Counted from the stretch's first letter, positions 1 through 64,000 are shown. The stretch is DNA of 64,000 bases from Elusimicrobiota bacterium (GCA_016180815.1 JACPAN010000011.1:62001-126000); one strand, 5' to 3'. Notes: a model not told the origin generated them from the letters alone. Program-made: numbers and translations.

Positions 1-285
1 GGGCTGCCGTTATTTCCGTTGATCGATCCCAATTTAAAGCGCACCGGGCGTCATATTGTTTTTGCGACACTGGCGCTTTTCGGCGTCAGCGCAGCGGTTG
101 CTTTCTGCGGTTTAGCCGGCGCAAGCTACTTGTCGGCTGCGTTGATTTTGGGCGTTGTCTTCGGCGCGCTGGCCATCGCCTGCGCGCGAGAGAAAACAAC
201 GCTTTATGCCAGGTATCTTTTTCTTTTTTCCATCGTTTATTTGCCGGTTCTTTTGGCTCTATTGGCTTTTGATAAAAACGTTTAA
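1..285 (+). CDS. ctaB: Protoheme IX farnesyltransferase (heme O synthase), C-terminal part
   Basis: The reading frame is open from the first base, so only the C-terminal ~94 residues are present. Heme O synthase is an integral-membrane prenyltransferase that attaches farnesyl to heme B for haem-copper oxidases. The visible part begins with LPLFPLIDP followed by a basic stretch (KRTGR), then three hydrophobic segments. This resembles the end of the UbiA/CtaB fold, where a conserved LP motif and an Arg-rich loop precede the last helices. Two genes further on lies a DUF420/CtaM-like gene, another oxidase-biogenesis factor, which supports the assignment. The key prenyl-diphosphate-binding DxxxD motifs lie outside the window, so a related UbiA prenyltransferase is not excluded. 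Confidence 0.72.
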   Translation, partial: GLPLFPLIDPNLKRTGRHIVFATLALFGVSAAVAFCGLAGASYLSAALILGVVFGALAIACAREKTTLYARYLFLFSIVYLPVLLALLAFDKNV

Positions 286-316
286 ACCGGCGGCAGCTGT
301 TGGAATTCGGCGTCAA

Positions 317-1267
317 ATGAATAATGTTGTATCGGACACAACCGTGGATATTCACAATCTCGGTTTCGTTTATCCCTTGGCCAAGGGTTTTGCTTTGGAT
401 GGATTCAGTCTTAAGGTTAATCGGGGGGAAATCGTAGGGGTCTTGGGACCCAACGGCAGCGGCAAAACGACTTTGTTTCGGTTATTGTCCACTTCATTGG
501 CGCCGCAGAGAGGGGATGCCCGCATGTCGGGATTTGATTTACGCAACAAGTGCCGGGAACTTCGTTTGAAATTGGGCGTGGTGTTTCAGCGCCCAGCGCT
601 CGATCAAAAATTGACGGTCATTGAAAATCTTTTGATCCAGGGTAATCTTTACGGGCTTTCCGGCCCTCTGCTTCAACACCGGGTTAAAGAGGCCTTGGCG
701 CGCTTCGGGTTGGAGGGCCGGGGGAACGACAGGGTCGGCATTCTTTCCGGGGGGTTGGCGAGGAGGGTGGAACTTGCCAAAAGTTTGCTGCATGAGCCTG
801 AAATTTTAATCATGGATGAGCCTTCAACGGGGCTTGACCCCGGCGCGCGCCTTGAGCTTTGGCGCTGCTTGAAGGAACTCTCCCGGGAGCGCAAAACCAC
901 GATTCTGTTGACCACGCATTTGATTGATGAGGCTGAGCGCTGCGACCGCGTGGGCTTGATCGACGGCGGCCGCCTGGTGGTTTTAGGCGCGCCCGGGGAG
1001 TTAAAAAGCGCCGTCGGCGGCGATGTTTTAAAAATTGAGTCTGATTTAGCCCAGGAGCTTTGCGGGGAAATCAAAAAGCGTTTTGCGGGCGAACCTCGCG
1101 TTATCGACGGCGACGTTTATTTGGAGCGTGAACGGGCGCATGAGTTCATCCCTGCGTTGATGGGGGCCTTGGGATCGATGATTCGATCCGTGGCTTTTTC
1201 CAGGCCTACTCTCGAGGATGTGTTCATGCATTACACCGGGCGCCGGTTGACGGCGGACCAGGGATGA
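317..1267 (+). CDS. ABC transporter ATP-binding protein (ABC-2 type exporter)
   Basis: Cytoplasmic ATPase of a drug/heme/polysaccharide-type exporter, 316 aa. Visible motifs are Walker A GPNGSGKTT (residues 44-52), the Q-loop Gln (91), a signature reading LSGGL instead of LSGGQ (143-147), Walker B ILIMDEP (163-169) and the switch His in TTHLIDEAE (201). A C-terminal ~80-residue extension after the ATPase core is typical of the CcmA/DrrA-like subfamily. An in-frame alternative start at 155 lies inside ctaB. The ATG at 317 gives the expected N-terminus just ahead of the first beta strand. The gene overlaps the permease gene by 4 bp (ATGA), so the two are translationally coupled. The position between ctaB and a CtaM-like gene suggests a link to oxidase or heme biogenesis; the substrate is unknown. 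Confidence 0.9.
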   Translation: MNNVVSDTTVDIHNLGFVYPLAKGFALDGFSLKVNRGEIVGVLGPNGSGKTTLFRLLSTSLAPQRGDARMSGFDLRNKCRELRLKLGVVFQRPALDQKLTVIENLLIQGNLYGLSGPLLQHRVKEALARFGLEGRGNDRVGILSGGLARRVELAKSLLHEPEILIMDEPSTGLDPGARLELWRCLKELSRERKTTILLTTHLIDEAERCDRVGLIDGGRLVVLGAPGELKSAVGGDVLKIESDLAQELCGEIKKRFAGEPRVIDGDVYLERERAHEFIPALMGALGSMIRSVAFSRPTLEDVFMHYTGRRLTADQG

Positions 1268-2034
1268 AAGCGGCGTTTTTTCTGGCGGCGGGGGCCTTAT
1301 GGCGGCGCGAGCTTTTGCGTTTTTATCGCGACAAAAGTCGGGTGATCGGCGCTTTAGTCCCGCCGTTTCTATTTTGGTTTTTAATCGGTTCGGGTTTGAA
1401 TAAATCCTTCCGCTTGCCCGGAGCCGCTGATTCCGTCGATTACCTCGAGTATTTTTTTCCGGGAACCGTGGTTTTGATCCTGCTGTTCACCGCGATTTTT
1501 TCCACGATTTCCATTATTGAGGACCGGCGTGAGGGTTTTCTTCAGTCCGTACTCATCGCGCCCGTGCCTCGCTCCGCGATCGCCTTGGGCAAGATTTTGG
1601 GCTCCACCACCTTGGCCCTCCTGCAGGCGTTGCCTTTTTTGCTGTTGGCGCCTGTTATGGGTTTTAACTTAAGCGCCGAGGCGTTTTGGTGGGGATTGAC
1701 GGCTTTGATTTTGGTGGCCTTGGGCCTCTCAAGCCTGGGTTTCTGCCTGGCTTGGATGATGGAATCCACCCAGGGTTTTCACGCGATCATGAATCTCTTT
1801 TTGATTCCCCTGTGGCTTCTTTCGGGAGCCTTGTTCCCAGCCTCAGGAGCTTCACCTTGGGTCGCTTTGGTGATGAAATTAAACCCGGTGACTTACGGCG
1901 TTGCGGCTCTTCAACAGACTTTGCTTGATCCATCAACCTTAGGTTCCTTGCCCTCGTTGGGAACATGCCTGGCGTCGATCTCATTGTTTAATTTGGCCGT
2001 TTTTATTGCGGCTGTGCGCATTGCCCAAAAATGA
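1264..2034 (+). CDS. ABC-2 type transporter permease
   Basis: Membrane subunit of the exporter, 256 aa, partner of the ATPase encoded immediately upstream (4-bp overlap). An N-terminal amphipathic stretch with RRELLRFYRDKSR precedes about six hydrophobic segments. The cytoplasmic loop EDRREGFLQSVLIAPVPRS is characteristic of ABC2_membrane proteins, and a late NPVTYG motif is also typical of the family. The next gene (DUF420) overlaps its stop by 4 bp. Substrate cannot be deduced from sequence. Confidence 0.9.
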   Translation: MKAAFFLAAGALWRRELLRFYRDKSRVIGALVPPFLFWFLIGSGLNKSFRLPGAADSVDYLEYFFPGTVVLILLFTAIFSTISIIEDRREGFLQSVLIAPVPRSAIALGKILGSTTLALLQALPFLLLAPVMGFNLSAEAFWWGLTALILVALGLSSLGFCLAWMMESTQGFHAIMNLFLIPLWLLSGALFPASGASPWVALVMKLNPVTYGVAALQQTLLDPSTLGSLPSLGTCLASISLFNLAVFIAAVRIAQK

Positions 2035-2474
2035 GCTTATCAATGCTGCCGGCATTTAATGCCGGTTTAAACGCAACGAGCGCCGTATTATTAGTTTTGG
2101 GGTATCTCTTTGTTCGCCGTCATCATATCAACGCCCATCGCGCGGCCATGGGCGCGGCGTTCATCACCTCGACGATTTTTTTGATCTCTTACCTGATTTA
2201 TCATGCGCAGGTCGGTTCGGTCCGGTTTCAGGGGCAGGGGCCGATCCGCATTCTCTATTTCGCGATTTTAATTTCGCATACGATTTTGGCGGTCGTCATT
2301 GTGCCGATGATTTTGCGCACGCTGTATCTGGCCGTTAAGAAGCGTTTTGCCGAGCACCGGCGGATTGCTCGCTGGGCTCTCCCCTTGTGGCTTTATGTTT
2401 CCGTGACGGGCGTGACCGTCTATTTGATGCTTTACCGGCTCAACGCATCAAGCGCGCGCTTTAACGGTCCCTAA
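2031..2474 (+). CDS. DUF420 / CtaM-like membrane protein
   Basis: 147 aa with four hydrophobic segments. The spacing and residues match DUF420: FVRRHHINAHRAAM after the first helix, YLIYHAQVGS, the helix ISHTILAVVIVPMILRTLYLA, and H-x-R-IARWALPLWLYVSVTG near the end. Family members (YozB; CtaM in staphylococci) are needed for maturation of haem-copper oxidases. Together with ctaB at the window edge this makes an oxidase-assembly operon. Start ATG overlaps the permease stop by 4 bp. The last 14 bp overlap the convergent minus-strand gene. Confidence 0.85.
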   Translation: MSLSMLPAFNAGLNATSAVLLVLGYLFVRRHHINAHRAAMGAAFITSTIFLISYLIYHAQVGSVRFQGQGPIRILYFAILISHTILAVVIVPMILRTLYLAVKKRFAEHRRIARWALPLWLYVSVTGVTVYLMLYRLNASSARFNGP

Positions 2475-3243
2475 GCGCCCGGCGCCAATTGAGACCCTCC
2501 CGGCACAACCAAGACGCGCCCCTGAAGGCTCGGCAGGTTTCCAATGTCTGCAATGCCGGAACTTCGCAACTTCGGTCTAATTGAGGAAGCCGCCTCCAAT
2601 AATTGGTGAAGGTCACGGTGCGGGTGACGGCGATTTGGCAGGCGCAAACCGCGTCCACGCTGCGTTGGGAGCCCTCTTCATTATGTTCGTCATGATCGAT
2701 CAGGCGGCCGCGGGGATCGCCGGCATGGATCAGCTCGTGAACGATGCTGCGGACGCTCGGCGTGATCTCTTGGCCGCTGCTGTTTTTGGTGGCCAGGCAA
2801 ATGATCACTTGGCGGCCCCGGTGTTCGGTTGAGCCCCGGCGGGTGCCCATGGGGTCCATGGCCCGCACAATCGTCAGGCGAGGAAGCGCGTTTTCCGTAT
2901 TGTCCGCGATCTCCTCGTTTAAACCGCGCAATTCGGTTTGGATGAGGCGGATGGCCTCTTCGATATTAACGCGCGCTTCGTCGTCAAAGCGCCGGTCGAT
3001 GCAAAGACCGGCCGGCCGCCGCGCCCGGCGTTTGGCCTCATCGCGATTTTCATTGGCGCAACTGCTGATGACTCGGCCGTCTTGAATATAGGGTTCGATG
3101 GCCACATCGTCGATGCAGTTCTCCTCATGCTCTTCGGAATCATTGTCCAGTTCCGCGACGGCCCCTTCCTGGGCGCGCAGCAACGGTCCGTCGGCGGCCG
3201 CCGCCATCAAGCTTGCGGACAGCAAGAGCGCGTTTTTCCTCAT
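2461..3243 (-). CDS. Secreted Cys-rich protein with HExxH motif, possible zinc peptidase
   Basis: 260 aa, not recognised as a named family. An N-terminal basic-hydrophobic segment (about residues 1-25) looks like a Sec signal peptide. The mature part is acidic and carries about ten cysteines. Residues 169-173 read HELIH, a zinc-peptidase-type HExxH, followed by AGD and an acidic/His stretch (DHDEHNEE, 184-191) that could supply a third ligand. This layout resembles small putative metallopeptidases with a VHELIHAxD helix. Catalysis is inferred only from the motif. The chosen start is ATG at 3243; a TTG codon directly before it is less likely. The gene is convergent with the DUF420 gene (14 bp overlap) and transcribed away from the next + strand gene. 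Confidence 0.6.
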   Translation of the reverse strand: MRKNALLLSASLMAAAADGPLLRAQEGAVAELDNDSEEHEENCIDDVAIEPYIQDGRVISSCANENRDEAKRRARRPAGLCIDRRFDDEARVNIEEAIRLIQTELRGLNEEIADNTENALPRLTIVRAMDPMGTRRGSTEHRGRQVIICLATKNSSGQEITPSVRSIVHELIHAGDPRGRLIDHDEHNEEGSQRSVDAVCACQIAVTRTVTFTNYWRRLPQLDRSCEVPALQTLETCRAFRGASWLCREGLNWRRALRDR

Positions 3244-3306
3244 CAATCAATACGTTAACGCTAAAAAAGGGCCGCCGCCAGGACAGCCCCGGTTTCCGGG
3301 GACGCT

Positions 3307-3315
3307 TGTTATAAT
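3307..3315 (+). promoter_or_regulatory. Extended -10 promoter element
   Basis: TG at 3307-3308, one spacer base, then a perfect TATAAT at 3310-3315. This lies 14 bp before the ATG at 3330, in the gap after the divergent minus-strand gene. No convincing -35 is visible, as is common for extended -10 promoters. It would start the hypothetical-tatC-SDR operon with a very short leader. Confidence 0.5.
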
Positions 3316-3329
3316 CAAAAGACAAAGCT

Positions 3330-3686
3330 ATGTTTGAGTACGATCTTGCCGACAAACAAGTCCTTTTGGTTCTAAACCCCGAGCTTTTGGAAATTCTTAA
3401 GGGCGTCGGCATCACCGGGTCGCCGCTGTTCGGCAAAGTCCATAAAATGGAGCAAAACGGCCTATGGCTTGATAGCGCTCAATTTCCGCTCTGCCCCATC
3501 AATATTAAAAGAATTTACGACGCGAGAGGCGTCGTGCGCTGCCATGCTCATGTGTTTATACCGGCGGTCGCCATTGTTTCCGTGGCGACGTTTCCGGACA
3601 GCCCGATCGAGCCGCCCGAGGACTCCGGGTTCAGTCAAATCGGTTTTTTAACGCCTCAGGTCAAAAAGGCGGCGCGTAAGCCATGA
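3330..3686 (+). CDS. Hypothetical protein upstream of tatC
   Basis: 118 aa, no recognised domain, no signal peptide or membrane helix. The sequence is compact, with beta-strand-like segments (VLLVLNPELLEIL, NGLWLDSAQFPLCPINIKRI) and a Pro/acidic C-terminal segment, suggesting a small globular cytoplasmic protein. It is preceded by an extended -10 box and overlaps tatC by 4 bp (ATGA). It is therefore the first gene of the tatC operon and its translation is coupled to tatC. Function unknown. Coding confidence comes from the overlap, clean start and position. Confidence 0.7.
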   Translation: MFEYDLADKQVLLVLNPELLEILKGVGITGSPLFGKVHKMEQNGLWLDSAQFPLCPINIKRIYDARGVVRCHAHVFIPAVAIVSVATFPDSPIEPPEDSGFSQIGFLTPQVKKAARKP

Positions 3687-4420
3687 GCGATCGCGTAATG
3701 ACCCTGACCCAACACTTGACGGAGCTGAGATCGCGGCTATGGGTGATTATTGCGGCTTTTGCGGCGGGCGCCGCAGCCGTCTATGCATGGTCCCCGGCTA
3801 TTCTTGATTATTTTTCCGCGACCATGGGCCCTTTTATTTTTTTAACCCCCGCCGGAGCGCTCTTGGCCCGGCTCAAAATCGCGGCTGCGGGCGGTTTTTT
3901 TCTTTCTTTGCCCGTGATGTTGTTTGAGCTTTGGCGTTTTGTTTCCTTGGGGTTGACCTCCGGAGAGCGAAGGCTGATGGCGTGGTTTTTGCCCGCGGCT
4001 GTGGGCCTTTTCGCGGCCGGCGCGGCGTTGGCTGTTTTCATCGTAGCTCCGACGGCTTATCGTTTTTTATTGAGCTTCGGCTCCGAGGGTTTAAAGCCCA
4101 TGATTACGGTTGAGGCCTATCTTGCCTTCGCCCTGTTCCTGGCCTTCTCCTTCGGCCTTGTTTTTGAAATGCCGCTGGCCGTTGTTGCGCTGGGGAAAAT
4201 GGGGTTGATCAGCCATGCGCGCTTGGCCGGCCTTCGAAAAGGGATTTATTTGGGCATCCTCATCGCCGCGGCCGTACTGACGCCGGGGCCGGATATCATC
4301 TCCCAGATTCTATTGGCCGTGCCGACGATTGTTCTTTTTGAGCTGTCGTTGTTTTTCTTGCGCTGGGAAGGCGTTGGCCGGAGCGTTGCTAAAGAAGTTT
4401 TTTCCGAGGAGGCGACATGA
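3683..4420 (+). CDS. tatC: Sec-independent (twin-arginine) protein translocase subunit TatC
   Basis: 245 aa polytopic membrane protein that recognises twin-arginine signal peptides and exports folded proteins. The N-terminus LTQHLTELRSRLW is the diagnostic TatC cytoplasmic motif (HLxELRxR). About six transmembrane helices follow, and the loop VFEMPLAVVALGKMG and the TPGPDIISQ motif are family hallmarks. Length is normal. TatA/TatB genes are not in this window. It overlaps both the preceding hypothetical gene and the following SDR gene by 4 bp. Confidence 0.95.
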   Translation: MSDRVMTLTQHLTELRSRLWVIIAAFAAGAAAVYAWSPAILDYFSATMGPFIFLTPAGALLARLKIAAAGGFFLSLPVMLFELWRFVSLGLTSGERRLMAWFLPAAVGLFAAGAALAVFIVAPTAYRFLLSFGSEGLKPMITVEAYLAFALFLAFSFGLVFEMPLAVVALGKMGLISHARLAGLRKGIYLGILIAAAVLTPGPDIISQILLAVPTIVLFELSLFFLRWEGVGRSVAKEVFSEEAT

Positions 4421-5418
4421 CAAAAGAAACCGTTTTAGTGACCGGAGCCTGCGGATTCGTGGGCTCGCACATGGTGGAGCATTTGCTTGGGAAAGGTTAT
4501 GCGGTGGTGGCCAGCGATCATCCGCGCGCCTCTTTAAACGGGTTGAAGGGCCGCGCGCCTTTTGTGCCTATTGATTTGACCAAACCCGAGACATTGGAGC
4601 CGTTGAATCAGTATTCGTTTCAGAGGGTTTTTCATATCGCCGGCCTTTTTGACTATACGGCTCCCTGGCAGCGCCTTTATGAGGTTAATTGTCTGGGAAC
4701 CAGGAATCTTTTGCAGGCGCTGGCCAATAATAAAAGCGCTTTAAAAAGCGTCGTGGTCTGGAGCTCGGGCAGCGTGTACGGCAAAAGTTTCAGAAGAGAA
4801 CCCATCAACGAAAACGAGCCCCCTCAGCCCATCAACGATTATGAGCGCTCGAAGCTTTTGGGCGAACAGGAAGCGCTGAAATTCCATCAGGAGCAAGGCC
4901 TCCCGGTTGTTGTGATCCGGCCGGCGGCCATTTACGGGCCCAGAAGCCGCTACGGCCTTGCGGTTCCTATTTTTATGATCAAGAAATGGCTGTTGCGATT
5001 CATTCCGGGCAAGGGGGACTTTATCGGCGGGTACGCGCATGTTGATGATATCGTGGGCGGAGCCGAGTTTCTGAGCGGGCGGCCCGAAGCCGTGGGCCAG
5101 GTGTTCAACATTTCCGACGATTCCAACATGTCCGTTGGCGATTCCATTATGCTCACCGCTAAAATTATGGGAGCGTACATGCTGCCCATTCATTTTCCGA
5201 TTACGCCCATTAAAATTACCGCCTTCATTGATCAAACCGTCAGCCGTTGGCTGGGCCGCAGGCCGACCTTGGAGCGGGATTTGATCGGGTACTTGGACCG
5301 GGATTCCTGGATGGACAACACAAAATTAAAAGGCTTGGGCTATCAGCTCAAATATCCGTCTTTAACAAAGGGATTGCCCGAGGTGATCGGCTGGTATAAA
5401 CAGCAGGGATGGCTTTAA
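4417..5418 (+). CDS. NAD-dependent epimerase/dehydratase (extended SDR family)
   Basis: 333 aa cytoplasmic oxidoreductase. The Rossmann motif TGACGFVGSH gives the glycine triad G10-G13-G16. The catalytic serine region is WSSGSVYG (116-122) and the catalytic pair is Tyr142/Lys146 (YERSK). After the catalytic helix, RPAAIYGPRSRYG is typical of sugar-nucleotide epimerases and 3-beta-hydroxysteroid-dehydrogenase-like enzymes. The substrate cannot be fixed from sequence. It is cotranscribed with a small membrane protein and an unknown 300-residue protein, so lipid or isoprenoid modification is as plausible as sugar metabolism. Start ATG overlaps tatC by 4 bp. Confidence 0.88.
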   Translation: MTKETVLVTGACGFVGSHMVEHLLGKGYAVVASDHPRASLNGLKGRAPFVPIDLTKPETLEPLNQYSFQRVFHIAGLFDYTAPWQRLYEVNCLGTRNLLQALANNKSALKSVVVWSSGSVYGKSFRREPINENEPPQPINDYERSKLLGEQEALKFHQEQGLPVVVIRPAAIYGPRSRYGLAVPIFMIKKWLLRFIPGKGDFIGGYAHVDDIVGGAEFLSGRPEAVGQVFNISDDSNMSVGDSIMLTAKIMGAYMLPIHFPITPIKITAFIDQTVSRWLGRRPTLERDLIGYLDRDSWMDNTKLKGLGYQLKYPSLTKGLPEVIGWYKQQGWL

Positions 5419-5804
5419 TGGACGCGCAATTAGCCAGTTTTGCTTTGGACATCCCCATTCTTTTGCCGGCGTTTGGCTATGTGGCTGGGCGTTTGGGCAA
5501 GACCAAAAAGACGGGTTATTTGCTTTACGGGATCACGCTGTTGGGTTTTTGGCTGATCGCCGGCGGTCTGTATTTTAATTTCATTTCCATAGAGTTTTTA
5601 CCGGGGGGCGCCGGGCAAGGCAATCATTTCATGTGGAATTCGGGCATCGAGGTTTTAGGCGCCAACCCCTTGATTGTTTTTCCGGAACCTTCTTATGCGC
5701 ATTTCTGGTCCGCGCCGAATCTCTTGGCCATGATCGCATTTGCATTCGTTTACCCGGCCATTCTTTGGTTCGGTTTTAAAAAAGGCCGCTCCTCTCTTGC
5801 CTGA
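5418..5804 (+). CDS. Small multi-pass membrane protein, unknown function
   Basis: About 128 aa with three or four hydrophobic segments: ILLPAFGYVAG, the long segment beginning YLLYGITLLGFW, and a C-terminal LLAMIAFAFVYPAILWFGF ending in a basic tail. The loop between them contains NHFMWNSGIEVLG and is probably exposed. No family recognised. ATG 5418 overlaps the SDR stop (TAATG). An alternative in-frame ATG lies 9 bp upstream but has poorer spacing from a purine-rich stretch. Its coupling to the SDR and the following unknown gene suggests a shared membrane-associated pathway. Confidence 0.7.
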   Translation: MDAQLASFALDIPILLPAFGYVAGRLGKTKKTGYLLYGITLLGFWLIAGGLYFNFISIEFLPGGAGQGNHFMWNSGIEVLGANPLIVFPEPSYAHFWSAPNLLAMIAFAFVYPAILWFGFKKGRSSLA

Positions 5805-6699
5805 CGTTAAGGCTCCGGTTTTTTATAACTGTTGGAACAAGAACGTCGTTTGCGCTTTTAAAACAGACGACGGCGACGAATTCTTCGCCACATTCGGCAA
5901 GCACTCCGAGCATTTCCCCCTTTACGGAGCCTCTTACGATAATGTCATGCTGTACAACCGGACAAAAGGCGTCGGGTACGGCTTAACCGTCCCCGTGATG
6001 CTCGGGCTTGAGACGAGTCTTGAGGGGAACCGTTTCCGCGTGGCGTATCGCGGCGATTTGACGTGCTACGATGGCGGCCGAGCCGGACCCAGCGTGCCCG
6101 TTGCCGTCGATCTTCAATTTCAGGCCCAGCCGACCAGAACCGACCTTTTTTTCTTAAAAAGACTTCTGCCGATCCGCAGCCGTTTTATCCCGGGCGCTAT
6201 TTTTAACAACAAAATCATCAGGGGAGCGGGGCCCGGCTCCATCACCATCGGCGGGATTCGCCAGGGTGTTTCTGCCAATTTTTGCTCGGGCCATCTGGAA
6301 AACGGTCAATCGAGCCTGCTGACCCGGCGCGCCTGGGTGATTCCCTATCGCTATTTAGGTTTGCTCAAAGATGATTCAACAACCGTGTCGTTTTATTTTA
6401 ATTGGGCCATTCATCCCTTCAAGGCCCGGACGCTTGAGGAGCGATTGGTCAATCAAGTCAAAAAGCGGATCAAAAAAGAAGTTTTATACCGCCATGACGG
6501 CCGGCGCTTCAGCGTGAGCCATCGCCGGCCCGAGGATCTCGACACCGAATATATTCGCGAGCTTTTCATCAATCCTTTTCCGATGGGCGAATTTGGATTT
6601 TCAAGAAGCTTCATCGAAGCTTCGGGCCCCGGCGCAAGCCGGTGGTACGGCATTCTTGAAGATTTTACCCATCCGGATATCAACGGCTTGAGTGCGTGA
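5797..6699 (+). CDS. Conserved protein of unknown function
   Basis: About 300 aa, no named family recognised. The sequence is rich in alternating beta-type segments with many Gly/aromatic residues (for example VGYGLTVPVMLGLET, ITIGGIRQGVSANFCSG, TVSFYFNWAIHPF) and has no signal peptide. That could fit a lipocalin- or hydroxyneurosporene-synthase-like beta fold, but this is a guess. The frame has no suitable ATG near its beginning. TTG at 5797, overlapping the previous stop by 8 bp and preceded by an A-rich AAGG stretch, is the most likely start. It stops 3 bp before the CYTH gene. Confidence 0.65.
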   Translation: MPDVKAPVFYNCWNKNVVCAFKTDDGDEFFATFGKHSEHFPLYGASYDNVMLYNRTKGVGYGLTVPVMLGLETSLEGNRFRVAYRGDLTCYDGGRAGPSVPVAVDLQFQAQPTRTDLFFLKRLLPIRSRFIPGAIFNNKIIRGAGPGSITIGGIRQGVSANFCSGHLENGQSSLLTRRAWVIPYRYLGLLKDDSTTVSFYFNWAIHPFKARTLEERLVNQVKKRIKKEVLYRHDGRRFSVSHRRPEDLDTEYIRELFINPFPMGEFGFSRSFIEASGPGASRWYGILEDFTHPDINGLSA

Positions 6700-6702
6700 G
6701 TA

Positions 6703-7215
6703 GTGACCAATATCGAGATTAAGCTTCGATGCCTGCCTGATTTTCAGCCGCACGTTTGGTTGGCCCGCCTTGATTTGAAAACTTCAGGTCAGGAAATCCA
6801 ACAGGAAGATATTTATTTTTACGTTACCCGCGGGCGGTTGAAATTGCGCCGGACGGGCCGGACGGCCTGTTTGATTCGTTATGAGCGCAGCGACGAATCC
6901 AAAGGCCGTGAAAGCCGTTATGAAATCGTCAACGTGGACGATGGGGAAGCCATGAAAAATATCCTGGCCGAACATTTGGGCATTCGGGCGGTTGTTAAAA
7001 AAAGGCGGCTGGTTTATTTTTGGAAAAATGTGCGTCTGCATGTCGACGAGGTCGATGGGCTTGGGCGATTTATCGAGATCGAATCCGTTACGGGCGAGGG
7101 TATTTCAAAAAACGAGGCCGACGAAAATTTTAACGAGGTTTATCAAGCGATCCCGCAAGGAACGGCCGTCCCGGTCGCCCAGTCTTACGGCGAGCTTGTG
7201 TTGAACAATGGTTGA
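6703..7215 (+). CDS. CYTH-domain protein (adenylate cyclase IV / triphosphatase-like)
   Basis: 170 aa. The N-terminus TNIEIKLR aligns with the ExExK triphosphate-binding motif of CYTH enzymes, but the first Glu is replaced by Asn3 (Glu5 and Lys7 are kept). Other CYTH elements present are YFYVTRGRLKLRR, the paired KKRRLVYFWKNVRLHVDEVDGLG strand-loop and the exit motif FIEIES. CYTH proteins hydrolyse inorganic triphosphate or thiamine triphosphate, or make cAMP. The substitution makes the precise activity uncertain. Start GTG at 6703, 3 bp after the preceding gene; the end overlaps the flavoprotein gene by 8 bp. Confidence 0.83.
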   Translation: MTNIEIKLRCLPDFQPHVWLARLDLKTSGQEIQQEDIYFYVTRGRLKLRRTGRTACLIRYERSDESKGRESRYEIVNVDDGEAMKNILAEHLGIRAVVKKRRLVYFWKNVRLHVDEVDGLGRFIEIESVTGEGISKNEADENFNEVYQAIPQGTAVPVAQSYGELVLNNG

Positions 7216-8545
7216 CGTTGTCGTCGTCGGCGGCGGCATCACCGGAGCCGGGATTCTTAGGGATTTGGTTCAGCGGGGATTCTCCGCCGTCCTCATCGAG
7301 ATGGGCCGTCCGGGCGGCAAAACAACCGCGATCTCAAGCGGGCTGATTCACGGCGGCCTGCGTTATCTTCCCTATGATTATCAAACCACGCATCACTGCT
7401 GCGTCGAGGCCGGAATTATCAAGCGTTTGGCGCCTCAATTGCTCAGGCGTCAGATTTTTTTATGGCCCGTTTACCGCGGCCAGACCACGGGCATGGAATT
7501 GGTCGAGTCTTTGCTGGAGGGCTACGATGATTTGGGCCCGTTGAAATACGCGAAACCGCGAGTGCGCTTGAGCAGGGATGAGGCGTTGGCGCTTGAGCCC
7601 GGGTTCAAGACAGAGGGGCTTATCGGGGCGGTGACCTTCGATGAATGGGCCATTGACCCATACGGCCTGGTTGATTTGAATATTGAGTCCGCCCGCCGTT
7701 CGGGGGCTCGTCTGGTGACCGGAGCCAAAGTCGGCGCCTTCATTAAAGAAGGCGGCCGAATCACCGGGGTTCGCGTGAAGTCAAAAGAGGGGGGAGCCGA
7801 GGAAGAGATTCGCGGGCGCCTCGTGATCAACGCCACGGGCCCTTGGGCCCAAGAATTGGCGACCCTAGCTGGGGCGTCTTCGGTCAAGCTGACCCCAAGG
7901 AAAGGAGTGCATTTGATTTTGAAACGGCGGAATCTTTCTTATGGGGCCCTGTTTCCGGACATCACCGGGCGTTATATCGGCGTTTATCCCCGAGGGGAAG
8001 ACTGCTGGATCGGCCCCACGGATGATCCTTTTGAGGGACTTCCGGGAGAGGAAGGGGTGACGGATGAGGAAAAAGACCGGTTGATCCGGTCGTTCAAAAA
8101 TTATTTTCCGCGGCATGAAATCGGCGAAGCGCGTTTTGCCGTGGGTTTGAGGCCGATTCTTCATCAACCGGGATTTTCAAAATGGTTGAGCCGCGATTAT
8201 GAAATTTTCGACCACGAAACTCTTGATCATTTGGGCGGTTTGATCACGGTGACCGGAGGCAAGCTGACCGTTTACCGGCTCATGGCTGAGGATGCCGTTG
8301 ATTTGGTGGAGGAGAAACTCGGCGCCCGCAAACCCTGCCGCAGTTACAAGGAAGCGCTGGAAGAAGGCGCCGGGCCGATCGGCGTTGCAATCCCAGACTT
8401 TCAAAAGACGGAATCAGGCCGTTTTTCTATGATTGTGTCCTCATTGGCCCGTCTTGTTTATTTTTGGCTGAGGCATTGGATCCGGCGCATGGCCGGAGCA
8501 AAAAGAGCCGGGCTGGCTGTTTTTCGGGAAACTTATGCCAAGTGA
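7208..8545 (+). CDS. glpD: FAD-dependent glycerol-3-phosphate dehydrogenase
   Basis: 445 aa, oxidises sn-glycerol-3-phosphate to dihydroxyacetone phosphate at the membrane, passing electrons to quinone. The N-terminal dinucleotide motif is VVGGGITGAGILRD. The family substrate loop GGKTTAISSGLIHGGLRY matches GlpD/GlpA. A later NATGPWAQ and the C-terminal TVTGGKLTVYRLMAEDA are both diagnostic. It is shorter than E. coli GlpD (501 aa), lacking part of the C-terminal helical domain. It is followed (11-bp overlap) by an AGPS-like flavoenzyme and then a glycerophosphodiesterase, so the cluster handles glycerol-phosphate backbones. Confidence 0.9.
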   Translation: MVDVVVVGGGITGAGILRDLVQRGFSAVLIEMGRPGGKTTAISSGLIHGGLRYLPYDYQTTHHCCVEAGIIKRLAPQLLRRQIFLWPVYRGQTTGMELVESLLEGYDDLGPLKYAKPRVRLSRDEALALEPGFKTEGLIGAVTFDEWAIDPYGLVDLNIESARRSGARLVTGAKVGAFIKEGGRITGVRVKSKEGGAEEEIRGRLVINATGPWAQELATLAGASSVKLTPRKGVHLILKRRNLSYGALFPDITGRYIGVYPRGEDCWIGPTDDPFEGLPGEEGVTDEEKDRLIRSFKNYFPRHEIGEARFAVGLRPILHQPGFSKWLSRDYEIFDHETLDHLGGLITVTGGKLTVYRLMAEDAVDLVEEKLGARKPCRSYKEALEEGAGPIGVAIPDFQKTESGRFSMIVSSLARLVYFWLRHWIRRMAGAKRAGLAVFRETYAK

Positions 8546-9989
8546 GCTCGCCGCCAAAGACCTGAGCGCTATTTTATCTCCCGATTCCATTATTGAAGAC
8601 GATTCCGTCCGCCGGCAATTAACTCGGGACTGGTGGAGCCAGACTCTGTGGTGGGATGCGGGCAAAATCAGCGAACATGCCCCAAGTCTTGTTCTGCGGC
8701 CCAATAACGAAGACGAGCTGGCGCGCGTGCTGGCTTGGGCCAATGAGCGCGGCGTCATCGTGGTGCCCAGGGGCGGAGGCTCCGGCGTCAGCGGCTCGGC
8801 CATCCCCTCCAACAGGGACGCGGTGATGCTGGAGACTCTGCGTTTGAATAAGATGACCGGCCTTGAAGGATCGGGTTCCCAGGGCGAGGTCACGGTCGGC
8901 GCGGGCATTTTAGGCGGAGAGCTTGAGGCGGCGCTCAATCAAAAGGGCTGGTCGCTGATGCACTTTCCCGCTTCGCTGGAGATATCCACGGTGGGCGGCT
9001 GGATTGCCTGCGGCTCCTATGGGCAGTTGTCCACCCTTTACGGCGGTATCGACGCTCAAACGAAAAAATTACGCGTGGCCCTGCCCGGCGGCTCGCTCAA
9101 AGAAACCCCTCCCGACGCCTTGATGCTCAGCGAAGGCTCCTTGGGCGTCGTCACCGAGGCGACGCTCAAATTGCGGCGGTTGCCGAAAAAACATTTTTTC
9201 TTATCCTGCGAAATGAATTCCGCGTCCGAAGGCTTGGATTTCGTCCGAAGCCTGATCCGTCAAGGGTTGAAACCCGCTGTCGTGCGTTTTTACGATCCAT
9301 TGGAGGCCAAGTCCGCGGGCTTGGCTTACGAGAAAAAGCCGTTGTTCAACGAAGAAGCCCGTTTTAAGTTGCGCGTTTTTCTGCTCAAGCACCCGACCCT
9401 GGTCCGCTGGTTCCGGAAAAGTTTGTCCGGCAAACGGTGGCTGCTGGTCATGATTTTCGAGGATAGCCAGGAAAATGTTTACCGGGAAACGGCCCGGCAG
9501 ATTAAAGCCAAGCAAATGAGCACGAGCGAGAAATCGGCCCAGGTTTGGATCGCCAAGCGTTCCCAGTGGAATACGGAAAAAATGACCCTTTTGTTTAATG
9601 CCGGCTGCTTTGTGGATACCTTGGACACTTGGGGCCCTTGGGATAAACTGCCTCAAATTTACGCGGAGGTAATCCGGACCGCTTCGCCTTATGCCATTGC
9701 CATGGGCCATGCCTCCCATTTTACGGAGCAAGGCGGCTGCCTGTATTTTATTTTTGCCGGACGGGGTCGCTCGCGCGAAGAAAGCGTGCGCCTGCATCAA
9801 AAAGTCTGGTCGTCGGCCATGGAAGCCGTCATCGCCTCCGGCGGTCTCGTCAATCACCATCATGGCGTCGGCTACGCCAAATTGCCCTGGCTGCGCCACG
9901 CTTATGCGCCCGGATTCTTCGAGGGTTTAAAGAATAGGAAGAAGACGTTCGATCCCAAGGGAATCATGAACCCGGGAAAAATTTTGTGA
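8535..9989 (+). CDS. FAD-linked oxidase, alkyldihydroxyacetonephosphate synthase-like
   Basis: 484 aa. The N-terminal PCMH-type FAD domain shows VVPRGGGSGVSGSA and, later, STVGGWIACGSYGQLSTLYGG; the C-terminal FAD-oxidase domain ends with FDPKGIMNPGKIL. The triple-His segment LVNHHHGVGYAKLPWL closely matches the active-site HHH of alkylglycerone-phosphate synthases, which exchange the acyl chain of acyl-DHAP for a fatty alcohol in ether-lipid synthesis. GlcD-type lactate/glycolate oxidases share the fold but not usually this HHHGVG context. The preceding glpD gene could supply DHAP. No DHAP acyltransferase is seen nearby, so ether-lipid function is an inference. Start ATG 8535 overlaps glpD. 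Confidence 0.8.
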   Translation: MPSELAAKDLSAILSPDSIIEDDSVRRQLTRDWWSQTLWWDAGKISEHAPSLVLRPNNEDELARVLAWANERGVIVVPRGGGSGVSGSAIPSNRDAVMLETLRLNKMTGLEGSGSQGEVTVGAGILGGELEAALNQKGWSLMHFPASLEISTVGGWIACGSYGQLSTLYGGIDAQTKKLRVALPGGSLKETPPDALMLSEGSLGVVTEATLKLRRLPKKHFFLSCEMNSASEGLDFVRSLIRQGLKPAVVRFYDPLEAKSAGLAYEKKPLFNEEARFKLRVFLLKHPTLVRWFRKSLSGKRWLLVMIFEDSQENVYRETARQIKAKQMSTSEKSAQVWIAKRSQWNTEKMTLLFNAGCFVDTLDTWGPWDKLPQIYAEVIRTASPYAIAMGHASHFTEQGGCLYFIFAGRGRSREESVRLHQKVWSSAMEAVIASGGLVNHHHGVGYAKLPWLRHAYAPGFFEGLKNRKKTFDPKGIMNPGKIL

Positions 9990-10026
9990 CGACAATTATT
10001 GAATCAGGCTTAGCCATCGTCTGTTT

Positions 10027-10779
10027 GTGATTAAACTTTTCGCTCATCGGGGCGGCGCTCTAAATTGGGCTGAGAATACGTTGGAGGCCTTCGAGTCCGC
10101 GGCTCAAGCCGGCGCCGACGGCATTGAATGCGATATTCGCCTCACGGCGGATGACGAGCCCGTTATCTTTCATGATCTTAATTTAAAACGTCTGACGGGG
10201 GTAAACCTTAGGGTGGATCGATTAACTTGGAAAGAAATTTCAAATCATAAAGTCTTGGGCCGTCACAAAATTCCGCACATGGAGGATGTGTTCGTTTTTT
10301 TGCAGAAACATCCCGGTCTCATCTGCTATTTTGATTTTCAAAGCCCGACCGCGAAATTGGCCGAAGTCGCGGCCAGGGCGCTGGCTAAAACTTCGTTGGT
10401 CGATCGGTGCTACCTATTGGGTTTTTACTCAGAATCAGCGGACTTTTTGTTGTGGGCGCGGTCCGTCGCGCCGCGCGTCCGGATCGCGCTGATGCCTGAA
10501 ACCCCCTGGAAGTTTTTGGAAAAGGCCCAACGCGTCGGGGCCGAGGCCATGGCCTTCGGCTGGGACCAGAGTTGGTGGGGGAGACCCTTGATCCGCGCCC
10601 TGTCCGGCTTGGTTGACTTGAAAAGCGAAGTGGAGACAGCCAGGAAGGCCGGGCTGTTCGTGGCCGGCGGCATTGCTGATACGCCCGGGGAAATGCGCTG
10701 GTTTTTGGATTTTGGCGTCGATGGCATCTGGACCGACGACGTGTTGTTGGCTAATAAGGTGTTGGGACGTGAACGCTGA
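10027..10779 (+). CDS. Glycerophosphodiester phosphodiesterase
   Basis: 250 aa, hydrolyses glycerophosphodiesters to glycerol-3-phosphate plus alcohol. The N-terminal FAHRGGALNWAENTLEAF gives the catalytic His-Arg and Glu-Asn. GADGIECDIRLTADDEPVIFHD supplies the metal-binding Glu/Asp and the second catalytic His. The end FGVDGIWTDDVLL is the usual GDPD C-terminal motif. There is no signal peptide, so it is cytoplasmic (UgpQ-like). Start GTG at 10027. It sits directly downstream of glpD and the AGPS-like gene and overlaps the next gene by 11 bp. Confidence 0.93.
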   Translation: MIKLFAHRGGALNWAENTLEAFESAAQAGADGIECDIRLTADDEPVIFHDLNLKRLTGVNLRVDRLTWKEISNHKVLGRHKIPHMEDVFVFLQKHPGLICYFDFQSPTAKLAEVAARALAKTSLVDRCYLLGFYSESADFLLWARSVAPRVRIALMPETPWKFLEKAQRVGAEAMAFGWDQSWWGRPLIRALSGLVDLKSEVETARKAGLFVAGGIADTPGEMRWFLDFGVDGIWTDDVLLANKVLGRER

Positions 10780-11893
10780 CATTTGCATCGTGGGCGGCGG
10801 CGTTGTGGGCGCAGCGGCCGCCTATTACCTATCGTTGGAAAAAATGCGCGTCCTGGTTCTTGAGCGCGATCAGGTGGGCCAGCACGCATCTCAAGGCGCG
10901 GTCGGGTTTTTAACCATCGACACCGTTCCCTTTACGCACGATATGCTGCGCAAAGCAGCCATCCAAAGCCGCAGAGATTATCATTCCCTGGCCGGCAAAT
11001 TTAAGGAAACCTGCGGCGTTGATATCGAGCTTGAAGAATGCGGGACCTTGAGGGTGGCCATGAACGAGGCTGATCTGGCCGCGCTTCAAAAAGAAATCGA
11101 ATGGCATCGCCGCCATGTGGCCTCGGTCGAATTTTTATCCGCCGGCCAAGTCAAAAAGCGTTTCCCGGCCATCGGCGCGGATATCGCGGGCGGCTTTTTT
11201 TATCCGGAAGATATTCAGGTGACGAGCTCGCGCGTGACCGCGGCCTTTCGCGCGGCGGCCGAACAATTGGGCGCGGTGTTTATGCAGCAGACGCCCGTGG
11301 AGCGCTGGGAAACGGCCGGGGGACGCATCGCCGCCGTAAGAGCAGGGGAACGCCGCTTCGAAGCCGGCCGATTTATTCTAGCCGCGGGCCCTTGGTCCGA
11401 AGAATTGGGGCGCTTGCTCGGCCTGCATGTGCCGGTTTATCCGGTGCGCGGGCAGTTGTTGATTTTTGAGATGAAGGAGCGGTTTCTGCCCTGCCCCGTT
11501 ATCGCGGGCGGCGCGCATGAGTTGTATTATTTAGGACCAAAGCCCGAAGGCGTGATCTACGCCGGTACCACGCTTGAGGAGGCGGGCTTTGAAGAGACGT
11601 GTACGGACGAGGCTCTGGAGAGAATCGGTCAAGAGGTGGCGAAACTTGTTCCGCGCGTTAATGAACTGCCGGTCAAAGGCTCTTGGGCGGGTTTGCGTCC
11701 CGCGACCAAGGACAAGCTGCCCATGATCGGCCGGGCTCCGGGATGGGAAAATTTGTGGCTAGCCACAGGGCACTTTCGCAAAGGCGTGTTGTTGGCGCCG
11801 TTTACGGGCCGCGTGATCGCGGATTTGATCGCCGGACGCGCGAGCGCCTTGCCTATTGAAGAATTTTCGCCGGCTAGATTCGCCATCCGGTAA
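10769..11893 (+). CDS. FAD-dependent oxidoreductase of the glycine/D-amino-acid oxidase family
   Basis: 374 aa, DAO superfamily. N-terminal FAD motif ICIVGGGVVGAAAAYYL (G9-G10-G11, G14). Further typical elements are VLERDQVGQHASQGAVG, the FILAAGPWSEELG loop, VYPVRGQLLIFEM, and the C-terminal GLRPATKDKLPMIGRAPG with LATGHFRKGVLLAP. These fit glycine oxidase (ThiO)/sarcosine oxidase-like enzymes; substrate unproven. Start GTG 10769 overlaps the GDPD stop by 11 bp. An upstream in-frame start at 10673 lies deep in the GDPD gene and would add an unrelated N-terminus. Confidence 0.85.
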   Translation: MNADICIVGGGVVGAAAAYYLSLEKMRVLVLERDQVGQHASQGAVGFLTIDTVPFTHDMLRKAAIQSRRDYHSLAGKFKETCGVDIELEECGTLRVAMNEADLAALQKEIEWHRRHVASVEFLSAGQVKKRFPAIGADIAGGFFYPEDIQVTSSRVTAAFRAAAEQLGAVFMQQTPVERWETAGGRIAAVRAGERRFEAGRFILAAGPWSEELGRLLGLHVPVYPVRGQLLIFEMKERFLPCPVIAGGAHELYYLGPKPEGVIYAGTTLEEAGFEETCTDEALERIGQEVAKLVPRVNELPVKGSWAGLRPATKDKLPMIGRAPGWENLWLATGHFRKGVLLAPFTGRVIADLIAGRASALPIEEFSPARFAIR

Positions 11894-11900
11894 CATCGCC

Positions 11901-12839
11901 ATGATCGACACGCACGCGCATTTGAATTTTTCCTCATTCGATCAGGATCGCGATGGGGTGATCAGCCGGGCCTTCGGCTGCGGAGTAACGCATATCGTTG
12001 AAATCGCGGATGAGCCCGAAGAATGGGAAGCGGCGCTCAGTCTTGTCCGCCGGTATCCCGGGCGCATGGCTTGCGCTTGGGGGTTCCATCCGCATCATGC
12101 CGCTGCGTTGACCGGTGAACATCTTGAAACCCTGAAGAAAAATTTAAGCCGTTCTGAAATCGTTGCTTTGGGTGAAATCGGCATTGATTACGCCAAAAGC
12201 GAGGCTGCTCCGGAGATTCAAAAAAAGGCGCTGGGCGAACTGCTGGCGTTGGCGGTTGAAGCAGGCAAACCCATCGTCCTTCATTGCCGCGAAGGGCGGC
12301 TGGGGTTAAGAAGCCAGAACGGCGACGCGTATCGCGATCTGTTCGGGGTTGTGGAAGCTGTTGTGGGTCCCGGCAAAGGCCGGCGCCGTTTTCGTGGCGT
12401 TTTGCATTGTTTTTCAGGAAGCGAGAATGATGCCCGGCGTGCGAACGATTTCGGCTTAGCGCTAGGCGTGGACGGGCCCATCACTTACCCTAAGAATAAT
12501 GATTTGCGCCAAGCGATTTTAAGCGCGGGTCTTGATCGCATCGTTCTGGAGACGGACAGCCCCTTCTTGCCGCCGCAATCCATTTGCCCGGTCCGTGGCC
12601 GCGTTGTTCGGCGTTTCCGTCGAGGAGGTCGCGCGGCGGACCACGCAGAACGCGAGCGATCTTTTTGGGCTATCATAATCCGCGATGAAAGTTTGGCGCA
12701 TTTTTTCTTGGAACGTCAACGGCTTGAGGGCCGTGGCCAGAAAAGGAAATTTTCAGGATTTTATGATGAAGGAAGAGCCGGATATTTGCTGTTTTCAGGA
12801 AACCAAAGCTCATCCCGATCAGCTTGGGCCGGACATTAA
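11901..12839 (+). CDS. tatD: TatD-family metal-dependent hydrolase, C-terminus frameshifted
   Basis: The TatD fold is clear: MIDTHAHLNF (metal HxH), LGEIGIDYA (Glu), PIVLHCREG (His), VLHCFSG (His) and VLETDSPFLPP (Asp). These enzymes are Mg-dependent deoxyribonucleases/hydrolases. After DSPFLPP the frame turns into Arg-rich nonsense and runs 155 bp into the exonuclease III gene. The +1 frame instead reads RRNPFARSVAALFG, then EEVARR and QNASDLFGLS with a stop at 12676-12678, just 6 bp before the exonuclease ATG, which is exactly the normal TatD ending. An out-of-frame deletion or base error near 12562-12580 is therefore likely. All metal ligands are upstream of the break. Start ATG 11901, just after the oxidoreductase stop. 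Confidence 0.85.
   Translation: MIDTHAHLNFSSFDQDRDGVISRAFGCGVTHIVEIADEPEEWEAALSLVRRYPGRMACAWGFHPHHAAALTGEHLETLKKNLSRSEIVALGEIGIDYAKSEAAPEIQKKALGELLALAVEAGKPIVLHCREGRLGLRSQNGDAYRDLFGVVEAVVGPGKGRRRFRGVLHCFSGSENDARRANDFGLALGVDGPITYPKNNDLRQAILSAGLDRIVLETDSPFLPPQSICPVRGRVVRRFRRGGRAADHAERERSFWAIIIRDESLAHFFLERQRLEGRGQKRKFSGFYDEGRAGYLLFSGNQSSSRSAWAGH
12562..12678 (+). other. Displaced C-terminal coding segment of tatD (+1 frame)
   Basis: Codons in the +1 frame relative to tatD encode the conserved TatD tail (RRN-P motif, EEVARRTTQNASDLFGL) and end at TAA 12676-12678. The conserved R-G-x-R-N-E-P motif appears shortened to RRNP at the switch point, so bases seem to have been lost there. This is either a real frameshift or a sequencing/assembly error. 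Confidence 0.75.
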
Positions 12840-13464
12840 GAGTATCGACGGTTACCGGGCCGAGTTTCAATGGGCTCAAAAAAAGGGTTACAGCGGCGTC
12901 GCTACGTATACCAGGGTTGAGCCCGCCCAGGTCACGGGCGGCATGGGTTTTGACCGCTATGACCGGGAAGGCCGCGTGCTGATCCACCAATACCCGGACT
13001 TCACGCTGTTCAATGTTTATTTTCCCAACGGCAAACAGAGCGAGGAGCGTTTGGATTTTAAAATGTCGTTTTATCGCGATTTTTTGCAGATGCTCAAGAA
13101 TTACCGGGCGAACGGTCAAAAAAATTTGGTCGTTTGCGGGGACGTCAACACCGCGCACACGGAAATCGATTTGGCCCGGCCCAAGGAAAACGCCAAGATA
13201 TCGGGATTTCTGCCTCAGGAACGGGTTTGGATCGACGAGTTGATCGGCGCCGGTTTTCTGGACACCTTCCGCGAGTTTGAAAAAGGCCCCGGTCACTACA
13301 CCTGGTGGGATATGCAGACGCGCGCCAGGGAGAGGAACGTGGGCTGGCGCATCGATTATTTTTTCATTTCTCAAGAGCTCCGTCCGCATTTAGCAGGCGC
13401 TTCGATTTTGTCCCGGGTCGAGGGTTCGGATCACTGCCCGGTAGGCATTGAGCTTGCTTTCTAA
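12685..13464 (+). CDS. xth: Exodeoxyribonuclease III
   Basis: 259 aa, AP endonuclease/3'-5' exonuclease of base-excision repair. Motifs in order: FSWNVNGLRA (Asn), CCFQETK (catalytic Glu), VCGDVNTAHTEIDLARPK (Asp/Asn), WRIDYFFIS (Asp) and SDHCPVGIEL (catalytic His). Length is normal for the ExoA/XthA family. The ATG at 12685 lies 6 bp after the ancestral tatD stop, with a CATAAT box at 12674-12679 close before it. Confidence 0.96.
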   Translation: MKVWRIFSWNVNGLRAVARKGNFQDFMMKEEPDICCFQETKAHPDQLGPDIKSIDGYRAEFQWAQKKGYSGVATYTRVEPAQVTGGMGFDRYDREGRVLIHQYPDFTLFNVYFPNGKQSEERLDFKMSFYRDFLQMLKNYRANGQKNLVVCGDVNTAHTEIDLARPKENAKISGFLPQERVWIDELIGAGFLDTFREFEKGPGHYTWWDMQTRARERNVGWRIDYFFISQELRPHLAGASILSRVEGSDHCPVGIELAF

Positions 13465-13476
13465 TCTGGTCATAAT
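13448..13476 (+). promoter_or_regulatory. Candidate promoter of the homogentisate operon
   Basis: TTGAGC at 13448-13453 and CATAAT at 13471-13476 are separated by exactly 17 bp. The -10 ends 6 bp before the ATG at 13483, so a transcript would begin on or next to the start codon. No Shine-Dalgarno sequence is seen, which fits leaderless translation. The -35 lies inside the end of the exonuclease gene. Confidence 0.5.
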
Positions 13477-13482
13477 GTTTTC

Positions 13483-14502
13483 ATGAAGCTGGTGACGTTC
13501 ACGCGTGGGGATGCTCATCCGCAGAGCTACGAGTACGCTGGCCCGCCTGAGGCGGGTCCCCAGCAGTCGCCCGATGCTCGTTTGGGCGTCCTGGCCGGAA
13601 ATTCGGTGATTGATTTGGCGTCAGCCTCGGACGGGATTATCCCCTCCGCCATGACGGCATTCCTGGAAGGCGGGGAACAATTGTGGCGGCAAGCGCGAAG
13701 CATCGCGGCCAAAGCACCCGGCGACGCTGTGATCGCGTTGGGCGATGTCCGGCTCAAATCCCCTGTTCCGGAACCCGCTTCCCTTAAGGATTTCACGGCT
13801 TATGAAGAGCATGCCAAGGCCGGGGCCGCTCGCCGGGGTGAAACGCTCTCCGCGCATTGGTACGAGTTGCCCGCTTACTATAAAGGCAACCCCCGGGCCA
13901 CCTACGGCCCTGACGACGAGATTCCCTGGCCGTATTACACTGAAAAATTCGATTTTGAATGCGAGATCGCCTGCGTGATCGGCAAAAAAGGAAAAAATAT
14001 CCCTCCGGAGAAGGCGCAGGATTATATTTTCGGTTATATGATCTTTAATGATTTTTCCGCGCGGGACATCCAGAAAAAAGAAATGACCATCCGGCTGGGA
14101 TTGAACAAAGGCAAAGATTTCGCCAATGCCTTCGGCCCTTATTTGCTGACCGCGGACGAGGTTGACCCGGCCAAGGATTTTTCCATGCGCAGCTCAGTCA
14201 ACGGCGAATGTTGGTCCCAAGGGCATTTCAGGGACAATCATTGGGGCTTCCCCTTGATGGTTTCCTATGTTTCCCAGGAGGAAGAAATTCGTCCCGGCGA
14301 TGTTTTGGGTTCGGGCACTTATTACAAAGGCTGCGGCCTGGATTTAAACCGTTGGCTCAAGCCCGGCGACGTGATCGAGCTGAAGGTTGAAAAATTGGGA
14401 ACGCTGAAAAATAAAATCGGCCGTCCGGCCGCGGCGCGCGAATTAAACTATGGGGCGTTGAGAAAGCCGGCGTTGAGCAACTCCGATGGCGCTCATCGTT
14501 AA
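13483..14502 (+). CDS. Fumarylacetoacetate hydrolase family protein
   Basis: 339 aa. The FAH fold is shown by FDFECEIACVIGKKGKNIP (metal-binding Glu pair), FGYMIFNDFSARDIQ (Asp), the GLNKGKDFANAFGPYLLT loop and GDVLGSGTYYKGCGLDL. FAH enzymes cleave fumarylacetoacetate to fumarate and acetoacetate, the last step of tyrosine degradation; the homogentisate dioxygenase gene overlaps its end by 17 bp, which supports that role. Some family members are fumarylpyruvate hydrolases or decarboxylases. The N-terminal region (codons about 18-28) contains a 28-bp GC-rich palindrome at 13537-13564 encoding AGPPEAGPQQ, apparently an in-frame insertion ahead of the conserved RLGVL strand. Confidence 0.9.
   Translation: MKLVTFTRGDAHPQSYEYAGPPEAGPQQSPDARLGVLAGNSVIDLASASDGIIPSAMTAFLEGGEQLWRQARSIAAKAPGDAVIALGDVRLKSPVPEPASLKDFTAYEEHAKAGAARRGETLSAHWYELPAYYKGNPRATYGPDDEIPWPYYTEKFDFECEIACVIGKKGKNIPPEKAQDYIFGYMIFNDFSARDIQKKEMTIRLGLNKGKDFANAFGPYLLTADEVDPAKDFSMRSSVNGECWSQGHFRDNHWGFPLMVSYVSQEEEIRPGDVLGSGTYYKGCGLDLNRWLKPGDVIELKVEKLGTLKNKIGRPAAARELNYGALRKPALSNSDGAHR
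13537..13564. repeat. GC-rich palindrome inside the FAH gene
   Basis: GCTGG and CCAGC arms enclose CCCGCCT-G-AGGCGGG, giving a strong potential hairpin within coding sequence. The translated Pro/Gly/Ala/Gln stretch is not part of the conserved FAH core. Confidence 0.6.
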
Positions 14503-15733
14503 GCGCGGCCGCCTGCCGCCGACCCCGCATACCGAGTTCTACGCGAAGGATCATGTTTTATCGCTTGAGGAAATTCACGGCACATTGGGATTTTCCGGCC
14601 CTTTTTCGCGGAAAATGCATGTCCGGTCCTATCCCACCGAGCAGATCAAGGCTCCCAAAAAAGGCGATTTTGATCTGACGCCCAAGTTGGCCAAGGCGCC
14701 GACGCTCGAGCCTTATCACATTTTGACCGGCCGCATGCCTTACGGCCAAGATCCGGTCCGCGGCAGACAGGCGATTGTCGCAGGCCCCAATACCGTCGTT
14801 TCCATCGCCAAGCCGAACAAGCGCATGGCGGAAGGCGTTTTTTTCCGCAACGGGGATAAACATGAATGCTATTTCGTGCAGGAGGGGGAAGGAACATTGC
14901 GCACGGAGTACGGCCGCCTGCCGATCCGCAGAGGGCTGTATTTGCTTATCCCCAAGGGAACGACTTACCGGATCGAGATGGACACGAAGCAGGCCTATTT
15001 TTTGGTGATCGAATCAACGTACCCCATCGCTTTTCCTCCTCATTATTTGAATGCCGAGGGACAAGCCAAAATGATGGCGCCCGTGGTTGAAACGGAAATC
15101 GAAACGCCCCAGTTCGAGCCTGCGCGTGATGAACGAGGCGTTTTCGCCATCGATGTCAAACATGCCGGCGGGCGCATCACCCGCCTGACCCTGGGCCATC
15201 ATCCGTTTGATGTCGCCGGTTGGGAAGGGGCCCTTTATCCGTTCGGCTTCGACATCAAAAATCACCACGGCATCGCCCGGGAAATTCATACGGCGCCGCC
15301 CATGCATCAAACGTTTCAATCCGGCAATCCGCCGCATAGCGGGTTTTCGCTCTGCTCATTCGTGCCGCAAATGGAAGGCTGGCACCCTAAGGAGATCCCG
15401 GCGCCTTATGCTCATTACAATGTTGATTCCGATGAGGTGATGTTTTTCGCCAATGCCAGTTACGGAGCCAGAAAAGGGGTGATCGAACCTGGGTCCTTCA
15501 CCGTTCATCCCGGCGCCCTTCCCCACAGCCCTCAGGGGAAAGCCGCTCTTGTTTCCATGGCTGCGCGCGGAAAAATGTCCAATCGCTTGGCCGTGATGGT
15601 CGACACGTTTTTTGAGAGTTTCGCGATCACGCAATACGGGTATCGGTACCGAGACAAGGGATACCCGTTGAGCTGGCATAAAACCGCGTCGGCGCAAAAC
15701 GGCAAAGCCGCGGAGGCGCTTCATGGAACTTGA
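14486..15733 (+). CDS. hmgA: Homogentisate 1,2-dioxygenase
   Basis: 415 aa cupin-fold Fe(II) dioxygenase that opens homogentisate to maleylacetoacetate. Recognisable segments include RKMHVRSYPTE, a first cupin half with FFRNGDKHECYFVQEGEGTL and GLYLLIPKGTTYRI, and a metal-binding second half with HYNVDSDEVMFF and PGSFTVHPGALPHSPQG (His, Glu, His). Length and motif style match the shorter bacterial form. It overlaps the FAH gene by 17 bp and the next gene by 11 bp, so the four-gene operon is translationally coupled. Confidence 0.92.
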   Translation: MALIVKRGRLPPTPHTEFYAKDHVLSLEEIHGTLGFSGPFSRKMHVRSYPTEQIKAPKKGDFDLTPKLAKAPTLEPYHILTGRMPYGQDPVRGRQAIVAGPNTVVSIAKPNKRMAEGVFFRNGDKHECYFVQEGEGTLRTEYGRLPIRRGLYLLIPKGTTYRIEMDTKQAYFLVIESTYPIAFPPHYLNAEGQAKMMAPVVETEIETPQFEPARDERGVFAIDVKHAGGRITRLTLGHHPFDVAGWEGALYPFGFDIKNHHGIAREIHTAPPMHQTFQSGNPPHSGFSLCSFVPQMEGWHPKEIPAPYAHYNVDSDEVMFFANASYGARKGVIEPGSFTVHPGALPHSPQGKAALVSMAARGKMSNRLAVMVDTFFESFAITQYGYRYRDKGYPLSWHKTASAQNGKAAEALHGT

Positions 15734-16331
15734 CCCCTCGTCCTGGAGTCTGCCCGATCGCTACGGGCTGTTGATTGCCGTGATTCAGCCGCGCCCTATC
15801 GCCTGGGTGTCGACTAAGGGAAAAGACGGCAGCGTCAATTTGGCGCCGTTTAGTTTTTTTACGGGCGCCGGGGCCAATCCCATGACTGTCTGTTTTGTGC
15901 CGGTCAGAAACCGGGAGGGAAAGAAAAAAGACACTTTGGTCAATGTGGAGGCCACGGGGGAATTCGTGGTTAACGTGGCCACCGAAGATTTGGCGCAAAA
16001 GATGAACCAAACATCAGCGGATTACCCTTACGGGGTGAGCGAATTCGAGAAAGCTGGGTTGACGCCCGCGCCTTCGGTCAAGGTCAAACCCCCGCGCGTG
16101 AAAGAATCGCCCGTCAATTTGGAGTGTCGTTTATTTAAGGTGGTCCCGGTCAGCGAGGAGCCATTGAGCGGCTCGGTGGTCATCGGCACCGTCATCTATG
16201 CTCATGTCGCCGATCACCTTTGGAAAGAGGGTAAAATCGATCATCGGGACCTCAAGGCGATCGGCCGTTTGGAAGACGCTTCCTACACCCGCGTCAGCGA
16301 TACATTCATGATGCCGAGGCCCAAGTTATGA
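15723..16331 (+). CDS. Flavin reductase-like FMN-binding protein
   Basis: 202 aa split-barrel flavoprotein. The N-terminal PRPIAWVSTKGKDGSVNLAPFSFFTGAGANP is typical of the flavin-reductase-like domain (DIM6/NTAB), followed by KKDTLVNVEATGEFVVNVA. Such proteins bind FMN; many of this subtype have no assigned substrate and often sit in aromatic-compound operons. Here it lies between homogentisate dioxygenase and the HPPD-like gene, so a supporting redox role in tyrosine breakdown is likely but unproven. Confidence 0.87.
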   Translation: MELDPSSWSLPDRYGLLIAVIQPRPIAWVSTKGKDGSVNLAPFSFFTGAGANPMTVCFVPVRNREGKKKDTLVNVEATGEFVVNVATEDLAQKMNQTSADYPYGVSEFEKAGLTPAPSVKVKPPRVKESPVNLECRLFKVVPVSEEPLSGSVVIGTVIYAHVADHLWKEGKIDHRDLKAIGRLEDASYTRVSDTFMMPRPKL

Positions 16332-17140
16332 ACCGCATGAAAATGCCGACACGAAAGCCGCAAGCGCATTCATCCCAGCCCGGTTCGTTTTTGAATTTTC
16401 AGGTCGACCATATGACGCTTTTGGTGGATTCTGAAATGTACAACGTCGCCTACGCGATGTTGCGTATTATTTTTGGGGCGGCCAAAGAAGACATCCTTTA
16501 TGAAAAAAGAAAAGAATGGGTGAAAGGGCGGGGAGAAGCGTCGATGACCTTCGCGGCAAGGATCGGCCGCGGCCCGGTGGACGGACCCCAGATGCAAAAC
16601 ACGATTATCGCCGTGGTTCAGCCCTCCGAACCCAAAGAGCAGCCGTCTCATGTTCGCGATATGCTCAATCAACACGCGGCCGCGGCCCATTGGCAGCATA
16701 TCGCGTTGCGCACTCCCGACTTGTTGAGTTTCCACCAATACGCGCAAGAGCGCGGCGTCAATTTTATCACCCCGATATTAAAAGACGCCGCTGAGGATTT
16801 GATCCAGGTCTTTAGCGGCGAATGGTATTTGCCGGGAGGCAAGCCCAGCGGTCTGTTTTTTGAATTCGTTCAGCGTGATCCCACTCCCGCTCTGTTGAAG
16901 AAGCTTGAAGAACGCAACAGGGAATCCTGGTTCCGAGACAAGACATTCTTGGGCCTTTACGGAGAAAAGGAGACCGAGTATCGCAGCGGCCGGGTGATCC
17001 CGTTCATCGATCATGAATTGTTCGGCCGTTTAAAGGCGCTGTTGGCGCCGAAAAACCTTTGGTCCATCAACGATGAGGATATCCGGGAATCCGAGCAAAT
17101 CATGATCGCCTACGCCTCTCAAAAACAAACCCGGCGGTAG
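16328..17140 (+). CDS. 4-hydroxyphenylpyruvate dioxygenase-like VOC protein (shortened)
   Basis: 270 aa; full HPPDs have 350-400. The VOC-fold metal triad is visible as His28 (VDHMTLLV), His124 (WQHIALRTPDLLSF) and Glu179 (GLFFEFVQR). The segment ERGVNFITP matches the RGVxF motif of the HPPD catalytic half. It appears to keep the catalytic C-terminal domain while lacking the N-terminal VOC repeat. An extra C-terminal ~90 residues are not recognised. As last gene of the operon it would provide homogentisate for hmgA. A related function such as hydroxymandelate synthase is possible. Start ATG overlaps the flavin-reductase stop by 4 bp. Confidence 0.75.
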   Translation: MNRMKMPTRKPQAHSSQPGSFLNFQVDHMTLLVDSEMYNVAYAMLRIIFGAAKEDILYEKRKEWVKGRGEASMTFAARIGRGPVDGPQMQNTIIAVVQPSEPKEQPSHVRDMLNQHAAAAHWQHIALRTPDLLSFHQYAQERGVNFITPILKDAAEDLIQVFSGEWYLPGGKPSGLFFEFVQRDPTPALLKKLEERNRESWFRDKTFLGLYGEKETEYRSGRVIPFIDHELFGRLKALLAPKNLWSINDEDIRESEQIMIAYASQKQTRR

Positions 17141-17155
17141 AGTCCCCAGGTTCCG

Positions 17156-18517
17156 CTACGGTGCGTCGGGAAAATATTCTTCGTCTTGGTTGGTCCCGGT
17201 TTTTGTTCCCGATTCATTGGAAGCGGACGTAGTCGCAGGCGGCGCGTTTTGAAATCCAGGCAGCGCAAGCCCCGGCGGCAATTTGCTCGCGCCTTTTGTT
17301 TTGGGCGGCGTTGATTTGGCTTTGGCGGGCTTCACCGGCGCACCCGGCATTTCAACGGTCACCGTGGGTTGGGATTTTTTCGATTTGGCGGCGGTTTTTT
17401 TTCTTGCGGCCGGACGTTTTTTTGAGGATGTCCCGACGGCCGGTTGAGCGGGTTCCATATCGGGTTTCGGGGGCTCCTCAAACACATTCACGGGAAAACC
17501 GGAGTGATCGGCCATCGGTGATCCCGGTTGCGTCGCGAGGCCGGGCGCGACGCTTGACGTTCCTTGCAAATCCGCCGGAGATAGGGCCGAGGACTTCACC
17601 GGCCTGATTTTGCCGAAATAAATCCATAGAGCCAAACCGATGACGATGAGAGAAACGGCGGCGATGATGGAAAGACGCAACGATTGCGGAGATAGCGAAG
17701 GAGACGCCCTGGCGATCGCCGGCGGCTTGTTCACCTCTGGTTCAATGCGCCGCGCCGGCGCAACCGGATGCAGCGCAGGGGGAGGCGGCGGCTTGGGCGT
17801 TTCTTGGGCGGGCGCGGCCGCGGGCGATGCTTCGCCGGCTGTTGACGCGATGACCGGTTGCTGCGCAGGCATTGCGCGGGCCACAGACGCCGGGCGCAGC
17901 AACGCTCCCTCTAATTTTTTTTCAGATTCTTCGGCCGCGGTCTCCATGTCCTGTTGCTTTTGCCCGATCTCGGATAACCGTTCCTTCAGGGAGGCGACAT
18001 TTGCCTCCAACCCCAACAACGACTGTTGAAGTTCTTTTAAATGATTCGCCCATTGATCCAGCGACGCCAGGCGTTGACCGAGCGACTCGACATTGCCGGC
18101 GCTTTGATTGACGGCCGTGGTTAAGCGGCCGGTTTCCACCGCTTGTTCGGAAATTTTTTGCCGGATTTCCTCAAGCGCCCCTTCGGTCGCGGCTTTGATG
18201 CTCCCTATTTCTTCTTCGATCCTCAATTCCCATTGTTTTTGGGCCTGAGTCAGCCCGTCAAGATTTTTTTCTATGGCTTCGATGCGCCGCGCCATGGGCG
18301 AGGCCCCCAACCCTTTGGCTTGGGCGGCGGGCGCGTCGCCGGGACGTTCCATCTCGGATTTAAGGATTTCATCGGCCCTCTTCCAGTCCGAGGCCGTGAT
18401 GCCGGGGGATGATTCGGGGCACAACAACAAATTGCCGTTGAACCAGGGCTGCGCCTGGATAATGTCAAGCTCCATGGGCCCGACGACTTGGCCCTGATTG
18501 TAAATGCGGTAACGCAT
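17156..18517 (-). CDS. GYF_2-like, coiled-coil, single-pass membrane protein
   Basis: 453 aa. Residues 1-50 (YRIYNQGQVVGPMELD ... DWKRADEI) resemble the GYF_2/DUF4339 module, which often precedes membrane segments in bacteria. A long coiled coil follows (about 75-210, heptad-like, rich in Glu/Gln/Leu), then a Pro/Ala-rich linker, one transmembrane helix (about 300-322, LSIIAAVSLIVIGLALWIYFG) and a Lys/Pro/Ala-rich tail. This topology suggests a cytoplasmic N-terminus and an extracytoplasmic tail. Function unknown. The start is ATG 18517; an upstream in-frame start at 18571 lacks support. Convergent with the homogentisate operon, divergent from the next gene. Confidence 0.75.
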   Translation of the reverse strand: MRYRIYNQGQVVGPMELDIIQAQPWFNGNLLLCPESSPGITASDWKRADEILKSEMERPGDAPAAQAKGLGASPMARRIEAIEKNLDGLTQAQKQWELRIEEEIGSIKAATEGALEEIRQKISEQAVETGRLTTAVNQSAGNVESLGQRLASLDQWANHLKELQQSLLGLEANVASLKERLSEIGQKQQDMETAAEESEKKLEGALLRPASVARAMPAQQPVIASTAGEASPAAAPAQETPKPPPPPALHPVAPARRIEPEVNKPPAIARASPSLSPQSLRLSIIAAVSLIVIGLALWIYFGKIRPVKSSALSPADLQGTSSVAPGLATQPGSPMADHSGFPVNVFEEPPKPDMEPAQPAVGTSSKKRPAARKKTAAKSKKSQPTVTVEMPGAPVKPAKAKSTPPKTKGASKLPPGLALPGFQNAPPATTSASNESGTKTGTNQDEEYFPDAP

Positions 18518-18594
18518 AAAGGCCGCTCTTCGCGCCGTTAATAGCTTGCTCCTGAATCGCCGGTAAATCAAGGGGAAAAGGTTAGAATGCTGTG

Positions 18595-19242
18595 ATGCGT
18601 TTATTGTTGGTCCTGGCCTTTCTTTTCGGGGGGTATCATTGGGTGCGGACCCGCTCCGAAAAAAAAGCGGTTGAAGACATCGCGCTGTTGGAAAAAAGAA
18701 CCCTTGAGCTCGGAGCGACGCTCACCCGCGCTCTTTCTTCGGGATCCTCCCTGTCGGGAGAAGAGGCTTTGTCCGCGCTCGGCGCGTTTACCCACCCTTC
18801 AGTGCAGGTCGCGGGTTTAAGCCATGAGGAGTTTTGGGAGCGGGTCTATTCCTCCGGGACCTTTGAATCGGTCAGGGAGCAATCTTATCAGCGCCGCCGC
18901 CAGCTTTTTCAGGTGGGCCCCACCTATTGGGTCAGCCGGGATTCGTACACCGTTCATGTGTCGCCCAGTCTTTTTAAAAATTTGCGCATCGGTTTTATCG
19001 AGGCTGAAGTTTCATTCACCGGGCGAGGAGTCCCCAGCGATGCCGTGCTCGATGAATTGGTCGAGCTCATGCGCCATGAAGGCAAGTTGGATAATTTTGT
19101 TTTTTATTACGGCCAGCCGACCAGCGTGGATCTCAAAGCGCTTTGGGTTTACCATGACGATAATTGGTACCTGGACCCGGTGCGTACCCAGGCGTTTGCC
19201 GCAGCCTACCGGCCTCAACAGAGGCTGGCCGGCCTCAAGTGA
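18595..19242 (+). CDS. Membrane-anchored hypothetical protein
   Basis: About 215 aa. One N-terminal hydrophobic segment (LLLVLAFLFGGYHWV) then a mixed alpha/beta soluble domain with many aromatic residues (FQVGPTYWVSRDSYTVHVS, FVFYYGQPTSVDLKALWVYHDDNWYLDP). No family recognised. A TAGAAT box at 18583-18588 ends 6 bp before the ATG, consistent with a leaderless start; a GTG codon immediately before the ATG is an alternative. Its stop overlaps the birA start by 4 bp, so it is part of that operon. Confidence 0.65.
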   Translation: MRLLLVLAFLFGGYHWVRTRSEKKAVEDIALLEKRTLELGATLTRALSSGSSLSGEEALSALGAFTHPSVQVAGLSHEEFWERVYSSGTFESVREQSYQRRRQLFQVGPTYWVSRDSYTVHVSPSLFKNLRIGFIEAEVSFTGRGVPSDAVLDELVELMRHEGKLDNFVFYYGQPTSVDLKALWVYHDDNWYLDPVRTQAFAAAYRPQQRLAGLK

Positions 19243-19880
19243 CGGAAGCCAAGTCCATCGAGCGCTACCTTCGCATGGCGATGAACAATTCCGGAGACTG
19301 GCCTTGCGCGCCCTTCGGCGGGCGCGTCTATCATTACGACCGCATCGAATCCACCCAGACCCAGGCCAAGCATTCGGCCGCTTCAGGAGAGCCGGAAGGG
19401 GCGTTATTCGTCGCCCGGCGTCAAAGCGCGGGCTATGGCCGAAAAGGCGACGCCTGGAATTCCGAACAAGGCGGCTTATGGTTTTCCGTAATTTGCCGGC
19501 CCCGTTTCGGGCCCGAGCGGGCCGAAGCGTTTTCCGCAGCCTGCGCCGAGGCTTGCCGCGACGCGTTTCACCGGCGGTTGCCGGAGGCCGCGTTTGCGAT
19601 CAAAAAACCCAATGATGTTTTAGTTCAAGCCACCGATGGTTCTTGGAAAAAAGTTTGCGGTTTAATTCTAGAGGGGAGCGTTCAGGACGGCGTTTACGAA
19701 TGGTTGGTTTTGGGCGTCGGCGTCAATGTCAATAATGTTCTGCCGGATGGGTTGAAACCCATCGCCGTCACTCTCGAAGAGATCAACGTCCGCCCCGTGG
19801 AGCGGATGCCTTTGTTGAGAGAAGTGTTGATCGAGATGGCGCGCCGCTACGGCACCTTCCAGGAAACGAAAAGTCTATAA
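19239..19880 (+). CDS. birA: Biotin--[acetyl-CoA-carboxylase] ligase (catalytic domain only)
   Basis: 213 aa, attaches biotin to carboxyl carrier proteins through biotinyl-AMP. Motifs: ESTQTQAK, RRQSAGYGRKGDAWNSEQGG (the biotin-binding GRGRxGRxW loop, slightly divergent), GLWFSV, KKPNDVLV (KWPND equivalent) and KKVCGLILEG. The N-terminal DNA-binding helix-turn-helix of repressor-type BirA is absent, so it is a monofunctional ligase. Start GTG 19239 overlaps the previous stop. A biotin-dependent carboxyltransferase subunit is encoded at 37937. Confidence 0.9.
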   Translation: MTEAKSIERYLRMAMNNSGDWPCAPFGGRVYHYDRIESTQTQAKHSAASGEPEGALFVARRQSAGYGRKGDAWNSEQGGLWFSVICRPRFGPERAEAFSAACAEACRDAFHRRLPEAAFAIKKPNDVLVQATDGSWKKVCGLILEGSVQDGVYEWLVLGVGVNVNNVLPDGLKPIAVTLEEINVRPVERMPLLREVLIEMARRYGTFQETKSL

Positions 19881-19881
19881 T
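19876..19881 (+). promoter_or_regulatory. TATAAT box directly before maoC
   Basis: A perfect TATAAT straddles the birA stop and ends 8 bp before the maoC ATG (19890). No -35 match at normal spacing. Its position would give a transcript starting at or within a base or two of the ATG. Confidence 0.4.
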
Positions 19882-19889
19882 CTTTTTCG

Positions 19890-20324
19890 ATGCCTTCCCT
19901 GTATTTTGACGAATATCAGATCGGCCAAACCATCACCACCGGAGGCCGCACGGTAACCCAAACCGATGTGGTGAATTTTGCCTGCCTGTCGGGGGATTTT
20001 AACCCTATCCACGTGAACGTGGAGCACGCTAAGAAAAGTCCGTTCGGAGCGCCCATCGCCCATGGGCTGTTGGGTTTGTCCATTGTTTCCGGTTTGGCGC
20101 ATGAAATGGGGTTTATCCGCGACAGCGTGGTGGCGTTCACGGGCCTTTCCTGGAAATTTAAAAAGCCCGTTTTATTCGGCGACACGATCAAAAGTCGATT
20201 TACGGTCCGCCAGACCAGAGGCTTGGGCGCGCAGGGCATCGTTGTTTTTGACGTCAAACTCCTCAACCAGCGGGATGAAACCGTGGGTGAAGGCGAGTGG
20301 AGCTTGATGATTAAAAAGAAATGA
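19890..20324 (+). CDS. MaoC-like (R)-hydratase / hot-dog fold dehydratase
   Basis: 144 aa. Hydratase 2 motif LSGDFNPIHVNVEHAKKSPFG contains the catalytic Asp and His, followed by APIAHGLLGLS. The hot-dog helix and the later LSWKFKKPVLFGDTI strand are standard. It hydrates trans-2-enoyl-CoA or dehydrates 3-hydroxyacyl-CoA; substrate unknown. Preceded by a TATAAT box; the end overlaps the next gene by 4 bp. Confidence 0.92.
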   Translation: MPSLYFDEYQIGQTITTGGRTVTQTDVVNFACLSGDFNPIHVNVEHAKKSPFGAPIAHGLLGLSIVSGLAHEMGFIRDSVVAFTGLSWKFKKPVLFGDTIKSRFTVRQTRGLGAQGIVVFDVKLLNQRDETVGEGEWSLMIKKK

Positions 20325-21271
20325 CGAAATCCGCGCCGCGCCGTTCGGATCGCCCCCTCCGTTTTGTTTCGCTGAAAACCAGAGCAAGCAAAGTCCGCTT
20401 GGAATTTTTAGGCAGCGAGCCTAAGAAGGGCGGCTCGTTTAAAAGTTTTTTCAACGGCTTGCCGGCGATTTTGGCGGCGCAAAACTTGAGGGAATTCGTG
20501 GAAGCCGTGGTCAACGCCAAGAAAAAAAAGCGCCCGGTGCTTATGATGTTCGGGGCGCATGTCATTAAAACCGGGTTATCGCGCTACATCATCACCTTGA
20601 TGGAAAAGGGCTGGGTGACGGCGCTTGCCACCAACGGAGCCGGCGTGATCCATGATTTTGAATTAGCGTTCGCCGGGCAAACCAGCGAAGACGTGCCCGC
20701 GCAATTGAAAGCCGGCATTTTCGGATTTGCCAGGGAAACGGGGCAGTATTTAAACGGCTGGGCGCGGGAAGCCGCGGGCTTGGGTTCGGGTTTGGGCGAA
20801 ACCATCGGCCAAAAAATCGCGGCCAGCCGGTTTCCCAACCGGCGCATGAGCCTGTTCGCCAGAGCCTATGGACTCGGCGTGCCGGCCACGGTGCATGCCG
20901 CCATCGGCACGGACATCGTTTATCAGCACCCTAATTGCGACGGAGGCGCCTGGGGGCAGGCCAGTTATACGGATTTTAAACGCTTGACCGAAATCGTCGG
21001 CGATTTAGCCGGCGGCGGCGTGATTATGAATTGGGGCTCGGCCGTGCTGATGCCCGAGGTGCTGCTCAAGGCCATCGCCATCAATCGCAATAAGGGGCGG
21101 CGAATGGATAAAATAACCGCGGCGAATTTCGACATGATCCCTCAATATCGACCGCGCGTCAACGTCCTGGAGCGGCCGACCCTTTGGTCCGGCTCCAGAG
21201 CCTTCAATTTTATCGGGCATCATGAAATCCTGCTGCCCTTGGTGTCGCAGGCCTTGGTGGAGCATAGGTGA
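20321..21271 (+). CDS. Conserved protein, possibly deoxyhypusine-synthase-like
   Basis: 316 aa. Notable motifs: MMFGAHVIKTGLSRYI, VTALATNGAGVIHDFE, GQTSEDV, TVHAAIGTDIVYQHPN, GGGVIMNWGSAVLMPE. The pattern of a glycine-rich turn, an NGAG-HD-E motif and a later GTD motif suggests a Rossmann-like nucleotide-binding fold and is loosely reminiscent of the deoxyhypusine synthase family; that resemblance is weak. It is the first gene of the tightly overlapping rfaE1-pyrG-kdsA-kdsD set, suggesting a role in or alongside inner-core LPS precursor synthesis. Start ATG overlaps maoC by 4 bp. Confidence 0.65.
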   Translation: MTKSAPRRSDRPLRFVSLKTRASKVRLEFLGSEPKKGGSFKSFFNGLPAILAAQNLREFVEAVVNAKKKKRPVLMMFGAHVIKTGLSRYIITLMEKGWVTALATNGAGVIHDFELAFAGQTSEDVPAQLKAGIFGFARETGQYLNGWAREAAGLGSGLGETIGQKIAASRFPNRRMSLFARAYGLGVPATVHAAIGTDIVYQHPNCDGGAWGQASYTDFKRLTEIVGDLAGGGVIMNWGSAVLMPEVLLKAIAINRNKGRRMDKITAANFDMIPQYRPRVNVLERPTLWSGSRAFNFIGHHEILLPLVSQALVEHR

Positions 21272-22260
21272 TTTCTCCCGCGCGCGCCCAAAAAGTTATC
21301 GCCGGCTACCCAAAAGCCAATATTCTGGTGATCGGCGATTTGATGATGGACCGTTTTATTTGGGGGGCGGTCAGCCGGATTTCGCCGGAGGCCCCGGTGC
21401 CGGTCGTGGAGGTCACCAACGAGGAGGACCGTCCGGGCGGAGCGGGCAATGTGATTTTCAATCTGGTCAGCCTCGAGGCCAAGGTTTATGCCGGCGGCAT
21501 CGTGGGCATGGACACGGCCGGGGAGCGCCTGGTGCGTGATTTTGAGCACCGGGGCGTCAGCCCGGAGGGCATTTTGCTCGACCCGACGCGGCCGACAAGC
21601 TTAAAGACCAGGGTGGTTGCCGGGCATCAGCATGTCGTGCGTTTCGACAAGGAGTCCAAAGTGCCGATCAGCCAGGATTTTGAGTCGCGCCTGCTGGGCG
21701 TTTTGGAGTCGATTATCAATCGCGTCGACGCAGTCGTTATTTCCGATTACGGCAAAGGCCTGATCACGCCGCGGCTGGTTTCCTGGCTGGTCGCCGCCGT
21801 CAAAAAAACAGGGGCCGATATTTTCGTCGATCCTAAGCCGGAGAACATGCGCCTTTATAAAAACGTCACTTGCGTGACGCCCAATACAACGGAAGCTTTT
21901 TTAGGCATGGGCCAATTGCCCAAGACGGATAATGATTCAGTGGAAGCGATCGGAAAGAAAATCATGTCCGCTCTGCGCCTGCGCCAGGCCATTATCACGC
22001 GCGGCCCCCAGGGCATGACCCTGTTCAACCTGAACGGGCGGGGCCGTCCTGAGTTCCGGCATATCCCGACCGTGGCGCGCGAGGTTTTTGACGTGACCGG
22101 AGCCGGTGATACGGTGGTCGCCTCTTATGCGTTGAGCCGCGTCGCCGGGGCGTCGCCGGTGGAGGCGGTGCATCTGGCCAATATGGCGGCGGGCATCGTC
22201 GTCGGCAAAGTCGGAACGGCCACGGTATCGCGGGCCGAATTGCAGGAGGCGTCGAGGTGA
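21268..22260 (+). CDS. rfaE1: D-glycero-beta-D-manno-heptose-7-phosphate kinase
   Basis: 330 aa PfkB/ribokinase-family kinase making heptose-1,7-bisphosphate for LPS inner core. Motifs: VIGDLMMDRFIWG, ISPEAPVPVVEV, RPGGAGNVIFNL, ISDYGKGLI, DPKPENMRLY and the C-terminal anion hole DVTGAGDTVVASYAL. Only the kinase half of the fused HldE is present; the cytidylyltransferase (RfaE2) is not in this window. GTG start overlaps the preceding stop by 4 bp; it overlaps pyrG by 4 bp. Confidence 0.92.
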   Translation: MISPARAQKVIAGYPKANILVIGDLMMDRFIWGAVSRISPEAPVPVVEVTNEEDRPGGAGNVIFNLVSLEAKVYAGGIVGMDTAGERLVRDFEHRGVSPEGILLDPTRPTSLKTRVVAGHQHVVRFDKESKVPISQDFESRLLGVLESIINRVDAVVISDYGKGLITPRLVSWLVAAVKKTGADIFVDPKPENMRLYKNVTCVTPNTTEAFLGMGQLPKTDNDSVEAIGKKIMSALRLRQAIITRGPQGMTLFNLNGRGRPEFRHIPTVAREVFDVTGAGDTVVASYALSRVAGASPVEAVHLANMAAGIVVGKVGTATVSRAELQEASR

Positions 22261-23843
22261 CTAAATATATTTTCGTAACGGGCGGGGTTGCATCGTCTTT
22301 AGGCAAGGGCATCGCCGCGTCTTCCATCGGTTGTTTGCTGCGCTCCCGGGGCCTCAAGGTGACGTTGTTAAAACTTGATCCTTATTTGAACGTCGACGCC
22401 GGCACCATGAATCCGTATCAGCACGGCGAGGTTTTCGTGACCGGAGACGGCGCTGAGACGGACCTTGACTTGGGGCATTATGAGCGGTTTTTGCACGCGG
22501 ATATGTCCAAGGAAAATAACGTCACGGCCGGGCAGATTTATGAAACGATCATCCGTTGCGAGCGCGAGGGCAAATACCTGGGTCAGACGGTCCAAGTCAT
22601 CCCCCATGTCACTGCTGAGATTAAGCGCCGGATGATGCTCTGGTCCGGACGCGCCGACGTGGTGGTCATTGAGATCGGCGGCACCGTGGGCGATATCGAG
22701 GGCCTTCCTTTTCTTGAAGCCGCGCGCCAATTGCGCCTTGAGATCGGCAGGGACAACGTGGCTTACGTTCATGTGACGCTGCTGCCTTATGTCCGGGCGA
22801 GCGAGGAATTGAAAACGAAGCCAACACAGCATTCGGTCAATAAGCTGCGCGAAATCGGCATTGATCCGGACCTGATCGTGGCCCGCTCCGAGCACCGCAT
22901 TACCGAGGAATTGAAGGCCAAGATCGCGTTGTTTACCTCCGTGCCCAAGGAAGCGGTGATCGAGGCCGTGGACGTGGATACGATTTATGAAGTGCCCATG
23001 CTCTTTGCGCGCCAAGGCGTTGATGAGCAATTGCTGATGCTCTTGAGGATGCGTTCGGGCCACCGCAATTTGGATCAATGGCAGCGCATGGTGGATGTGG
23101 CCAAAACCCCGGATCATGAGTTGACGATCCATGTGGCAGGCAAATATACCGAGCTCAAAGACGCTTATAAATCCATTTGGGAGGCATTGGCGCACGGAGG
23201 TTTGGCCAATCGGGCTAAGGTGCGCGTGCAGTATATCGACGTGGAGCGTCCGAATCTCGAGGAGGAACTATCCTCGGCGAGGGGCATTCTGGTGCCCGGC
23301 GGATTCGGCGACCGGGGCATTGAGGGGAAGATCGAAACCTGCCGCATCGCGCGGGAGAAAAAAATTCCTTTCTTCGGCATTTGTTTGGGCATGCAAACCG
23401 CGACCATCGAGGTGGCCAGAAATTTGTTGCGCTGCAAAGGCGCCAACTCCACGGAGTTCGATTCGAAGACCCGCCACCCGGTCATTCATTTGCTGCCCCA
23501 GCAGCGCCACGTCCGCCAAGTGGGAGGCAGCATGCGCCTGGGCAATTACCCCTGCCGCATCAAACAGCATTCCCTGGCCGCCCAGGCTTACGGTAGCACT
23601 CAAATTGAGGAACGCCATCGCCATCGCTATGAGCTCAACAACAAATACCGCAGCAACCTTGAGGGCGCCGGGCTGAAAGTCACGGGCGTTTACCCCAAGC
23701 AGAATTTGGCTGAAATCGTTGAATTTAAAAATCATCCTTGGTTTGTGGCGGTGCAATTTCATCCGGAGCTCCGCTCCCGCCCGCTGGAGCCTCATCCTTT
23801 GTTCCGTGATTTCGTGAAAGCGGCGTTGGCAAATAGAAACTAG
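22257..23843 (+). CDS. pyrG: CTP synthase
   Basis: 528 aa, converts UTP to CTP using glutamine. N-terminal amidoligase: FVTGGVASSLGKGI, LKLDPYLNVDAGTMNP, VLIR-type GDGAETDLDLGHYERF and EIGGTVGDIE. C-terminal class I glutamine amidotransferase: FFGICLGMQ with Cys376, and QFHPEL near residue 503 for the His/Glu pair. CTP is needed to activate Kdo and heptose, which explains its place between rfaE1 and kdsA. GTG start overlaps rfaE1; stop overlaps kdsA by one base. Confidence 0.97.
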   Translation: MTKYIFVTGGVASSLGKGIAASSIGCLLRSRGLKVTLLKLDPYLNVDAGTMNPYQHGEVFVTGDGAETDLDLGHYERFLHADMSKENNVTAGQIYETIIRCEREGKYLGQTVQVIPHVTAEIKRRMMLWSGRADVVVIEIGGTVGDIEGLPFLEAARQLRLEIGRDNVAYVHVTLLPYVRASEELKTKPTQHSVNKLREIGIDPDLIVARSEHRITEELKAKIALFTSVPKEAVIEAVDVDTIYEVPMLFARQGVDEQLLMLLRMRSGHRNLDQWQRMVDVAKTPDHELTIHVAGKYTELKDAYKSIWEALAHGGLANRAKVRVQYIDVERPNLEEELSSARGILVPGGFGDRGIEGKIETCRIAREKKIPFFGICLGMQTATIEVARNLLRCKGANSTEFDSKTRHPVIHLLPQQRHVRQVGGSMRLGNYPCRIKQHSLAAQAYGSTQIEERHRHRYELNNKYRSNLEGAGLKVTGVYPKQNLAEIVEFKNHPWFVAVQFHPELRSRPLEPHPLFRDFVKAALANRN

Positions 23844-24676
23844 TGTCCGATATCGTCGTGCGCGTCGGGCCGATCGCTTTCGGCAACAGGAATCCCATCG
23901 TCGCCATCGGCGGCACCTGCGCCATTGAAACGGAAGAATTGACGTTTCGGGTGGCCGAACATTTAAAGAGGCTGTTCGCCCGCCTGAAGGTTCCTTTTGT
24001 TTTCAAGGCGTCCTTCGATAAAGCCAATCGCAGCTCGATGAAATCCTGGCGCGGCTTAGGCGTCACCAAGGGATTGGAGATTCTCGGCCGGATCCGGGAA
24101 CGTTTAAATGTGCCCGTGCTGACGGATATCCATGAACCGGCGCAAGCCGAATGGGCCGCGCGCGTGGTGGACATCATCCAAATCCCGGCGTTTCTGTGCC
24201 GGCAGACGGATTTGATCACGGCCGCGGCCAAGACCGGCAAGCCGGTCAACGTCAAAAAAGGGCAGTTTCTTTCCCCTTGGGAATGCCGCAACATCGTCGA
24301 TAAAGTTCGTTCTGCGGGCAACCATCAGCTGATGCTGACGGATCGAGGGTACATGTTCGGCTACAATAACCTTGTCGTGGACATGCGCTCGTTCGTAATT
24401 ATGAAAGGCTTCGGCGTGCCGGTGATTCACGACGCCACGCATTCCCAGCAGCTGCCGGGAGGCTTGGGCGCGGCCACCGGGGGCTGGCCTGAGTTCGTCG
24501 TCCCCGTGGCTCAGGCGGCGGCCGCCGTCGGGTTGGCCGGTTTGTTTTTTGAGACGCATCCTAATCCGGCCCGGGCCAAATCCGACGGACCAAATTCCAT
24601 CGCGCTCAAGGATGTCGAAAAAATGTGGCGAACATTGCTTGCGATTGATGCTATAGTTAAAAAGAAAAATGCCTGA
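23843..24676 (+). CDS. kdsA: 3-deoxy-8-phosphooctulonate (KDO-8-P) synthase
   Basis: 277 aa, condenses PEP with arabinose-5-phosphate. Motifs: IGGTCAIETEE, FKASFDKANRSS, VLTDIHEP, IPAFLCRQTDL, VNVKKGQFLSPW, DATHSQQLPGG and KSDGPNSIAL. Cys26 in the first motif is the position used as metal ligand in the metal-dependent class (Asn in the E. coli type), so a metal-dependent enzyme is inferred. GTG start overlaps the pyrG stop; it is followed by a zinc-ribbon protein and kdsD. Confidence 0.96.
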   Translation: MSDIVVRVGPIAFGNRNPIVAIGGTCAIETEELTFRVAEHLKRLFARLKVPFVFKASFDKANRSSMKSWRGLGVTKGLEILGRIRERLNVPVLTDIHEPAQAEWAARVVDIIQIPAFLCRQTDLITAAAKTGKPVNVKKGQFLSPWECRNIVDKVRSAGNHQLMLTDRGYMFGYNNLVVDMRSFVIMKGFGVPVIHDATHSQQLPGGLGAATGGWPEFVVPVAQAAAAVGLAGLFFETHPNPARAKSDGPNSIALKDVEKMWRTLLAIDAIVKKKNA

Positions 24677-24971
24677 ATCCCAAAGCAAAATGCAGGCCCC
24701 GTCCCTTAAGCCGGAGCCGGCTTTATTGAAATGCCCGGCGTGCGCGACGGAAAATAAAGCCAAGGCCAGGGTTTGCAAAAAATGCGGTTATGATTTGACC
24801 GCCCCTCCCTTATGGCTGCCGACATGGAAATGGCACTTAAAAGTCTTGGGCATCATTTACGCAAGTTTGATCATCGCTTATTTCGCCATCAACGCCTTAT
24901 TAAGGCAGCTCCCGCCGCCCTTGGATATCAGGGATATCCCGGCTGATGTGACGCCGTGGCTCAACAAATAA
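24669..24971 (+). CDS. Zinc-ribbon membrane protein
   Basis: 100 aa. Two CxxC pairs (CPACATENKAKARVCKKCG, residues about 22-40) form a zinc ribbon. A transmembrane helix follows (about 58-78, VLGIIYASLIIAYFAINALL) and a short Pro/Asp-rich tail. Function unknown. It lies between kdsA and kdsD, overlapping both (8 and 16 bp). It occupies the place where a KdsC phosphatase might be expected but is unrelated to one. Confidence 0.75.
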   Translation: MPESQSKMQAPSLKPEPALLKCPACATENKAKARVCKKCGYDLTAPPLWLPTWKWHLKVLGIIYASLIIAYFAINALLRQLPPPLDIRDIPADVTPWLNK

Positions 24972-25924
24972 GCCGGAAAATTTTAGGGCTGGCCGCCCGC
25001 GTTCTTGAGATCGAGGAGCAGGGGCTTCGCGCGACGCGCAAGGCTCTGGGCCGCGATTTTCTTCGGGCCGTCGATGTTCTCAAATCCTTGCGCGGCCGCG
25101 TCATCGTCATCGGCATCGGCAAATCAGGCTTAATCGGGCGCAAGCTGGCCGCGACCCTGACCTCAACCGGCACCACGGCAGTATTCATGCATCCGGCCGA
25201 GGCGCTTCACGGCGATTTGGGGATGCTGGCCGCCGGGGACGCGGTGTTGGCTCTTTCCTTTTCCGGTGAGACGGATGAGATCAGAAAAATTCTTCCTTAC
25301 GCCAGGGACTTGGAGGTTCCGGTCGTCAGTTTGACGGGATCGCGGCATTCCAAACTGGCCCGTGAATCGAGCATCGCCCTTGTCGCGCCGGTGCGGCGTG
25401 AGGCGTGTCCTTTTAATATTACGCCAACGGCCTCGACTACCGCCATGCTGGCGTTGGGGGATGCGCTGGCCATGGCCTTAATGGAAGCCAAAGGCTTCAA
25501 GAGAGAGGATTTTGCCCGGCTTCATCCGGGGGGATCGTTGGGCCGGCGTTTGAACTTAAAAGCCAAGGATATTATGCGCCGGGGCGCCATGAACCCCGTC
25601 ATCCGCGATAACCGCCTGACGCGGGAGGCGCTGTTGGTTATGACCAAAACGCGTTCGGGCGCCGTTAATGTGGTGGACAAGGCGGGCCGCTTGGTCGGCT
25701 TTTTTACGGACGGTGATTTGCGCCGGCGTTTGAATAAAAACGGCGTCGGTTTTTTGGCCAGGCCCGTCAAAGAGGCGATGACGCCCAAGCCGCTCTCGGT
25801 TTCTCCGGAAGCGACGCTGGAGGATTTGCGGCGGCTGTTTAAAAACCGGCCTTTCGACAACGTGCCCGTGGTCGACGGCCGGGGCATTCCGGTCGGCCTG
25901 GTTGATGAACGCGACCTCCTCTAA
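24956..25924 (+). CDS. kdsD: Arabinose-5-phosphate isomerase
   Basis: 322 aa, makes D-arabinose-5-phosphate from ribulose-5-phosphate for KDO synthesis. SIS domain: VIGIGKSGLIGRKLAATLTSTGT, HPAEALHGDLGM, LSFSGETDEI, then NITPTASTTAMLALGDALA and FARLHPGGSLGRRL. Two CBS domains occupy the last ~115 residues (IMRRGAMNPVI; VKEAMTPKPLSV). Length is full. GTG start 24956 overlaps the zinc-ribbon gene by 16 bp; the end overlaps mfd by 20 bp. Confidence 0.95.
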   Translation: MAQQISRKILGLAARVLEIEEQGLRATRKALGRDFLRAVDVLKSLRGRVIVIGIGKSGLIGRKLAATLTSTGTTAVFMHPAEALHGDLGMLAAGDAVLALSFSGETDEIRKILPYARDLEVPVVSLTGSRHSKLARESSIALVAPVRREACPFNITPTASTTAMLALGDALAMALMEAKGFKREDFARLHPGGSLGRRLNLKAKDIMRRGAMNPVIRDNRLTREALLVMTKTRSGAVNVVDKAGRLVGFFTDGDLRRRLNKNGVGFLARPVKEAMTPKPLSVSPEATLEDLRRLFKNRPFDNVPVVDGRGIPVGLVDERDLL

Positions 25925-28900
25925 GTCCATCCCTATTCGCAATTCTTTTCATCCTTATCTTTTCCTCCGGTTTATTTATCCTCAGGCCCCCGAAGGCAAA
26001 TGGCTGGTTCTTTTCCACCATGAGCTTGAAGCCAGGGATTTTTTAAGAGAAACCGAGGCCTTAGCATCCATCCTCGGTTGCCCGCAGCCGGCGTTGTCGT
26101 TTTTGCCCGACACTGAAGCGGCCCCGCGTCAAATCGCGCTTCGCGCTTTAGCCGAAGGCGAGATCAGGGGGATCGCGGCGACGCCGTTTGCCGTTGAGAA
26201 AAAATGCGCGAGTTTGGATTCCTGGTCCCAGCGCGCCGTTTATTTGAAAACCGGATCAATCATGAGCCGAGAGGAATTGATCCGGCGGCTGATGGCGTTC
26301 GGTTTTCACCGCGCGGACGCGGTGGAAGGGCCGGGCGAATTTGCCGTTCGCGGGCAGATTCTTGATTGTTTTACGGCCGCCGACGAGTCGCCGATGAGGC
26401 TTGTTTTTAACGGAGATTCCATCGAATCCATCCGGGTGTTCGATATCGAAACTCAGCTGACCAGTTCGTTTCGCCCTTCGGCCTTGATTATTGCCGCAGC
26501 CGAGGGTTCCGGCGGCTCCTTGAAGGATTACGCCCGGGAGCAATGGAATCTTGTCTGGGAGAGACCGGATCTTCAAAACAACACCCTTGATTTTAAGGTT
26601 GCCCGGCAATGGGTGTTTGCATCCCTTGAAGCCCAAGCCCAAAGCCAGGACGTCACCGTTAATCATCCTTATGCGGGCAATGTGGGATTGTTTTTGAAAC
26701 AAGCCGTTGCCGCGGCCGGGCAGGGCTATAAAATTCATCTGGTCGCTCCCACGGCCGGAGATGAAGAGCGTTCTCGGGAAATTTTAGAAGAGGCGATGCG
26801 CCGTGATGGTTTGCGCTCCGAGCTTCATTTTCATTGGTCCGTCGCAGCCATGGGCTCGGGCGTCAAAGACGAACCCAACGGCCTTTGGCTCGTCAATACC
26901 AGCGAGATTTTTAGCCGCATGCCGGTCAAAATCAGCCCGCCGGCGCCGATGAAGCCCAAAAAAGGCCGCAAGGCGGGTCAAACGACGTTTCAGAGGAGCT
27001 TGCTTGAGCTTAAACTCGGCGAATACGTGGTTCACGAGGTATTCGGGATCGCCCGTTATCGCGGCCTGGAAAAAGTTTTGGATATGGAGGGAAATCCCAG
27101 GGGCGAGTTTGTGCGACTGGATTTCGCCAAAAGCGACAAGCTGTTTTTAAATCCTGAGGAGATGCATTTTATCCATCGCTACGTGACGCTCGGCGCGCGC
27201 CAATCGCCCCGCTTGTCCTCCCTGGATGCCCGCAGCTTCGCTTTAGTCAAATCCCGCGTGCGCGAAGAAGCGAAAAAATTTTGCGAGCGTTTGTTGAAGT
27301 TGTGGGCCAAGCGTTCGGCTTTGCCCGCGCCTTCTTTAAGCGCGTCTTCCCATTGGGAGAAGGAGTTTGCGGAGAGTTTTCCTTACGAAGAGACGGAGGA
27401 TCAGAAAAAAGCCATTGAGGAAATCATCGGCGATCTGGAAGAGAAAAAACCCATGGAACGGCTTTTGTTGGGCGACGTGGGTTTCGGCAAAACCGAAGTA
27501 GCGCTAAGGGCCGCGTTTCGCACGGCCGCCAACGGCAAACAAGTCGTTGTATTGGCGCCGACCACGGTTTTAGCCGAGCAGCATTACCGAAACTTCGCTC
27601 AGCGTTTCGCCCCTTACCCGATGACCTTGGGGTTGTTTTCGCGTTTCGTCAAGCCGGCCCAAGTGCGCCGTCAATTGGCGGCCTTGGCCCAGGGCAAGCT
27701 CGATATCGCGGTCGGCACCCACCGGCTTCTGCAAAAAGACGTGCGCTTTAAAGACCTGGGGCTTTTAATCGTTGATGAAGAGCATCGTTTCGGCGTTCGG
27801 GATAAAGAACGGCTGAAGTTTTTGAGCTCCCAAGTGCATACGCTGTATTGTTCGGCCACACCCATCCCCCGGACATTGTCCTCGGCTTTATCCGGGATGA
27901 AAGGCATCTCCATCATCGAAACGCCGCCCGTTGGGCGTTTGCCCATCGAGACGGTGGTCGGCCCATGGGACAAGGCCGTTATCGAGCGCGCGCTCCGTTA
28001 TGAGTTGGGGCGCGGCGGGCAGGTTTTTTATGTGTTTAACGACATCGCCCGTTTGCCGGAAATCGTCCGCGAGCTTGAGCAATTGGTGGACGGCCTACGC
28101 GCTTCGGTCTGCCATGGGCAAATGAGCGCTTCCTCCATCGAAGGCGCCATGCAGCGTTTCCTTTCGAGGGAAAGCGATGTGCTGGTCGCCTCATCCATCA
28201 TTGAGTCGGGATTGGACATCCCCACGGTCAACACCCTTATCATCGAAGGCGCGGAAAATTTCGGCCTGGCTCAGCTTTATCAGATTCGCGGGCGCATCGG
28301 CCGTAAGGATTTGAAAGCTTACGCTTATCTTTTTTATCCGCGCGGCCGGCGTTGGGATGATTTAAGCGCCACGGCGCAGGAGCGCTTGCGCGCGGTCCGC
28401 GACTTTGCGCAATTGGGATCGGGCATGCGTTTGGCGCTGCGGGATTTGGAAATTCGCGGGGCGGGAGAAATTTTGGGCACGAAACAGCACGGGTTTGTTT
28501 CGCGCGTGGGGCTGGAGCTTTACTCAAAATTGATTCAAGAGGAAATGGATAAGCTCAAAGAGGGGCGCTCCGACGACCAAGAGCGGCCGGCTAACCAGCA
28601 GGACGGGTGGCCTAAGATTCATTTGGATTTTTCCTCCTATTTGCCGGAGGATTATGTTTCCAGCGAAATGGAGCGCGTTTCCTATTACCGGCGCCTTTCC
28701 GGCGCTCGAACCGAGGCCCAAATCAATCTTGTCTTCGAAGAACTGCACGATCGGGCCGGAGCGCCGCCCGCCGAGGCTAAGAACCTGAGGACATTTTTCC
28801 TCGTGCGCCTGCTGGGCCGGCAATTAGGGTTGGCCGTTCTCGAACAAATCGACGGCGATCGCCTGCGCTTCGAGTTTCAGGACACGGCCAAGCCCAAGGG

Positions 28901-29045
28901 GCGCATGGTGGCGTGGCTCCTAGGCCAATACCAGGAGCGGGTCCGTTTTGAATCGGAGAAACATGCTTTTAAGCTGGCCTTGTCTCAAGCGCCTACGCCC
29001 GAAACCGTTGAAGATCTCACCCGGCAATTGACCCAGCTTTTTTAG
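25905..29045 (+). CDS. mfd: Transcription-repair coupling factor
   Basis: 1046 aa SF2 translocase that removes stalled RNA polymerase and recruits UvrA. N-terminal UvrB-like region (shorter than in E. coli, 1148 aa total there), then the RNAP-interacting domain with YVVHEVFGIARYRGLEKV. The motor has Walker A LGDVGFGKTE (about 522-531), the DEEH box LLIVDEEHRFGVRDKE (about 620) and the TRG-type motif LAQLYQIRGRIGR. The C-terminal TRCF domain is present (LPEDYVSSEMERVSYYRRLS). Start ATG 25905 lies inside kdsD's last codons. Confidence 0.96.
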   Translation: MNATSSKSIPIRNSFHPYLFLRFIYPQAPEGKWLVLFHHELEARDFLRETEALASILGCPQPALSFLPDTEAAPRQIALRALAEGEIRGIAATPFAVEKKCASLDSWSQRAVYLKTGSIMSREELIRRLMAFGFHRADAVEGPGEFAVRGQILDCFTAADESPMRLVFNGDSIESIRVFDIETQLTSSFRPSALIIAAAEGSGGSLKDYAREQWNLVWERPDLQNNTLDFKVARQWVFASLEAQAQSQDVTVNHPYAGNVGLFLKQAVAAAGQGYKIHLVAPTAGDEERSREILEEAMRRDGLRSELHFHWSVAAMGSGVKDEPNGLWLVNTSEIFSRMPVKISPPAPMKPKKGRKAGQTTFQRSLLELKLGEYVVHEVFGIARYRGLEKVLDMEGNPRGEFVRLDFAKSDKLFLNPEEMHFIHRYVTLGARQSPRLSSLDARSFALVKSRVREEAKKFCERLLKLWAKRSALPAPSLSASSHWEKEFAESFPYEETEDQKKAIEEIIGDLEEKKPMERLLLGDVGFGKTEVALRAAFRTAANGKQVVVLAPTTVLAEQHYRNFAQRFAPYPMTLGLFSRFVKPAQVRRQLAALAQGKLDIAVGTHRLLQKDVRFKDLGLLIVDEEHRFGVRDKERLKFLSSQVHTLYCSATPIPRTLSSALSGMKGISIIETPPVGRLPIETVVGPWDKAVIERALRYELGRGGQVFYVFNDIARLPEIVRELEQLVDGLRASVCHGQMSASSIEGAMQRFLSRESDVLVASSIIESGLDIPTVNTLIIEGAENFGLAQLYQIRGRIGRKDLKAYAYLFYPRGRRWDDLSATAQERLRAVRDFAQLGSGMRLALRDLEIRGAGEILGTKQHGFVSRVGLELYSKLIQEEMDKLKEGRSDDQERPANQQDGWPKIHLDFSSYLPEDYVSSEMERVSYYRRLSGARTEAQINLVFEELHDRAGAPPAEAKNLRTFFLVRLLGRQLGLAVLEQIDGDRLRFEFQDTAKPKGRMVAWLLGQYQERVRFESEKHAFKLALSQAPTPETVEDLTRQLTQLF

Positions 29046-29063
29046 CCCCCCCGCCTACCCCAC

Positions 29064-29098
29064 TGGCATTTCATCACGCCGGCTCCTATCCTTATATA
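29064..29098 (+). promoter_or_regulatory. Shared upstream block of fibre gene 1
   Basis: GGCAT at 29065-29069 followed 20 bp later by CCTATCCTTATATA (29085-29098). The same arrangement, TGCGT then TTTACCCTTA 20 bp downstream, precedes fibre genes 2 and 4. TATATA could act as a -10. A strong Shine-Dalgarno GAGGAGG lies at 29117-29123 before the ATG at 29131. Confidence 0.4.
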
Positions 29099-29130
29099 GA
29101 GAAGCAGTTATGCGTTGAGGAGGTAATTTG

Positions 29131-30786
29131 ATGCGATTGATGGGATGGATGGCCGTTGTTGCGGTTGCGTCAACACCGATTTTAGCCGAGCAAGTTAATG
29201 TTGTGACCCAGTACCCTTCGCCTTTGGGTGTCTATAAGCTGTTGCGCACCGCCGGGGACACATTTTTAGCCATGAGCAACGGCAACGTGGGCATCGGCGC
29301 CAATCCGGCGCGTTCGAAATTGCATGTTTTTCAGAATGTCAACGGCACGGTTCCGGTTTATGTCGGCAATTCCAATACCGGGGCCAGCGCTAGCACCGGA
29401 TTTTTTCTTTCCGACATAGCGCCGGCCAGCGGGGTGGGCGTGTGGGCGGGCATTTGGGGATTCAATGCGACGAAGGAATTCAGGATCGTCAATTTTGATC
29501 CCAGCGGCCCGATGACGTTTAACACCGGCAGCGCGCCGTCGGAACGAATGCGCATCACCAGCGGCGGCAATGTCGGCATTGGAACCGCAAGCCCGTCGCG
29601 GCGCCTGCACGTGCAGGGCGATGCTTATGTGTCCGGCAAGCTGGGCATCGGAACCGCAAGCGCGATCAATAAGCTCGATGTTTATGAACCTTCGGCCAAT
29701 AGCGAGGCCAGCGTCCGTCATGGCGGGACCGGAGCCAACGCCATTCTTTCCTTCTACGAAGGCTCGACTCAGCAAGCCGCTTTAATTGCCAGGGGTTCGG
29801 GCATTGCCGGGGGACCGCCCAATGCCTTGAATATATACACTTATGTCGCCGGCGCCCCGATCACGTTGGGCACGGACAGCGGGGAGAAGGTGCGTATTAT
29901 GGATTCCGGTTCCATCCGCGTCGTCAGCCAGGACAATTCATCCGCCGGTTTCAATATGAAAGCGGGGGGCAGCACGTGTTTGGGCGGCTCCGGCACGATG
30001 TGTTGGTTTTCCATCCTAGGGGGGGCTTCCGGCGCCGCGCCGTCTTATTCCAACTATGCCTTGAAAATCATCGCGTCTTCCGTAGGAAATACGATTTCAA
30101 TCGATAGCCAGGACGGAACTCAAACCTATTCCATTCTGCAATTGTATTCGGATTATCCCAATCCCAACGACAGAAAGTTTCATTTCAGAAACGACGGCAA
30201 TGCTTATGCGGATTCAAGCTGGAACGGCGGCGGCGCCGACTTGGCCGAGTTGATGCCCGTGGCCGAGCAGAATTTAGAGGAAGGCGATGTGGTGGCTTTA
30301 TCCTCTGAGATGATTGATGTGAGTTACGAGGAGGAGCCTGCCCGCCGGTTTGATCCGGCTAAGATGGCCGGTTTGCGAAAGGCGTCTTCGGCTTACGCTC
30401 AAACCGTGGGCGTCATTTCCAGTCAGCCGGGGTTGATGACGTCCAGCGGCTTAAGAAAGGCTAAACCGGTTGCCTTGCAGGGCCGTGTGCCGGTCAAAGT
30501 AACCTCGGAAAACGGTCCGATTGCGGTCGGCGATCGTTTGGCCGCTTCCAGCCGTTCGGGTTATGCGATGAAAGCCGTCAAACCGGGGCATGTCATCGGG
30601 ATTGCCTTGGAACCGTTCGACGGTCAATCCGCTCGTGAAGGAAAAATTATGGTTTTTCTTCAGCCTACCGCATGGTCAGGCGATCTGGCCGACGACATGG
30701 CGCGCTTACGCCGGGACAATGAGTCCTTGAAGCTGCGTCTGGATAAGCTGGAGAAGCGCACCGCTAACGCCACTCCCCAAGATTGA
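29131..30786 (+). CDS. Secreted fibre-like repeat protein 1 (peptidase-G2-like C-terminus)
   Basis: 551 aa. Signal peptide about 1-20 (cleavage near LAEQ). A constant N-terminal motif VTQYPSPLGVYKLLRTAGDTFL is shared with three downstream paralogues. The body carries repeats of N-V-G-I-G-T followed by L-x-V (residues about 50, 150, 172), the pattern of trimeric tail-spike/adhesin stalks. Residues about 369-520 form a domain starting DLAELMPV with GDVVAL, GVISSQPG, GRVPVKVTSENGPI and GDRLAASS, similar to C-terminal self-processing/chaperone (peptidase G2-like) domains of phage spikes. A short coiled coil ends it (NESLKLRLDKLEKRT). Likely exported, surface-exposed and oligomeric; function inferred. 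Strong GAGGAGG ribosome site 7 bp upstream. Confidence 0.85.
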   Translation: MRLMGWMAVVAVASTPILAEQVNVVTQYPSPLGVYKLLRTAGDTFLAMSNGNVGIGANPARSKLHVFQNVNGTVPVYVGNSNTGASASTGFFLSDIAPASGVGVWAGIWGFNATKEFRIVNFDPSGPMTFNTGSAPSERMRITSGGNVGIGTASPSRRLHVQGDAYVSGKLGIGTASAINKLDVYEPSANSEASVRHGGTGANAILSFYEGSTQQAALIARGSGIAGGPPNALNIYTYVAGAPITLGTDSGEKVRIMDSGSIRVVSQDNSSAGFNMKAGGSTCLGGSGTMCWFSILGGASGAAPSYSNYALKIIASSVGNTISIDSQDGTQTYSILQLYSDYPNPNDRKFHFRNDGNAYADSSWNGGGADLAELMPVAEQNLEEGDVVALSSEMIDVSYEEEPARRFDPAKMAGLRKASSAYAQTVGVISSQPGLMTSSGLRKAKPVALQGRVPVKVTSENGPIAVGDRLAASSRSGYAMKAVKPGHVIGIALEPFDGQSAREGKIMVFLQPTAWSGDLADDMARLRRDNESLKLRLDKLEKRTANATPQD

Positions 30787-30799
30787 ACGATAACCCATA

Positions 30800-30834
30800 T
30801 TGCGTTCATCGGTTGATCGGTTTACCCTTATAAA
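30800..30834 (+). promoter_or_regulatory. Shared upstream block of fibre gene 2
   Basis: TTGCGT (30800-30805), then TTTACCCTTATAAA (30821-30834). Spacing from TGCGT to TTTACCC is 20 bp, identical to the block before fibre gene 4. TATAAA may be the -10. It is followed by a G-run ribosome site (GGGGGTG) before the ATG at 30852. Confidence 0.45.
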
Positions 30835-30851
30835 CAGAGACGGGGGTGTAT

Positions 30852-32420
30852 ATGAGCAATAAAACAGGCGTTTTCGGACTATTCCTTTTATTGACGTGGC
30901 CTCTTTCAGCCGAAGAGGTGCGCGTCGTAACTCAGTACCCCTCGCCGTTGGGCGTTTATAAAAATATCCGCACCGTAGGCGATACGTTTTTGGCGGTCAC
31001 TGGCGGCAATGTGGGCGTTGGGACAGCTAGCCCTTTGACCAAATTGGATGTCTATGGGGCGAGTCCCATGGTCTCTATCCGTCATAATGCAACAACGGAC
31101 TGGGCTTATCTTCGATTTTATCAGGCATCGACGCTGCAAGGAGATATTATTGCCTATGGATCCGCCACGGGTCTGCCTAACAGTCTTAGCATTATCAATT
31201 ATACGGCCACCGGCCCGCTTGTTTTTGCTACCGCAGGTATAGAAAGAATCAGGATAACCAGCAGCGGCAACGTGGGCATCGGTACGACGAGTCCGTCAGC
31301 GCCGCTGGCTATCTATTCAGGTTTGAATACAGCAAACGATAACGGTTTAAGAATATGCAATACGGTCGCAGGCGATACAAACTGCAGCCATTTTCACTGG
31401 GGTACAAACAAGGATGTTTATATACGCAGCGGTTCAGCTTCTGGAAGGGTTATTGTTCAGGACACGGGGGGTAACCTGGGCGTGGGCACGGCGGCGCCAT
31501 CCAACAAGCTTCATGTTTATTCCAGCGCGGGCTGGGATGGGATTCGGCTGGCGGGCGGAACCGCTGCTACGGGGATCAACATTATGATGAGCAACAACAA
31601 TAATTATGCATATCATTTGGGAGTGACGGGCAGCGCCAACGCGGCATCGCCAAATGCATTTTCCATCTGGAACAACAATACCTCATCTTTTCCCATGCTT
31701 ATTAAATCGAACGGCAATGTTGGCGTCGGGACGACAAATCCTTGGGGTAGATTGGAGGTCGCCAGCGACGGGGCGGGCACAGGTTCGGCGATTTTGACGA
31801 TCCATAACACAAATAACGGTTTGGCCGGGCTTTACTTTCGCCATGACAACAGCGGTTCAGCGACATGGACGCTCCAAGCGACCGATCCCAGCGGCCCGGC
31901 CGACGGAAAAATGGTTGTTTTGGCTTCGGGCGCCCGCGATTTCGGCATCAGCATCAATGGCAGCGAGCGGCTGTCGATTCTTAGCGGTGGCAATGTGGGC
32001 ATCGGCGACACCAGCCCTGATTACAAGCTAGAGGTCAACGGCAGCGCGGGAAAACCCGGCGGCGGCTCCTGGTCGGACTCATCCGACGCCAGATTAAAGA
32101 AGAACATTAAACCCTTAGAGGGCTCCCTCGATAAAATACTACAGCTTAAGGGAGTCAACTATGAATGGAAAGAGCCGGGAAAGCACGGCAATTTAACGGG
32201 CGCCCGCATGGGCATGATCGCCCAAGACGTGGAAAAGGTTTTCCCGCAATGGGTAGGCGTCGATTCCCAAGGGTATCGAACGCTAACCTTTATGGGTTTT
32301 GAAGCTTTGACCACAGAAGCGGTTAGGGAACTCAATGACAAAGTTAAAAAGCTTTCAGAGGAGAACGAAGCCCTGAAACTCCGCTTGGACAAAATGGAAA
32401 AACGCACGGCCGGGCGATAA
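30852..32420 (+). CDS. Secreted fibre-like repeat protein 2 (peptidase S74 C-terminus)
   Basis: 522 aa. Signal peptide about 1-20 (VFGLFLLLTWPLSAEE), then the constant VVTQYPSPLGVYKNIRTVGDTF motif. Several GNVG(V/I)GT repeats each start a beta-rich module (SPLTKLDVYG, SAPLAIYSG, SNKLHVYS, WGRLEVAS, YKLEVNG). The C-terminal domain (about 405-490) begins DSSDARLKKNIKPLEGSLDK, the hallmark of the S74 intramolecular chaperone, where Ser and Lys form the self-cleaving dyad; MGMIAQDVEKVFP follows. It ends in a coiled coil NEALKLRLDKMEKRTAGR. Predicted trimeric surface fibre that releases its chaperone after folding. Start ATG 30852; GTG 30846 is an alternative. Confidence 0.87.
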   Translation: MSNKTGVFGLFLLLTWPLSAEEVRVVTQYPSPLGVYKNIRTVGDTFLAVTGGNVGVGTASPLTKLDVYGASPMVSIRHNATTDWAYLRFYQASTLQGDIIAYGSATGLPNSLSIINYTATGPLVFATAGIERIRITSSGNVGIGTTSPSAPLAIYSGLNTANDNGLRICNTVAGDTNCSHFHWGTNKDVYIRSGSASGRVIVQDTGGNLGVGTAAPSNKLHVYSSAGWDGIRLAGGTAATGINIMMSNNNNYAYHLGVTGSANAASPNAFSIWNNNTSSFPMLIKSNGNVGVGTTNPWGRLEVASDGAGTGSAILTIHNTNNGLAGLYFRHDNSGSATWTLQATDPSGPADGKMVVLASGARDFGISINGSERLSILSGGNVGIGDTSPDYKLEVNGSAGKPGGGSWSDSSDARLKKNIKPLEGSLDKILQLKGVNYEWKEPGKHGNLTGARMGMIAQDVEKVFPQWVGVDSQGYRTLTFMGFEALTTEAVRELNDKVKKLSEENEALKLRLDKMEKRTAGR

Positions 32421-32456
32421 AAACGCGCGATCTATTGAATAAGTTGGGGGTGTCCC

Positions 32457-34169
32457 ATGAGTAAAACAATAGGCGTTGTCGGTTTATTTATTTTAGTTGG
32501 AGTGCCTCTTTTGGCCGAAGAGGTGCGCGTGATCACCCAGTACCCGTCGCCCTTAGGTGTTTATAAGAATATACGCACTGTGGGGGACACCTTTTTGGGG
32601 GTTACTTCGGGCAATGTGGGCATTGGTACGGGCAGCACATCGGCCAAACTCTACGTCTATGCCGGCGGTACAAATCCAGGTATCCAGATAAGAGGCACAT
32701 CGGGGACGTATGGCCCTTCCATCGGGGTTCACAATGGCTCCCAAGAATGGAGGATGGTTTCTTGGAGCGACAATACCCTTAAGTTTGTTAAGGTAACGGG
32801 CGCCACGTTTACCCCTCTAACCATTCGTAACGATTCCGCTCAGGATTCTCTCTATATCGGGACTGGCGGCAATGTAGCCATTGGCACAAATAGTCCATTG
32901 CAAAAATTTCACGTGCAGGGCGACGCCTATGTCAACGGTAATTTGGGCGTTGGGACCAGCAATCCAACGGAAATTTTGCATGTTTATAAAAATAGTAATA
33001 GCGGCCTGTGGCATCGGGTGGAGAATGCCTACAATGGTAGCGCTGCTTATGCTGCTCTTATGGTTCGCGCCGGCGGTGCGGGATGGGACGGCTGGGGCAA
33101 TAGAGGTTGGATCGCCAAGGAACCCGCGCTCCATCCGAGTTTTCCGAGCTATATGCGGATTGTCCAGTATGAGAATGCCCCATTGGTTTTGGCGACTTAC
33201 AATACCCACCGTTTAACCATACTCGGTAATGGCAATGTCGGCATCGGCACGGAAACCCCTAGTGAAAAATTGCAGGTTGATGTCGGCAGTGGGCATGCAG
33301 AGATATATCGTTCAGCTGGAGGAACGGATGCCGCGTTGCGCATTCGAAAAAACGATTCAGATGCAGCAGGCGTTTATTTTTATCATGGAACTAATCTTTA
33401 TGCGACCGTAACATCTTTCGGCAACACCGGCAATTCCAACGAGGATGATTTACGCTTTACGGTAAGAGATTATGACAACGACGGCGTTGGCGGCGCTTAC
33501 GCTTTCAATGTAATCACGGGAGGCGGCGTATGGACCGAGGCTTTGACCATCGCCAATAACGCGAATGTCGGCATCGGCGACACCTCTCCCGACGCCAAGC
33601 TTGACGTTGCCGGTAATTGCATTGAGCAGGACGGCAATTGCGCTGATATCGCTGAATTGTATGCAGCGTCCGAAGAGATGGAGGCGGGGGACGTTGTTGC
33701 CGTCAATGACGCCGATTCGTCATTCATTGAGAAGTCACGCCCCGGAAAAACGGCGCTGGGTGTTGTTTCGATGGCCCCGGCCATACTTTTTGAGGAGGAT
33801 TCTCAGCTTATCGGCGTAGGGTCTTCCTACAAAATCGACCCGAGGAAGCCTGCCGTGGCTTTGGCGGGCAGGGTGCCGGTTAAGGTGACAATAGAGAACG
33901 GCCCCATTAAGAAAGGGGATTACTTAGCCCCCTCGGCGATAAAACCCGGCTACGCCATGAGGGCGACCAAGGCCGGGCGTGTCATCGGCACGGCGCTGCG
34001 CGCGTTCGACGGGTCAAAAGACAAAGAGGGGAAGATTTTGGTTTTCATCAACCCCCATTGGTGGGAAGGCGAAAAAAAGATAGATGACCAGATTGCAGTG
34101 CTTCGCCAGGAAAACGAAGCTCTGAAGCTGAGGATGGACAAGCTGGAAAAACGCACGGCCGGGCGGTAA
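32457..34169 (+). CDS. Secreted fibre-like repeat protein 3 (peptidase-G2-like C-terminus)
   Basis: 570 aa. Signal peptide (GLFILVGVPLLAEE), constant VITQYPSPLGVYKNIRTVGDTF motif and at least five NVGIGT-type repeats (about 57, 141, 162, 260, 375). The C-terminal domain from about residue 396 (CADIAELYAASEEMEAGDVV, GVVSMAPAI, GRVPVKVTIENGPIKKGDYL) matches fibre protein 1, whereas its terminal coil NEALKLRMDKLEKRTAGR matches fibre protein 2. Only 36 bp separate it from gene 2 and no promoter block is seen, so it is probably cotranscribed with gene 2. Its leader GGGGGTGTCCC-ATG is the same as that of gene 4. Confidence 0.86.
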   Translation: MSKTIGVVGLFILVGVPLLAEEVRVITQYPSPLGVYKNIRTVGDTFLGVTSGNVGIGTGSTSAKLYVYAGGTNPGIQIRGTSGTYGPSIGVHNGSQEWRMVSWSDNTLKFVKVTGATFTPLTIRNDSAQDSLYIGTGGNVAIGTNSPLQKFHVQGDAYVNGNLGVGTSNPTEILHVYKNSNSGLWHRVENAYNGSAAYAALMVRAGGAGWDGWGNRGWIAKEPALHPSFPSYMRIVQYENAPLVLATYNTHRLTILGNGNVGIGTETPSEKLQVDVGSGHAEIYRSAGGTDAALRIRKNDSDAAGVYFYHGTNLYATVTSFGNTGNSNEDDLRFTVRDYDNDGVGGAYAFNVITGGGVWTEALTIANNANVGIGDTSPDAKLDVAGNCIEQDGNCADIAELYAASEEMEAGDVVAVNDADSSFIEKSRPGKTALGVVSMAPAILFEEDSQLIGVGSSYKIDPRKPAVALAGRVPVKVTIENGPIKKGDYLAPSAIKPGYAMRATKAGRVIGTALRAFDGSKDKEGKILVFINPHWWEGEKKIDDQIAVLRQENEALKLRMDKLEKRTAGR

Positions 34170-34219
34170 AAAGACCCATTTTTTGAACCCGGCTCCCCAA
34201 AAATAGGTGACGACCATTC

Positions 34220-34255
34220 TTGCGTATCAAGAGCCGTGGCTTTACCCTTAAATTA
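34220..34255 (+). promoter_or_regulatory. Shared upstream block of fibre gene 4
   Basis: TTGCGT (34220-34225) and TTTACCCTTAAATTA (34241-34255), with the same 20-bp offset as before fibre gene 2. Located in the 107-bp gap between genes 3 and 4, followed by GGGGGGTGTCCC and the ATG at 34277. Confidence 0.45.
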
Positions 34256-34276
34256 GGTGTTGGCGGGGGGTGTCCC

Positions 34277-35815
34277 ATGAACAGAAAATTAGGCGTTTTC
34301 GGTTTATTTATTTTAGTTGGAGTACCTCTTTTGGCCGAAGAGGTTCGCGTGATAACCCAGTACCCTTCGCCTTTAGGCGTTTACAAGAATTTACGTACGG
34401 TAGGCGACACATTTTTAGCGGCGACCAGCGGCAATGTGGGCATCGGCGCCTATCCCGCGCGCTCCAAACTGCATGTTTTCCAAAATGTCAATGCCACGGT
34501 TCCGGTTTATGTCGGCAATTCCAACGGCGGGGCCAGCGCCAGCACCGGATTTTTTCTTTCGGAGACGAACCCGGCCAGCGGGGTAGGCGTGTGGGCGGGC
34601 ATTTGGGGATTCAACGCGACGAAAGAATTCAGGATCGTTAATTTCGACGCCGGCGGCCCCATGACGTTTAATACCGGCGGCGCTCCTTCTGAACGAATGC
34701 GCATTACCAGCAGCGGCAATGTGGGCATGGGAACGACCGGGCCGTTAAAGAAATTGCATGTGCAGGGCGATGCCGTCGTAACCGGTATTGTCGGGGTCGG
34801 CACGACGGGCCCCAACGCGCTTCATCGTCTTGAAGTGCATCACGGTGCGGCTGCGCCTGCGATCGCCATTTTTAACACCAATGACGCCCTTTACGGCACT
34901 TTAGGTTTTTACAATTTAAGCGCTCCGGCCAGCATCAGGGGAGCGGTTACTCTTTTCGGACCTTCAAATGCCACTTACCCCAACCATTTCAAAATTCACA
35001 ATTACAATGCCGGTCCCATAACATTTTTCACCGGAGCCGCTTCGGAACGCATGAGAATAACCAGCAGCGGCAATATCGGTATCGGCACTGTGAGCACAGA
35101 CCATTCCGTACGGGGGATTACGAATACCTACGAGCTGAAACACCAAGCGGGAACTTATGCCATGGTTGTTGGTAACGATAACTCTTTTGTGCGAATCAAT
35201 ACAGGGGGCAACACCCGGATCGGGCTCGGTGACGGCGACAATAACAGGGAGGCAGGGTTTATATCCGGCGGCGAGAATGCCTCGGGAGAAAATGTCATCC
35301 AGATCGCAGGCTGTGATGACCTTGGTAATTGTCCAACTTACACCACATTCCATCAAAACGGCCGCGTCGGCATCGGATTTAATGATCCCGATGTGCTGTT
35401 GGACGTCAACGGAAGTATTCATTATGTAGGCTCGTCCTCAGCGCACTCCTCGCGAAAGCTTAAGAAGGATATTGAACGAGTGGAGGATCGAGATTACAAA
35501 GAGATGTTGCTTGAACTGGAAACGATGCCTCTTTATCGATACCGCTATCGGGTGGGCGATGATCAGAACAGAAAATATTTCGGCTTAATCGCCGAAGAGG
35601 CGCCGTCATTTGTAGTCAATAAAGATAATTTGACGATTCCGACAATGGATTACATTTCTTTTATAGCCGGAGCTCTTAAGGCCGAACGGGCTGAGGTGAA
35701 AGTTCAGGGTCAGGAAATCGATTTGCTGAAGGAACAAAATAGGGCGCTGCAAGCCGAGAATCGAAATCTCAGGGATCGAATAGGCAGAATCGAACGACAG
35801 ATTAATTCTAAGTAA
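34277..35815 (+). CDS. Secreted fibre-like repeat protein 4 (S74-like C-terminus)
   Basis: 512 aa. The signal peptide and N-terminus are nearly identical to fibre protein 3 (GLFILVGVPLLAEE, VITQYPSPLGVYKNLRTVG). Residues about 55-170 are nearly identical to the same region of protein 1 (SKLHVFQNVN, ASASTGFFLS, GVGVWAGIWGFNATKEFRIV). The C-terminal domain starts near residue 385 with HSSRKLKKDIERVEDRDY, keeping a Ser and Lys pair as in S74 domains, then KYFGLIAEEAPSFV. It ends in a longer coiled coil (LKEQNRALQAENRNLRDRI). ATG 34277 is preceded by GGGGGGTGTCCC. An in-frame start at 34220 is disfavoured because it would bury the signal peptide. Confidence 0.86.
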   Translation: MNRKLGVFGLFILVGVPLLAEEVRVITQYPSPLGVYKNLRTVGDTFLAATSGNVGIGAYPARSKLHVFQNVNATVPVYVGNSNGGASASTGFFLSETNPASGVGVWAGIWGFNATKEFRIVNFDAGGPMTFNTGGAPSERMRITSSGNVGMGTTGPLKKLHVQGDAVVTGIVGVGTTGPNALHRLEVHHGAAAPAIAIFNTNDALYGTLGFYNLSAPASIRGAVTLFGPSNATYPNHFKIHNYNAGPITFFTGAASERMRITSSGNIGIGTVSTDHSVRGITNTYELKHQAGTYAMVVGNDNSFVRINTGGNTRIGLGDGDNNREAGFISGGENASGENVIQIAGCDDLGNCPTYTTFHQNGRVGIGFNDPDVLLDVNGSIHYVGSSSAHSSRKLKKDIERVEDRDYKEMLLELETMPLYRYRYRVGDDQNRKYFGLIAEEAPSFVVNKDNLTIPTMDYISFIAGALKAERAEVKVQGQEIDLLKEQNRALQAENRNLRDRIGRIERQINSK

Positions 35816-35923
35816 TTGAGCGTCCTCTCAAAGATAAACAAGCGCCCGTCTCGCGCATGCTTAACAGTCACCTCGCGATCATTTGAACCCATGCGCCCGC
35901 TTGCTTTTTGCTAGATTTAAGCC

Positions 35924-36802
35924 GTGCGCCGGATTTTTGGGATTCTTGCCTTCTGTTCTCTATTGTCCGTTTCTTGCGCCCGTAATAGCGTTAAGCCGGG
36001 CGCCGGCGATCAGGATGCTGTTTTGCTTAAACTCGGGCCCGTTTATTTGACCAAGGCGGAGATGGAAGCGCGCATCTTGGAAATGGGCCCGGAGTACGTG
36101 CCTTATCTGCGAACCGGGCAAGGCAGAAAAACCCTGCTCGAAGCCGTTCTGAAGCAGAAAATTTTGGTTCGCGCGGCTTTAGACCGGGGTTTGGGCGACC
36201 GGCAGGATATTAAAGACGAGATCGTCAGGCTCAAAAAAGAGCAGGAGAGGGCCCTGAGGCTTTACAGGGAGAGCTTGTTGGCCGATCGCTTGATCGAAGA
36301 TTTGAGGGAGCGGGAAATTCAGATATCAGACGATGAAATCGCCGCTTATTATAACGATCACCGGCATCTTTATGCGGTGCGCCAAATTTTGGTCGCGGAC
36401 AAGAAAAAAGCTGAGGATCTGTTCGAAGGGCTGCGCGGCAAAAATCCAGCCCAAGCGCAAGTGGAATTCGGGCGTTTGGCCGCTTTGCATTCCCTTGATT
36501 CGCGCAGCGCAAAGGCGGGCGGCAAAATCCCTCCGTTTTTGGAAGGCGAGCTCGATGAGAGCTTCGCGCGCGCGACCGCGGCTTTAAAACCAGGGCAGGT
36601 TTCGCCGCCGGTCGAAACTAAAGTCGGGTATCATTTGATTCATCTTGAGAACACCGCGCCCGTTTCGTTCAACGACGAATATAAAGAGCGGGCTCGCAGG
36701 ATTTTGGAGCGCAAGAAAATGGATGTCTTGATGGAACTATGGAAAGACAAATATGTGGTGGAGGTGCGTGATGAAAGTCTTAAACCGTATTTGGGGCTTT
36801 AA
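35924..36802 (+). CDS. PpiC-type peptidyl-prolyl isomerase, probable lipoprotein
   Basis: 292 aa. The N-terminus RRIFGILAFCSLLSVSCAR looks like a lipoprotein signal with Cys18 as lipidation site (lipobox not ideal). A SurA/PrsA-like N-terminal helical region (LTKAEMEARILEMG, LKQKILVRAAL) is followed by a parvulin domain (VRQILVADKKKAEDLFEGL, FGRLAALHSLD, GGKIPPFLEGELDESF, VETKVGYHLIHLE). It assists folding of exported or outer-membrane proteins. GTG start. The following SurA-like gene begins inside its last 32 bp. Its closeness to the fibre genes suggests those may be clients, but mfd next to PPIase genes is also a common arrangement. Confidence 0.88.
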   Translation: MRRIFGILAFCSLLSVSCARNSVKPGAGDQDAVLLKLGPVYLTKAEMEARILEMGPEYVPYLRTGQGRKTLLEAVLKQKILVRAALDRGLGDRQDIKDEIVRLKKEQERALRLYRESLLADRLIEDLREREIQISDDEIAAYYNDHRHLYAVRQILVADKKKAEDLFEGLRGKNPAQAQVEFGRLAALHSLDSRSAKAGGKIPPFLEGELDESFARATAALKPGQVSPPVETKVGYHLIHLENTAPVSFNDEYKERARRILERKKMDVLMELWKDKYVVEVRDESLKPYLGL

Positions 36803-37916
36803 GCTCAAAAATTATTCGATTGTTTCGGCTGTTTTGACGGCATCAGCCGTTATGTTGTCCGGCGCTGAAGTTCTGGAAAAAACCGTAGCCACGGTCAACG
36901 GCGAAGCGCTTTATCAAAGCGATTTCGAGGCGAATGTCGGCAATGTGCTGGACGATTTAAGGCGAGCCGCGCCCGGTGAATTGATGGACGCCCAGGTGGA
37001 AGAAATCCGTTCCAAAGTGCTGGCTCAAATGATCGATGATTTGCTGCTCCTCCAGGAATCGAAGCGCCGGGGGGTTAAAGTCTACGCCAAGGATATCGAA
37101 ACCGGCGTCGCTGAAGTCAAAAATCGTTTCAAGAAAGACGAAGAAGGGCGTCCCGTGGCCGAGGCGGATGCGGATAAGGCGTTTCAAGCGGAACTCCGGC
37201 GCCAGCGGCTTTCATTGACCGATTTTGAGGAACGCATCAAAAAACAGCTCCATGTCATCAAGCTGGTGGACACTCAAGTCAAATCCAAGGTGGAGATGCC
37301 TTCGGAGAACGAAGTTCGCAGTTTTTTCGATCAGGTTAAGGGCGTCGTCGCTTCATCGGCCGCGGCCGGGAATCTGCGCGTCGGCGAGGAAGAGCGCCAG
37401 GAAATTTTAAAGCTTGCCCAGCTGTTCCGCGATCGCACCACGGAGCGCGTTCGGGCCAGGCATATTCTGATTAAAGTGGGACCCAAGGCTCCCATGGCCG
37501 AGAAAAGCAAGGCGCTGAGCGCTTTAAAATCAATCAAGAAAGAGGCCGATGCCGGCGCTGATTTCGCTGAGCTGGCGAGAAAACATTCCCAAGATACGGA
37601 GTCGGCCAAAAAAGGCGGCGACCTGGGGTACTTTATCAAGGGTTGGATGGTTCCTGAATTCGAACAAGCGGCTTTCAGCCTGCCGGTCGGCGATGTCTCC
37701 AATCCCGTGGAAACAGAGTTCGGTTATCATTTGATCTTGGTCGAAGAGAAACGGGCCAAGACGCCTCTGCGTTTCGACGAGGTGCAGGAAGACCTGGCGT
37801 CTTATCTCCAGCAGCGCAATTTCCAGAAGAAGCTTAAGGACCTTGTCGACGGGCTTCGTGTCAAGGCTACGATCAAAGTCTTGAACGATCCCGCGAAAAC
37901 CACGAGCGCTCCTTAA
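36771..37916 (+). CDS. SurA-like periplasmic chaperone / peptidyl-prolyl isomerase
   Basis: 381 aa. Signal peptide within residues 1-32 (IVSAVLTASAVMLSGAEV). SurA N-terminal domain: VATVNGEALYQSDFEANV, then LAQMIDDLLLLQESKRRGVKV. One parvulin domain: RARHILIKVGPKAPMAEK, FAELARKHSQDTESAKKGGDLGYF, FEQAAFSLPVGDVSNPVETEFGYHLI. E. coli SurA has two parvulin repeats; here there is one. The ATG 36771, preceded by GGAGGTG, is chosen over an in-frame ATG at 36753. It overlaps the previous gene by 32 bp. Confidence 0.9.
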   Translation: MKVLNRIWGFKLKNYSIVSAVLTASAVMLSGAEVLEKTVATVNGEALYQSDFEANVGNVLDDLRRAAPGELMDAQVEEIRSKVLAQMIDDLLLLQESKRRGVKVYAKDIETGVAEVKNRFKKDEEGRPVAEADADKAFQAELRRQRLSLTDFEERIKKQLHVIKLVDTQVKSKVEMPSENEVRSFFDQVKGVVASSAAAGNLRVGEEERQEILKLAQLFRDRTTERVRARHILIKVGPKAPMAEKSKALSALKSIKKEADAGADFAELARKHSQDTESAKKGGDLGYFIKGWMVPEFEQAAFSLPVGDVSNPVETEFGYHLILVEEKRAKTPLRFDEVQEDLASYLQQRNFQKKLKDLVDGLRVKATIKVLNDPAKTTSAP

Positions 37917-37936
37917 ACGAGAAAGAGATCACGGCC

Positions 37937-39493
37937 ATGACGTCAAAAACCAGGGCGCAGGAATTCAAGGAAAAAGTCGAGCGCGCGTTGGCGGGCGGCG
38001 GTCCCGAGAAGGTCAAGATGCAGAAGGAGCGGGGCAAGCTGTTAGCCAGGGAGCGCATCGATTATTTGCTCGATCCGGGCTCGTTCCAGGAATTAGGTTT
38101 GTTGGTCAAGACGGATGCCGCTGAATTCGGGCTCAAGGACAAGGAGCTTCCGGGAGACGGCGTGGTCACGGGCCTGGGGCGCATCCATGGGCGGCCTGTG
38201 GCCGTCTATGCCCAGGATTTCACTGTTTTAGGCGGTACGCTTGGTTTGGCCCAGGCCCATAAAATCGCCCGTCTGATGGACGTAGCGCTTGAAAGCCGCA
38301 TGCCCATTATCGGGCTCGCGGATTCCGGGGGCGCCCGCATTCAGGAAGGAGTCAATTCCCTGGGCGGTTACGGCGAGGTTTTTTACCGCAATGTCCAGGC
38401 CTCCGGGCTTGTGCCTCAGATTTCCGCTATTTTGGGGCCTTGCGCCGGCGGGGCCGTTTACTCCCCAGGGTTGACCGATTTCATTTTCATGGTGGAAGGC
38501 ATTTCGCATATGTTTATCACCGGTCCCGAAGTCGTTCGTCAAGCAACTGGAGAAATTACGGATTTCGATTCATTGGGCGGCGCGCATGTGCACGGCGAGA
38601 GAAGCGGGGTTTGCCATTTCATCGCCTCGAGCGAGGAGGATTGCTTCCGCACCATCAGGGAATTGATCGGCTATTTGCCCGCTCATTCCGGCGAGCCGCC
38701 GCCTGAGGCCGCAAGTAAGGATGATCCGCGCAGGCCCAGCGCCAAGCTCGAGGAATTGGCGGGGCAAGATCCCAGGAAACCCTTCGATGTCCGGACGGCC
38801 ATCCGGGAGATTGCCGATGAGGGGAGTTTTCTGGAAGTCGCCCGTTCATTCGCCGCAAATTTGGTCGTTGGTTTCGGCCGTTTAAACGGGCATGCGGTGG
38901 GTTTCGTGGCGAATAATTCTTCTCATCTGGCCGGGAGTCTCGATATTTCAGCCAGCCACAAAGGAGCCCGTTTCGTGCGTTTTTGCGACGCGTTCAATAT
39001 CCCCGTCGTGACCTTGGTCGATGTTCCCGGCTATTGGCCCGGTTTGACCGAGGAGCATGGCGGAATTATCGTGCATGGCTCCAAGTTGTTGTTCGCTTAT
39101 TGCGAATCAACGGTGCCTAAGGTTACGGTTATTTTGAGGAAAGCCTATGGCGGGGCCTATGATGTGATGGGATCCAAGCATTTGGGCGCGGACGTCAACT
39201 TCGCCTGGCCTAATGCCGAAATCGCGGTCATGGGTCCCGAAGGCGCGGCTCAGATTCTTTATTCCCGGGAAATCGCAAACGCGCCCGATCCGGAGAGTTA
39301 TTTGTCCGAAAAGATCGCCGCTTATCGCAGCCATTTCGCCAACCCGTGGATTGCGGCTCAAAAAGGCTACCTCGATGAAGTGATCGAGCCTGCGCATACC
39401 CGCGAAAAAATCATCGGAGCCTTGGAATTTCTGTTGACCGGCAATCCCCGGCGTTCCATGTTGCCCAGGAAACACACGAATGTTCCGTTATGA
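37937..39493 (+). CDS. Acyl-CoA carboxylase carboxyltransferase subunit (PccB/MmdA family)
   Basis: 518 aa. Motifs: KLLARERIDYLLDPGSFQELG, LADSGGARIQEGVNSLGGYGEVF, GPCAGGAVYSPGLTDF, ITGPEVV-type VRQATGEITDFDSLGGA, and in the second half VTLVDVPGYWPG, TVILRKAYGGAYDVMGSKHLGAD and MGPEGAAQILY. It transfers carboxyl from biotin to propionyl/acetyl-CoA or acts in methylmalonyl-CoA decarboxylation. No biotin carboxylase or carrier gene is adjacent, so its partners are elsewhere. A biotin ligase lies at 19239. Start ATG 37937; the end overlaps lptC by 14 bp. Confidence 0.93.
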   Translation: MTSKTRAQEFKEKVERALAGGGPEKVKMQKERGKLLARERIDYLLDPGSFQELGLLVKTDAAEFGLKDKELPGDGVVTGLGRIHGRPVAVYAQDFTVLGGTLGLAQAHKIARLMDVALESRMPIIGLADSGGARIQEGVNSLGGYGEVFYRNVQASGLVPQISAILGPCAGGAVYSPGLTDFIFMVEGISHMFITGPEVVRQATGEITDFDSLGGAHVHGERSGVCHFIASSEEDCFRTIRELIGYLPAHSGEPPPEAASKDDPRRPSAKLEELAGQDPRKPFDVRTAIREIADEGSFLEVARSFAANLVVGFGRLNGHAVGFVANNSSHLAGSLDISASHKGARFVRFCDAFNIPVVTLVDVPGYWPGLTEEHGGIIVHGSKLLFAYCESTVPKVTVILRKAYGGAYDVMGSKHLGADVNFAWPNAEIAVMGPEGAAQILYSREIANAPDPESYLSEKIAAYRSHFANPWIAAQKGYLDEVIEPAHTREKIIGALEFLLTGNPRRSMLPRKHTNVPL

Positions 39494-39983
39494 CAGGCTG
39501 CTAGCGTACCTGTCGCCTGTTCTCATGCTCTCTTGTGCCGCGCCTGGGCCTGCGTCTAAGGCAGGCGATGAGAAACCTTTGGAGCATCCCAGAATGATGG
39601 AGTTTAAAATGGCCAATTACGAGGGCGCCCGCTTGGCGTACAGCCTGGAGGGCCGCCGGGCCGATTTGTTGGAGCGGCAGGAAACCGCGCTCATCGACGC
39701 CCCGTTGCTGAAGATTTATCAGCAAGAAACACAGGGCAAACTTCTGGCCGAAGCGCGCGGCGCTTCAGGGACGTTGGATTTGGCGACCAAGAATATCGTG
39801 TTGGAAGGTTCCGTCGTTTATCATGTGATCCCCAGGGAGCAGCGCCTAAACACGTCGAAATTAATTTATCGGACGGCCGAGCATGAGATGGAAGTTCCGG
39901 AAGGAACCGGTTATACCCTTCGCACGCCTCAAGGAACCGTTGATGGCTCGGGTTTGGTGGCCAAAGAAGATTTGACGCAATGA
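39480..39983 (+). CDS. lptC: LptC-like LPS export protein, probable lipoprotein
   Basis: 167 aa. N-terminal hydrophobic stretch with a possible lipobox at LMLSC (Cys19). The remainder shows the LptC/OstA-type beta pattern: MANYEGARLAYSLEGRRADLLERQETALIDAPLLKIY, KLLAEARGASGTLDLATKNIVLEGSV, LIYRTAEHEMEVPEG. In the Lpt bridge, LptC links the inner-membrane LptBFG complex to LptA. The assignment rests on fold pattern plus position before lptA and lptB. A GC-rich palindrome at 39548-39566 lies in the linker after the lipobox. Start overlaps the carboxyltransferase by 14 bp. Confidence 0.75.
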   Translation: MFRYDRLLAYLSPVLMLSCAAPGPASKAGDEKPLEHPRMMEFKMANYEGARLAYSLEGRRADLLERQETALIDAPLLKIYQQETQGKLLAEARGASGTLDLATKNIVLEGSVVYHVIPREQRLNTSKLIYRTAEHEMEVPEGTGYTLRTPQGTVDGSGLVAKEDLTQ

Positions 39984-40564
39984 TGAGAATACCGGCGTGG
40001 GCGGCGGCATTGATGATTTTTGCGTTGGCCTTCGGCCGGGCCGAAGAACAGCCCTCAGGCAAGCAGGGCCGGCTGAATTTTCAAGTAAAAAACTATCACA
40101 TCAAGGCGCATAAAACATTCTGGGACGCCAAAACATCCATCACAAGAGCGCAAAAGAATGTCGATATCAATTTATTTCTTGCGGATGGAACAACGGCGCA
40201 TATTTATTGCGATAAAGCCGAGGATGATCGCGCCGAAGGCGTGGGCACGGCCTCGGGCACGGTGCGCTCCGTCTGGCAGGGCTTGACCATCACGGCCGAG
40301 GAAGCGCGTTGGGATTTGGTCCGCCGGCGGGCTAAATTTTACGCCGACCCCCCGGCGCTTCAAGGAAAAAGATTGGGATATGCGCCTTTGCGTCCGGGCC
40401 ATGTGAGCCATTTGGATTTCATGAACGGTGTTCTGGAGATGGATTTTGAAACGCTGGATAACCGCATGGATCTTAATAACAATTCTTACCTCACGGCCAT
40501 GAAAGCGAAAGGCGTCTGGCAGCCGCGAGAGGCCGGCGGACAAAACAGCGGAGGTCCGCCGTGA
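39980..40564 (+). CDS. lptA: LptA/OstA-like periplasmic LPS transport protein
   Basis: 194 aa with an N-terminal signal peptide (AWAAALMIFALAFGRAEE). The mature part is beta-rich with OstA-like segments: FQVKNYHIKAHKTFWDAKTSITRAQKNVDINLFLADG, HIYCDKAEDDRAEGVG, TITAEEARWDLVRRRAKFYAD. LptA forms the periplasmic bridge for LPS. The ATG start overlaps lptC by 4 bp and the end overlaps lptB by 4 bp, the classic lptC-A-B order. Confidence 0.8.
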   Translation: MMRIPAWAAALMIFALAFGRAEEQPSGKQGRLNFQVKNYHIKAHKTFWDAKTSITRAQKNVDINLFLADGTTAHIYCDKAEDDRAEGVGTASGTVRSVWQGLTITAEEARWDLVRRRAKFYADPPALQGKRLGYAPLRPGHVSHLDFMNGVLEMDFETLDNRMDLNNNSYLTAMKAKGVWQPREAGGQNSGGPP

Positions 40565-41280
40565 TTCTTGAAGCGAAGGGCCTGGTGCATTTTTACGGCA
40601 AACGCAAGGTGCTGGAAGAAGTCCACTTGAAGGCCGCCGCCGGAGAAATCGTCGGCCTTTTGGGGCCCAACGGCGCGGGCAAGACCACATGCTTTCGAAT
40701 TTTGGCCGGACTCATGCGGCCCACTTCCGGCGAGGTTTATCTGGACGGAAAATCCGTGACCCGGTTGGCCGTTTACCGGCGCTCCCGCCTTGGGCTTGGT
40801 TATTTGCCTCAGGAAAGTTCCATTTTTCGGGCGTTGACGGTTCTGGAAAACATCATGCTGGTCTTGGCCATGAAGGGCGTCCGGTCCGCGGCGACCGAGA
40901 AACGGGCTTTGGAAATTTTGGAAGAATTTCGTTTGGGCCATGTCGCCCGCCAAAAAAGTCATACGCTTTCAGGCGGTGAGCGGCGCCGCCTTGAAATCGC
41001 GCGGGCCGTGACGGCCGCCCCCAAGATTTTGATGCTGGATGAGCCGTTTACCGGCATTGATCCCGTGACTGTGGATGATTTGCGCAGCCTGTTGGGTGAA
41101 TTGAAACGCCGGGGTATCGGTATCGTGTTGACGGATCACAACGCCCGCGAGACGCTCAAGGTGATCGACCGTTCCTATCTTATTCATAGCGGTAAGGTGT
41201 TGCTCGAAGGCGACGCCCGAACTCTTTTAAACGACGAGCGCGCCCGGCGGCTTTATTTAGGCTGGGAAATGAGCCTCTAG
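40561..41280 (+). CDS. lptB: LPS export ABC transporter ATP-binding protein
   Basis: 239 aa. Walker A GPNGAGKTT, the LptB-typical LGYLPQESSIFRALTVLENI, signature LSGGERRRLEIARAV, Walker B ILMLDEPFTGIDPVTV, and LTDHNARETLKVIDRSYLIHSGKVL with the switch His. This block is highly characteristic of LptB, the motor powering LPS extraction from the inner membrane. GTG start overlaps lptA. Its stop codon lies in the 5' arm of a 13-bp inverted repeat. Confidence 0.96.
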   Translation: MILEAKGLVHFYGKRKVLEEVHLKAAAGEIVGLLGPNGAGKTTCFRILAGLMRPTSGEVYLDGKSVTRLAVYRRSRLGLGYLPQESSIFRALTVLENIMLVLAMKGVRSAATEKRALEILEEFRLGHVARQKSHTLSGGERRRLEIARAVTAAPKILMLDEPFTGIDPVTVDDLRSLLGELKRRGIGIVLTDHNARETLKVIDRSYLIHSGKVLLEGDARTLLNDERARRLYLGWEMSL

Positions 41281-41314
41281 TGGACGCGACACGAATTTCG
41301 CGTCGCGTCCACTA
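41278..41314. repeat. Inverted repeat (13-bp perfect stem) between lptB and hpf
   Basis: TAGTGGACGCGAC (41278-41290) pairs perfectly with 41302-41314 around an 11-base loop. The lptB stop TAG forms the base of the stem. There is no T-run after it, so it is not a textbook intrinsic terminator; it could stabilise the upstream mRNA end or act with Rho. Confidence 0.7.
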
Positions 41315-41320
41315 GTGATT

Positions 41321-41329
41321 TGATATGCT
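41321..41329 (+). promoter_or_regulatory. Possible extended -10 for the hpf-PTS operon
   Basis: TG-A-TATGCT just after the hairpin and 18 bp before the hpf ATG, with a TAAGGA ribosome site between. Together, hairpin plus -10 suggest that a new transcription unit starts here. Confidence 0.35.
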
Positions 41330-41347
41330 AGGGTTCTAAGGAAATTT

Positions 41348-41938
41348 ATGCAAATTCAGATCACCGCCCGGCATCTCAATTTAACGGAATCCATTACCGG
41401 GCTGCTGACCAAAAAAATCAACCGGTTGGAACGCTATTACGATCATTTGGTTTGGGCCAATGCCATTTTAGGCGTGGAGAAACACCGTCATTTTGCCGAG
41501 ATTGTCATCCATTCCCCTCTGCACACCCTGCGCGCCCTGGCTGAGGCGGGCGATCTGTATGCGGCCATTGATTTGGTTGTGGATAAAATCGAACGCCAGC
41601 TCAAAAAGCTTAAGGAAAAACAGAAAAGCCAGCGTTCGAAAGCCAATCGTGTTGGATTGCACGACCGGGTTCTTTTAAGCGCGGCCGCGGCCGGAGCCGG
41701 GATATTCCATGAAGAGGGCCAGCGTCAGGACGGCCGTCCCGCTCCCAAGTGGCCGCAATCGATTTCAGTCATCAAACAGGTTCCGGTCAAACCCATGGGC
41801 GTTGAAGAGGCCATCAGAATGATGGATAGCCTGGGTTACACTTTCTGGATGTTTTTAAACAAAAGTTCCCGGAAGTTCAACGTTATTTTTAAGCGTTCCG
41901 ATCAAACCTACGGTATCCTGGAGCCGGCGCCTAAATGA
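41348..41938 (+). CDS. hpf: Ribosome hibernation promoting factor, long form
   Basis: 196 aa. N-terminal RaiA/HPF domain: MQIQITARHLNLTESI, KINRLERYYDHLVWANAILGVEKH, DLYAAIDLVVDKIERQLKKLKEKQK. The C-terminal ~60-residue domain (ISVIKQVPVKPMGVEEAIRMM, GYTFWMFLNKSSRKFNVIFKRSD) is the dimerisation domain of long HPF that makes 100S ribosomes. Position after lptB and before ptsN matches the common lptB-rpoN-hpf-ptsN cluster, but rpoN is absent here. Confidence 0.93.
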   Translation: MQIQITARHLNLTESITGLLTKKINRLERYYDHLVWANAILGVEKHRHFAEIVIHSPLHTLRALAEAGDLYAAIDLVVDKIERQLKKLKEKQKSQRSKANRVGLHDRVLLSAAAAGAGIFHEEGQRQDGRPAPKWPQSISVIKQVPVKPMGVEEAIRMMDSLGYTFWMFLNKSSRKFNVIFKRSDQTYGILEPAPK

Positions 41939-41953
41939 GGGGCAACCCCTAAA

Positions 41954-42430
41954 ATGGCCAAGCCTTCCATCCCGATTAAAATTCTCGATATCCTAAAACA
42001 GGAAAACATTCTGATCGATCTCAAGGCTCAGATCAAGCTGGATGCGCTCAAGGAAATGACCGCTCAGGCGCTCAATAAGGAAGAGCCGTCGGTCAAAGAC
42101 GAAATCGTGCAGGCTCTTTTGGACCGGGAGAGACTGGGTTCAACCGGGATCGGTTCCGGCGTCGCCGTACCGCATGCCAAGTCTCCTCGAGTCGGACAGA
42201 TCATCTGCGCGCTGAGCATGTCGAAGAAGGGCATCGATTTTCAAGCGCTCGATCAGGCGCCTGTTTATATCGTTTTTCTTTTGGTGGCCCCTCCCAATTC
42301 CCAGAGCGAACACCTGAACATTTTGGCCAGGATTGTTCGCCTTCTTAAAGACCGCGTTTTCCGGCAGGCGCTTCGGGAAGCGAAGACGAAGGAAGAGGTG
42401 GTGAAGCTCATCGGCGCGGAAGACGTCTAG
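41954..42430 (+). CDS. ptsN: PTS fructose/nitrogen-type EIIA protein
   Basis: 158 aa. EIIA-Ntr/fructose fold: KILDILKQENILIDLKAQIKLDALKEM, LLDRERLGSTGIGSGVAVPHAK with the phosphorylatable His, FLLVAPPNSQSEHLNILARIVRLLKD. Likely a regulatory phosphoacceptor rather than a transport subunit because no EIIB-EIIC fructose permease is nearby. It stops 5 bp before hprK. Confidence 0.93.
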   Translation: MAKPSIPIKILDILKQENILIDLKAQIKLDALKEMTAQALNKEEPSVKDEIVQALLDRERLGSTGIGSGVAVPHAKSPRVGQIICALSMSKKGIDFQALDQAPVYIVFLLVAPPNSQSEHLNILARIVRLLKDRVFRQALREAKTKEEVVKLIGAEDV

Positions 42431-42435
42431 GGCCC

Positions 42436-43380
42436 GTGTCGCTGACCGTCGGGGAGCTTTTAACCGCGCGGGGCGAGCTCTTACGCATTAAAGTTTTGGC
42501 CGGGCGCGCGGGGTTAAACCGCGCGATCCGCGCAACGGAAGTCAACCGCCCCGGCTTGGCTTTGCTTGGGCACATGGAGCGTTTCCGGTCCGAGCGCATC
42601 CAGGTGATCGGAAGAGGCGAAGAAAGCGTCCTGAGAAAACTCAAAGCCAAACAGATCGAGCCCGTGTTCGCCAGAGTCCTTCGTTATAAAAACCTTCCCT
42701 GCTTCGTAATCACCGCCGGACGAGTGCCGCCTGAAATGATGCTGCGCATGTGCGACAAGGCCGGCGTGCCGGTTTTGCAGTCTTCGTTGGACACGGCCCA
42801 TTTTATCGGCGAACTGCACTCTCATCTTGAGGATCATTTGGCGCCTTCCAAATACCTGCACGGGGTGCTGGTGGAGGTATACGGCTTGGGGGTATTGATC
42901 TGCGGCAAATCGGGCGCCGGAAAATCGGAATGCGCCTTGGAGCTTTTAAAAAGAGGACATTTTTTCATCGGCGACGATTTGATCCGCATCAAGCATTTGC
43001 CCGGAGGGGTTTTAATCGGCGAGGCGGCCCGCCAGGAATTCGGTTCGTATATGGAAGTGCGCGGGTTGGGCATTATCGACGTCAAAAGCCTCTTCGGCAT
43101 CGGCGCTGTGATGGATCGAACGCGGGTTGAGCTTGTCACCACGCTGGAGATGTGGGACGGGGGGCGCTTGTCCGGCAATTACGAACGCGTGGGGCTTTCC
43201 GAGCGCACCATGACCATTCTTGGTATTGGGGTGTCGCATGTTGTCTTCCCCGTGTTTCCCGGAAGAAACCTTGCTATCTTACTTGAAGTGGCCAGCCTCA
43301 ATCAGCGGTTAAAAAATAAAGGCGTTTATTCGGCGCGCGAATTCGAGGAGAAGATACTTGAGAAAACAGCCGTCCGTTAA
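42436..43380 (+). CDS. hprK: HPr kinase/phosphorylase
   Basis: 314 aa bifunctional enzyme that phosphorylates and dephosphorylates HPr on Ser46. The N-terminal domain is present; the catalytic C-terminal domain has LHGVLVEVYGLGVLICGKSGAGKSECALEL (Walker A 157-164), FIGDDLIRIK, the HprK signature MEVRGLGIIDVKSLFGIGAV, and YERVGLSE. The HPr encoded at 45277 has Ser at position 46, so the substrate is present in the same operon. GTG start at 42436. Confidence 0.95.
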   Translation: MSLTVGELLTARGELLRIKVLAGRAGLNRAIRATEVNRPGLALLGHMERFRSERIQVIGRGEESVLRKLKAKQIEPVFARVLRYKNLPCFVITAGRVPPEMMLRMCDKAGVPVLQSSLDTAHFIGELHSHLEDHLAPSKYLHGVLVEVYGLGVLICGKSGAGKSECALELLKRGHFFIGDDLIRIKHLPGGVLIGEAARQEFGSYMEVRGLGIIDVKSLFGIGAVMDRTRVELVTTLEMWDGGRLSGNYERVGLSERTMTILGIGVSHVVFPVFPGRNLAILLEVASLNQRLKNKGVYSAREFEEKILEKTAVR

Positions 43381-44284
43381 ACATAAGATGGGCGTTTCGG
43401 GCGCGGGCGCCGCGGTGCCGGGCTCAAGGGGCGGTCCCATTCTGATCGTCACCGGCGTTTCGGGCGCGGGCAAAAGTCAGGCGCTCAAAATCCTCGAAGA
43501 TTTCGGTTACTTCTGCGTAGATAATTTGCCTACCGGGCTGGTCAAAAATTTTCTCGAGATGCTGAACAAGCCCACGAATTCGGTTCCGGCTAAAGTCGCC
43601 ATGGGCATCGATATCCGGGCGCAGGCGTTCCTTGATGATCTGCCCAAGGTCTTGGAAGAATTCCGGCTGCGCGGCTATCGGTATCGAATTTTATTTTTAG
43701 ACGCCGGTGAAGAAGTTCTGCTGCGGCGCTTTTCCGAGACCAGGCACCGCCATCCGCTGTCGGCGCGCGCTCTCTTAGACGCAATACGGACTGAACGCGT
43801 CCAGATGACGAAGATCAAGGAAATCGCCGACAAGGTGATTGATACGTCATCGTTGACCCTGGGCGAGCTCAAGGAAGCCATCTCGGCGTTTTTAGGCGTC
43901 ACTCACGAGCGGGAAATGAATTTGGCCGTAGTTTCCTTCGGTTACAAATACGGTTTACCCATCGACGCGGACTTGATCTGGGACGTGCGTTTTTTGCCCA
44001 ATCCCAACTATATCGCCAACTTGAAGCCCTTGACCGGGCTTGATGCCGCGGTGGAGCGCTATGTTTTGGGCAGTCCCAAGGCTAAGGCTTTTATCGGGCA
44101 GTTTTTGCGCATGCTCAGGGATTTGATCCCACAATACATCCGTGAAGGCAAATCCTACATGACCATGGGGATCGGCTGCACCGGAGGCCGCCATCGAAGC
44201 GTGGCCATCGCCCGTACCTTGGCCCAGGAACTGCGCTCCGCGGGTTATACGGTGCGGGAATTCCACAGGGATTCGGAAAAGTAA
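43358..44284 (+). CDS. rapZ: RNase adapter protein RapZ (YvcJ/P-loop)
   Basis: 308 aa. Walker A TGVSGAGKSQALKILEDFGYFCVDNLP is the diagnostic RapZ segment; also AMGIDIRAQAFL, LFLDAGEEVLLRRFSETRHRHPL, LAVVSFGYKYGLPIDADLIWDVRFLPNPNY, and TMGIGCTGGRHRSVAIA. It binds sRNA/metabolites and in many bacteria nucleotides. A TTG start at 43358 has GAGGAG 7 bp upstream and overlaps hprK by 23 bp; an ATG at 43388 lacks a ribosome site. Residues 12-17 (GVSGAG) repeat the P-loop start because of an 18-bp direct repeat. Confidence 0.93.
   Translation: MRKQPSVKHKMGVSGAGAAVPGSRGGPILIVTGVSGAGKSQALKILEDFGYFCVDNLPTGLVKNFLEMLNKPTNSVPAKVAMGIDIRAQAFLDDLPKVLEEFRLRGYRYRILFLDAGEEVLLRRFSETRHRHPLSARALLDAIRTERVQMTKIKEIADKVIDTSSLTLGELKEAISAFLGVTHEREMNLAVVSFGYKYGLPIDADLIWDVRFLPNPNYIANLKPLTGLDAAVERYVLGSPKAKAFIGQFLRMLRDLIPQYIREGKSYMTMGIGCTGGRHRSVAIARTLAQELRSAGYTVREFHRDSEK
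43391..43471. repeat. 18-bp direct repeat within rapZ
   Basis: GGCGTTTCGGGCGCGGGC occurs at 43391-43408 and again at 43454-43471, 63 bp (21 codons) apart and in frame. The second copy encodes the start of the Walker A loop; the first gives a decoy GVSGAG in the N-terminal extension. Confidence 0.8.
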
Positions 44285-44298
44285 GGGGCCATAAAGTC

Positions 44299-44736
44299 AT
44301 GGTCAGCATCGTCATCGTCACACATGGAGAATTCGGCGCGTATTTGCTGGAAGCCGCAGAGGAGATCGTCGGACGCCCCGCCGAGCAATGCGTCGTTGTC
44401 GCCGCAATCTCGCGACGGTTGTCTTTGCCTGAGGTCAGGCAAAAGATCGAGGCCGCAATCACCGAGGCGGTCAAATCCTCCGGCTCCGAAGGCGTCTTGG
44501 CGCTGTGCGACATGCTGGGGGGTACTCCTTGCAATGAGACGCTGTTGTTGGCCCGCAAATACCCCAAGATCGAGGTATTGGCCGGCGTTAATCTTTACAT
44601 GATTATTTCTGCGCTGATGAATTCCCGGCGGCTCGGCCTTGAGTCGCTGTTGAGTAAAGTTCTCGAGGATTCGCGGCGCTCCGTGGCCAATGCCCGTGAG
44701 ATTTTTTTGAGCAAATCGGGGTCCGTTAAGGAATAA
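44299..44736 (+). CDS. PTS mannose-family EIIA component
   Basis: 145 aa. IVIVTHGEFGAYLLEAAEEIVG carries the phosphorylatable His9. ALCDMLGGTPCNETLLLA matches the DMxGGTP(S/C)N motif, and VLAGVNLYMII is also typical of EIIA-Man. Without EIIC/EIID components it probably serves in signalling. Its stop codon lies in the 5' arm of a perfect 21-bp inverted repeat. A separate short palindrome at 44424-44443 lies inside the gene. Confidence 0.93.
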   Translation: MVSIVIVTHGEFGAYLLEAAEEIVGRPAEQCVVVAAISRRLSLPEVRQKIEAAITEAVKSSGSEGVLALCDMLGGTPCNETLLLARKYPKIEVLAGVNLYMIISALMNSRRLGLESLLSKVLEDSRRSVANAREIFLSKSGSVKE

Positions 44737-44763
44737 ATGTGTCATTTATTCCTTAACGGACCC
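44719..44763. repeat. Perfect 21-bp inverted repeat at the end of the EIIA gene
   Basis: GGGTCCGTTAAGGAATAAATG (44719-44739) is exactly complementary to 44743-44763, with a 3-base loop TGT. The arm contains the last codons and stop of the EIIA gene, so the 3' arm is an inverted copy of that gene end. No T-run follows. Predicted to be an extremely stable mRNA hairpin between EIIA and EIIB. Confidence 0.85.
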
Positions 44764-44783
44764 TCAGGGGGGCGCTAGCAGGC

Positions 44784-45269
44784 ATGGCCGTTGTTCTTTA
44801 CCGTATCGACAATCGATTGGTGCACGCCCAGGTCTTGGAGGGGTGGCTGCCGGCGGTCAAGGCCAATATGCTGGCCGTCGTCAACGACGATTTCGTGAAA
44901 GATGAAATCCGCATGCGCATCGCCGAGCGCGCGGTGGCCGATCATATGCGCGTCGCCTTCTGGACATTGGATCAATCTCCGATGGAAGCGGCGCGCCTCG
45001 ATCAGGATGAATCCTTGAGGGCGGTTTTAGTCTTTGCGTCGCCGAACGATGTTCTTGAGTTTATTCGCCTGGGCGCCCGGCCTCCGGCGGAAGTCAATAT
45101 CGGCGGCATGCATTATGCGATCAGCCGTTTGAGCCTGGGCCGCTACCGGACCTTCAGCGATCAGGATCGCGAGGCGCTGGCGCGGCTTCTGGAGCTCGGT
45201 GTTCGCTTGGATGCCCGGGCCACGCCGACCGATGAACCCGTTGATTTAATGTCCGTCATTAAGAGTTAG
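44784..45269 (+). CDS. PTS mannose/fructose/sorbose-family EIIB component
   Basis: 161 aa. Begins VVLYRIDNRLVHAQVLEGWLP, the EIIB-Man motif with phosphorylatable His14; VNDDFVKDEIRMRIAE and the LGARPPAEVNIGGMHY loop also fit. It would accept phosphate from the EIIA encoded upstream, but no EIIC or EIID permease gene follows, so its target is unclear. Next gene is HPr, 7 bp downstream. Confidence 0.93.
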   Translation: MAVVLYRIDNRLVHAQVLEGWLPAVKANMLAVVNDDFVKDEIRMRIAERAVADHMRVAFWTLDQSPMEAARLDQDESLRAVLVFASPNDVLEFIRLGARPPAEVNIGGMHYAISRLSLGRYRTFSDQDREALARLLELGVRLDARATPTDEPVDLMSVIKS

Positions 45270-45276
45270 GTGCGTG

Positions 45277-45543
45277 ATGCTTGAAAAGCAATTCACCGTG
45301 CCCAATAAAATGGGGCTGCATGCGCGTCCGGCCGCTTTATTCGTTCAGACGGCCAGCCGTTTCAATTCCGAAGTGCGCGTGTTAAAAGACGGCATCGAGG
45401 TCAACGGAAAAAGCGTTATGGGGCTGATGATGCTGGCCGCTGAATTCGGCAGCGCGCTCATGGTGCGTATCTGGGGTGCGGATGAATCCAAAGCCATGGA
45501 AGCGATCCAAAAAATTTTCGATCAGAAATTTTTGGAAGCATGA
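45277..45543 (+). CDS. ptsH: Phosphocarrier protein HPr
   Basis: 88 aa. With the ATG at 45277 the EI-phosphorylated His is exactly His15 (MGLHARPAALFVQ) and the HprK target is exactly Ser46 (VNGKSVMGLMML), the canonical numbering; this favours ATG 45277 over the GTG one codon earlier. Both regulatory phosphorylation sites are intact. It overlaps the EI gene by 4 bp. Confidence 0.96.
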   Translation: MLEKQFTVPNKMGLHARPAALFVQTASRFNSEVRVLKDGIEVNGKSVMGLMMLAAEFGSALMVRIWGADESKAMEAIQKIFDQKFLEA

Positions 45544-47336
45544 GCCAAGATTTGACGCTCATCGGTATTGCGGCCAGCCCGGGGATATCGTTCGGGCGGG
45601 CTTTTGTTTTTGAGAGCGAGGCCATGGTGGTCACCAAACGCCGTATTGCCGAGGGCCGAGTCGCTGCCGAGGTCAAGCGTTACCTCAAGGCCGTAGAGCG
45701 GACGAATCGCGATTTGAACGCGGCCGAGGCGGATGTCTTAAAAATGTTGGGGCGTCAGCACGCCCGTTTGATCGAGGCGCATCGTCTGATTCTTCAGGAT
45801 CCGATCCTGACCAAAGACGTTCCCAAATTGATCGAGACCGAGGGAATCAACGCGGAATTTGCGCTATCGGAGACCCTGTCGCGCGTCAATGTGGCGTTCG
45901 AGGCGCTCACGGACGAGTTTTTCAGGGAGCGCCGCCATGATCTTTTTGACGTCGGGCGCCGGGTCCTTCGCCATCTTCACGGCAACCGCCGCAAGAGCGC
46001 CCGGCAGGAGCAGATCGGCGATTCCACCATTGTCATCGCCAGGAACCTGCTGCCGACGGATACGATTCATTTGAAGGAACGCAAGATTTTGGGTTTTGCC
46101 ACGGAATTGGGCTCACGCCTCTCCCATGTCGCTATTTTGGCCCAGTCCCTGGAAATTCCGGCGGTGGTGGGGGTCCCGGATATGCTCAAGCACGTGGCCT
46201 CCGGCGATGAGATCATCGTTGACGGCAATGAGGGCACGGTGCATGTCCGGCCGTCGGTGGCCACGACCAAGCATTACAGGCAGAAAGAGTCGCGCCTCAA
46301 AAAAGAGCAGGAGGATCTTTTAGCCGTGACCCAGGGCCCGGCCGTGACTGCGGACGGTTTTACCTTGGCCATTTCGGCGAATCTCGACGCTTTGGAGGAA
46401 TTGTCCTTGGTTAAAAAATGGGGGGCCCGGGGCATCGGTCTTTTTCGCACCGAGCTCGTGCTGATGCAGTGGGAGAAGCCCATTCTCTTCGATGTCGCCC
46501 GACAGACCGAGGTTTACCGCAGAGCCATCGAGGAAGTGGCCCCGGAAACAGCGGTGATCCGCCTTTTAGACATCGGCGCCGACAAGCTTCTTGAATTGGG
46601 CTCTGAGGCCGGCTTGCCCGTGCGTATCGTTTCCGGCGATGCTGAGTCAAAAAGCGAGATTCTGCCGATGGGCTTAAGGGGGATCCGCCTGGCTTTGCGT
46701 TACCCTAAAATCCTTAAAAGTCAGCTTAGGGCTATTTTGACGGCCAGCACCTCGGGGTACCCGCGCATCTTGTTGCCCATGGTCAGCGCCATCGAAGAAG
46801 TTAGGGAAGTCCGCTGGCTGTTGGAGGAGATCAAGGAAGAATTGAAAAAGGAGGGGATCGCTTTTCGTGAGGATATCCCATTGGGCATCATGGTGGAGGT
46901 CCCTTCGGTCGCGATCAAGGTCGAGGCGTTTTTAGCCGAGGTTGATTTTATTTCCGTGGGCACCAATGATCTTGTGCAGTATGTGCTGGCCTGTGACCGG
47001 GCCAGCGCGGAACTCGCCTATCTCTATCAGGAATTTCATCCTTCCATCCTGCAATTGTTGTCGAATGTAACCAAGGCGGCTCACGCTACGAAACGTTGGG
47101 TCGGAATTTGCGGTGAGCTGGCCGGCAATCCCTTGGCCTTGCCTTTGTTGTTGGGCATGGGTTTTGATGGGATCTCGGTCAACCCTCATTTGGTGCCTAA
47201 AATCAAAAAGCAGCTCAAAACGCTCAAATTGTCCGACTGCCGGCAGGTCGTCGATGAGGCGTTGAAACTTTCCAGTTATGAAGAGGTGGTCGAGTTATTG
47301 AAGCGCCAGATACCGATGCCTGCGCCTTCAACATAG
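45540..47336 (+). CDS. ptsI: Phosphoenolpyruvate--protein phosphotransferase (PTS Enzyme I)
   Basis: 598 aa, transfers phosphate from PEP to HPr. N-terminal HPr-binding domain; phosphohistidine loop LGSRLSHVAILAQSLEIPAVVG with His196 (the usual GGxTSH is altered to LGSRLSH); PEP-binding barrel with GIGLFRTELVLMQ, GLRGIRLALRYPKILKSQLRAI, ILLPMVSAIEEV, GIMVEVPSVAI, FISVGTNDLVQYVLACDR and GICGELAGNP. Slightly longer than the common 570-575 aa. Last gene of the PTS group, 9 bp before lepA. Confidence 0.95.
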   Translation: MSQDLTLIGIAASPGISFGRAFVFESEAMVVTKRRIAEGRVAAEVKRYLKAVERTNRDLNAAEADVLKMLGRQHARLIEAHRLILQDPILTKDVPKLIETEGINAEFALSETLSRVNVAFEALTDEFFRERRHDLFDVGRRVLRHLHGNRRKSARQEQIGDSTIVIARNLLPTDTIHLKERKILGFATELGSRLSHVAILAQSLEIPAVVGVPDMLKHVASGDEIIVDGNEGTVHVRPSVATTKHYRQKESRLKKEQEDLLAVTQGPAVTADGFTLAISANLDALEELSLVKKWGARGIGLFRTELVLMQWEKPILFDVARQTEVYRRAIEEVAPETAVIRLLDIGADKLLELGSEAGLPVRIVSGDAESKSEILPMGLRGIRLALRYPKILKSQLRAILTASTSGYPRILLPMVSAIEEVREVRWLLEEIKEELKKEGIAFREDIPLGIMVEVPSVAIKVEAFLAEVDFISVGTNDLVQYVLACDRASAELAYLYQEFHPSILQLLSNVTKAAHATKRWVGICGELAGNPLALPLLLGMGFDGISVNPHLVPKIKKQLKTLKLSDCRQVVDEALKLSSYEEVVELLKRQIPMPAPST

Positions 47337-47345
47337 AGGCCGGAG

Positions 47346-49148
47346 GTGGACTCTTCAAAACTTAGAAATTTTTCCATCATCGCGCATATCGATCACGGAA
47401 AATCCACCCTGGCCGATCGTCTGCTCGAGAGGACGGGCGCGGTTCATACCTTAAGCCGCGCGCAATTTTTAGACTCCATGGAGCTCGAGCAGGAGCGGGG
47501 CATCACCATCAAGGCCAAGGCGGTCCGGCTTTCATGGAAAGGCTATATCTTGAACCTATTGGATACTCCCGGTCATGTGGATTTCACGTTCGAGGTGCAT
47601 CGGGCGCTTTGGGCTTGCGAAGGCGTGCTGCTTTTAGTCGACGCCAGCCAGGGCGTTCAAGCGCAAACCGTGGCCAATTGCGAGATCGCGCGCAAAACCG
47701 GGCTCACCATCATTCCGGTCATCAATAAAATCGATTTATCCAACGCCCAAGTCGAGGAAACCGTCCGCCAAATCGAGGATATTCTTGTTTTAGATGAGCC
47801 GCCCTTGCGCGTTTCGGCGAAAACCGGCGCCGGCGTTGACGAGCTCTTGGACGCGATCGTCGAGCGTATTGCTGCGCCGCAGACAGGCGACCCTCAAGCG
47901 CCGGCCGCCGCGTTGATTTTTGATTCTTACATGGATCCGTTTAAAGGAGTGATTTTGGTTGTCCGGGTTTTCGAGGGCATGATTGCGGCCAAAAATAAAG
48001 CCCGTTTACTGCACGATTCAAGCGGCCAGGAATACCTGATTGAAGAGGTTGGTTACCTGACGCCGCAGCGCCAGGGGGCCGAGCGGCTTTCCGGCGGAGA
48101 AGTGGGCTATGTGGTTTGCGGACTCAAGGATCCCTCTCGCGTGCGCCACGGAGAAACATTGGCCGCCTGGCGTCCCGGCGGGCCGCCCGCTCGAACAATG
48201 CCGTTGAAGCCTTTGGGAGCGCCGCTGAAGCCTTTTGTTTACGTGGGGATGTACCCTATTCAATTGGGCGACGTGGAGGATCTACAGCGGGCTTTGGAAA
48301 AGCTTCATTTGACGGACCCAAGCTTCGAATACGTGTTGGAATCATCCGTGGCCCTGGGTCCGGGTTTTCGCGTGGGCTTTTTAGGCTTGTTGCATTTGGA
48401 GATCATCCAGCAGCGCCTGATCAGAGAGTTTAATCAGGAGGTGATCATCACCAACCCCAATGTCCGCTATCGCGTGCATGCAAAAAAGGGGGAAGTGCGG
48501 GAAGTGATCAGCCCGGCTCACTTTCCGCCTCATGGCGAGGTTACCGGCGTGGAGGAACCTTTCGCCCGCGTCAAAATATTGACGCCGGTTGATTATCTGG
48601 GGGCTATCCTGGAACTCTTGAAATCGCGCCGGGGTGTTCATATTGAAATGCTTCATTTGACGCCCGAGCGCATTCAGGTGATTTGGGAAATCCCGTTGGC
48701 CGAGCTGGTGGTGGATTTCTACGATAAATTAAAGTCCATTTCGCAGGGTTACGCGTCGCTCGACTATGAATTAGCCGGTTATCGAAAGAAGGACGCGTTG
48801 GCCAAAATTGAAATCATGATTCAGGGGGAGACCTGCGACGCGATGAGTTTCATCGCGCCCAAGGACCGCGCTTATGACGAATCACGCGAATTGTTGGAGC
48901 GTTTGCGGGATATCGTGCCCCGGCAAATGTTCGAGGTCGCGCTGCAAGCCGTGGCCGACGGTAAAATCATCGCCAAAGAACGCATCGCTGCCATCCGCAA
49001 GGATGTGTTGGCCAAATGCTACGGCGGCGACATCAGCCGCAAGATGAAGCTTTTAAAGAAACAAAAAGAGGGAAAGAAAAAAATGCGTATGCTGGGCAAA
49101 GTCGAGATGCCGCCGGAGGCGTTTTTGACCGTGCTGCGTAAAACCTAA
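47346..49148 (+). CDS. lepA: Elongation factor 4 (back-translocating GTPase LepA)
   Basis: 600 aa. G1 AHIDHGKSTLADRLLE, G2 region RGITIKAKAVRL, G3 DTPGHVDFTFEV, G4 NKIDL, G5 SAKTGAGV; then domain II, FVYVGMYPIQLGDVEDL, LGFLGLLHLEIIQQRL, and the LepA-specific C-terminal domain ending CYGGDISRKMKLLKKQKEGKKKMR. Full length. GTG start 47346 follows ptsI by 9 bp. The next gene, signal peptidase, is a common partner of lepA. Confidence 0.97.
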   Translation: MDSSKLRNFSIIAHIDHGKSTLADRLLERTGAVHTLSRAQFLDSMELEQERGITIKAKAVRLSWKGYILNLLDTPGHVDFTFEVHRALWACEGVLLLVDASQGVQAQTVANCEIARKTGLTIIPVINKIDLSNAQVEETVRQIEDILVLDEPPLRVSAKTGAGVDELLDAIVERIAAPQTGDPQAPAAALIFDSYMDPFKGVILVVRVFEGMIAAKNKARLLHDSSGQEYLIEEVGYLTPQRQGAERLSGGEVGYVVCGLKDPSRVRHGETLAAWRPGGPPARTMPLKPLGAPLKPFVYVGMYPIQLGDVEDLQRALEKLHLTDPSFEYVLESSVALGPGFRVGFLGLLHLEIIQQRLIREFNQEVIITNPNVRYRVHAKKGEVREVISPAHFPPHGEVTGVEEPFARVKILTPVDYLGAILELLKSRRGVHIEMLHLTPERIQVIWEIPLAELVVDFYDKLKSISQGYASLDYELAGYRKKDALAKIEIMIQGETCDAMSFIAPKDRAYDESRELLERLRDIVPRQMFEVALQAVADGKIIAKERIAAIRKDVLAKCYGGDISRKMKLLKKQKEGKKKMRMLGKVEMPPEAFLTVLRKT

Positions 49149-49157
49149 AATAACCCA

Positions 49158-50129
49158 ATGACCGAAGGAAGGCTTTTTTTTATCGGCGTGGGCATCTGGC
49201 TGTACAAGTGGCTGCTTTATTCTTATTGGAAGCGCTCGGAGAAAGACCAAGACCAGCCCTCCCCGGTTGAGGCCGGCCTTCTCCACGGTTTGTTTTACGG
49301 CATGGTCGGCGTGCTGCTGGCCGTCACGATCTACGCCTATATGGGCAATGTGCGCGGCTTCGTCAAAGTCGGGGCTTTGGGCGGAGCGACCGGTTTCCTG
49401 TTCGGCTTCATCTCCAGCTTGTTTAAGGTCAAAAACGTCCAGGCCAAGCGCGACATGCTGGCCGTGGATTTGGAATGGGCCCAAACGGCTTCCTCGGCCG
49501 TTATTTTAGCGTCGGTCATCATGTATACGTTGGTGCAGGCTTTTAAAATCCCCTCCGGCTCCATGCAGCCCACTCTTTATGAGGGCGATCACCTCTTCGT
49601 CAATAAGTTTTATTACGGGGTGCGCGTGCCGATGACCGAGAAACGGGTTTTTTCCGTATCGGACGTTACGGCCAAAGACGTCATTGTTTTTCAATTCCCG
49701 ACGGCCAACGATAACCATCAGCATTTCGGCAAAGACTTCATCAAGCGCGCCATTGCGGTCGGCGGAGACACGGTCGTCATCAGAAACAAGCAGGTTTTTA
49801 TCAACGGCAAAGCGCTCGGCCAGGAGGTTTACACGCAATTTTTGGACCCGCGCATATTTCCTCGGTTTGAATCGCAATCCCAGAACCTGCCTCCCGAGGA
49901 GTACCAGCGCTATTGGGAGAAAGGACAGCTGGAGATGGTTCTGCGCCACGATGAAATCCGCGACAATTTCGGGCCGGTGCGCGTCCCGGACGGTCATTAT
50001 TTCGCCCTGGGGGACAACCGGGACGCATCCTATGATTCGCGTTTTTGGGGGCCGATGCCCAAAAAATACTTGAAAGGCAAAGCGTGGTTCATTTATTGGC
50101 CGCCCCGCCGGATAAAAGTCATAAAATAA
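49158..50129 (+). CDS. lepB: Signal peptidase I
   Basis: 323 aa. Catalytic Ser in FKIPSGSMQPTLYEGDHLFVNK and general-base Lys in FIKRAIAVGGDTV; ALGDNRDASYDSRFWGPMP is the C-terminal box. The N-terminal ~135 residues are unusually long with about three to four hydrophobic segments before the catalytic domain, instead of one or two. It would process the many signal-peptide proteins in this window. A TTGACC (49125-49130) and TAAAAT (49146-49151) precede the ATG by 6 bp. Confidence 0.95.
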   Translation: MTEGRLFFIGVGIWLYKWLLYSYWKRSEKDQDQPSPVEAGLLHGLFYGMVGVLLAVTIYAYMGNVRGFVKVGALGGATGFLFGFISSLFKVKNVQAKRDMLAVDLEWAQTASSAVILASVIMYTLVQAFKIPSGSMQPTLYEGDHLFVNKFYYGVRVPMTEKRVFSVSDVTAKDVIVFQFPTANDNHQHFGKDFIKRAIAVGGDTVVIRNKQVFINGKALGQEVYTQFLDPRIFPRFESQSQNLPPEEYQRYWEKGQLEMVLRHDEIRDNFGPVRVPDGHYFALGDNRDASYDSRFWGPMPKKYLKGKAWFIYWPPRRIKVIK

Positions 50130-50141
50130 AGACCGGATATT

Positions 50142-50585
50142 ATGGAATGGTATTGGATCGCCGCGGGCATCGCGCTCATCGTCATTGAGGTGCTTGTTCC
50201 CACCTATTTTTTTCTTTTGTCGCTGGGCGTGGCCTCGTTGATCGTCGGCTGTTTGATTTTTTTGGGTTTCATCACCGCCATGGGTCCCGCGGTTTGGACG
50301 TTCTGCGGTTTTTCGGTCGCCACGCTGGCTCCTTTAACTTATTACGCCCGCCGAAATCGCCGCCAGGGAGGCCGCCGTTCAAATGTCGAGGAATTGATCG
50401 GCAAGGAAGGCATCGTCCAGGAGCGCCCAGGCGACGCCCGGCAGCCGGACAGTTATTTGGTGATGTTAGCCGGGGATGACTGGAGCGCGCGCTTGGGCGA
50501 CGCCAAGGCCCAGCCCTTGGCGGCCGGGGACAAGGTCCGCGTCAAGGGCGTCGACGGAGTTCATTTGATCGTTGAGAAAATTTAA
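50142..50585 (+). CDS. NfeD-like membrane protein
   Basis: 147 aa. Three to four hydrophobic helices with the NfeD start WYWIAAGIALIVIEVLVPTYFF, then an OB-fold C-terminal domain: LIGKEGIVQERPG, WSARL, PLAAGDKVRVKGVDGVHLIVEKI. NfeD proteins pair with SPFH/stomatin proteins in membrane quality control, and the next gene is such a protein, 9 bp downstream. Confidence 0.92.
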   Translation: MEWYWIAAGIALIVIEVLVPTYFFLLSLGVASLIVGCLIFLGFITAMGPAVWTFCGFSVATLAPLTYYARRNRRQGGRRSNVEELIGKEGIVQERPGDARQPDSYLVMLAGDDWSARLGDAKAQPLAAGDKVRVKGVDGVHLIVEKI

Positions 50586-50594
50586 GGGGGGATC

Positions 50595-51518
50595 ATGATG
50601 CTTATTGTTTACGCGATTGCGGTCTTATTCACCGTTGTTTTGTTGGCGAATTCGATTCAAGTCGTGCGCCAGCATGAGCGCGGCCTTGTGGAAACCTTGG
50701 GTAAATTTTCAAACATCGTGGAACCGGGATTGACCCTCATCATTCCGTATATCCAGGACTTGCGCCGCGTTGACGTGCGCGAACAGGTCATCGACGTCCC
50801 TCCTCAGGAAGTCATCACCAAGGACAATGCGACCGTCACGGTCGATGCCGTGATTTATTTCCAAGTGACGGATCCCTTCAAAGTTGTTTACAACATCAGC
50901 AATTTCGCCCTGGCCGCCACGAAACTGGCTCAGACAAATTTGAGAAACATCGTCGGCGACATGCAGCTTGATGAGACGCTGACCTCGCGCGAACGCATCA
51001 ACACCCATTTGCGCCAGGTGCTCGATGAAGCCACGGATAAATGGGGCGTGCGCGTGGCCCGGGTTGAAATTCAAAAGATCGAGCCGCCTCGCGACATCAC
51101 GGACTCCATGAGCAAACAGATGAAAGCGGAACGCGAAAAGCGCGCGGCCATTTTAGAGGCCGAGGGCGTCAAACAATCCGCTATTTTGCGGGCCGAGGGC
51201 GACAAGCAGTCGAACGTTTTAAAGGCCGAGGGTTCCAAAGCCGCGGCTATTCTGGAGGCCGAGGGCCGGGCCCTGGCCATCGCCAAAATCGCGGAGGCGG
51301 ATAAATTCCAGATTGAGACTGTCTATAGCGCCATTCACACGGGCCGTCCCACCAACGATCTCATCGCGATCAAATATATGGAAACCTTGGCTAAAATCGC
51401 GGACGGCGAAGCCACGAAAATTTTCTTGCCGCTGGAGAGCTCGGGGCTTTTGGGTTCCTTGGCCGGTGTTTCGGAATTATTCAAGAAAGACGGCAAAGCC
51501 GCATCGCCTGCGAAATAA
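50595..51518 (+). CDS. SPFH/band 7 (stomatin-like) membrane protein
   Basis: 307 aa. N-terminal membrane anchor, then the SPFH domain: QHERGLVETLGKFSNIVEPGLTLIIPYIQ, VDVPPQEVITKDNATVTVDAVIYFQV, then the heptad-rich region ILEAEGVKQSAILRAEGDKQ. Forms large membrane-bound rings and works with NfeD. Tandem ATGs at 50595 and 50598; GGGGGG lies just before. Confidence 0.94.
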   Translation: MMLIVYAIAVLFTVVLLANSIQVVRQHERGLVETLGKFSNIVEPGLTLIIPYIQDLRRVDVREQVIDVPPQEVITKDNATVTVDAVIYFQVTDPFKVVYNISNFALAATKLAQTNLRNIVGDMQLDETLTSRERINTHLRQVLDEATDKWGVRVARVEIQKIEPPRDITDSMSKQMKAEREKRAAILEAEGVKQSAILRAEGDKQSNVLKAEGSKAAAILEAEGRALAIAKIAEADKFQIETVYSAIHTGRPTNDLIAIKYMETLAKIADGEATKIFLPLESSGLLGSLAGVSELFKKDGKAASPAK

Positions 51519-51540
51519 CGAATCGGCGACCTTCGACGTT

Positions 51541-52650
51541 TTGAAATCAGCCATCGGACTTTATATTCACATTCCTTTTTGCCGCCGCCGTTGCGGTTAT
51601 TGCGCTTTTGCCACTGTTGCCAATGAGGATCGCGCGTTATGGGAGCGCTATCTCAACGCATTGCGCGTTGAAATGAAAGCTTGGACGGGTGTTGCCGTGG
51701 ACACGGTATTTTTAGGCGGCGGGACGCCTACTCTTTGGCCTGCGGATTTGCTGGTCCGTTTGGCCGGATGCCTAGGGGAATCGTTCGACATCAACAAAGA
51801 GGCTGAATGGACGATCGAGGGTCATCCTTCGACTTTAATCGGGAGCGAGGGGGAGGGAAAATTAGTCCGTTTGGTTGAATCCGGGTTCAACCGGTTAAGC
51901 CTGGGCATTGAAAGTTTCGAGGCTGGCACGTTGTCTAGATTGGGCCGCGAGTACAGCCTGGAGGATGCTGCGCGAGTTATCAGCGCGGCCCGCGCCGCCG
52001 GATTCGTCAATATTAATCTTGACCTGATTTCCGGTTGGCCCTGGGAGGATATGTCCGCGCACCGCCGTTCGCTGGATCAGGCGCTTTCGCTTCAACCTCA
52101 ACATATGAGCGTTTATTCCCTGAAAATCGAAGAGGGGACGCCCTTCGCCAAGGAAAAAATTTCGCTCAATTGCGACCTGCAAGCGGATTATTATCAGATG
52201 ACTCATGAGACGCTCGCGGCCGCGGGATTCAGGCATTACGAAGTGGCGAATTTCGCCCGTTTAGGTTTTGAGGCCCGGCATAATTTGAAGTATTGGCATT
52301 ATCAGGATTATCTGGGCCTGGGCGCGGCGGCCTCAAGCAAAATCAACGGAAAAAGTTTCGTGAATGCGCGCGGGCTTGACGCTTATTTGGAGCGCATGCA
52401 AGAAGGGCTTTCGCCGGCTGTCGATGAAGAATCGCTCGATGACGAAGAGATCAACCGGCGGCGGACGATTTTAGGCCTTCGGCTCGGCGAAGGCGTCGAG
52501 CAGGCGCTGCTTGAGCGCTATGGAGATCCTGAAGCCGTGAACAATTTCCGCAGTCGCGGCTATTTAGTCGAAGAAAACGGCCGGTCGCGTTTGACGCCCG
52601 ATGGCTGGCTCGTTTCCAATCAATTGTTTATCCATGTCCTTGCCGCCTGA
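51541..52650 (+). CDS. hemW: HemW-like radical SAM protein (coproporphyrinogen III oxidase family)
   Basis: About 369 aa. Radical SAM cluster CRRRCGYCAF in GLYIHIPFCRRRCGYC, GGGTPTLW, the FNRLSLGIESF substrate loop, NLDLISGWPWE, MSVYSLKIEEGTP, HYEVANFARLG and HNLKYWHYQDYLGLGAAASS, all standard for HemW, a heme chaperone. There is no ATG or GTG near the expected N-terminus; TTG at 51541, 22 bp after the previous stop, gives the correct start. A far upstream in-frame start at 51313 lies inside the SPFH gene. Confidence 0.9.
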   Translation: MKSAIGLYIHIPFCRRRCGYCAFATVANEDRALWERYLNALRVEMKAWTGVAVDTVFLGGGTPTLWPADLLVRLAGCLGESFDINKEAEWTIEGHPSTLIGSEGEGKLVRLVESGFNRLSLGIESFEAGTLSRLGREYSLEDAARVISAARAAGFVNINLDLISGWPWEDMSAHRRSLDQALSLQPQHMSVYSLKIEEGTPFAKEKISLNCDLQADYYQMTHETLAAAGFRHYEVANFARLGFEARHNLKYWHYQDYLGLGAAASSKINGKSFVNARGLDAYLERMQEGLSPAVDEESLDDEEINRRRTILGLRLGEGVEQALLERYGDPEAVNNFRSRGYLVEENGRSRLTPDGWLVSNQLFIHVLAA

Positions 52651-53344
52651 ACTGAGCATCGCCGTCTGCGCTAAGGATGAGGAGCGGACGTTGGGTGGGG
52701 TTTTGGAATTGCTGGCCGCTTTGCCGATCAGCAAAGAAATTTTAATCGTCGACGATGGGTCGCGGGATCGGACCAATCGAATCGCCAAGGAATGGGCGGC
52801 GCGTTATGATTTTATCCATCTCCTGGAGCACGGCCGTTCTTTAGGCAAGGGTGCGGGTCTCAGAACCGCGCTAGGCGCCTCATCCGGAGCGTATTTCGCC
52901 ATCCAAGACGCTGATTTGGAATACGACCCCAATGATATCCCCAGATGTTTCCAAGCCATGAAAGAGCGCCGTTGCGATATTTTTTTCGGCAGCCGTTTTT
53001 TGCAGCCCAACCCGACACATTACCCCCTGTTTTTCTGGGGCAATAAAATCGTCTCTCGATGGGTGTCTTTATTGACGGGCGTGCGCATCACCGACGCTTA
53101 TTCCGGGCGAAAGTTTTTTCGCACCGAATTTTTGAAAAACTGGGGCATCGAATCCGGCGGCTTCGAAGTCGAGGCTGAGTTGGCGGTCAAAACCGGACGC
53201 GCCGCAGCCGGGGGAAAGCTCGTTTATGGGGAGCTGCCCATCGTTTACGCTCCCCGCACCATGGCCGAGGGCAAAAAAATCAGAACTACAGACGGCGCGC
53301 GGGCCGTGATCTCCTCTTTGCGTTGGCGTTTGCGCCTTGGCTGA
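52634..53344 (+). CDS. Family 2 glycosyltransferase
   Basis: 236 aa. GT-A fold: SIAVCAKDEERTLGGVLELL, EILIVDDGSRDRTNRIAKEW, SLGKGAGLRTALGASSGAYFAIQDADLEYDP with the DxD (DAD). No transmembrane tail. Similar to dolichol-phosphate mannosyltransferase-type GT2 enzymes that load sugar onto a polyprenol phosphate. Start ATG 52634 overlaps hemW by 17 bp. Substrate unknown. Confidence 0.9.
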   Translation: MSLPPELSIAVCAKDEERTLGGVLELLAALPISKEILIVDDGSRDRTNRIAKEWAARYDFIHLLEHGRSLGKGAGLRTALGASSGAYFAIQDADLEYDPNDIPRCFQAMKERRCDIFFGSRFLQPNPTHYPLFFWGNKIVSRWVSLLTGVRITDAYSGRKFFRTEFLKNWGIESGGFEVEAELAVKTGRAAAGGKLVYGELPIVYAPRTMAEGKKIRTTDGARAVISSLRWRLRLG

Positions 53345-53411
53345 TAGCGGATATTTTACCGGCATCCGTCTGGCATCGATCGCTGATAAAACAGATAATG
53401 AGGGGCTGTCA

Positions 53412-53846
53412 ATGGATTTTATTGTTCTCTTTTGCGGCCTTCTTTGCGCGGCGGCCTTGGCTCTCGCTTATTGGGCTTGGCGGCGGCTGAGGTTGATGCA
53501 TCGCGCGGCGAATGCCGAATCTCCCGCGGCGATGCCTGCCCCGCAGGTCCCATCCGTTCCCTCGGCGCCAGGCGCATCGGCAGCGGATGATCGGCCGCGG
53601 GCTAACGCCTTATCATCCGACGCCGGCGATCCCGAAGCTCAAATCAAGCGTTTGGCTGAAATTGTCCGGACTCTTGAGCTGACCCATTTCGAAGCTTTGC
53701 GCGTGATGGGCGGGCGGCTTGATGCGATTGAAGAATCGGCCGTTCGTCTGCAGAAGGAATTAATCGAGCGTCTGGATTCGTTGGAACAAAGGACTCATGC
53801 TCCGGCTCAACCCACCCAAGAAACTAAGCCCCCTCCGTTCGTTTGA
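53412..53846 (+). CDS. Small membrane-anchored coiled-coil protein
   Basis: 144 aa. N-terminal transmembrane helix (FIVLFCGLLCAAALALAYWAW), a Pro/Ala/Ser-rich linker, then an acidic coiled coil (QIKRLAEIVRTLELTHFEAL, LQKELIERLDSLEQRT). No family recognised. ATG 53412 is preceded by GAGGGG. An upstream frame start at 53337 overlaps the glycosyltransferase end and is less likely. The last 50 bp also encode the start of the CCA-type gene. The linker holds a CCTGC-GCAGG palindrome at 53535-53547. Confidence 0.65.
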   Translation: MDFIVLFCGLLCAAALALAYWAWRRLRLMHRAANAESPAAMPAPQVPSVPSAPGASAADDRPRANALSSDAGDPEAQIKRLAEIVRTLELTHFEALRVMGGRLDAIEESAVRLQKELIERLDSLEQRTHAPAQPTQETKPPPFV

Positions 53847-54945
53847 CGGCCGCCTCTATCTGGTCGGCGGCTGGGTGCGCGACCGTTTGCTGGGCGTCGA
53901 ATCCAAGGATTTTGATTTTATCGTGGAAGGAGACGACGCCCTTTACCATGAGGCGTTATCCCTGCTGTTGAAAACTTTTCCACCGGAGCCGGGCTCGCGC
54001 CGGGAATTCGCTCAATTTAGAACGCTACGATGGGACTCTCCCGGCGGGTGGCGGCTTGATTTGGCGAGGCCCCGTAAGGAAACATATCCTTATCCCGGCG
54101 CTTTGCCGGTTGTTTCCCAAGCCGCGGATATCGCCGAAGATTTGGGGCGCAGGGATTTTGCGGCCAATGCCATGGCTTGGGGGGTGTCGCGTCCGGTGGC
54201 CGGCCGTTGGGTCGATCGTTTCAACGGCGCCGGGGACGTGCGCCTGAAGCGTCTGCGCATTCTTCACGATAAAAGTTTTGAGGATGATCCGACAAGACTG
54301 TTGAGGGCCTGGCGTTTGATGCCCCGGCTGGGGTTTTGTTTCGATGAATCAACCGATCAATTGGCGCGGCAGGCTGTCGCCGGCGGCTTGCTGGAACGCG
54401 TTTCCTGGGAGCGCCGTAGGGACGAACTCTTGCGCGCCTTTGAAGAGCCCCGGTGGGCCGGCGCCGTGAGTTATTTCGCCGCCCAAGGCTGTGATTTTGG
54501 ATTTTTGCCGCCGATCGGCCCTAACTCCTTAGCCGTTCAATTGCGCGCAGCCGGGCCTTTGGAACGCTTGGCCGCCTGTTACGCCTGGCAGTTAATCGAG
54601 GAGAAACGCCGTATGAAATCGCCGCTTTCCGAGCATCCCTGGCCCCTGCGATCCGTGGGCCGCGCTTTGGGCCAGATCGAATTGTTGGCTTTTAAAAAAT
54701 GGCGTCTTTCGCAGCAGCCGGAACCCCTGACGCTGGCCGCGCTTAAAGTCGTGCGTCCGGCTTGGCTCAAAGCGTTTCGCCGGGCGCATCCGGCTTTGCT
54801 TAACGGCCGCGATCTAAAACGCCTGAACGTCGGCGAACGCTTGCGGGGTTCGATTTTGGATGAGGCGTTGAATTTGGTTCTTGAGGGCCGCTTGGCCACG
54901 CGCCGGCAGGCATTGGTTTGGCTTAAAGGACGGATCAAGGCATAG
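53797..54945 (+). CDS. CCA tRNA nucleotidyltransferase / poly(A) polymerase family protein
   Basis: 382 aa class II nucleotidyltransferase. YLVGGWVRDRLLGVESKDFDFIVEG contains the GGxVRD motif and catalytic DxD; then LDLARPRKETYPYPGALP, RRDFAANAMAW, and the RNA-binding EDDPTRLLRAWRLMPRLGFCFDE. The C-terminal part is helical. It adds CCA to tRNA, or A/C only if activities are split; the second enzyme would lie elsewhere. ATG start overlaps the previous gene by 50 bp. Confidence 0.9.
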   Translation: MLRLNPPKKLSPLRSFDGRLYLVGGWVRDRLLGVESKDFDFIVEGDDALYHEALSLLLKTFPPEPGSRREFAQFRTLRWDSPGGWRLDLARPRKETYPYPGALPVVSQAADIAEDLGRRDFAANAMAWGVSRPVAGRWVDRFNGAGDVRLKRLRILHDKSFEDDPTRLLRAWRLMPRLGFCFDESTDQLARQAVAGGLLERVSWERRRDELLRAFEEPRWAGAVSYFAAQGCDFGFLPPIGPNSLAVQLRAAGPLERLAACYAWQLIEEKRRMKSPLSEHPWPLRSVGRALGQIELLAFKKWRLSQQPEPLTLAALKVVRPAWLKAFRRAHPALLNGRDLKRLNVGERLRGSILDEALNLVLEGRLATRRQALVWLKGRIKA

Positions 54946-54947
54946 TC

Positions 54948-55568
54948 ATGGATTTAAGTTTATTAATTGAATTGCCGTTGCTATTTTTTTCCATCATCTG
55001 CCATGAGTATTCGCACGGAGCGGTCGCCGAAAAATTCGGGGATGATACGGCCAGGGTGATGGGCCGGCTGACGTTTAATCCCCTGCCTCACATCGATCCC
55101 ATGGGCACGATTTTTTTGCCCTTAATGTGTTTTTTGACGAACGCGCCTTTATTCGGCTGGGCCAAACCCGTGCCCGTTAATCCTTCCAGGCTGGATCGCC
55201 AGCCGCTGTCTCTTTTTCTTGTGTCCGCGATTGGTCCCATGACCAACCTTTTTCTGGCTGCGGCCGCGGCTTTGGGGCTTGCCGTGACGGTCAGATGGCT
55301 GCCCGCCCCCTGGCAGGATCCGTTATTGATTCGCGTTTTCAATTACACCATCATCATTAATCTTTACCTGACGGTTTTTAATCTCATGCCGATCCCGCCT
55401 TTGGACGGTTCCAAAGTGCTTGAGGTCGTCTTGCCGCCTTTATGGCGGCAACAGTATGAACGCCTGGCGCCCCATGGGTTTCTTATTATTTTGTTGCTCA
55501 TGATGACCGGGATTTTCGGGCGCATTGTGACCCCTATTGTATACTTGCTTTACCGTCTTTTGGTGTGA
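54948..55568 (+). CDS. Site-2 protease family (M50) membrane metalloprotease
   Basis: 206 aa. HEYSH in FFSIICHEYSHGAVAEKFGDDTA is the zinc HExxH in the first helix. NPLPHIDPMGTIFLPL, FGWAKPVPVNPSRL and the NLMPIPPLDGSKVLE motif (second zinc site NxxPxxxLDG) are diagnostic of small S2P proteases of the rhomboid-like-neighbour type. Six hydrophobic segments. ATG 54948 just after the CCA-type gene. Confidence 0.93.
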   Translation: MDLSLLIELPLLFFSIICHEYSHGAVAEKFGDDTARVMGRLTFNPLPHIDPMGTIFLPLMCFLTNAPLFGWAKPVPVNPSRLDRQPLSLFLVSAIGPMTNLFLAAAAALGLAVTVRWLPAPWQDPLLIRVFNYTIIINLYLTVFNLMPIPPLDGSKVLEVVLPPLWRQQYERLAPHGFLIILLLMMTGIFGRIVTPIVYLLYRLLV

Positions 55569-55575
55569 ATCCTCG

Positions 55576-56589
55576 ATGAAAAAACGCGTTTTTTCCGGTA
55601 TCCAGCCTTCCGGCATCGTTCATCTGGGGAATTATTTTGGGGCGCTTAAAAATTGGGTGGCTCTTCAGACCGAACATGAATGTTTGTATTCCATCGTCGA
55701 TTTGCACGCGATCACCGTGGCCCAGGAACCCGGGGAGCTCAAAAAAAACATCAGGACCACGGCCGCTTTATGTTTGGCGGCCGGAGTCGATCCCAAGCGT
55801 TCGATTCTTTTTCTTCAGTCGGATGTGGCGGAGCACAGCGAGTTGGCTTGGATTTTAAATTGCCACGCGTATTTCGGCGAATTGCGGCGCATGACCCAGT
55901 TCAAGGACAAAGGCGGCGATCAGGAGTCGACGACCGTCGGCCTTTACGATTATCCGGTGCTCATGGCCGCGGATATCCTTCTTTACGGCACTCGCGGCGT
56001 TCCGGTCGGCGATGATCAGCGCCAGCATTTGGAATTGACCCGGACCATCGCCCGGCGATTCAACGGCCTTTACGGCGATGTTTTCGTTGTTCCCGATGCG
56101 ATTATCCCCGAAGCAGGAGCCCGGGTCATGGCCTTGGATGATCCGTCCAAGAAAATGAGCAAAAGCGCTTCTTCGGTTTCCAGTTACATCGCTTTAACCG
56201 ATACGGACGATGCGATACGGGCCAAGTTCAAGACCGCGGTCACCGATTCCGGGCGCGAGATCATTTATGATGAAGCCGGCAAACCGGCCATCGCCAACCT
56301 GTTGACGATCTACAGCTTGGTGACGGATAAGTCCGTCGCCGCTTTGCAAGAACAGTACCGGGGCCAGGGATATGCCGCCTTTAAAAAAGATTTGGGCGCA
56401 GCCGTGATCGCGTTTGTGGCGCCCATCCGCGAACGTTTCAATCATTGGATCGCCAATGCCAATCAGCTTGAAGGCATTTTGAAGGAGGGCGCGGAAAAAG
56501 CCCGCGCCCTGGCGGGACCGTTGCTGGGCGCCGTTAAAGAGCGCCTTGGGCTGGGATTGGGAAAGCAAAAGCTTATCGGGAAATACTAA
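55576..56589 (+). CDS. trpS: Tryptophanyl-tRNA synthetase
   Basis: 337 aa class I synthetase. N-terminal RVFSGIQPSGIVHLGNYFGALKNW carries the HIGH-equivalent HLGN. Also CLYSIVDLHAITV, YPVLMAADILLYGT, VPVGDDQRQHLELTR, and DPSKKMSKS (KMSKS loop). Normal length. ATG 55576 is chosen; the in-frame start at 55537 lies within the protease gene. A TATACT box is seen at 55540-55545. Confidence 0.96.
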   Translation: MKKRVFSGIQPSGIVHLGNYFGALKNWVALQTEHECLYSIVDLHAITVAQEPGELKKNIRTTAALCLAAGVDPKRSILFLQSDVAEHSELAWILNCHAYFGELRRMTQFKDKGGDQESTTVGLYDYPVLMAADILLYGTRGVPVGDDQRQHLELTRTIARRFNGLYGDVFVVPDAIIPEAGARVMALDDPSKKMSKSASSVSSYIALTDTDDAIRAKFKTAVTDSGREIIYDEAGKPAIANLLTIYSLVTDKSVAALQEQYRGQGYAAFKKDLGAAVIAFVAPIRERFNHWIANANQLEGILKEGAEKARALAGPLLGAVKERLGLGLGKQKLIGKY

Positions 56590-56612
56590 ACTTAAGACCG
56601 GCATTTGCAGCG

Positions 56613-57329
56613 ATGACTCAACGCAACGAATTTGAAGTTCACCTTGAGCTTTACGAGGGCCCTGTGGCCCTGCTTTTGCATCTCATAGAAAAGAATAACC
56701 TCAATATTTTTGACATTCCTATCGCAAAAATCACCCAGGAATACCTGAAATATATTGATTTCATACGCTCGATCGAAGCCGAGGTGGCGGGGGAATTTTT
56801 GGTCATGGCCGCCACGCTGATGCAGATCAAGGCGCGTTTGCTTCTTCCGGTCGTCACTGCGGCCGGGGCCCAAGCCGATCCTCGTGAAGAATTGATCAAC
56901 CGGCTGCTGATGGCGCAGCGATTCGGGAAAGCGGCCCAGCTCTTGGCCGAACGCGCGCGTTTGATGGAAGGTTTCACTCTTCGCCCGCCTCCTGTTTTTG
57001 AGGATGAGGAATATACCGTCGTGCAAACAAACTGGGACCTGATGGAGGCTTTCAAAAAGGTGCTCGAAGAGTTCGAAGCCGCACACGGCGACGCGCTCGC
57101 CATCAGAACGGATCCCTATCCCGTTGAAGCGAAAATGGAGAAAATCCAGAGACTGTTGATCGAAAAGAGCACATTGCCGTTGAAAGAAGTTTGGGAAAGC
57201 GAGCAAGCCAGAGGCGGTTTGATTGCGTGCTTCCTGGCGGTTTTGGAATTGATCAAACGCGGCTTTTTGCGCGCCGTGCAAAAAGGGCCATACGGCGAAA
57301 TATTCTTGGTGAAAGTGTTGTTAAGCTGA
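56613..57329 (+). CDS. scpA: Segregation and condensation protein A
   Basis: 238 aa kleisin of the SMC complex. FEVHLELYEGPVALLLHLIEKNNLNIFDIPIAKITQEYL is the canonical start; EFLVMAATLMQIKARLLLP follows, and the C-terminal winged-helix ends LIACFLAVLELIKRGFLRAVQ. Start ATG 56613. The stop overlaps scpB (TGATG). Confidence 0.96.
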   Translation: MTQRNEFEVHLELYEGPVALLLHLIEKNNLNIFDIPIAKITQEYLKYIDFIRSIEAEVAGEFLVMAATLMQIKARLLLPVVTAAGAQADPREELINRLLMAQRFGKAAQLLAERARLMEGFTLRPPPVFEDEEYTVVQTNWDLMEAFKKVLEEFEAAHGDALAIRTDPYPVEAKMEKIQRLLIEKSTLPLKEVWESEQARGGLIACFLAVLELIKRGFLRAVQKGPYGEIFLVKVLLS

Positions 57330-58027
57330 TGGACATTCAATTGGAAAAAATTTTGGAAGCCCTATTGTTCGCCAGCGATGAGCCGTTGACGTTGCGGCGT
57401 CTGCGGGAAATTTTAAAGCCCGAGACCGCGCCTGCGGGCGACGCAACCCAGGCCGCTGCAGAGGAGGCTGCGCCGCAGCCATCCGCCGCTGCGGCCAATG
57501 CTTCTGCTGCCGAAGATTCCGGGGACCAGTCTGATTTCGACGGGCGCATCATGAAGGCCCTGGAAACCGTCAAGGCAAAATATGCCGATTCAGGCTCGCC
57601 GGTGGTTATTTTGGAAGTTGCCGAGGGCTGGCAATTTGCGACCAACCCCAAATACGCCGTTTGGGTCAAAAAGCTTTATAAAAATAAAACAAGTTTCCGC
57701 TTGTCGCAGGCTGCGATGGAAACGTTGGCCATCATCGCTTACCGCCAGCCCATCACCCGCGCCGAAATCGAGGAAATCAGAGGCGTGGAAGCGATCGCGG
57801 CCCTGGAGACCCTGCTCGAGAGAAATTTCATTCGCACCGCCGGCCGTAAAGAGACCGTCGGCCGTCCTATTCTTTATGCCACGACCCCGGAGTTCATGCG
57901 TCAATTTGGATTGAATACCCTTAAAGATCTTCCTGTTTTAGAAGAGCCCCCCGCCTCATCGGCGGGCCATGAATCCGGTCCCCAAACTCAAGAAACCATC
58001 CGGACTCCGAACAACGAACAAAATTAA
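57329..58027 (+). CDS. scpB: Segregation and condensation protein B
   Basis: 232 aa. IQLEKILEALLFASDEPLTLRRLREIL, VAEGWQFATNPKYAVWVKKLY, LSQAAMETLAIIAYRQPITRAEIEEIRG, and GRKETVGRPILYATTPEFMRQFGL are all ScpB hallmarks. An Ala/Glu/Pro-rich insert (about residues 33-66) interrupts the first winged helix. The C-terminal tail contains a CCCGCC-GGCGGG palindrome (57950-57966). The next gene starts inside its last 59 bp. Confidence 0.95.
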   Translation: MDIQLEKILEALLFASDEPLTLRRLREILKPETAPAGDATQAAAEEAAPQPSAAAANASAAEDSGDQSDFDGRIMKALETVKAKYADSGSPVVILEVAEGWQFATNPKYAVWVKKLYKNKTSFRLSQAAMETLAIIAYRQPITRAEIEEIRGVEAIAALETLLERNFIRTAGRKETVGRPILYATTPEFMRQFGLNTLKDLPVLEEPPASSAGHESGPQTQETIRTPNNEQN

Positions 58028-59030
58028 GCCCAAATTTTTCGGCGTCGCTTTTTTTCTTTCCACCGTTTGCTTGCGCCCTGCGGCTTGGGCCGAATCCGTT
58101 GATTTGGTGATTTTAGACGCCGCGTCTGCTTGCCCCTCGGTGAGCGGCGTTTTTTGCCTGAAGCCCGAAGATTTCCGGTTTTGGGCCGGGCAGCCCAACG
58201 GATTGCCGGCGAGGTTCCTTCGCGCTTTTCGGGAGCGGGGTTTGCGTCGGGGGGTGTTTTGGATATCGGCTGATGAGCCGAGACCTGCGCAGGAAGCCCG
58301 GTTTGCTCAATTGCTGGACGCGCTCAAGAAGCACGGATTCGAGCCCGGCGAAGTGCCGGTTGAGCCTGTGCGTCTCGAGACGCCGGTCCGTCTTTGGGGT
58401 AGACGCCTGATCGCTGTTGCGGCCGCTTGTTCGACATTGTTGGTGTTGCTTCTGCGGCCGCCGTCGCCCTGGGCCGGCTTTTTTTTGTGCCTCGGCGGCG
58501 GATCGTCGGCCTGGGCGATTTTGCAGACCGACGCCTTTCGATCGCAATTGGAGCCTGTTTATTTCGTGAGTTTTATTTTTCTTTTCCCATTTTTTGTCGC
58601 GTTCATGCGCAGCCGGGTTTTCGGATGGGAGCACTTGGCGACGGCGGCTTTAACGGTTGTTTTGGCGACCGCAGCCTTAGCCAGACTCGATGCCCGTTGG
58701 CCCGTGACCATGAACGAACATACTTGGCGCGATTGGATGGATGTGCATATCGGTTTAAGACCGAGGATTAAGGAAGTGTTCGGCTGGCTATGCTGGTTTT
58801 TGATTTCCCGCCGCCGGCCTGAGACGGCGAGGCGTTGGTTTCCTCTGGCGTTGTTCGGCCCGGCAGCTACCATCAACAGTTTTTTGCACGCGCATACGCC
58901 TTGGCTGTATATTATTCAGCGCTCCTTATTCGCTTTTGCGTTCGCTTGGGTGTCGTCGACAGTGATCGAGCGTTTGATTCAAAAGAAGCGGCCGGTGTCG
59001 GCTGATCGTGAGTTCTCCGGGGTTCGATGA
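57969..59030 (+). CDS. Polytopic membrane protein, DUF5693-like
   Basis: 353 aa. N-terminal signal-anchor (FFGVAFFLSTVCLRPAAWAES), a soluble part with RFLRAFRERGLRRGVFWISADE, then about six hydrophobic segments and the HxxWLYIIQRSLFAF region. The arrangement (soluble segment then membrane helices, immediately before a CsaB-like gene) resembles DUF5693 proteins found next to csaB in other bacteria; the match is from memory and moderate. Function unknown, presumably in cell-envelope polymer modification. Starts within scpB (59-bp overlap) and overlaps csaB by 4 bp. Confidence 0.7.
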   Translation: MNPVPKLKKPSGLRTTNKIKPKFFGVAFFLSTVCLRPAAWAESVDLVILDAASACPSVSGVFCLKPEDFRFWAGQPNGLPARFLRAFRERGLRRGVFWISADEPRPAQEARFAQLLDALKKHGFEPGEVPVEPVRLETPVRLWGRRLIAVAAACSTLLVLLLRPPSPWAGFFLCLGGGSSAWAILQTDAFRSQLEPVYFVSFIFLFPFFVAFMRSRVFGWEHLATAALTVVLATAALARLDARWPVTMNEHTWRDWMDVHIGLRPRIKEVFGWLCWFLISRRRPETARRWFPLALFGPAATINSFLHAHTPWLYIIQRSLFAFAFAWVSSTVIERLIQKKRPVSADREFSGVR

Positions 59031-59965
59031 AAAGGAGCCTGACGGCGGTCGCCGGTTATTTCGGTCGCGGGAATTTCGGCGATGATTGGCTGTATCAGGC
59101 CTGGCTCAATCAACTCAACGGCGCGGAAAATACCGTTGAGTGGCCGAGGGTTTGGCCCGGATGGTTATTGAACAGAACGATCAAGCGCGCCGTATTCTTA
59201 GGCGGCCTATTCCAGGATTTAACCAGCCGGCGCAGTCTGGCCTGGTATCTTTTGGCCGCCGCTCTCGCGCGCCGGAGGGCCGAAGAAGGCGTTTCGTTCG
59301 AAGCGGCGAGCATCGGTCCGATCGGACGTCCGATGTCGCGGGAATGGATGAAGCGTTTTCTGAGCGTCTCCGCCTCTCAAATGAGATTTGTCGTCAGAGA
59401 CGAAGCCTCGCTGGAGCTTTTGCGCCGCTGGGCGCCTTCGGTTGAAGCGCGCCTTGAGCCTGATCCGACATGGTCGGCGCCTTGGCCGTTGCCGAGCATC
59501 GACCCCGATGAGACGATCGGCCTGTTATTAAACGGTTCCCTTCGCCATGGCGATTTGCTCCAGGCGCTATCGGCGGTAGCAATCCATCCGAAACTGGCCG
59601 GGCGTTTGGTTTTGATCCTCTCTCATCCGGCGTCGGATCAATGGCAGGCGAAATGGCTGATGCGCCATGCAGGCCGCGTCTGGCCGACGATTGTTTACCG
59701 GCCGGGGGGCATCGAGGAATTTTTGAGCCGGATGAACCGATGCCGGGCTTTGATTTCTTTGCGCCTTCACGGCGCGATCGCCGGCCTTCGGGCGGGTCGC
59801 CCGGTCGCCGGTTTTGAACCCCCCGGTTTGCCGGGAGCTCTTGAGAAAATCCGCACCATGGCCTTGCCTCCTGGGCGCCGGCTCGAGTGGTTCGGCGCCC
59901 AGAGGCGTCTTTTGGATTGGCTTGAAGCCGGTACTGGAATTTTGACTCCCAAGGTGTTAAGCTAA
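59027..59965 (+). CDS. csaB: Polysaccharide pyruvyl transferase (CsaB-like)
   Basis: 312 aa. N-terminal VAGYFGRGNFGDDWLYQAW matches the GYxGxxNxGDE motif, AVFLGGLFQDLTSRRSLAWYL the GGGLFQD motif, and the C-terminal half has MNRCRALISLRLHGAIAGLRAGRPVAG (SxRLHxxI). These are characteristic of pyruvyl transferases that add pyruvate ketals to cell-wall polysaccharide, in Gram-positives anchoring SLH-domain proteins. The GGGLFQD is GGLFQD here. Overlaps the DUF5693-like gene. Confidence 0.82.
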   Translation: MKRSLTAVAGYFGRGNFGDDWLYQAWLNQLNGAENTVEWPRVWPGWLLNRTIKRAVFLGGLFQDLTSRRSLAWYLLAAALARRRAEEGVSFEAASIGPIGRPMSREWMKRFLSVSASQMRFVVRDEASLELLRRWAPSVEARLEPDPTWSAPWPLPSIDPDETIGLLLNGSLRHGDLLQALSAVAIHPKLAGRLVLILSHPASDQWQAKWLMRHAGRVWPTIVYRPGGIEEFLSRMNRCRALISLRLHGAIAGLRAGRPVAGFEPPGLPGALEKIRTMALPPGRRLEWFGAQRRLLDWLEAGTGILTPKVLS

Positions 59966-59991
59966 AAGTAGATCCTGGCATTGTCTGAGTT

Positions 59992-61479
59992 ATGAAGAAG
60001 AAATACACGTTTTATTCGATTATTGCGGGCCTCGCTCTTGTGTTGGGCACGGCCGGGTACAATCTTGGGCTCTCCGGAGAGTCCGCCTACGAGAAAATTC
60101 GCATTTTGGTCGATATCATCGATCAAATTCAAAACAATTACGTTGAATCCGTCGAGGTCAAAGATTTGGTCTATGGCGCGGCCACCGGCTTGGTCCGCAC
60201 GCTTGATCCGTTCAGCCAATTTTTGCCTCCCGAAGCGTTAAAGGAGATGAAAGTCGAGACCGAAGGTGAATTCGGCGGCATCGGCATCAGGGTCGCGATC
60301 GGGGAGGACAGCTGGTTGACGGTGGTGACGCCGCTGCCAGGGACCCCGGCGTTCAGGGCGGGCGTGTTCCCCAGAGACCGCATCGTCAAAATCGACGGTT
60401 CTTCGACGGAGGGGATTACCATCGAAAAAGCGGTTCAGAAACTTCGGGGCAAGCCCGGAGCCAAGGTCACGATCACCGTCTGGCGTCCTGAGGAGGGTGC
60501 AAACGGCCAAGCTCAGGCCAATAAGGAAACGACCAAAGATTTTACGTTGACCAGAGAAGTCATCAAGATTCAGACGATTTATTCCCGGATGCTTTCAGAC
60601 AATATCGGTTACGTTCGCATCACGGAATTCAACGCCCGCACGCCTCAGGATATTCATGAGATGCTGAGCAAGCTCGGTAAGGAGGGGATGCAATCATTGG
60701 TGCTGGATTTGCGTTTCAACCCCGGCGGGCTGCTGCCGTCGGCCATTGAAACGACCAAGGAATTCATCGGCGAGGATAAAGTCGTCGTTTATACCCAGGG
60801 CCGCAAGGCGGAATCCCGCGTGGAATATCGGGCCGGCGCCCGCGCGGCGTACGGCGACGTGCCGCTGGTCGTTTTGATCAACGAGGGAAGCGCCTCGGGG
60901 AGTGAAATTTTAGCCGGAGCGCTCCAGGATCATAAGAGGGCCGTTTTGGTGGGGGCGCGCTCATTCGGCAAGGCCTCCGTGCAGTCGGTGGTCAATCTTT
61001 CGGACGGTTCGGGGTTGCGCCTGACCACGGCTTATTACTATACGCCCAACGGGCGGCTGATTCATAAAAAGGAGTTTAAACGCAAGAAACCCGGGGAGAC
61101 GGCTAATGACACTGAAGAGGAGCCGGCCGCTCACGATCCCATTGCCGATGGAAAACAATCAAAGGAATCCGCGGACAAAAATTCCGGCGCCGAAGAGAAG
61201 GGCCAGTGGGGCATTGAGCCCGATATTGCCGTGAACGTGGACAGGGAAACCGCGGCCAAAATTTATCAATCGTTCGATGTCGCTTATTTCCCGGATAAGC
61301 CCGAGGAAACAAAGCCCATACGCGATCTCTTCAAGAAGGACAAGGCGGGGGATGCTCAAAAATCCAAGGCAGAAGAGACTCCTAAGGCGAAAACCGAGGA
61401 GCCGCTACGCGATGTGGTGCTTGACCGGGCGATTGAGCTTTTGAAGGCCCGCAAGCTTCTTTTGCATATGGCGCGGTAG
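59992..61479 (+). CDS. ctpA: C-terminal processing protease (S41 family, PDZ domain)
   Basis: 495 aa. N-terminal membrane/signal segment (FYSIIAGLALVLGTAGYNLGL), a CTPA N-domain ending LDPFSQFLPPEALKEM, a PDZ domain (FGGIGIRVAIGEDSWLTVV ... AFRAGVFPRDRIVKIDG), then the protease core: YVRITEFNARTPQDI, LVLDLRFNPGGLL, NEGSASGSEILAGALQDH (catalytic Ser) and GARSFGKASVQ (catalytic Lys). A Lys/Glu-rich C-terminal extension follows. Its stop codon lies in a small CGCGGT/ACCGCG hairpin (61472-61489). Confidence 0.95.
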   Translation: MKKKYTFYSIIAGLALVLGTAGYNLGLSGESAYEKIRILVDIIDQIQNNYVESVEVKDLVYGAATGLVRTLDPFSQFLPPEALKEMKVETEGEFGGIGIRVAIGEDSWLTVVTPLPGTPAFRAGVFPRDRIVKIDGSSTEGITIEKAVQKLRGKPGAKVTITVWRPEEGANGQAQANKETTKDFTLTREVIKIQTIYSRMLSDNIGYVRITEFNARTPQDIHEMLSKLGKEGMQSLVLDLRFNPGGLLPSAIETTKEFIGEDKVVVYTQGRKAESRVEYRAGARAAYGDVPLVVLINEGSASGSEILAGALQDHKRAVLVGARSFGKASVQSVVNLSDGSGLRLTTAYYYTPNGRLIHKKEFKRKKPGETANDTEEEPAAHDPIADGKQSKESADKNSGAEEKGQWGIEPDIAVNVDRETAAKIYQSFDVAYFPDKPEETKPIRDLFKKDKAGDAQKSKAEETPKAKTEEPLRDVVLDRAIELLKARKLLLHMAR

Positions 61480-61505
61480 CGTCACCGCGTCCCTTTCTGA
61501 TACCC

Positions 61506-62561
61506 GTGATCCAACTCGTTCTCGGTATTGAAACTTCCTGCGACGAAACCGCAGTCGGCATCGTCGAGCTGACCGAGGGCAGCAGAGGCCGCTATTCGTT
61601 TAAAATCCGCGCCAATGTGCTGTCGAGCCAAATTCCTTTGCACGCGCCTTATTTCGGCGTGGTGCCGGAATTAGCCAGCCGGGCGCATCTTGAGAAAATG
61701 ACGGGAGTGCTGCATGCGGCGATCGCCGCCGCGGGTCTTAAGCCCGATCCGGCGTTCCTCAACAAACGTCTTGCAACCGTCGCTTATACTCAAGGACCGG
61801 GCTTAAAGGGGGCTCTCTTGGTCGGCGAATCAGCGGGCCGTGCCTTGGCCTTGGCGTTGGAGCGTCCGGCCATGGGCGTTCATCATCTGGAGGCGCATCT
61901 GGCGGCGATTTTGTTAGAACATCCCGGACTTAAGCCGCCTTTTTTAGGCCTGATTATTTCCGGCGGACATACGGACCTTGTTCATGTGCGCCGATGGGGC
62001 GACTATAGGGTTTTGGGGCGAACCTTGGATGATGCGTGCGGAGAAGCCTTCGATAAGTTTTCCAAAATGCTTCAACTCGGCTATCCCGGCGGTCCGATCG
62101 TGGATAAGATGGCCAAAAGCGGTGATCCCAAAAAAGTGCCCTTTCCCCGGCCCTATTTGAAAAATTCTTGGAATTTTTCTTTCAGCGGATTGAAAACATC
62201 GGCCCTGTACCGGCTCAGGGATCATGGGCATCCGCGCACGCGCAAGGAAAAAAACGATTTGGCCGCGTCTTACCAGGAATCGATTTGCGAAACGTTGATT
62301 TTTAAGGCTAAAAAGGCGCTGAGGGTTTTGAATCTGGATCAGTTAGTCGTTTCCGGTGGCGTGGCCGCCAACAGCAGGCTGCGCTATCTTTTGGCCGAGG
62401 AAGGCCGTCGTGGGAAATTCGACGTTTATTTTCCAAGCCCCTCATTGTGCACGGATAACGGGGCGATGATCGCGGCCGCAGCGGCGCTTAGGTTTGTTTC
62501 AGGAGCGAAGCCGTCGGCCGGACCGGTGGATCCGACCTTGCCGTTTCCGCGTTGGTCATAG
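61506..62561 (+). CDS. tsaD: tRNA N6-adenosine threonylcarbamoyltransferase
   Basis: 351 aa, transfers threonylcarbamoyl to A37 of ANN-decoding tRNAs. LGIETSCDETAVGIVEL, PYFGVVPELASRAHLEKM, YTQGPGLKGALLVG, GVHHLEAHLAAILLEH (metal His pair), LIISGGHTDLV, LDDACGEAFDKFSKML, VSGGVAANSRLRYLL and CTDNGAMIAAAA are all present. GTG start 61506. Convergent with the following minus-strand gene, 18 bp apart. Confidence 0.96.
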   Translation: MIQLVLGIETSCDETAVGIVELTEGSRGRYSFKIRANVLSSQIPLHAPYFGVVPELASRAHLEKMTGVLHAAIAAAGLKPDPAFLNKRLATVAYTQGPGLKGALLVGESAGRALALALERPAMGVHHLEAHLAAILLEHPGLKPPFLGLIISGGHTDLVHVRRWGDYRVLGRTLDDACGEAFDKFSKMLQLGYPGGPIVDKMAKSGDPKKVPFPRPYLKNSWNFSFSGLKTSALYRLRDHGHPRTRKEKNDLAASYQESICETLIFKAKKALRVLNLDQLVVSGGVAANSRLRYLLAEEGRRGKFDVYFPSPSLCTDNGAMIAAAAALRFVSGAKPSAGPVDPTLPFPRWS

Positions 62562-62579
62562 GGACGCAGTCGTCTGTCG

Positions 62580-63437
62580 CTATTTTTCTACGCCGTGGTG
62601 CACACCGCCGAATCCCAGGCTGAATGTGCCGCCGTAATCGTTGCCGGTCATGGCGTCTACGCGGGCCATGACGGACATGGCGATATCGTTGAAATAAAAA
62701 ATAAAGCCGGTCGTGGCCGAATGAACCAAGGCGGCCCTTTCTTTGTCCGGCGCTTCCGGTTGGCAATGATTTTCGGGTTCGCTGATGCATTCCCTGTGTT
62801 CTTCTTTTTTAACATAAGCTAAGCCCACGCCCCCGCCGACGACCACATTAATGGCTCCGGCTTGGGCGATACGAATTAGGAAATCGGGTTGAATGAGGAA
62901 AAACGCGCGGGCCGGTATGACCACTTCAGCGGTTAAGTTGTCCGGCACCTCGCCGACAAACGGAACTTCTTGATACCCGACCGCAAAATCGCGATCAAAT
63001 TTGAATTGCCCGCCGCCGCCGATGCGCCCGCCGATGGCCACCGGATGGCCCGGAATCCATACCTCTCCTTCCAAACCGATGCGCATATCAATGCCGCCTG
63101 AACCGTAACCCGCGGCCGGAGAAATGCGGATGCTGTACGTTGGATCGGACCAAGAGGGTTTGGCGTCAGGGCTGGGAACGCCGGATTTTTCTGAGCCGGA
63201 CGCCTTTTCACCGTCCTCTTCTTCCGTGCCTACTCGCACAGGCGACGGTTTTTCTTTTTTCTCGGCTTTGCGATTGTCCATTTTTTTTCCGACCTCGGAT
63301 TCAATCTGTTCGACTTCTTCGATTGAAGGTTCCGGGGCGTTCTCAACAGCGGGTTCATCCGCTAGGCCGAAGGCGGGAAACAATAAGACGATCAGCCATA
63401 TTTTACCGATTACTGCTATTTCGCGTTTTTTAGTCAT
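62580..63437 (-). CDS. Secreted envelope protein, possible outer-membrane beta-barrel
   Basis: 285 aa. Signal peptide (EIAVIGKIWLIVLLFPAFGLADEP), a highly charged Glu/Lys-rich segment (about 30-85), then a beta-rich, glycine-rich C-terminal half with alternating hydrophobic strands (YSIRISPAAGYGSGGIDMRIG, VAIGGRIGGGGQFKF, GAINVVVGGGVGLAYV, GGTFSLGFGGV). This resembles small outer-membrane barrels. A CxxxxxxxxC pair lies in one loop. No family recognised. ATG 63437 has GGAGA 8 bp upstream; an in-frame start at 63491 is less likely because it would bury the signal peptide. Confidence 0.75.
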   Translation of the reverse strand: MTKKREIAVIGKIWLIVLLFPAFGLADEPAVENAPEPSIEEVEQIESEVGKKMDNRKAEKKEKPSPVRVGTEEEDGEKASGSEKSGVPSPDAKPSWSDPTYSIRISPAAGYGSGGIDMRIGLEGEVWIPGHPVAIGGRIGGGGQFKFDRDFAVGYQEVPFVGEVPDNLTAEVVIPARAFFLIQPDFLIRIAQAGAINVVVGGGVGLAYVKKEEHRECISEPENHCQPEAPDKERAALVHSATTGFIFYFNDIAMSVMARVDAMTGNDYGGTFSLGFGGVHHGVEK

Positions 63438-63659
63438 TATAAATCTCCGGTTTTTTAGTTTTAGATCGGCGCGGATATTGCCATCGCACACGAGACAATT
63501 CTCCGCGCCGATCTTGGTCGGCGATGAATAATCATGCCTGTTGCCGGTTGTTTCATCGAGGGTCTTTTCGGAAAAAAGTCTCTGGCCGGTTTATTGACTT
63601 GATCGATGATGTTTAGGGTAATTTATATTTACCTATCTGACTTGGTAAAATAAAATTCC
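63438..63659. promoter_or_regulatory. Divergent intergenic region
   Basis: 222 bp between the minus-strand envelope gene and larB, the longest gap in the window and visibly AT-richer. It holds TTGACT (63594-63599) and GGTAA (63617-63621) with TTACC (63629-63633) as an inverted pair, and TAAAAT (63646-63651) ending 8 bp before the larB ATG. Divergent promoters are expected; a regulator site is possible but unproven. Confidence 0.4.
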
Positions 63660-64000
63660 ATGGTTTTATCGACGGAAAAAAAGACGAACGGCTATATTGA
63701 TTTGGGCTTCGCCAAGCTCGATCACCGGCGCTCCGAGCGTCAGGGATTCCCTGAGGCGGTTTATTCGCCGTCAAAAACAAATCAACAGCTCTTAATCATT
63801 GCCCGCCGTTATTTAGCCGCACCCGCCGGCTCGCCTTTGATTTTCACTCGGCTCAAGCCGGCTCAGGCGAAGATTTTGGCGCGGTTAAGCCGAAGGCGCT
63901 CGCGCGCCAATCATCAGGCGCGGGCATTGGCTTTTTTGCCCAAGAATTTTTCATTTCAAATTTCAAAAGGTCAAGTCCATGACGCTTCCATCGCTGTTAT
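63660..64000 (+). CDS. larB: LarB-like (PurE-related) protein, N-terminal part
   Basis: ATG at 63660 opens a frame that runs off the window end (113 codons seen). Residues about 14-40 read IDLGFAKLDHRRSERQGFPEAVYSP with a following SKT, the LarB signature (A-x-x-D-xx-R-xx-R-x-G-x-P-E-x-V-Y-xx-x-K-T), then LIFTRLKPAQ. LarB carboxylates nicotinate mononucleotide in synthesis of the nickel-pincer cofactor of lactate racemase-type enzymes. LarC/LarE would be expected downstream, outside the window. Confidence 0.85.
   Translation, partial: MVLSTEKKTNGYIDLGFAKLDHRRSERQGFPEAVYSPSKTNQQLLIIARRYLAAPAGSPLIFTRLKPAQAKILARLSRRRSRANHQARALAFLPKNFSFQISKGQVHDASIAV

Follow-up and report, generated by a model that had tools for sequence, protein, structure and literature searches.

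Do phage-like fibre genes on a bacterial chromosome belong to a phage or to the cell that carries them? The question is raised by an island of four genes in an Elusimicrobiota bacterium (GCA_016180815.1; genome 2.85 Mb, 99.5% complete), which lies within the 64,000-nucleotide stretch of contig JACPAN010000011.1 (62001-126000) that we analyzed, hereafter the window; positions are counted from its first letter. Here we computed the gene layout and domain identities and found intact catalytic motifs, two chaperone folds, a conserved chromosomal slot and no phage genes. We propose, with a probability of about 0.7, that the four genes form a chromosomal cassette and that their paralogous products are secreted as homotrimeric adhesins of the cell surface, which shed their own chaperone. 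The cell appears to have turned the parts of phage tail fibres into adhesins of its own.

The interval between mfd and a parvulin gene contains four tandem + strand genes with intact ORFs (29131-35815). As the initial annotation described, these are consecutive genes for proteins of 510-570 residues, 512-570 by our count. All four share a common plan: a Sec signal and a conserved motif (TQYPSPLGVYK) come first, VGIGT loops mark the stalk, the middle varies, and a chaperone of phage type with its coiled coil forms the C-terminus. Fibre 1 (29131..30786, +; 551 aa) and fibre 3 (32457..34169, +; 570 aa) end in a domain of the phi29 gp12 type (hereafter G2-type), fibre 2 (30852..32420, +; 522 aa) combines five capping loops with an S74 domain, and fibre 4 (34277..35815, +; 512 aa) carries a divergent S74 domain. 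The likely starts are ATG codons at 29131, 30852, 32457 and 34277, each preceded by a purine-rich ribosome-binding stretch; for fibre 1 this is GAGGAGGTAATTTG, upstream of the ATG at 29131. An Rfam scan gave no match, an NCBIfam search gave no useful match, and promoter and terminator scans performed no better than on shuffled sequence. Elsewhere in the window, ARAGORN calls a tRNA at 51801-51893 (+) that has an unusable two-base anticodon and lies inside an ORF; this call is probably false.

The N-termini are consistent with export. Judged by hydropathy and by reading of the cleavage site rather than by a trained predictor, all four proteins have the claimed Sec signal: the start is short, the core is hydrophobic, and a cut site of small residues (ILA or LxA) precedes E-E/Q-V. 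For instance, the signal of fibre 1 (29131..29187, +) has its hydrophobic core at residues 8-20 and a probable cut after ILA. Beyond this core we find no other clear transmembrane stretch in any of the four proteins. A motif search places TQYPSPLGVYK shortly after the signal in fibre 1 (29206..29238, +), fibre 2 (30930..30962, +), fibre 3 (32535..32567, +) and fibre 4 (34355..34387, +). The initial annotation called this motif almost invariant; it is indeed conserved, but the “almost” can be dropped, as the motif is fully invariant in the four fibres. The 2.85-Mb genome holds exactly four copies of it, and none of a reversed-pattern control. Over the first 61 residues the mean column identity of the four fibres is 80%, falling to about 30-35% past that point, and the roughly 35 residues after the signal read EEVRVxTQYPSPLGVYKNxRTxGDTFLAxxxGNVGIG.

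To follow this N-terminus beyond the island, we carried out the search of related genomes that the initial annotation had proposed and found the motif family in 114 of the 295 Elusimicrobiota genomes sampled. In about 30 members that we read, the usual form of the motif is TYYP-[AS]-P-x-G-x-Y; most of these proteins are short (200-300 aa), and many have a C-terminal Cys-Cys. Across other Elusimicrobiota genomes (L022-L049), short exported proteins have TYYP[AS]PxGVY behind the signal together with a VGIGT loop, and they frequently end in Cys-Cys. The named records with relatives of the island N-terminus are Elusimicrobia groundwater MAGs, and none of the viral contigs searched encodes it. Among the loci read, the motif and a phage-type chaperone are joined only in the window genome and in a relative of the same family, G157. 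Since most relatives with the motif are short and lack a chaperone, the motif need not mean fibre anchoring, and this counts against our best explanation.

The initial annotation assigned the C-terminal domains to a single kind of self-cleaving phage chaperone. They are of phage type, but there are two unrelated types, S74 and G2-type. The candidate that all four chaperones are S74 was rejected, as Pfam places S74 (PF13884; cut-off 22 bits) only in fibre 2 (8.8e-19, 68 bits, from residue 411) and fibre 4 (2.4e-6, 28.2 bits). Membership of these two fibres in Peptidase_S74 is firm. In fibre 2 the chaperone and coiled coil span 32082..32417 (+), with the motif SDARLK, the dyad S411/K416 and a predicted self-cut before S411; in fibre 4 they span 35447..35812 (+), with SSRKLK, the dyad S391/K396 and a predicted self-cut before S391. 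A Ser and a Lys five residues apart are invariant in all 16 aligned S74 domains, and the same pair is the catalytic dyad required in both MyRF and endoNF (PMC8326128). An AlphaFold model of the fibre 4 domain (pLDDT 76) has MyRF ICA structures as its three best PDB matches (7dc3, E 5.7e-4). The junction DSSDARLKK, guessed from the sequence at the outset, coincides with the motif expected from S74 chemistry.

Fibres 1 and 3 end differently. Their G2-type chaperones with coiled coil, at 30238..30783 (+) and 33645..34166 (+), are 52% identical to each other over the DLAE-type domain and have no direct Peptidase_G2 match in the Pfam scan. Of the 52 aligned members of the DLAE-domain family, 36 do match Pfam Peptidase_G2 (best 3.7e-7), and the top PDB match of the family profile is 3gqh, the C-terminal fragment of phi29 gp12, aligned from its residue 1. 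The hhalign probability against phi29 gp12 is 42% with a profile of 7 sequences and 67% with 52. An AlphaFold model of the fibre 3 domain (pLDDT 87) finds phi29 gp12 at fold ranks 1 and 2 in the PDB (3gqh and 3suc, E ~1e-4), and its first viral fold match is a phage preneck appendage protein. Because the direct hhalign comparison is weak, the kinship of fibres 1 and 3 to phi29 gp12 rests on profile, motif and fold combined, partly by way of phage relatives and with weak profile scores. In the motif D-x-A-E, the D, A and E are invariant in 51 of 51 aligned sequences, and 3gqh starts at the same D, following the end of gp12* at residue 691 (PMC6542822). On these grounds we predict self-cuts just before D371 of DLAE in fibre 1 (numbered from the TTG at 29128) and before D397 of DIAE in fibre 3. 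The guess of DLAE as a junction thus fits the motif expected from phi29 gp12 chemistry. Genes for the DLAE domain occur in at least 278 viral contigs, and the domain ends a PA5oct virion protein annotated as detected by mass spectrometry.

Given two phage-type chaperones, could the island be a decayed prophage, or a recently captured tail-fibre cassette that sits here by chance? Consistent with this, the body of fibre 2 is 26-29% identical to phage tail fibres and many PHROG tail-fibre families match. However, the neighborhood is that of a cell. Among 30 flanking proteins scanned, 27 have a Pfam match, all housekeeping and none phage, in agreement with the initial claim that no phage genes are nearby. 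The flanks encode Mfd, CTP synthase, a DAHP/KDO-8-P-synthase-family enzyme, a SIS/CBS protein, two PPIC proteins, a carboxyltransferase, LptC, an ABC ATPase in the LptB position, HPr kinase, RapZ, PTS parts, LepA, signal peptidase and others. The initial annotation itself named a degraded prophage as the finding that would overturn its view, and we find neither structural, integration or lysis genes nor attachment repeats; no repeat of more than 6 bases, direct or inverted, occurs at the island junctions. In addition, the island's G+C is close to that of its neighbors, no phage record matches its DNA, no viral contig searched encodes fibre 4, and the phage protein matches, among those listed, all start past residue 60. 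Together with the signal peptides and intact frames of all four genes, the housekeeping flanks and a slot shared with other genera, these observations led us to reject a prophage, an origin that we consider highly improbable.

The slot itself is conserved. Its left border is mfd, the transcription-repair coupling factor (25902..29045, +), which is outside the system, and its right border is a PPIC parvulin, a probable lipoprotein (35924..36802, +), followed by a SurA-like PPIC chaperone (36753..37916, +); neither of the last two is fibre-specific. The relative G157 has the same neighbors, and the three fibre genes between them all belong to the DLAE type; in G174, also of this family, the slot holds one short motif protein and other genes. 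In a third relative, G295, where mfd and parvulin are on two contigs, each adjoins unrelated genes, and the two motif proteins are encoded elsewhere. Counting that of the window genome, slot synteny spans three genera of the family; the other two have 3 and 1 such genes there. In at least 10 genomes from seven other families, parvulin comes directly after mfd, and in most of them surA comes next. As the slot is closed in these genomes, the island is an insertion into an ancestral mfd-parvulin-surA order, and it is kept or refilled within this family. Across family relatives (L055, L054, L240 and L241) the mfd/parvulin gap resembles an insertion hot spot, holding fibres, other genes, or an ATPase with small genes that resemble a toxin-antitoxin pair.

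Another explanation is that the fibres are periplasmic or released, and that the chaperone is a folding aid without self-cleavage, above all in fibres 1 and 3. The genes adjoining the island include no dedicated outer-membrane anchor or secretion gene, which counts against surface retention, and two periplasmic PPIases lie downstream. The G2-like fold is also used by phage head trimers: in our fold search the beta-fold of the fibre 3 domain is found in phage head cement proteins, which to our knowledge are not known to cleave. However, the PPIases adjoin mfd in genomes that have no fibres and are therefore not specific partners; parvulin and SurA as dedicated fibre chaperones were rejected for this reason. 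The catalytic motifs, moreover, are intact in four of four fibres. We therefore regard periplasmic or released fibres as decidedly unlikely, and prefer surface adhesins that remove their chaperone.

How did four such genes arise? From near their starts, fibres 1 and 4 have 445 bases in common at 82% DNA identity but end in different chaperones, from which we conclude that modules have been swapped. What is new here is that, in a tandem array, two unrelated self-cleaving chaperones have been exchanged on one anchor. In the literature searched, which covered the main text of the paper on the closest known system, we found no report of these Elusimicrobiota fibres and no description of such an exchange. 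Whether Elusimicrobiota have built a diversifying adhesin cassette in which S74 and phi29-gp12-type chaperones are interchangeable on a lineage-specific anchor, in a fixed slot and for exported, non-phage use, is in our judgment evenly balanced.

Based on these data, we propose the following working model. Each fibre would be exported by Sec, and the conserved ~35 residues after the signal would form the cell-proximal end that holds the fibre on the surface. In the middle, three chains would form a beta-rich stalk that bears capping loops and a variable part for ligand binding. These chains would be joined by the coiled coil and chaperone at their C-termini while the beta stalk folds, and the chaperone would then cut itself off before S411 (fibre 2), S391 (fibre 4), D371 (fibre 1) or D397 (fibre 3), leaving a mature fibre of ~350-390 residues with an exposed tip that, with the variable middle, may bind ligand. 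Gene duplication and module exchange, including that of the two unrelated chaperone types, would have diversified the set. The tests that we ran support the initial view of exported chromosomal phage-like fibres with a chaperone that probably removes itself; trimerization, cleavage, surface display and anchoring, and adhesion we infer from work on Bdellovibrio fibres, endosialidase/MyRF and phi29. The role that we find most probable is adhesion, to cells or to surfaces. Contact killing, which had also been suggested, has no support, as Pfam finds no toxin domain in the four proteins.

The closest known system is the superfamily of mosaic adhesive trimer (MAT) fibres of Bdellovibrio bacteriovorus (Caulton et al. 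2024, PMC10769870). The capping-loop pattern given in its main text, VGxG-T-x-x-P-x-x-x-L, was relaxed here to [VIL]G[IVLMF][GN][TASDI]xxPxxx[LFM]. With this pattern we count 1, 5, 3 and 1 capping loops in fibres 1-4, above shuffles (<=0.003 per protein). By sequence, the solved structures nearest to the stalk include Bdellovibrio MAT chains (8ond, bd2133 and others), 6f45, which is a phage long tail fibre, and MyRF 7dc3. These matches, and the shared arrangement in which a signal is followed by a beta-rich stalk bearing the same kind of capping loops and then by S74 or another tip, suggest that the fibres could be true MAT superfamily members, inherited or transferred, for prey recognition. 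We consider this unlikely: the conserved ~130-residue N-domain of MATs is absent, only residues ~21-58 being conserved, as judged by conservation among the four fibres rather than by direct comparison with the MAT N-domain, and there is no evidence of predation in this organism. Because this domain is absent as a conserved unit, the adhesins of the island are MAT-like in their working and are not filed as MATs.

The same genome encodes other fibres. On contig 8 (L051:3712-6072), next to a PorV-like gene (PF19572), lies a VGIGT fibre of 786 aa whose N-domain differs (PDLMTYQGRL...); its architecture may resemble that of MATs more than the island's does. Contig 19 (L052:3696-9955) has two adjacent, very long VGIGT proteins, one of 1270 aa that has head-like repeats (NTFxGxxAG) and one of 805 aa, and contig 33 (L053:5493-7139) has a fibre with a DLAE domain that is cut by the contig end and is without the island N-terminal motif.

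If our proposal is true, MAT-like making of fibres from phage parts is not limited to bacterial predators, and the self-cleaving chaperones of phages are swappable parts for cells. It would also provide four exact predicted cut sites and a traceable lineage-specific anchor motif, and would hint at the means by which an uncultured phylum of groundwater may attach to cells or surfaces.

The island can be compared with three known systems. Like the Peptidase_S74 chaperones of endosialidase, T5 pb1 and MyRF ICA, fibres 2 and 4 have the Pfam match, the Ser-Lys dyad, a helix/coiled-coil end and, as modelled for fibre 4, a MyRF-like predicted fold; unlike them, the domains sit on exported bacterial proteins, and in fibre 4 SSxxxK replaces SDxxxK. 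Fibres 1 and 3 resemble the self-cleaving domain of phi29 gp12 (Peptidase_G2, 3gqh/3suc) in fold (as modelled for fibre 3), in the starting D-x-A-E, which marks the junction where gp12 is cut, and in the C-terminal site on a fibre that is probably trimeric, but are only 15-16% identical to it, have an added C-terminal coiled coil and belong to exported proteins of a bacterial host. As a type of system, the surface appendage first suggested for this locus holds up with the qualifications that a very similar kind, MAT, was already known and that the motif family is phylum-wide. As described in the text of PMC10769870, MATs are also chromosomal, with a signal peptide and the same capping-loop consensus on a beta-rich stalk (trimeric in MATs and predicted to be so here); some members end in S74 and the others in a different domain, paralogues are many and the make-up is mosaic. 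The island differs in that its conserved N-terminal part is different and much shorter, its genes are tandem in one slot, its proteins are about half as long, and its non-S74 members end in a phi29-gp12-like domain, which is not among the HD100 MAT end domains named in that text (beta-sandwich, TNF-like and C-type lectin).
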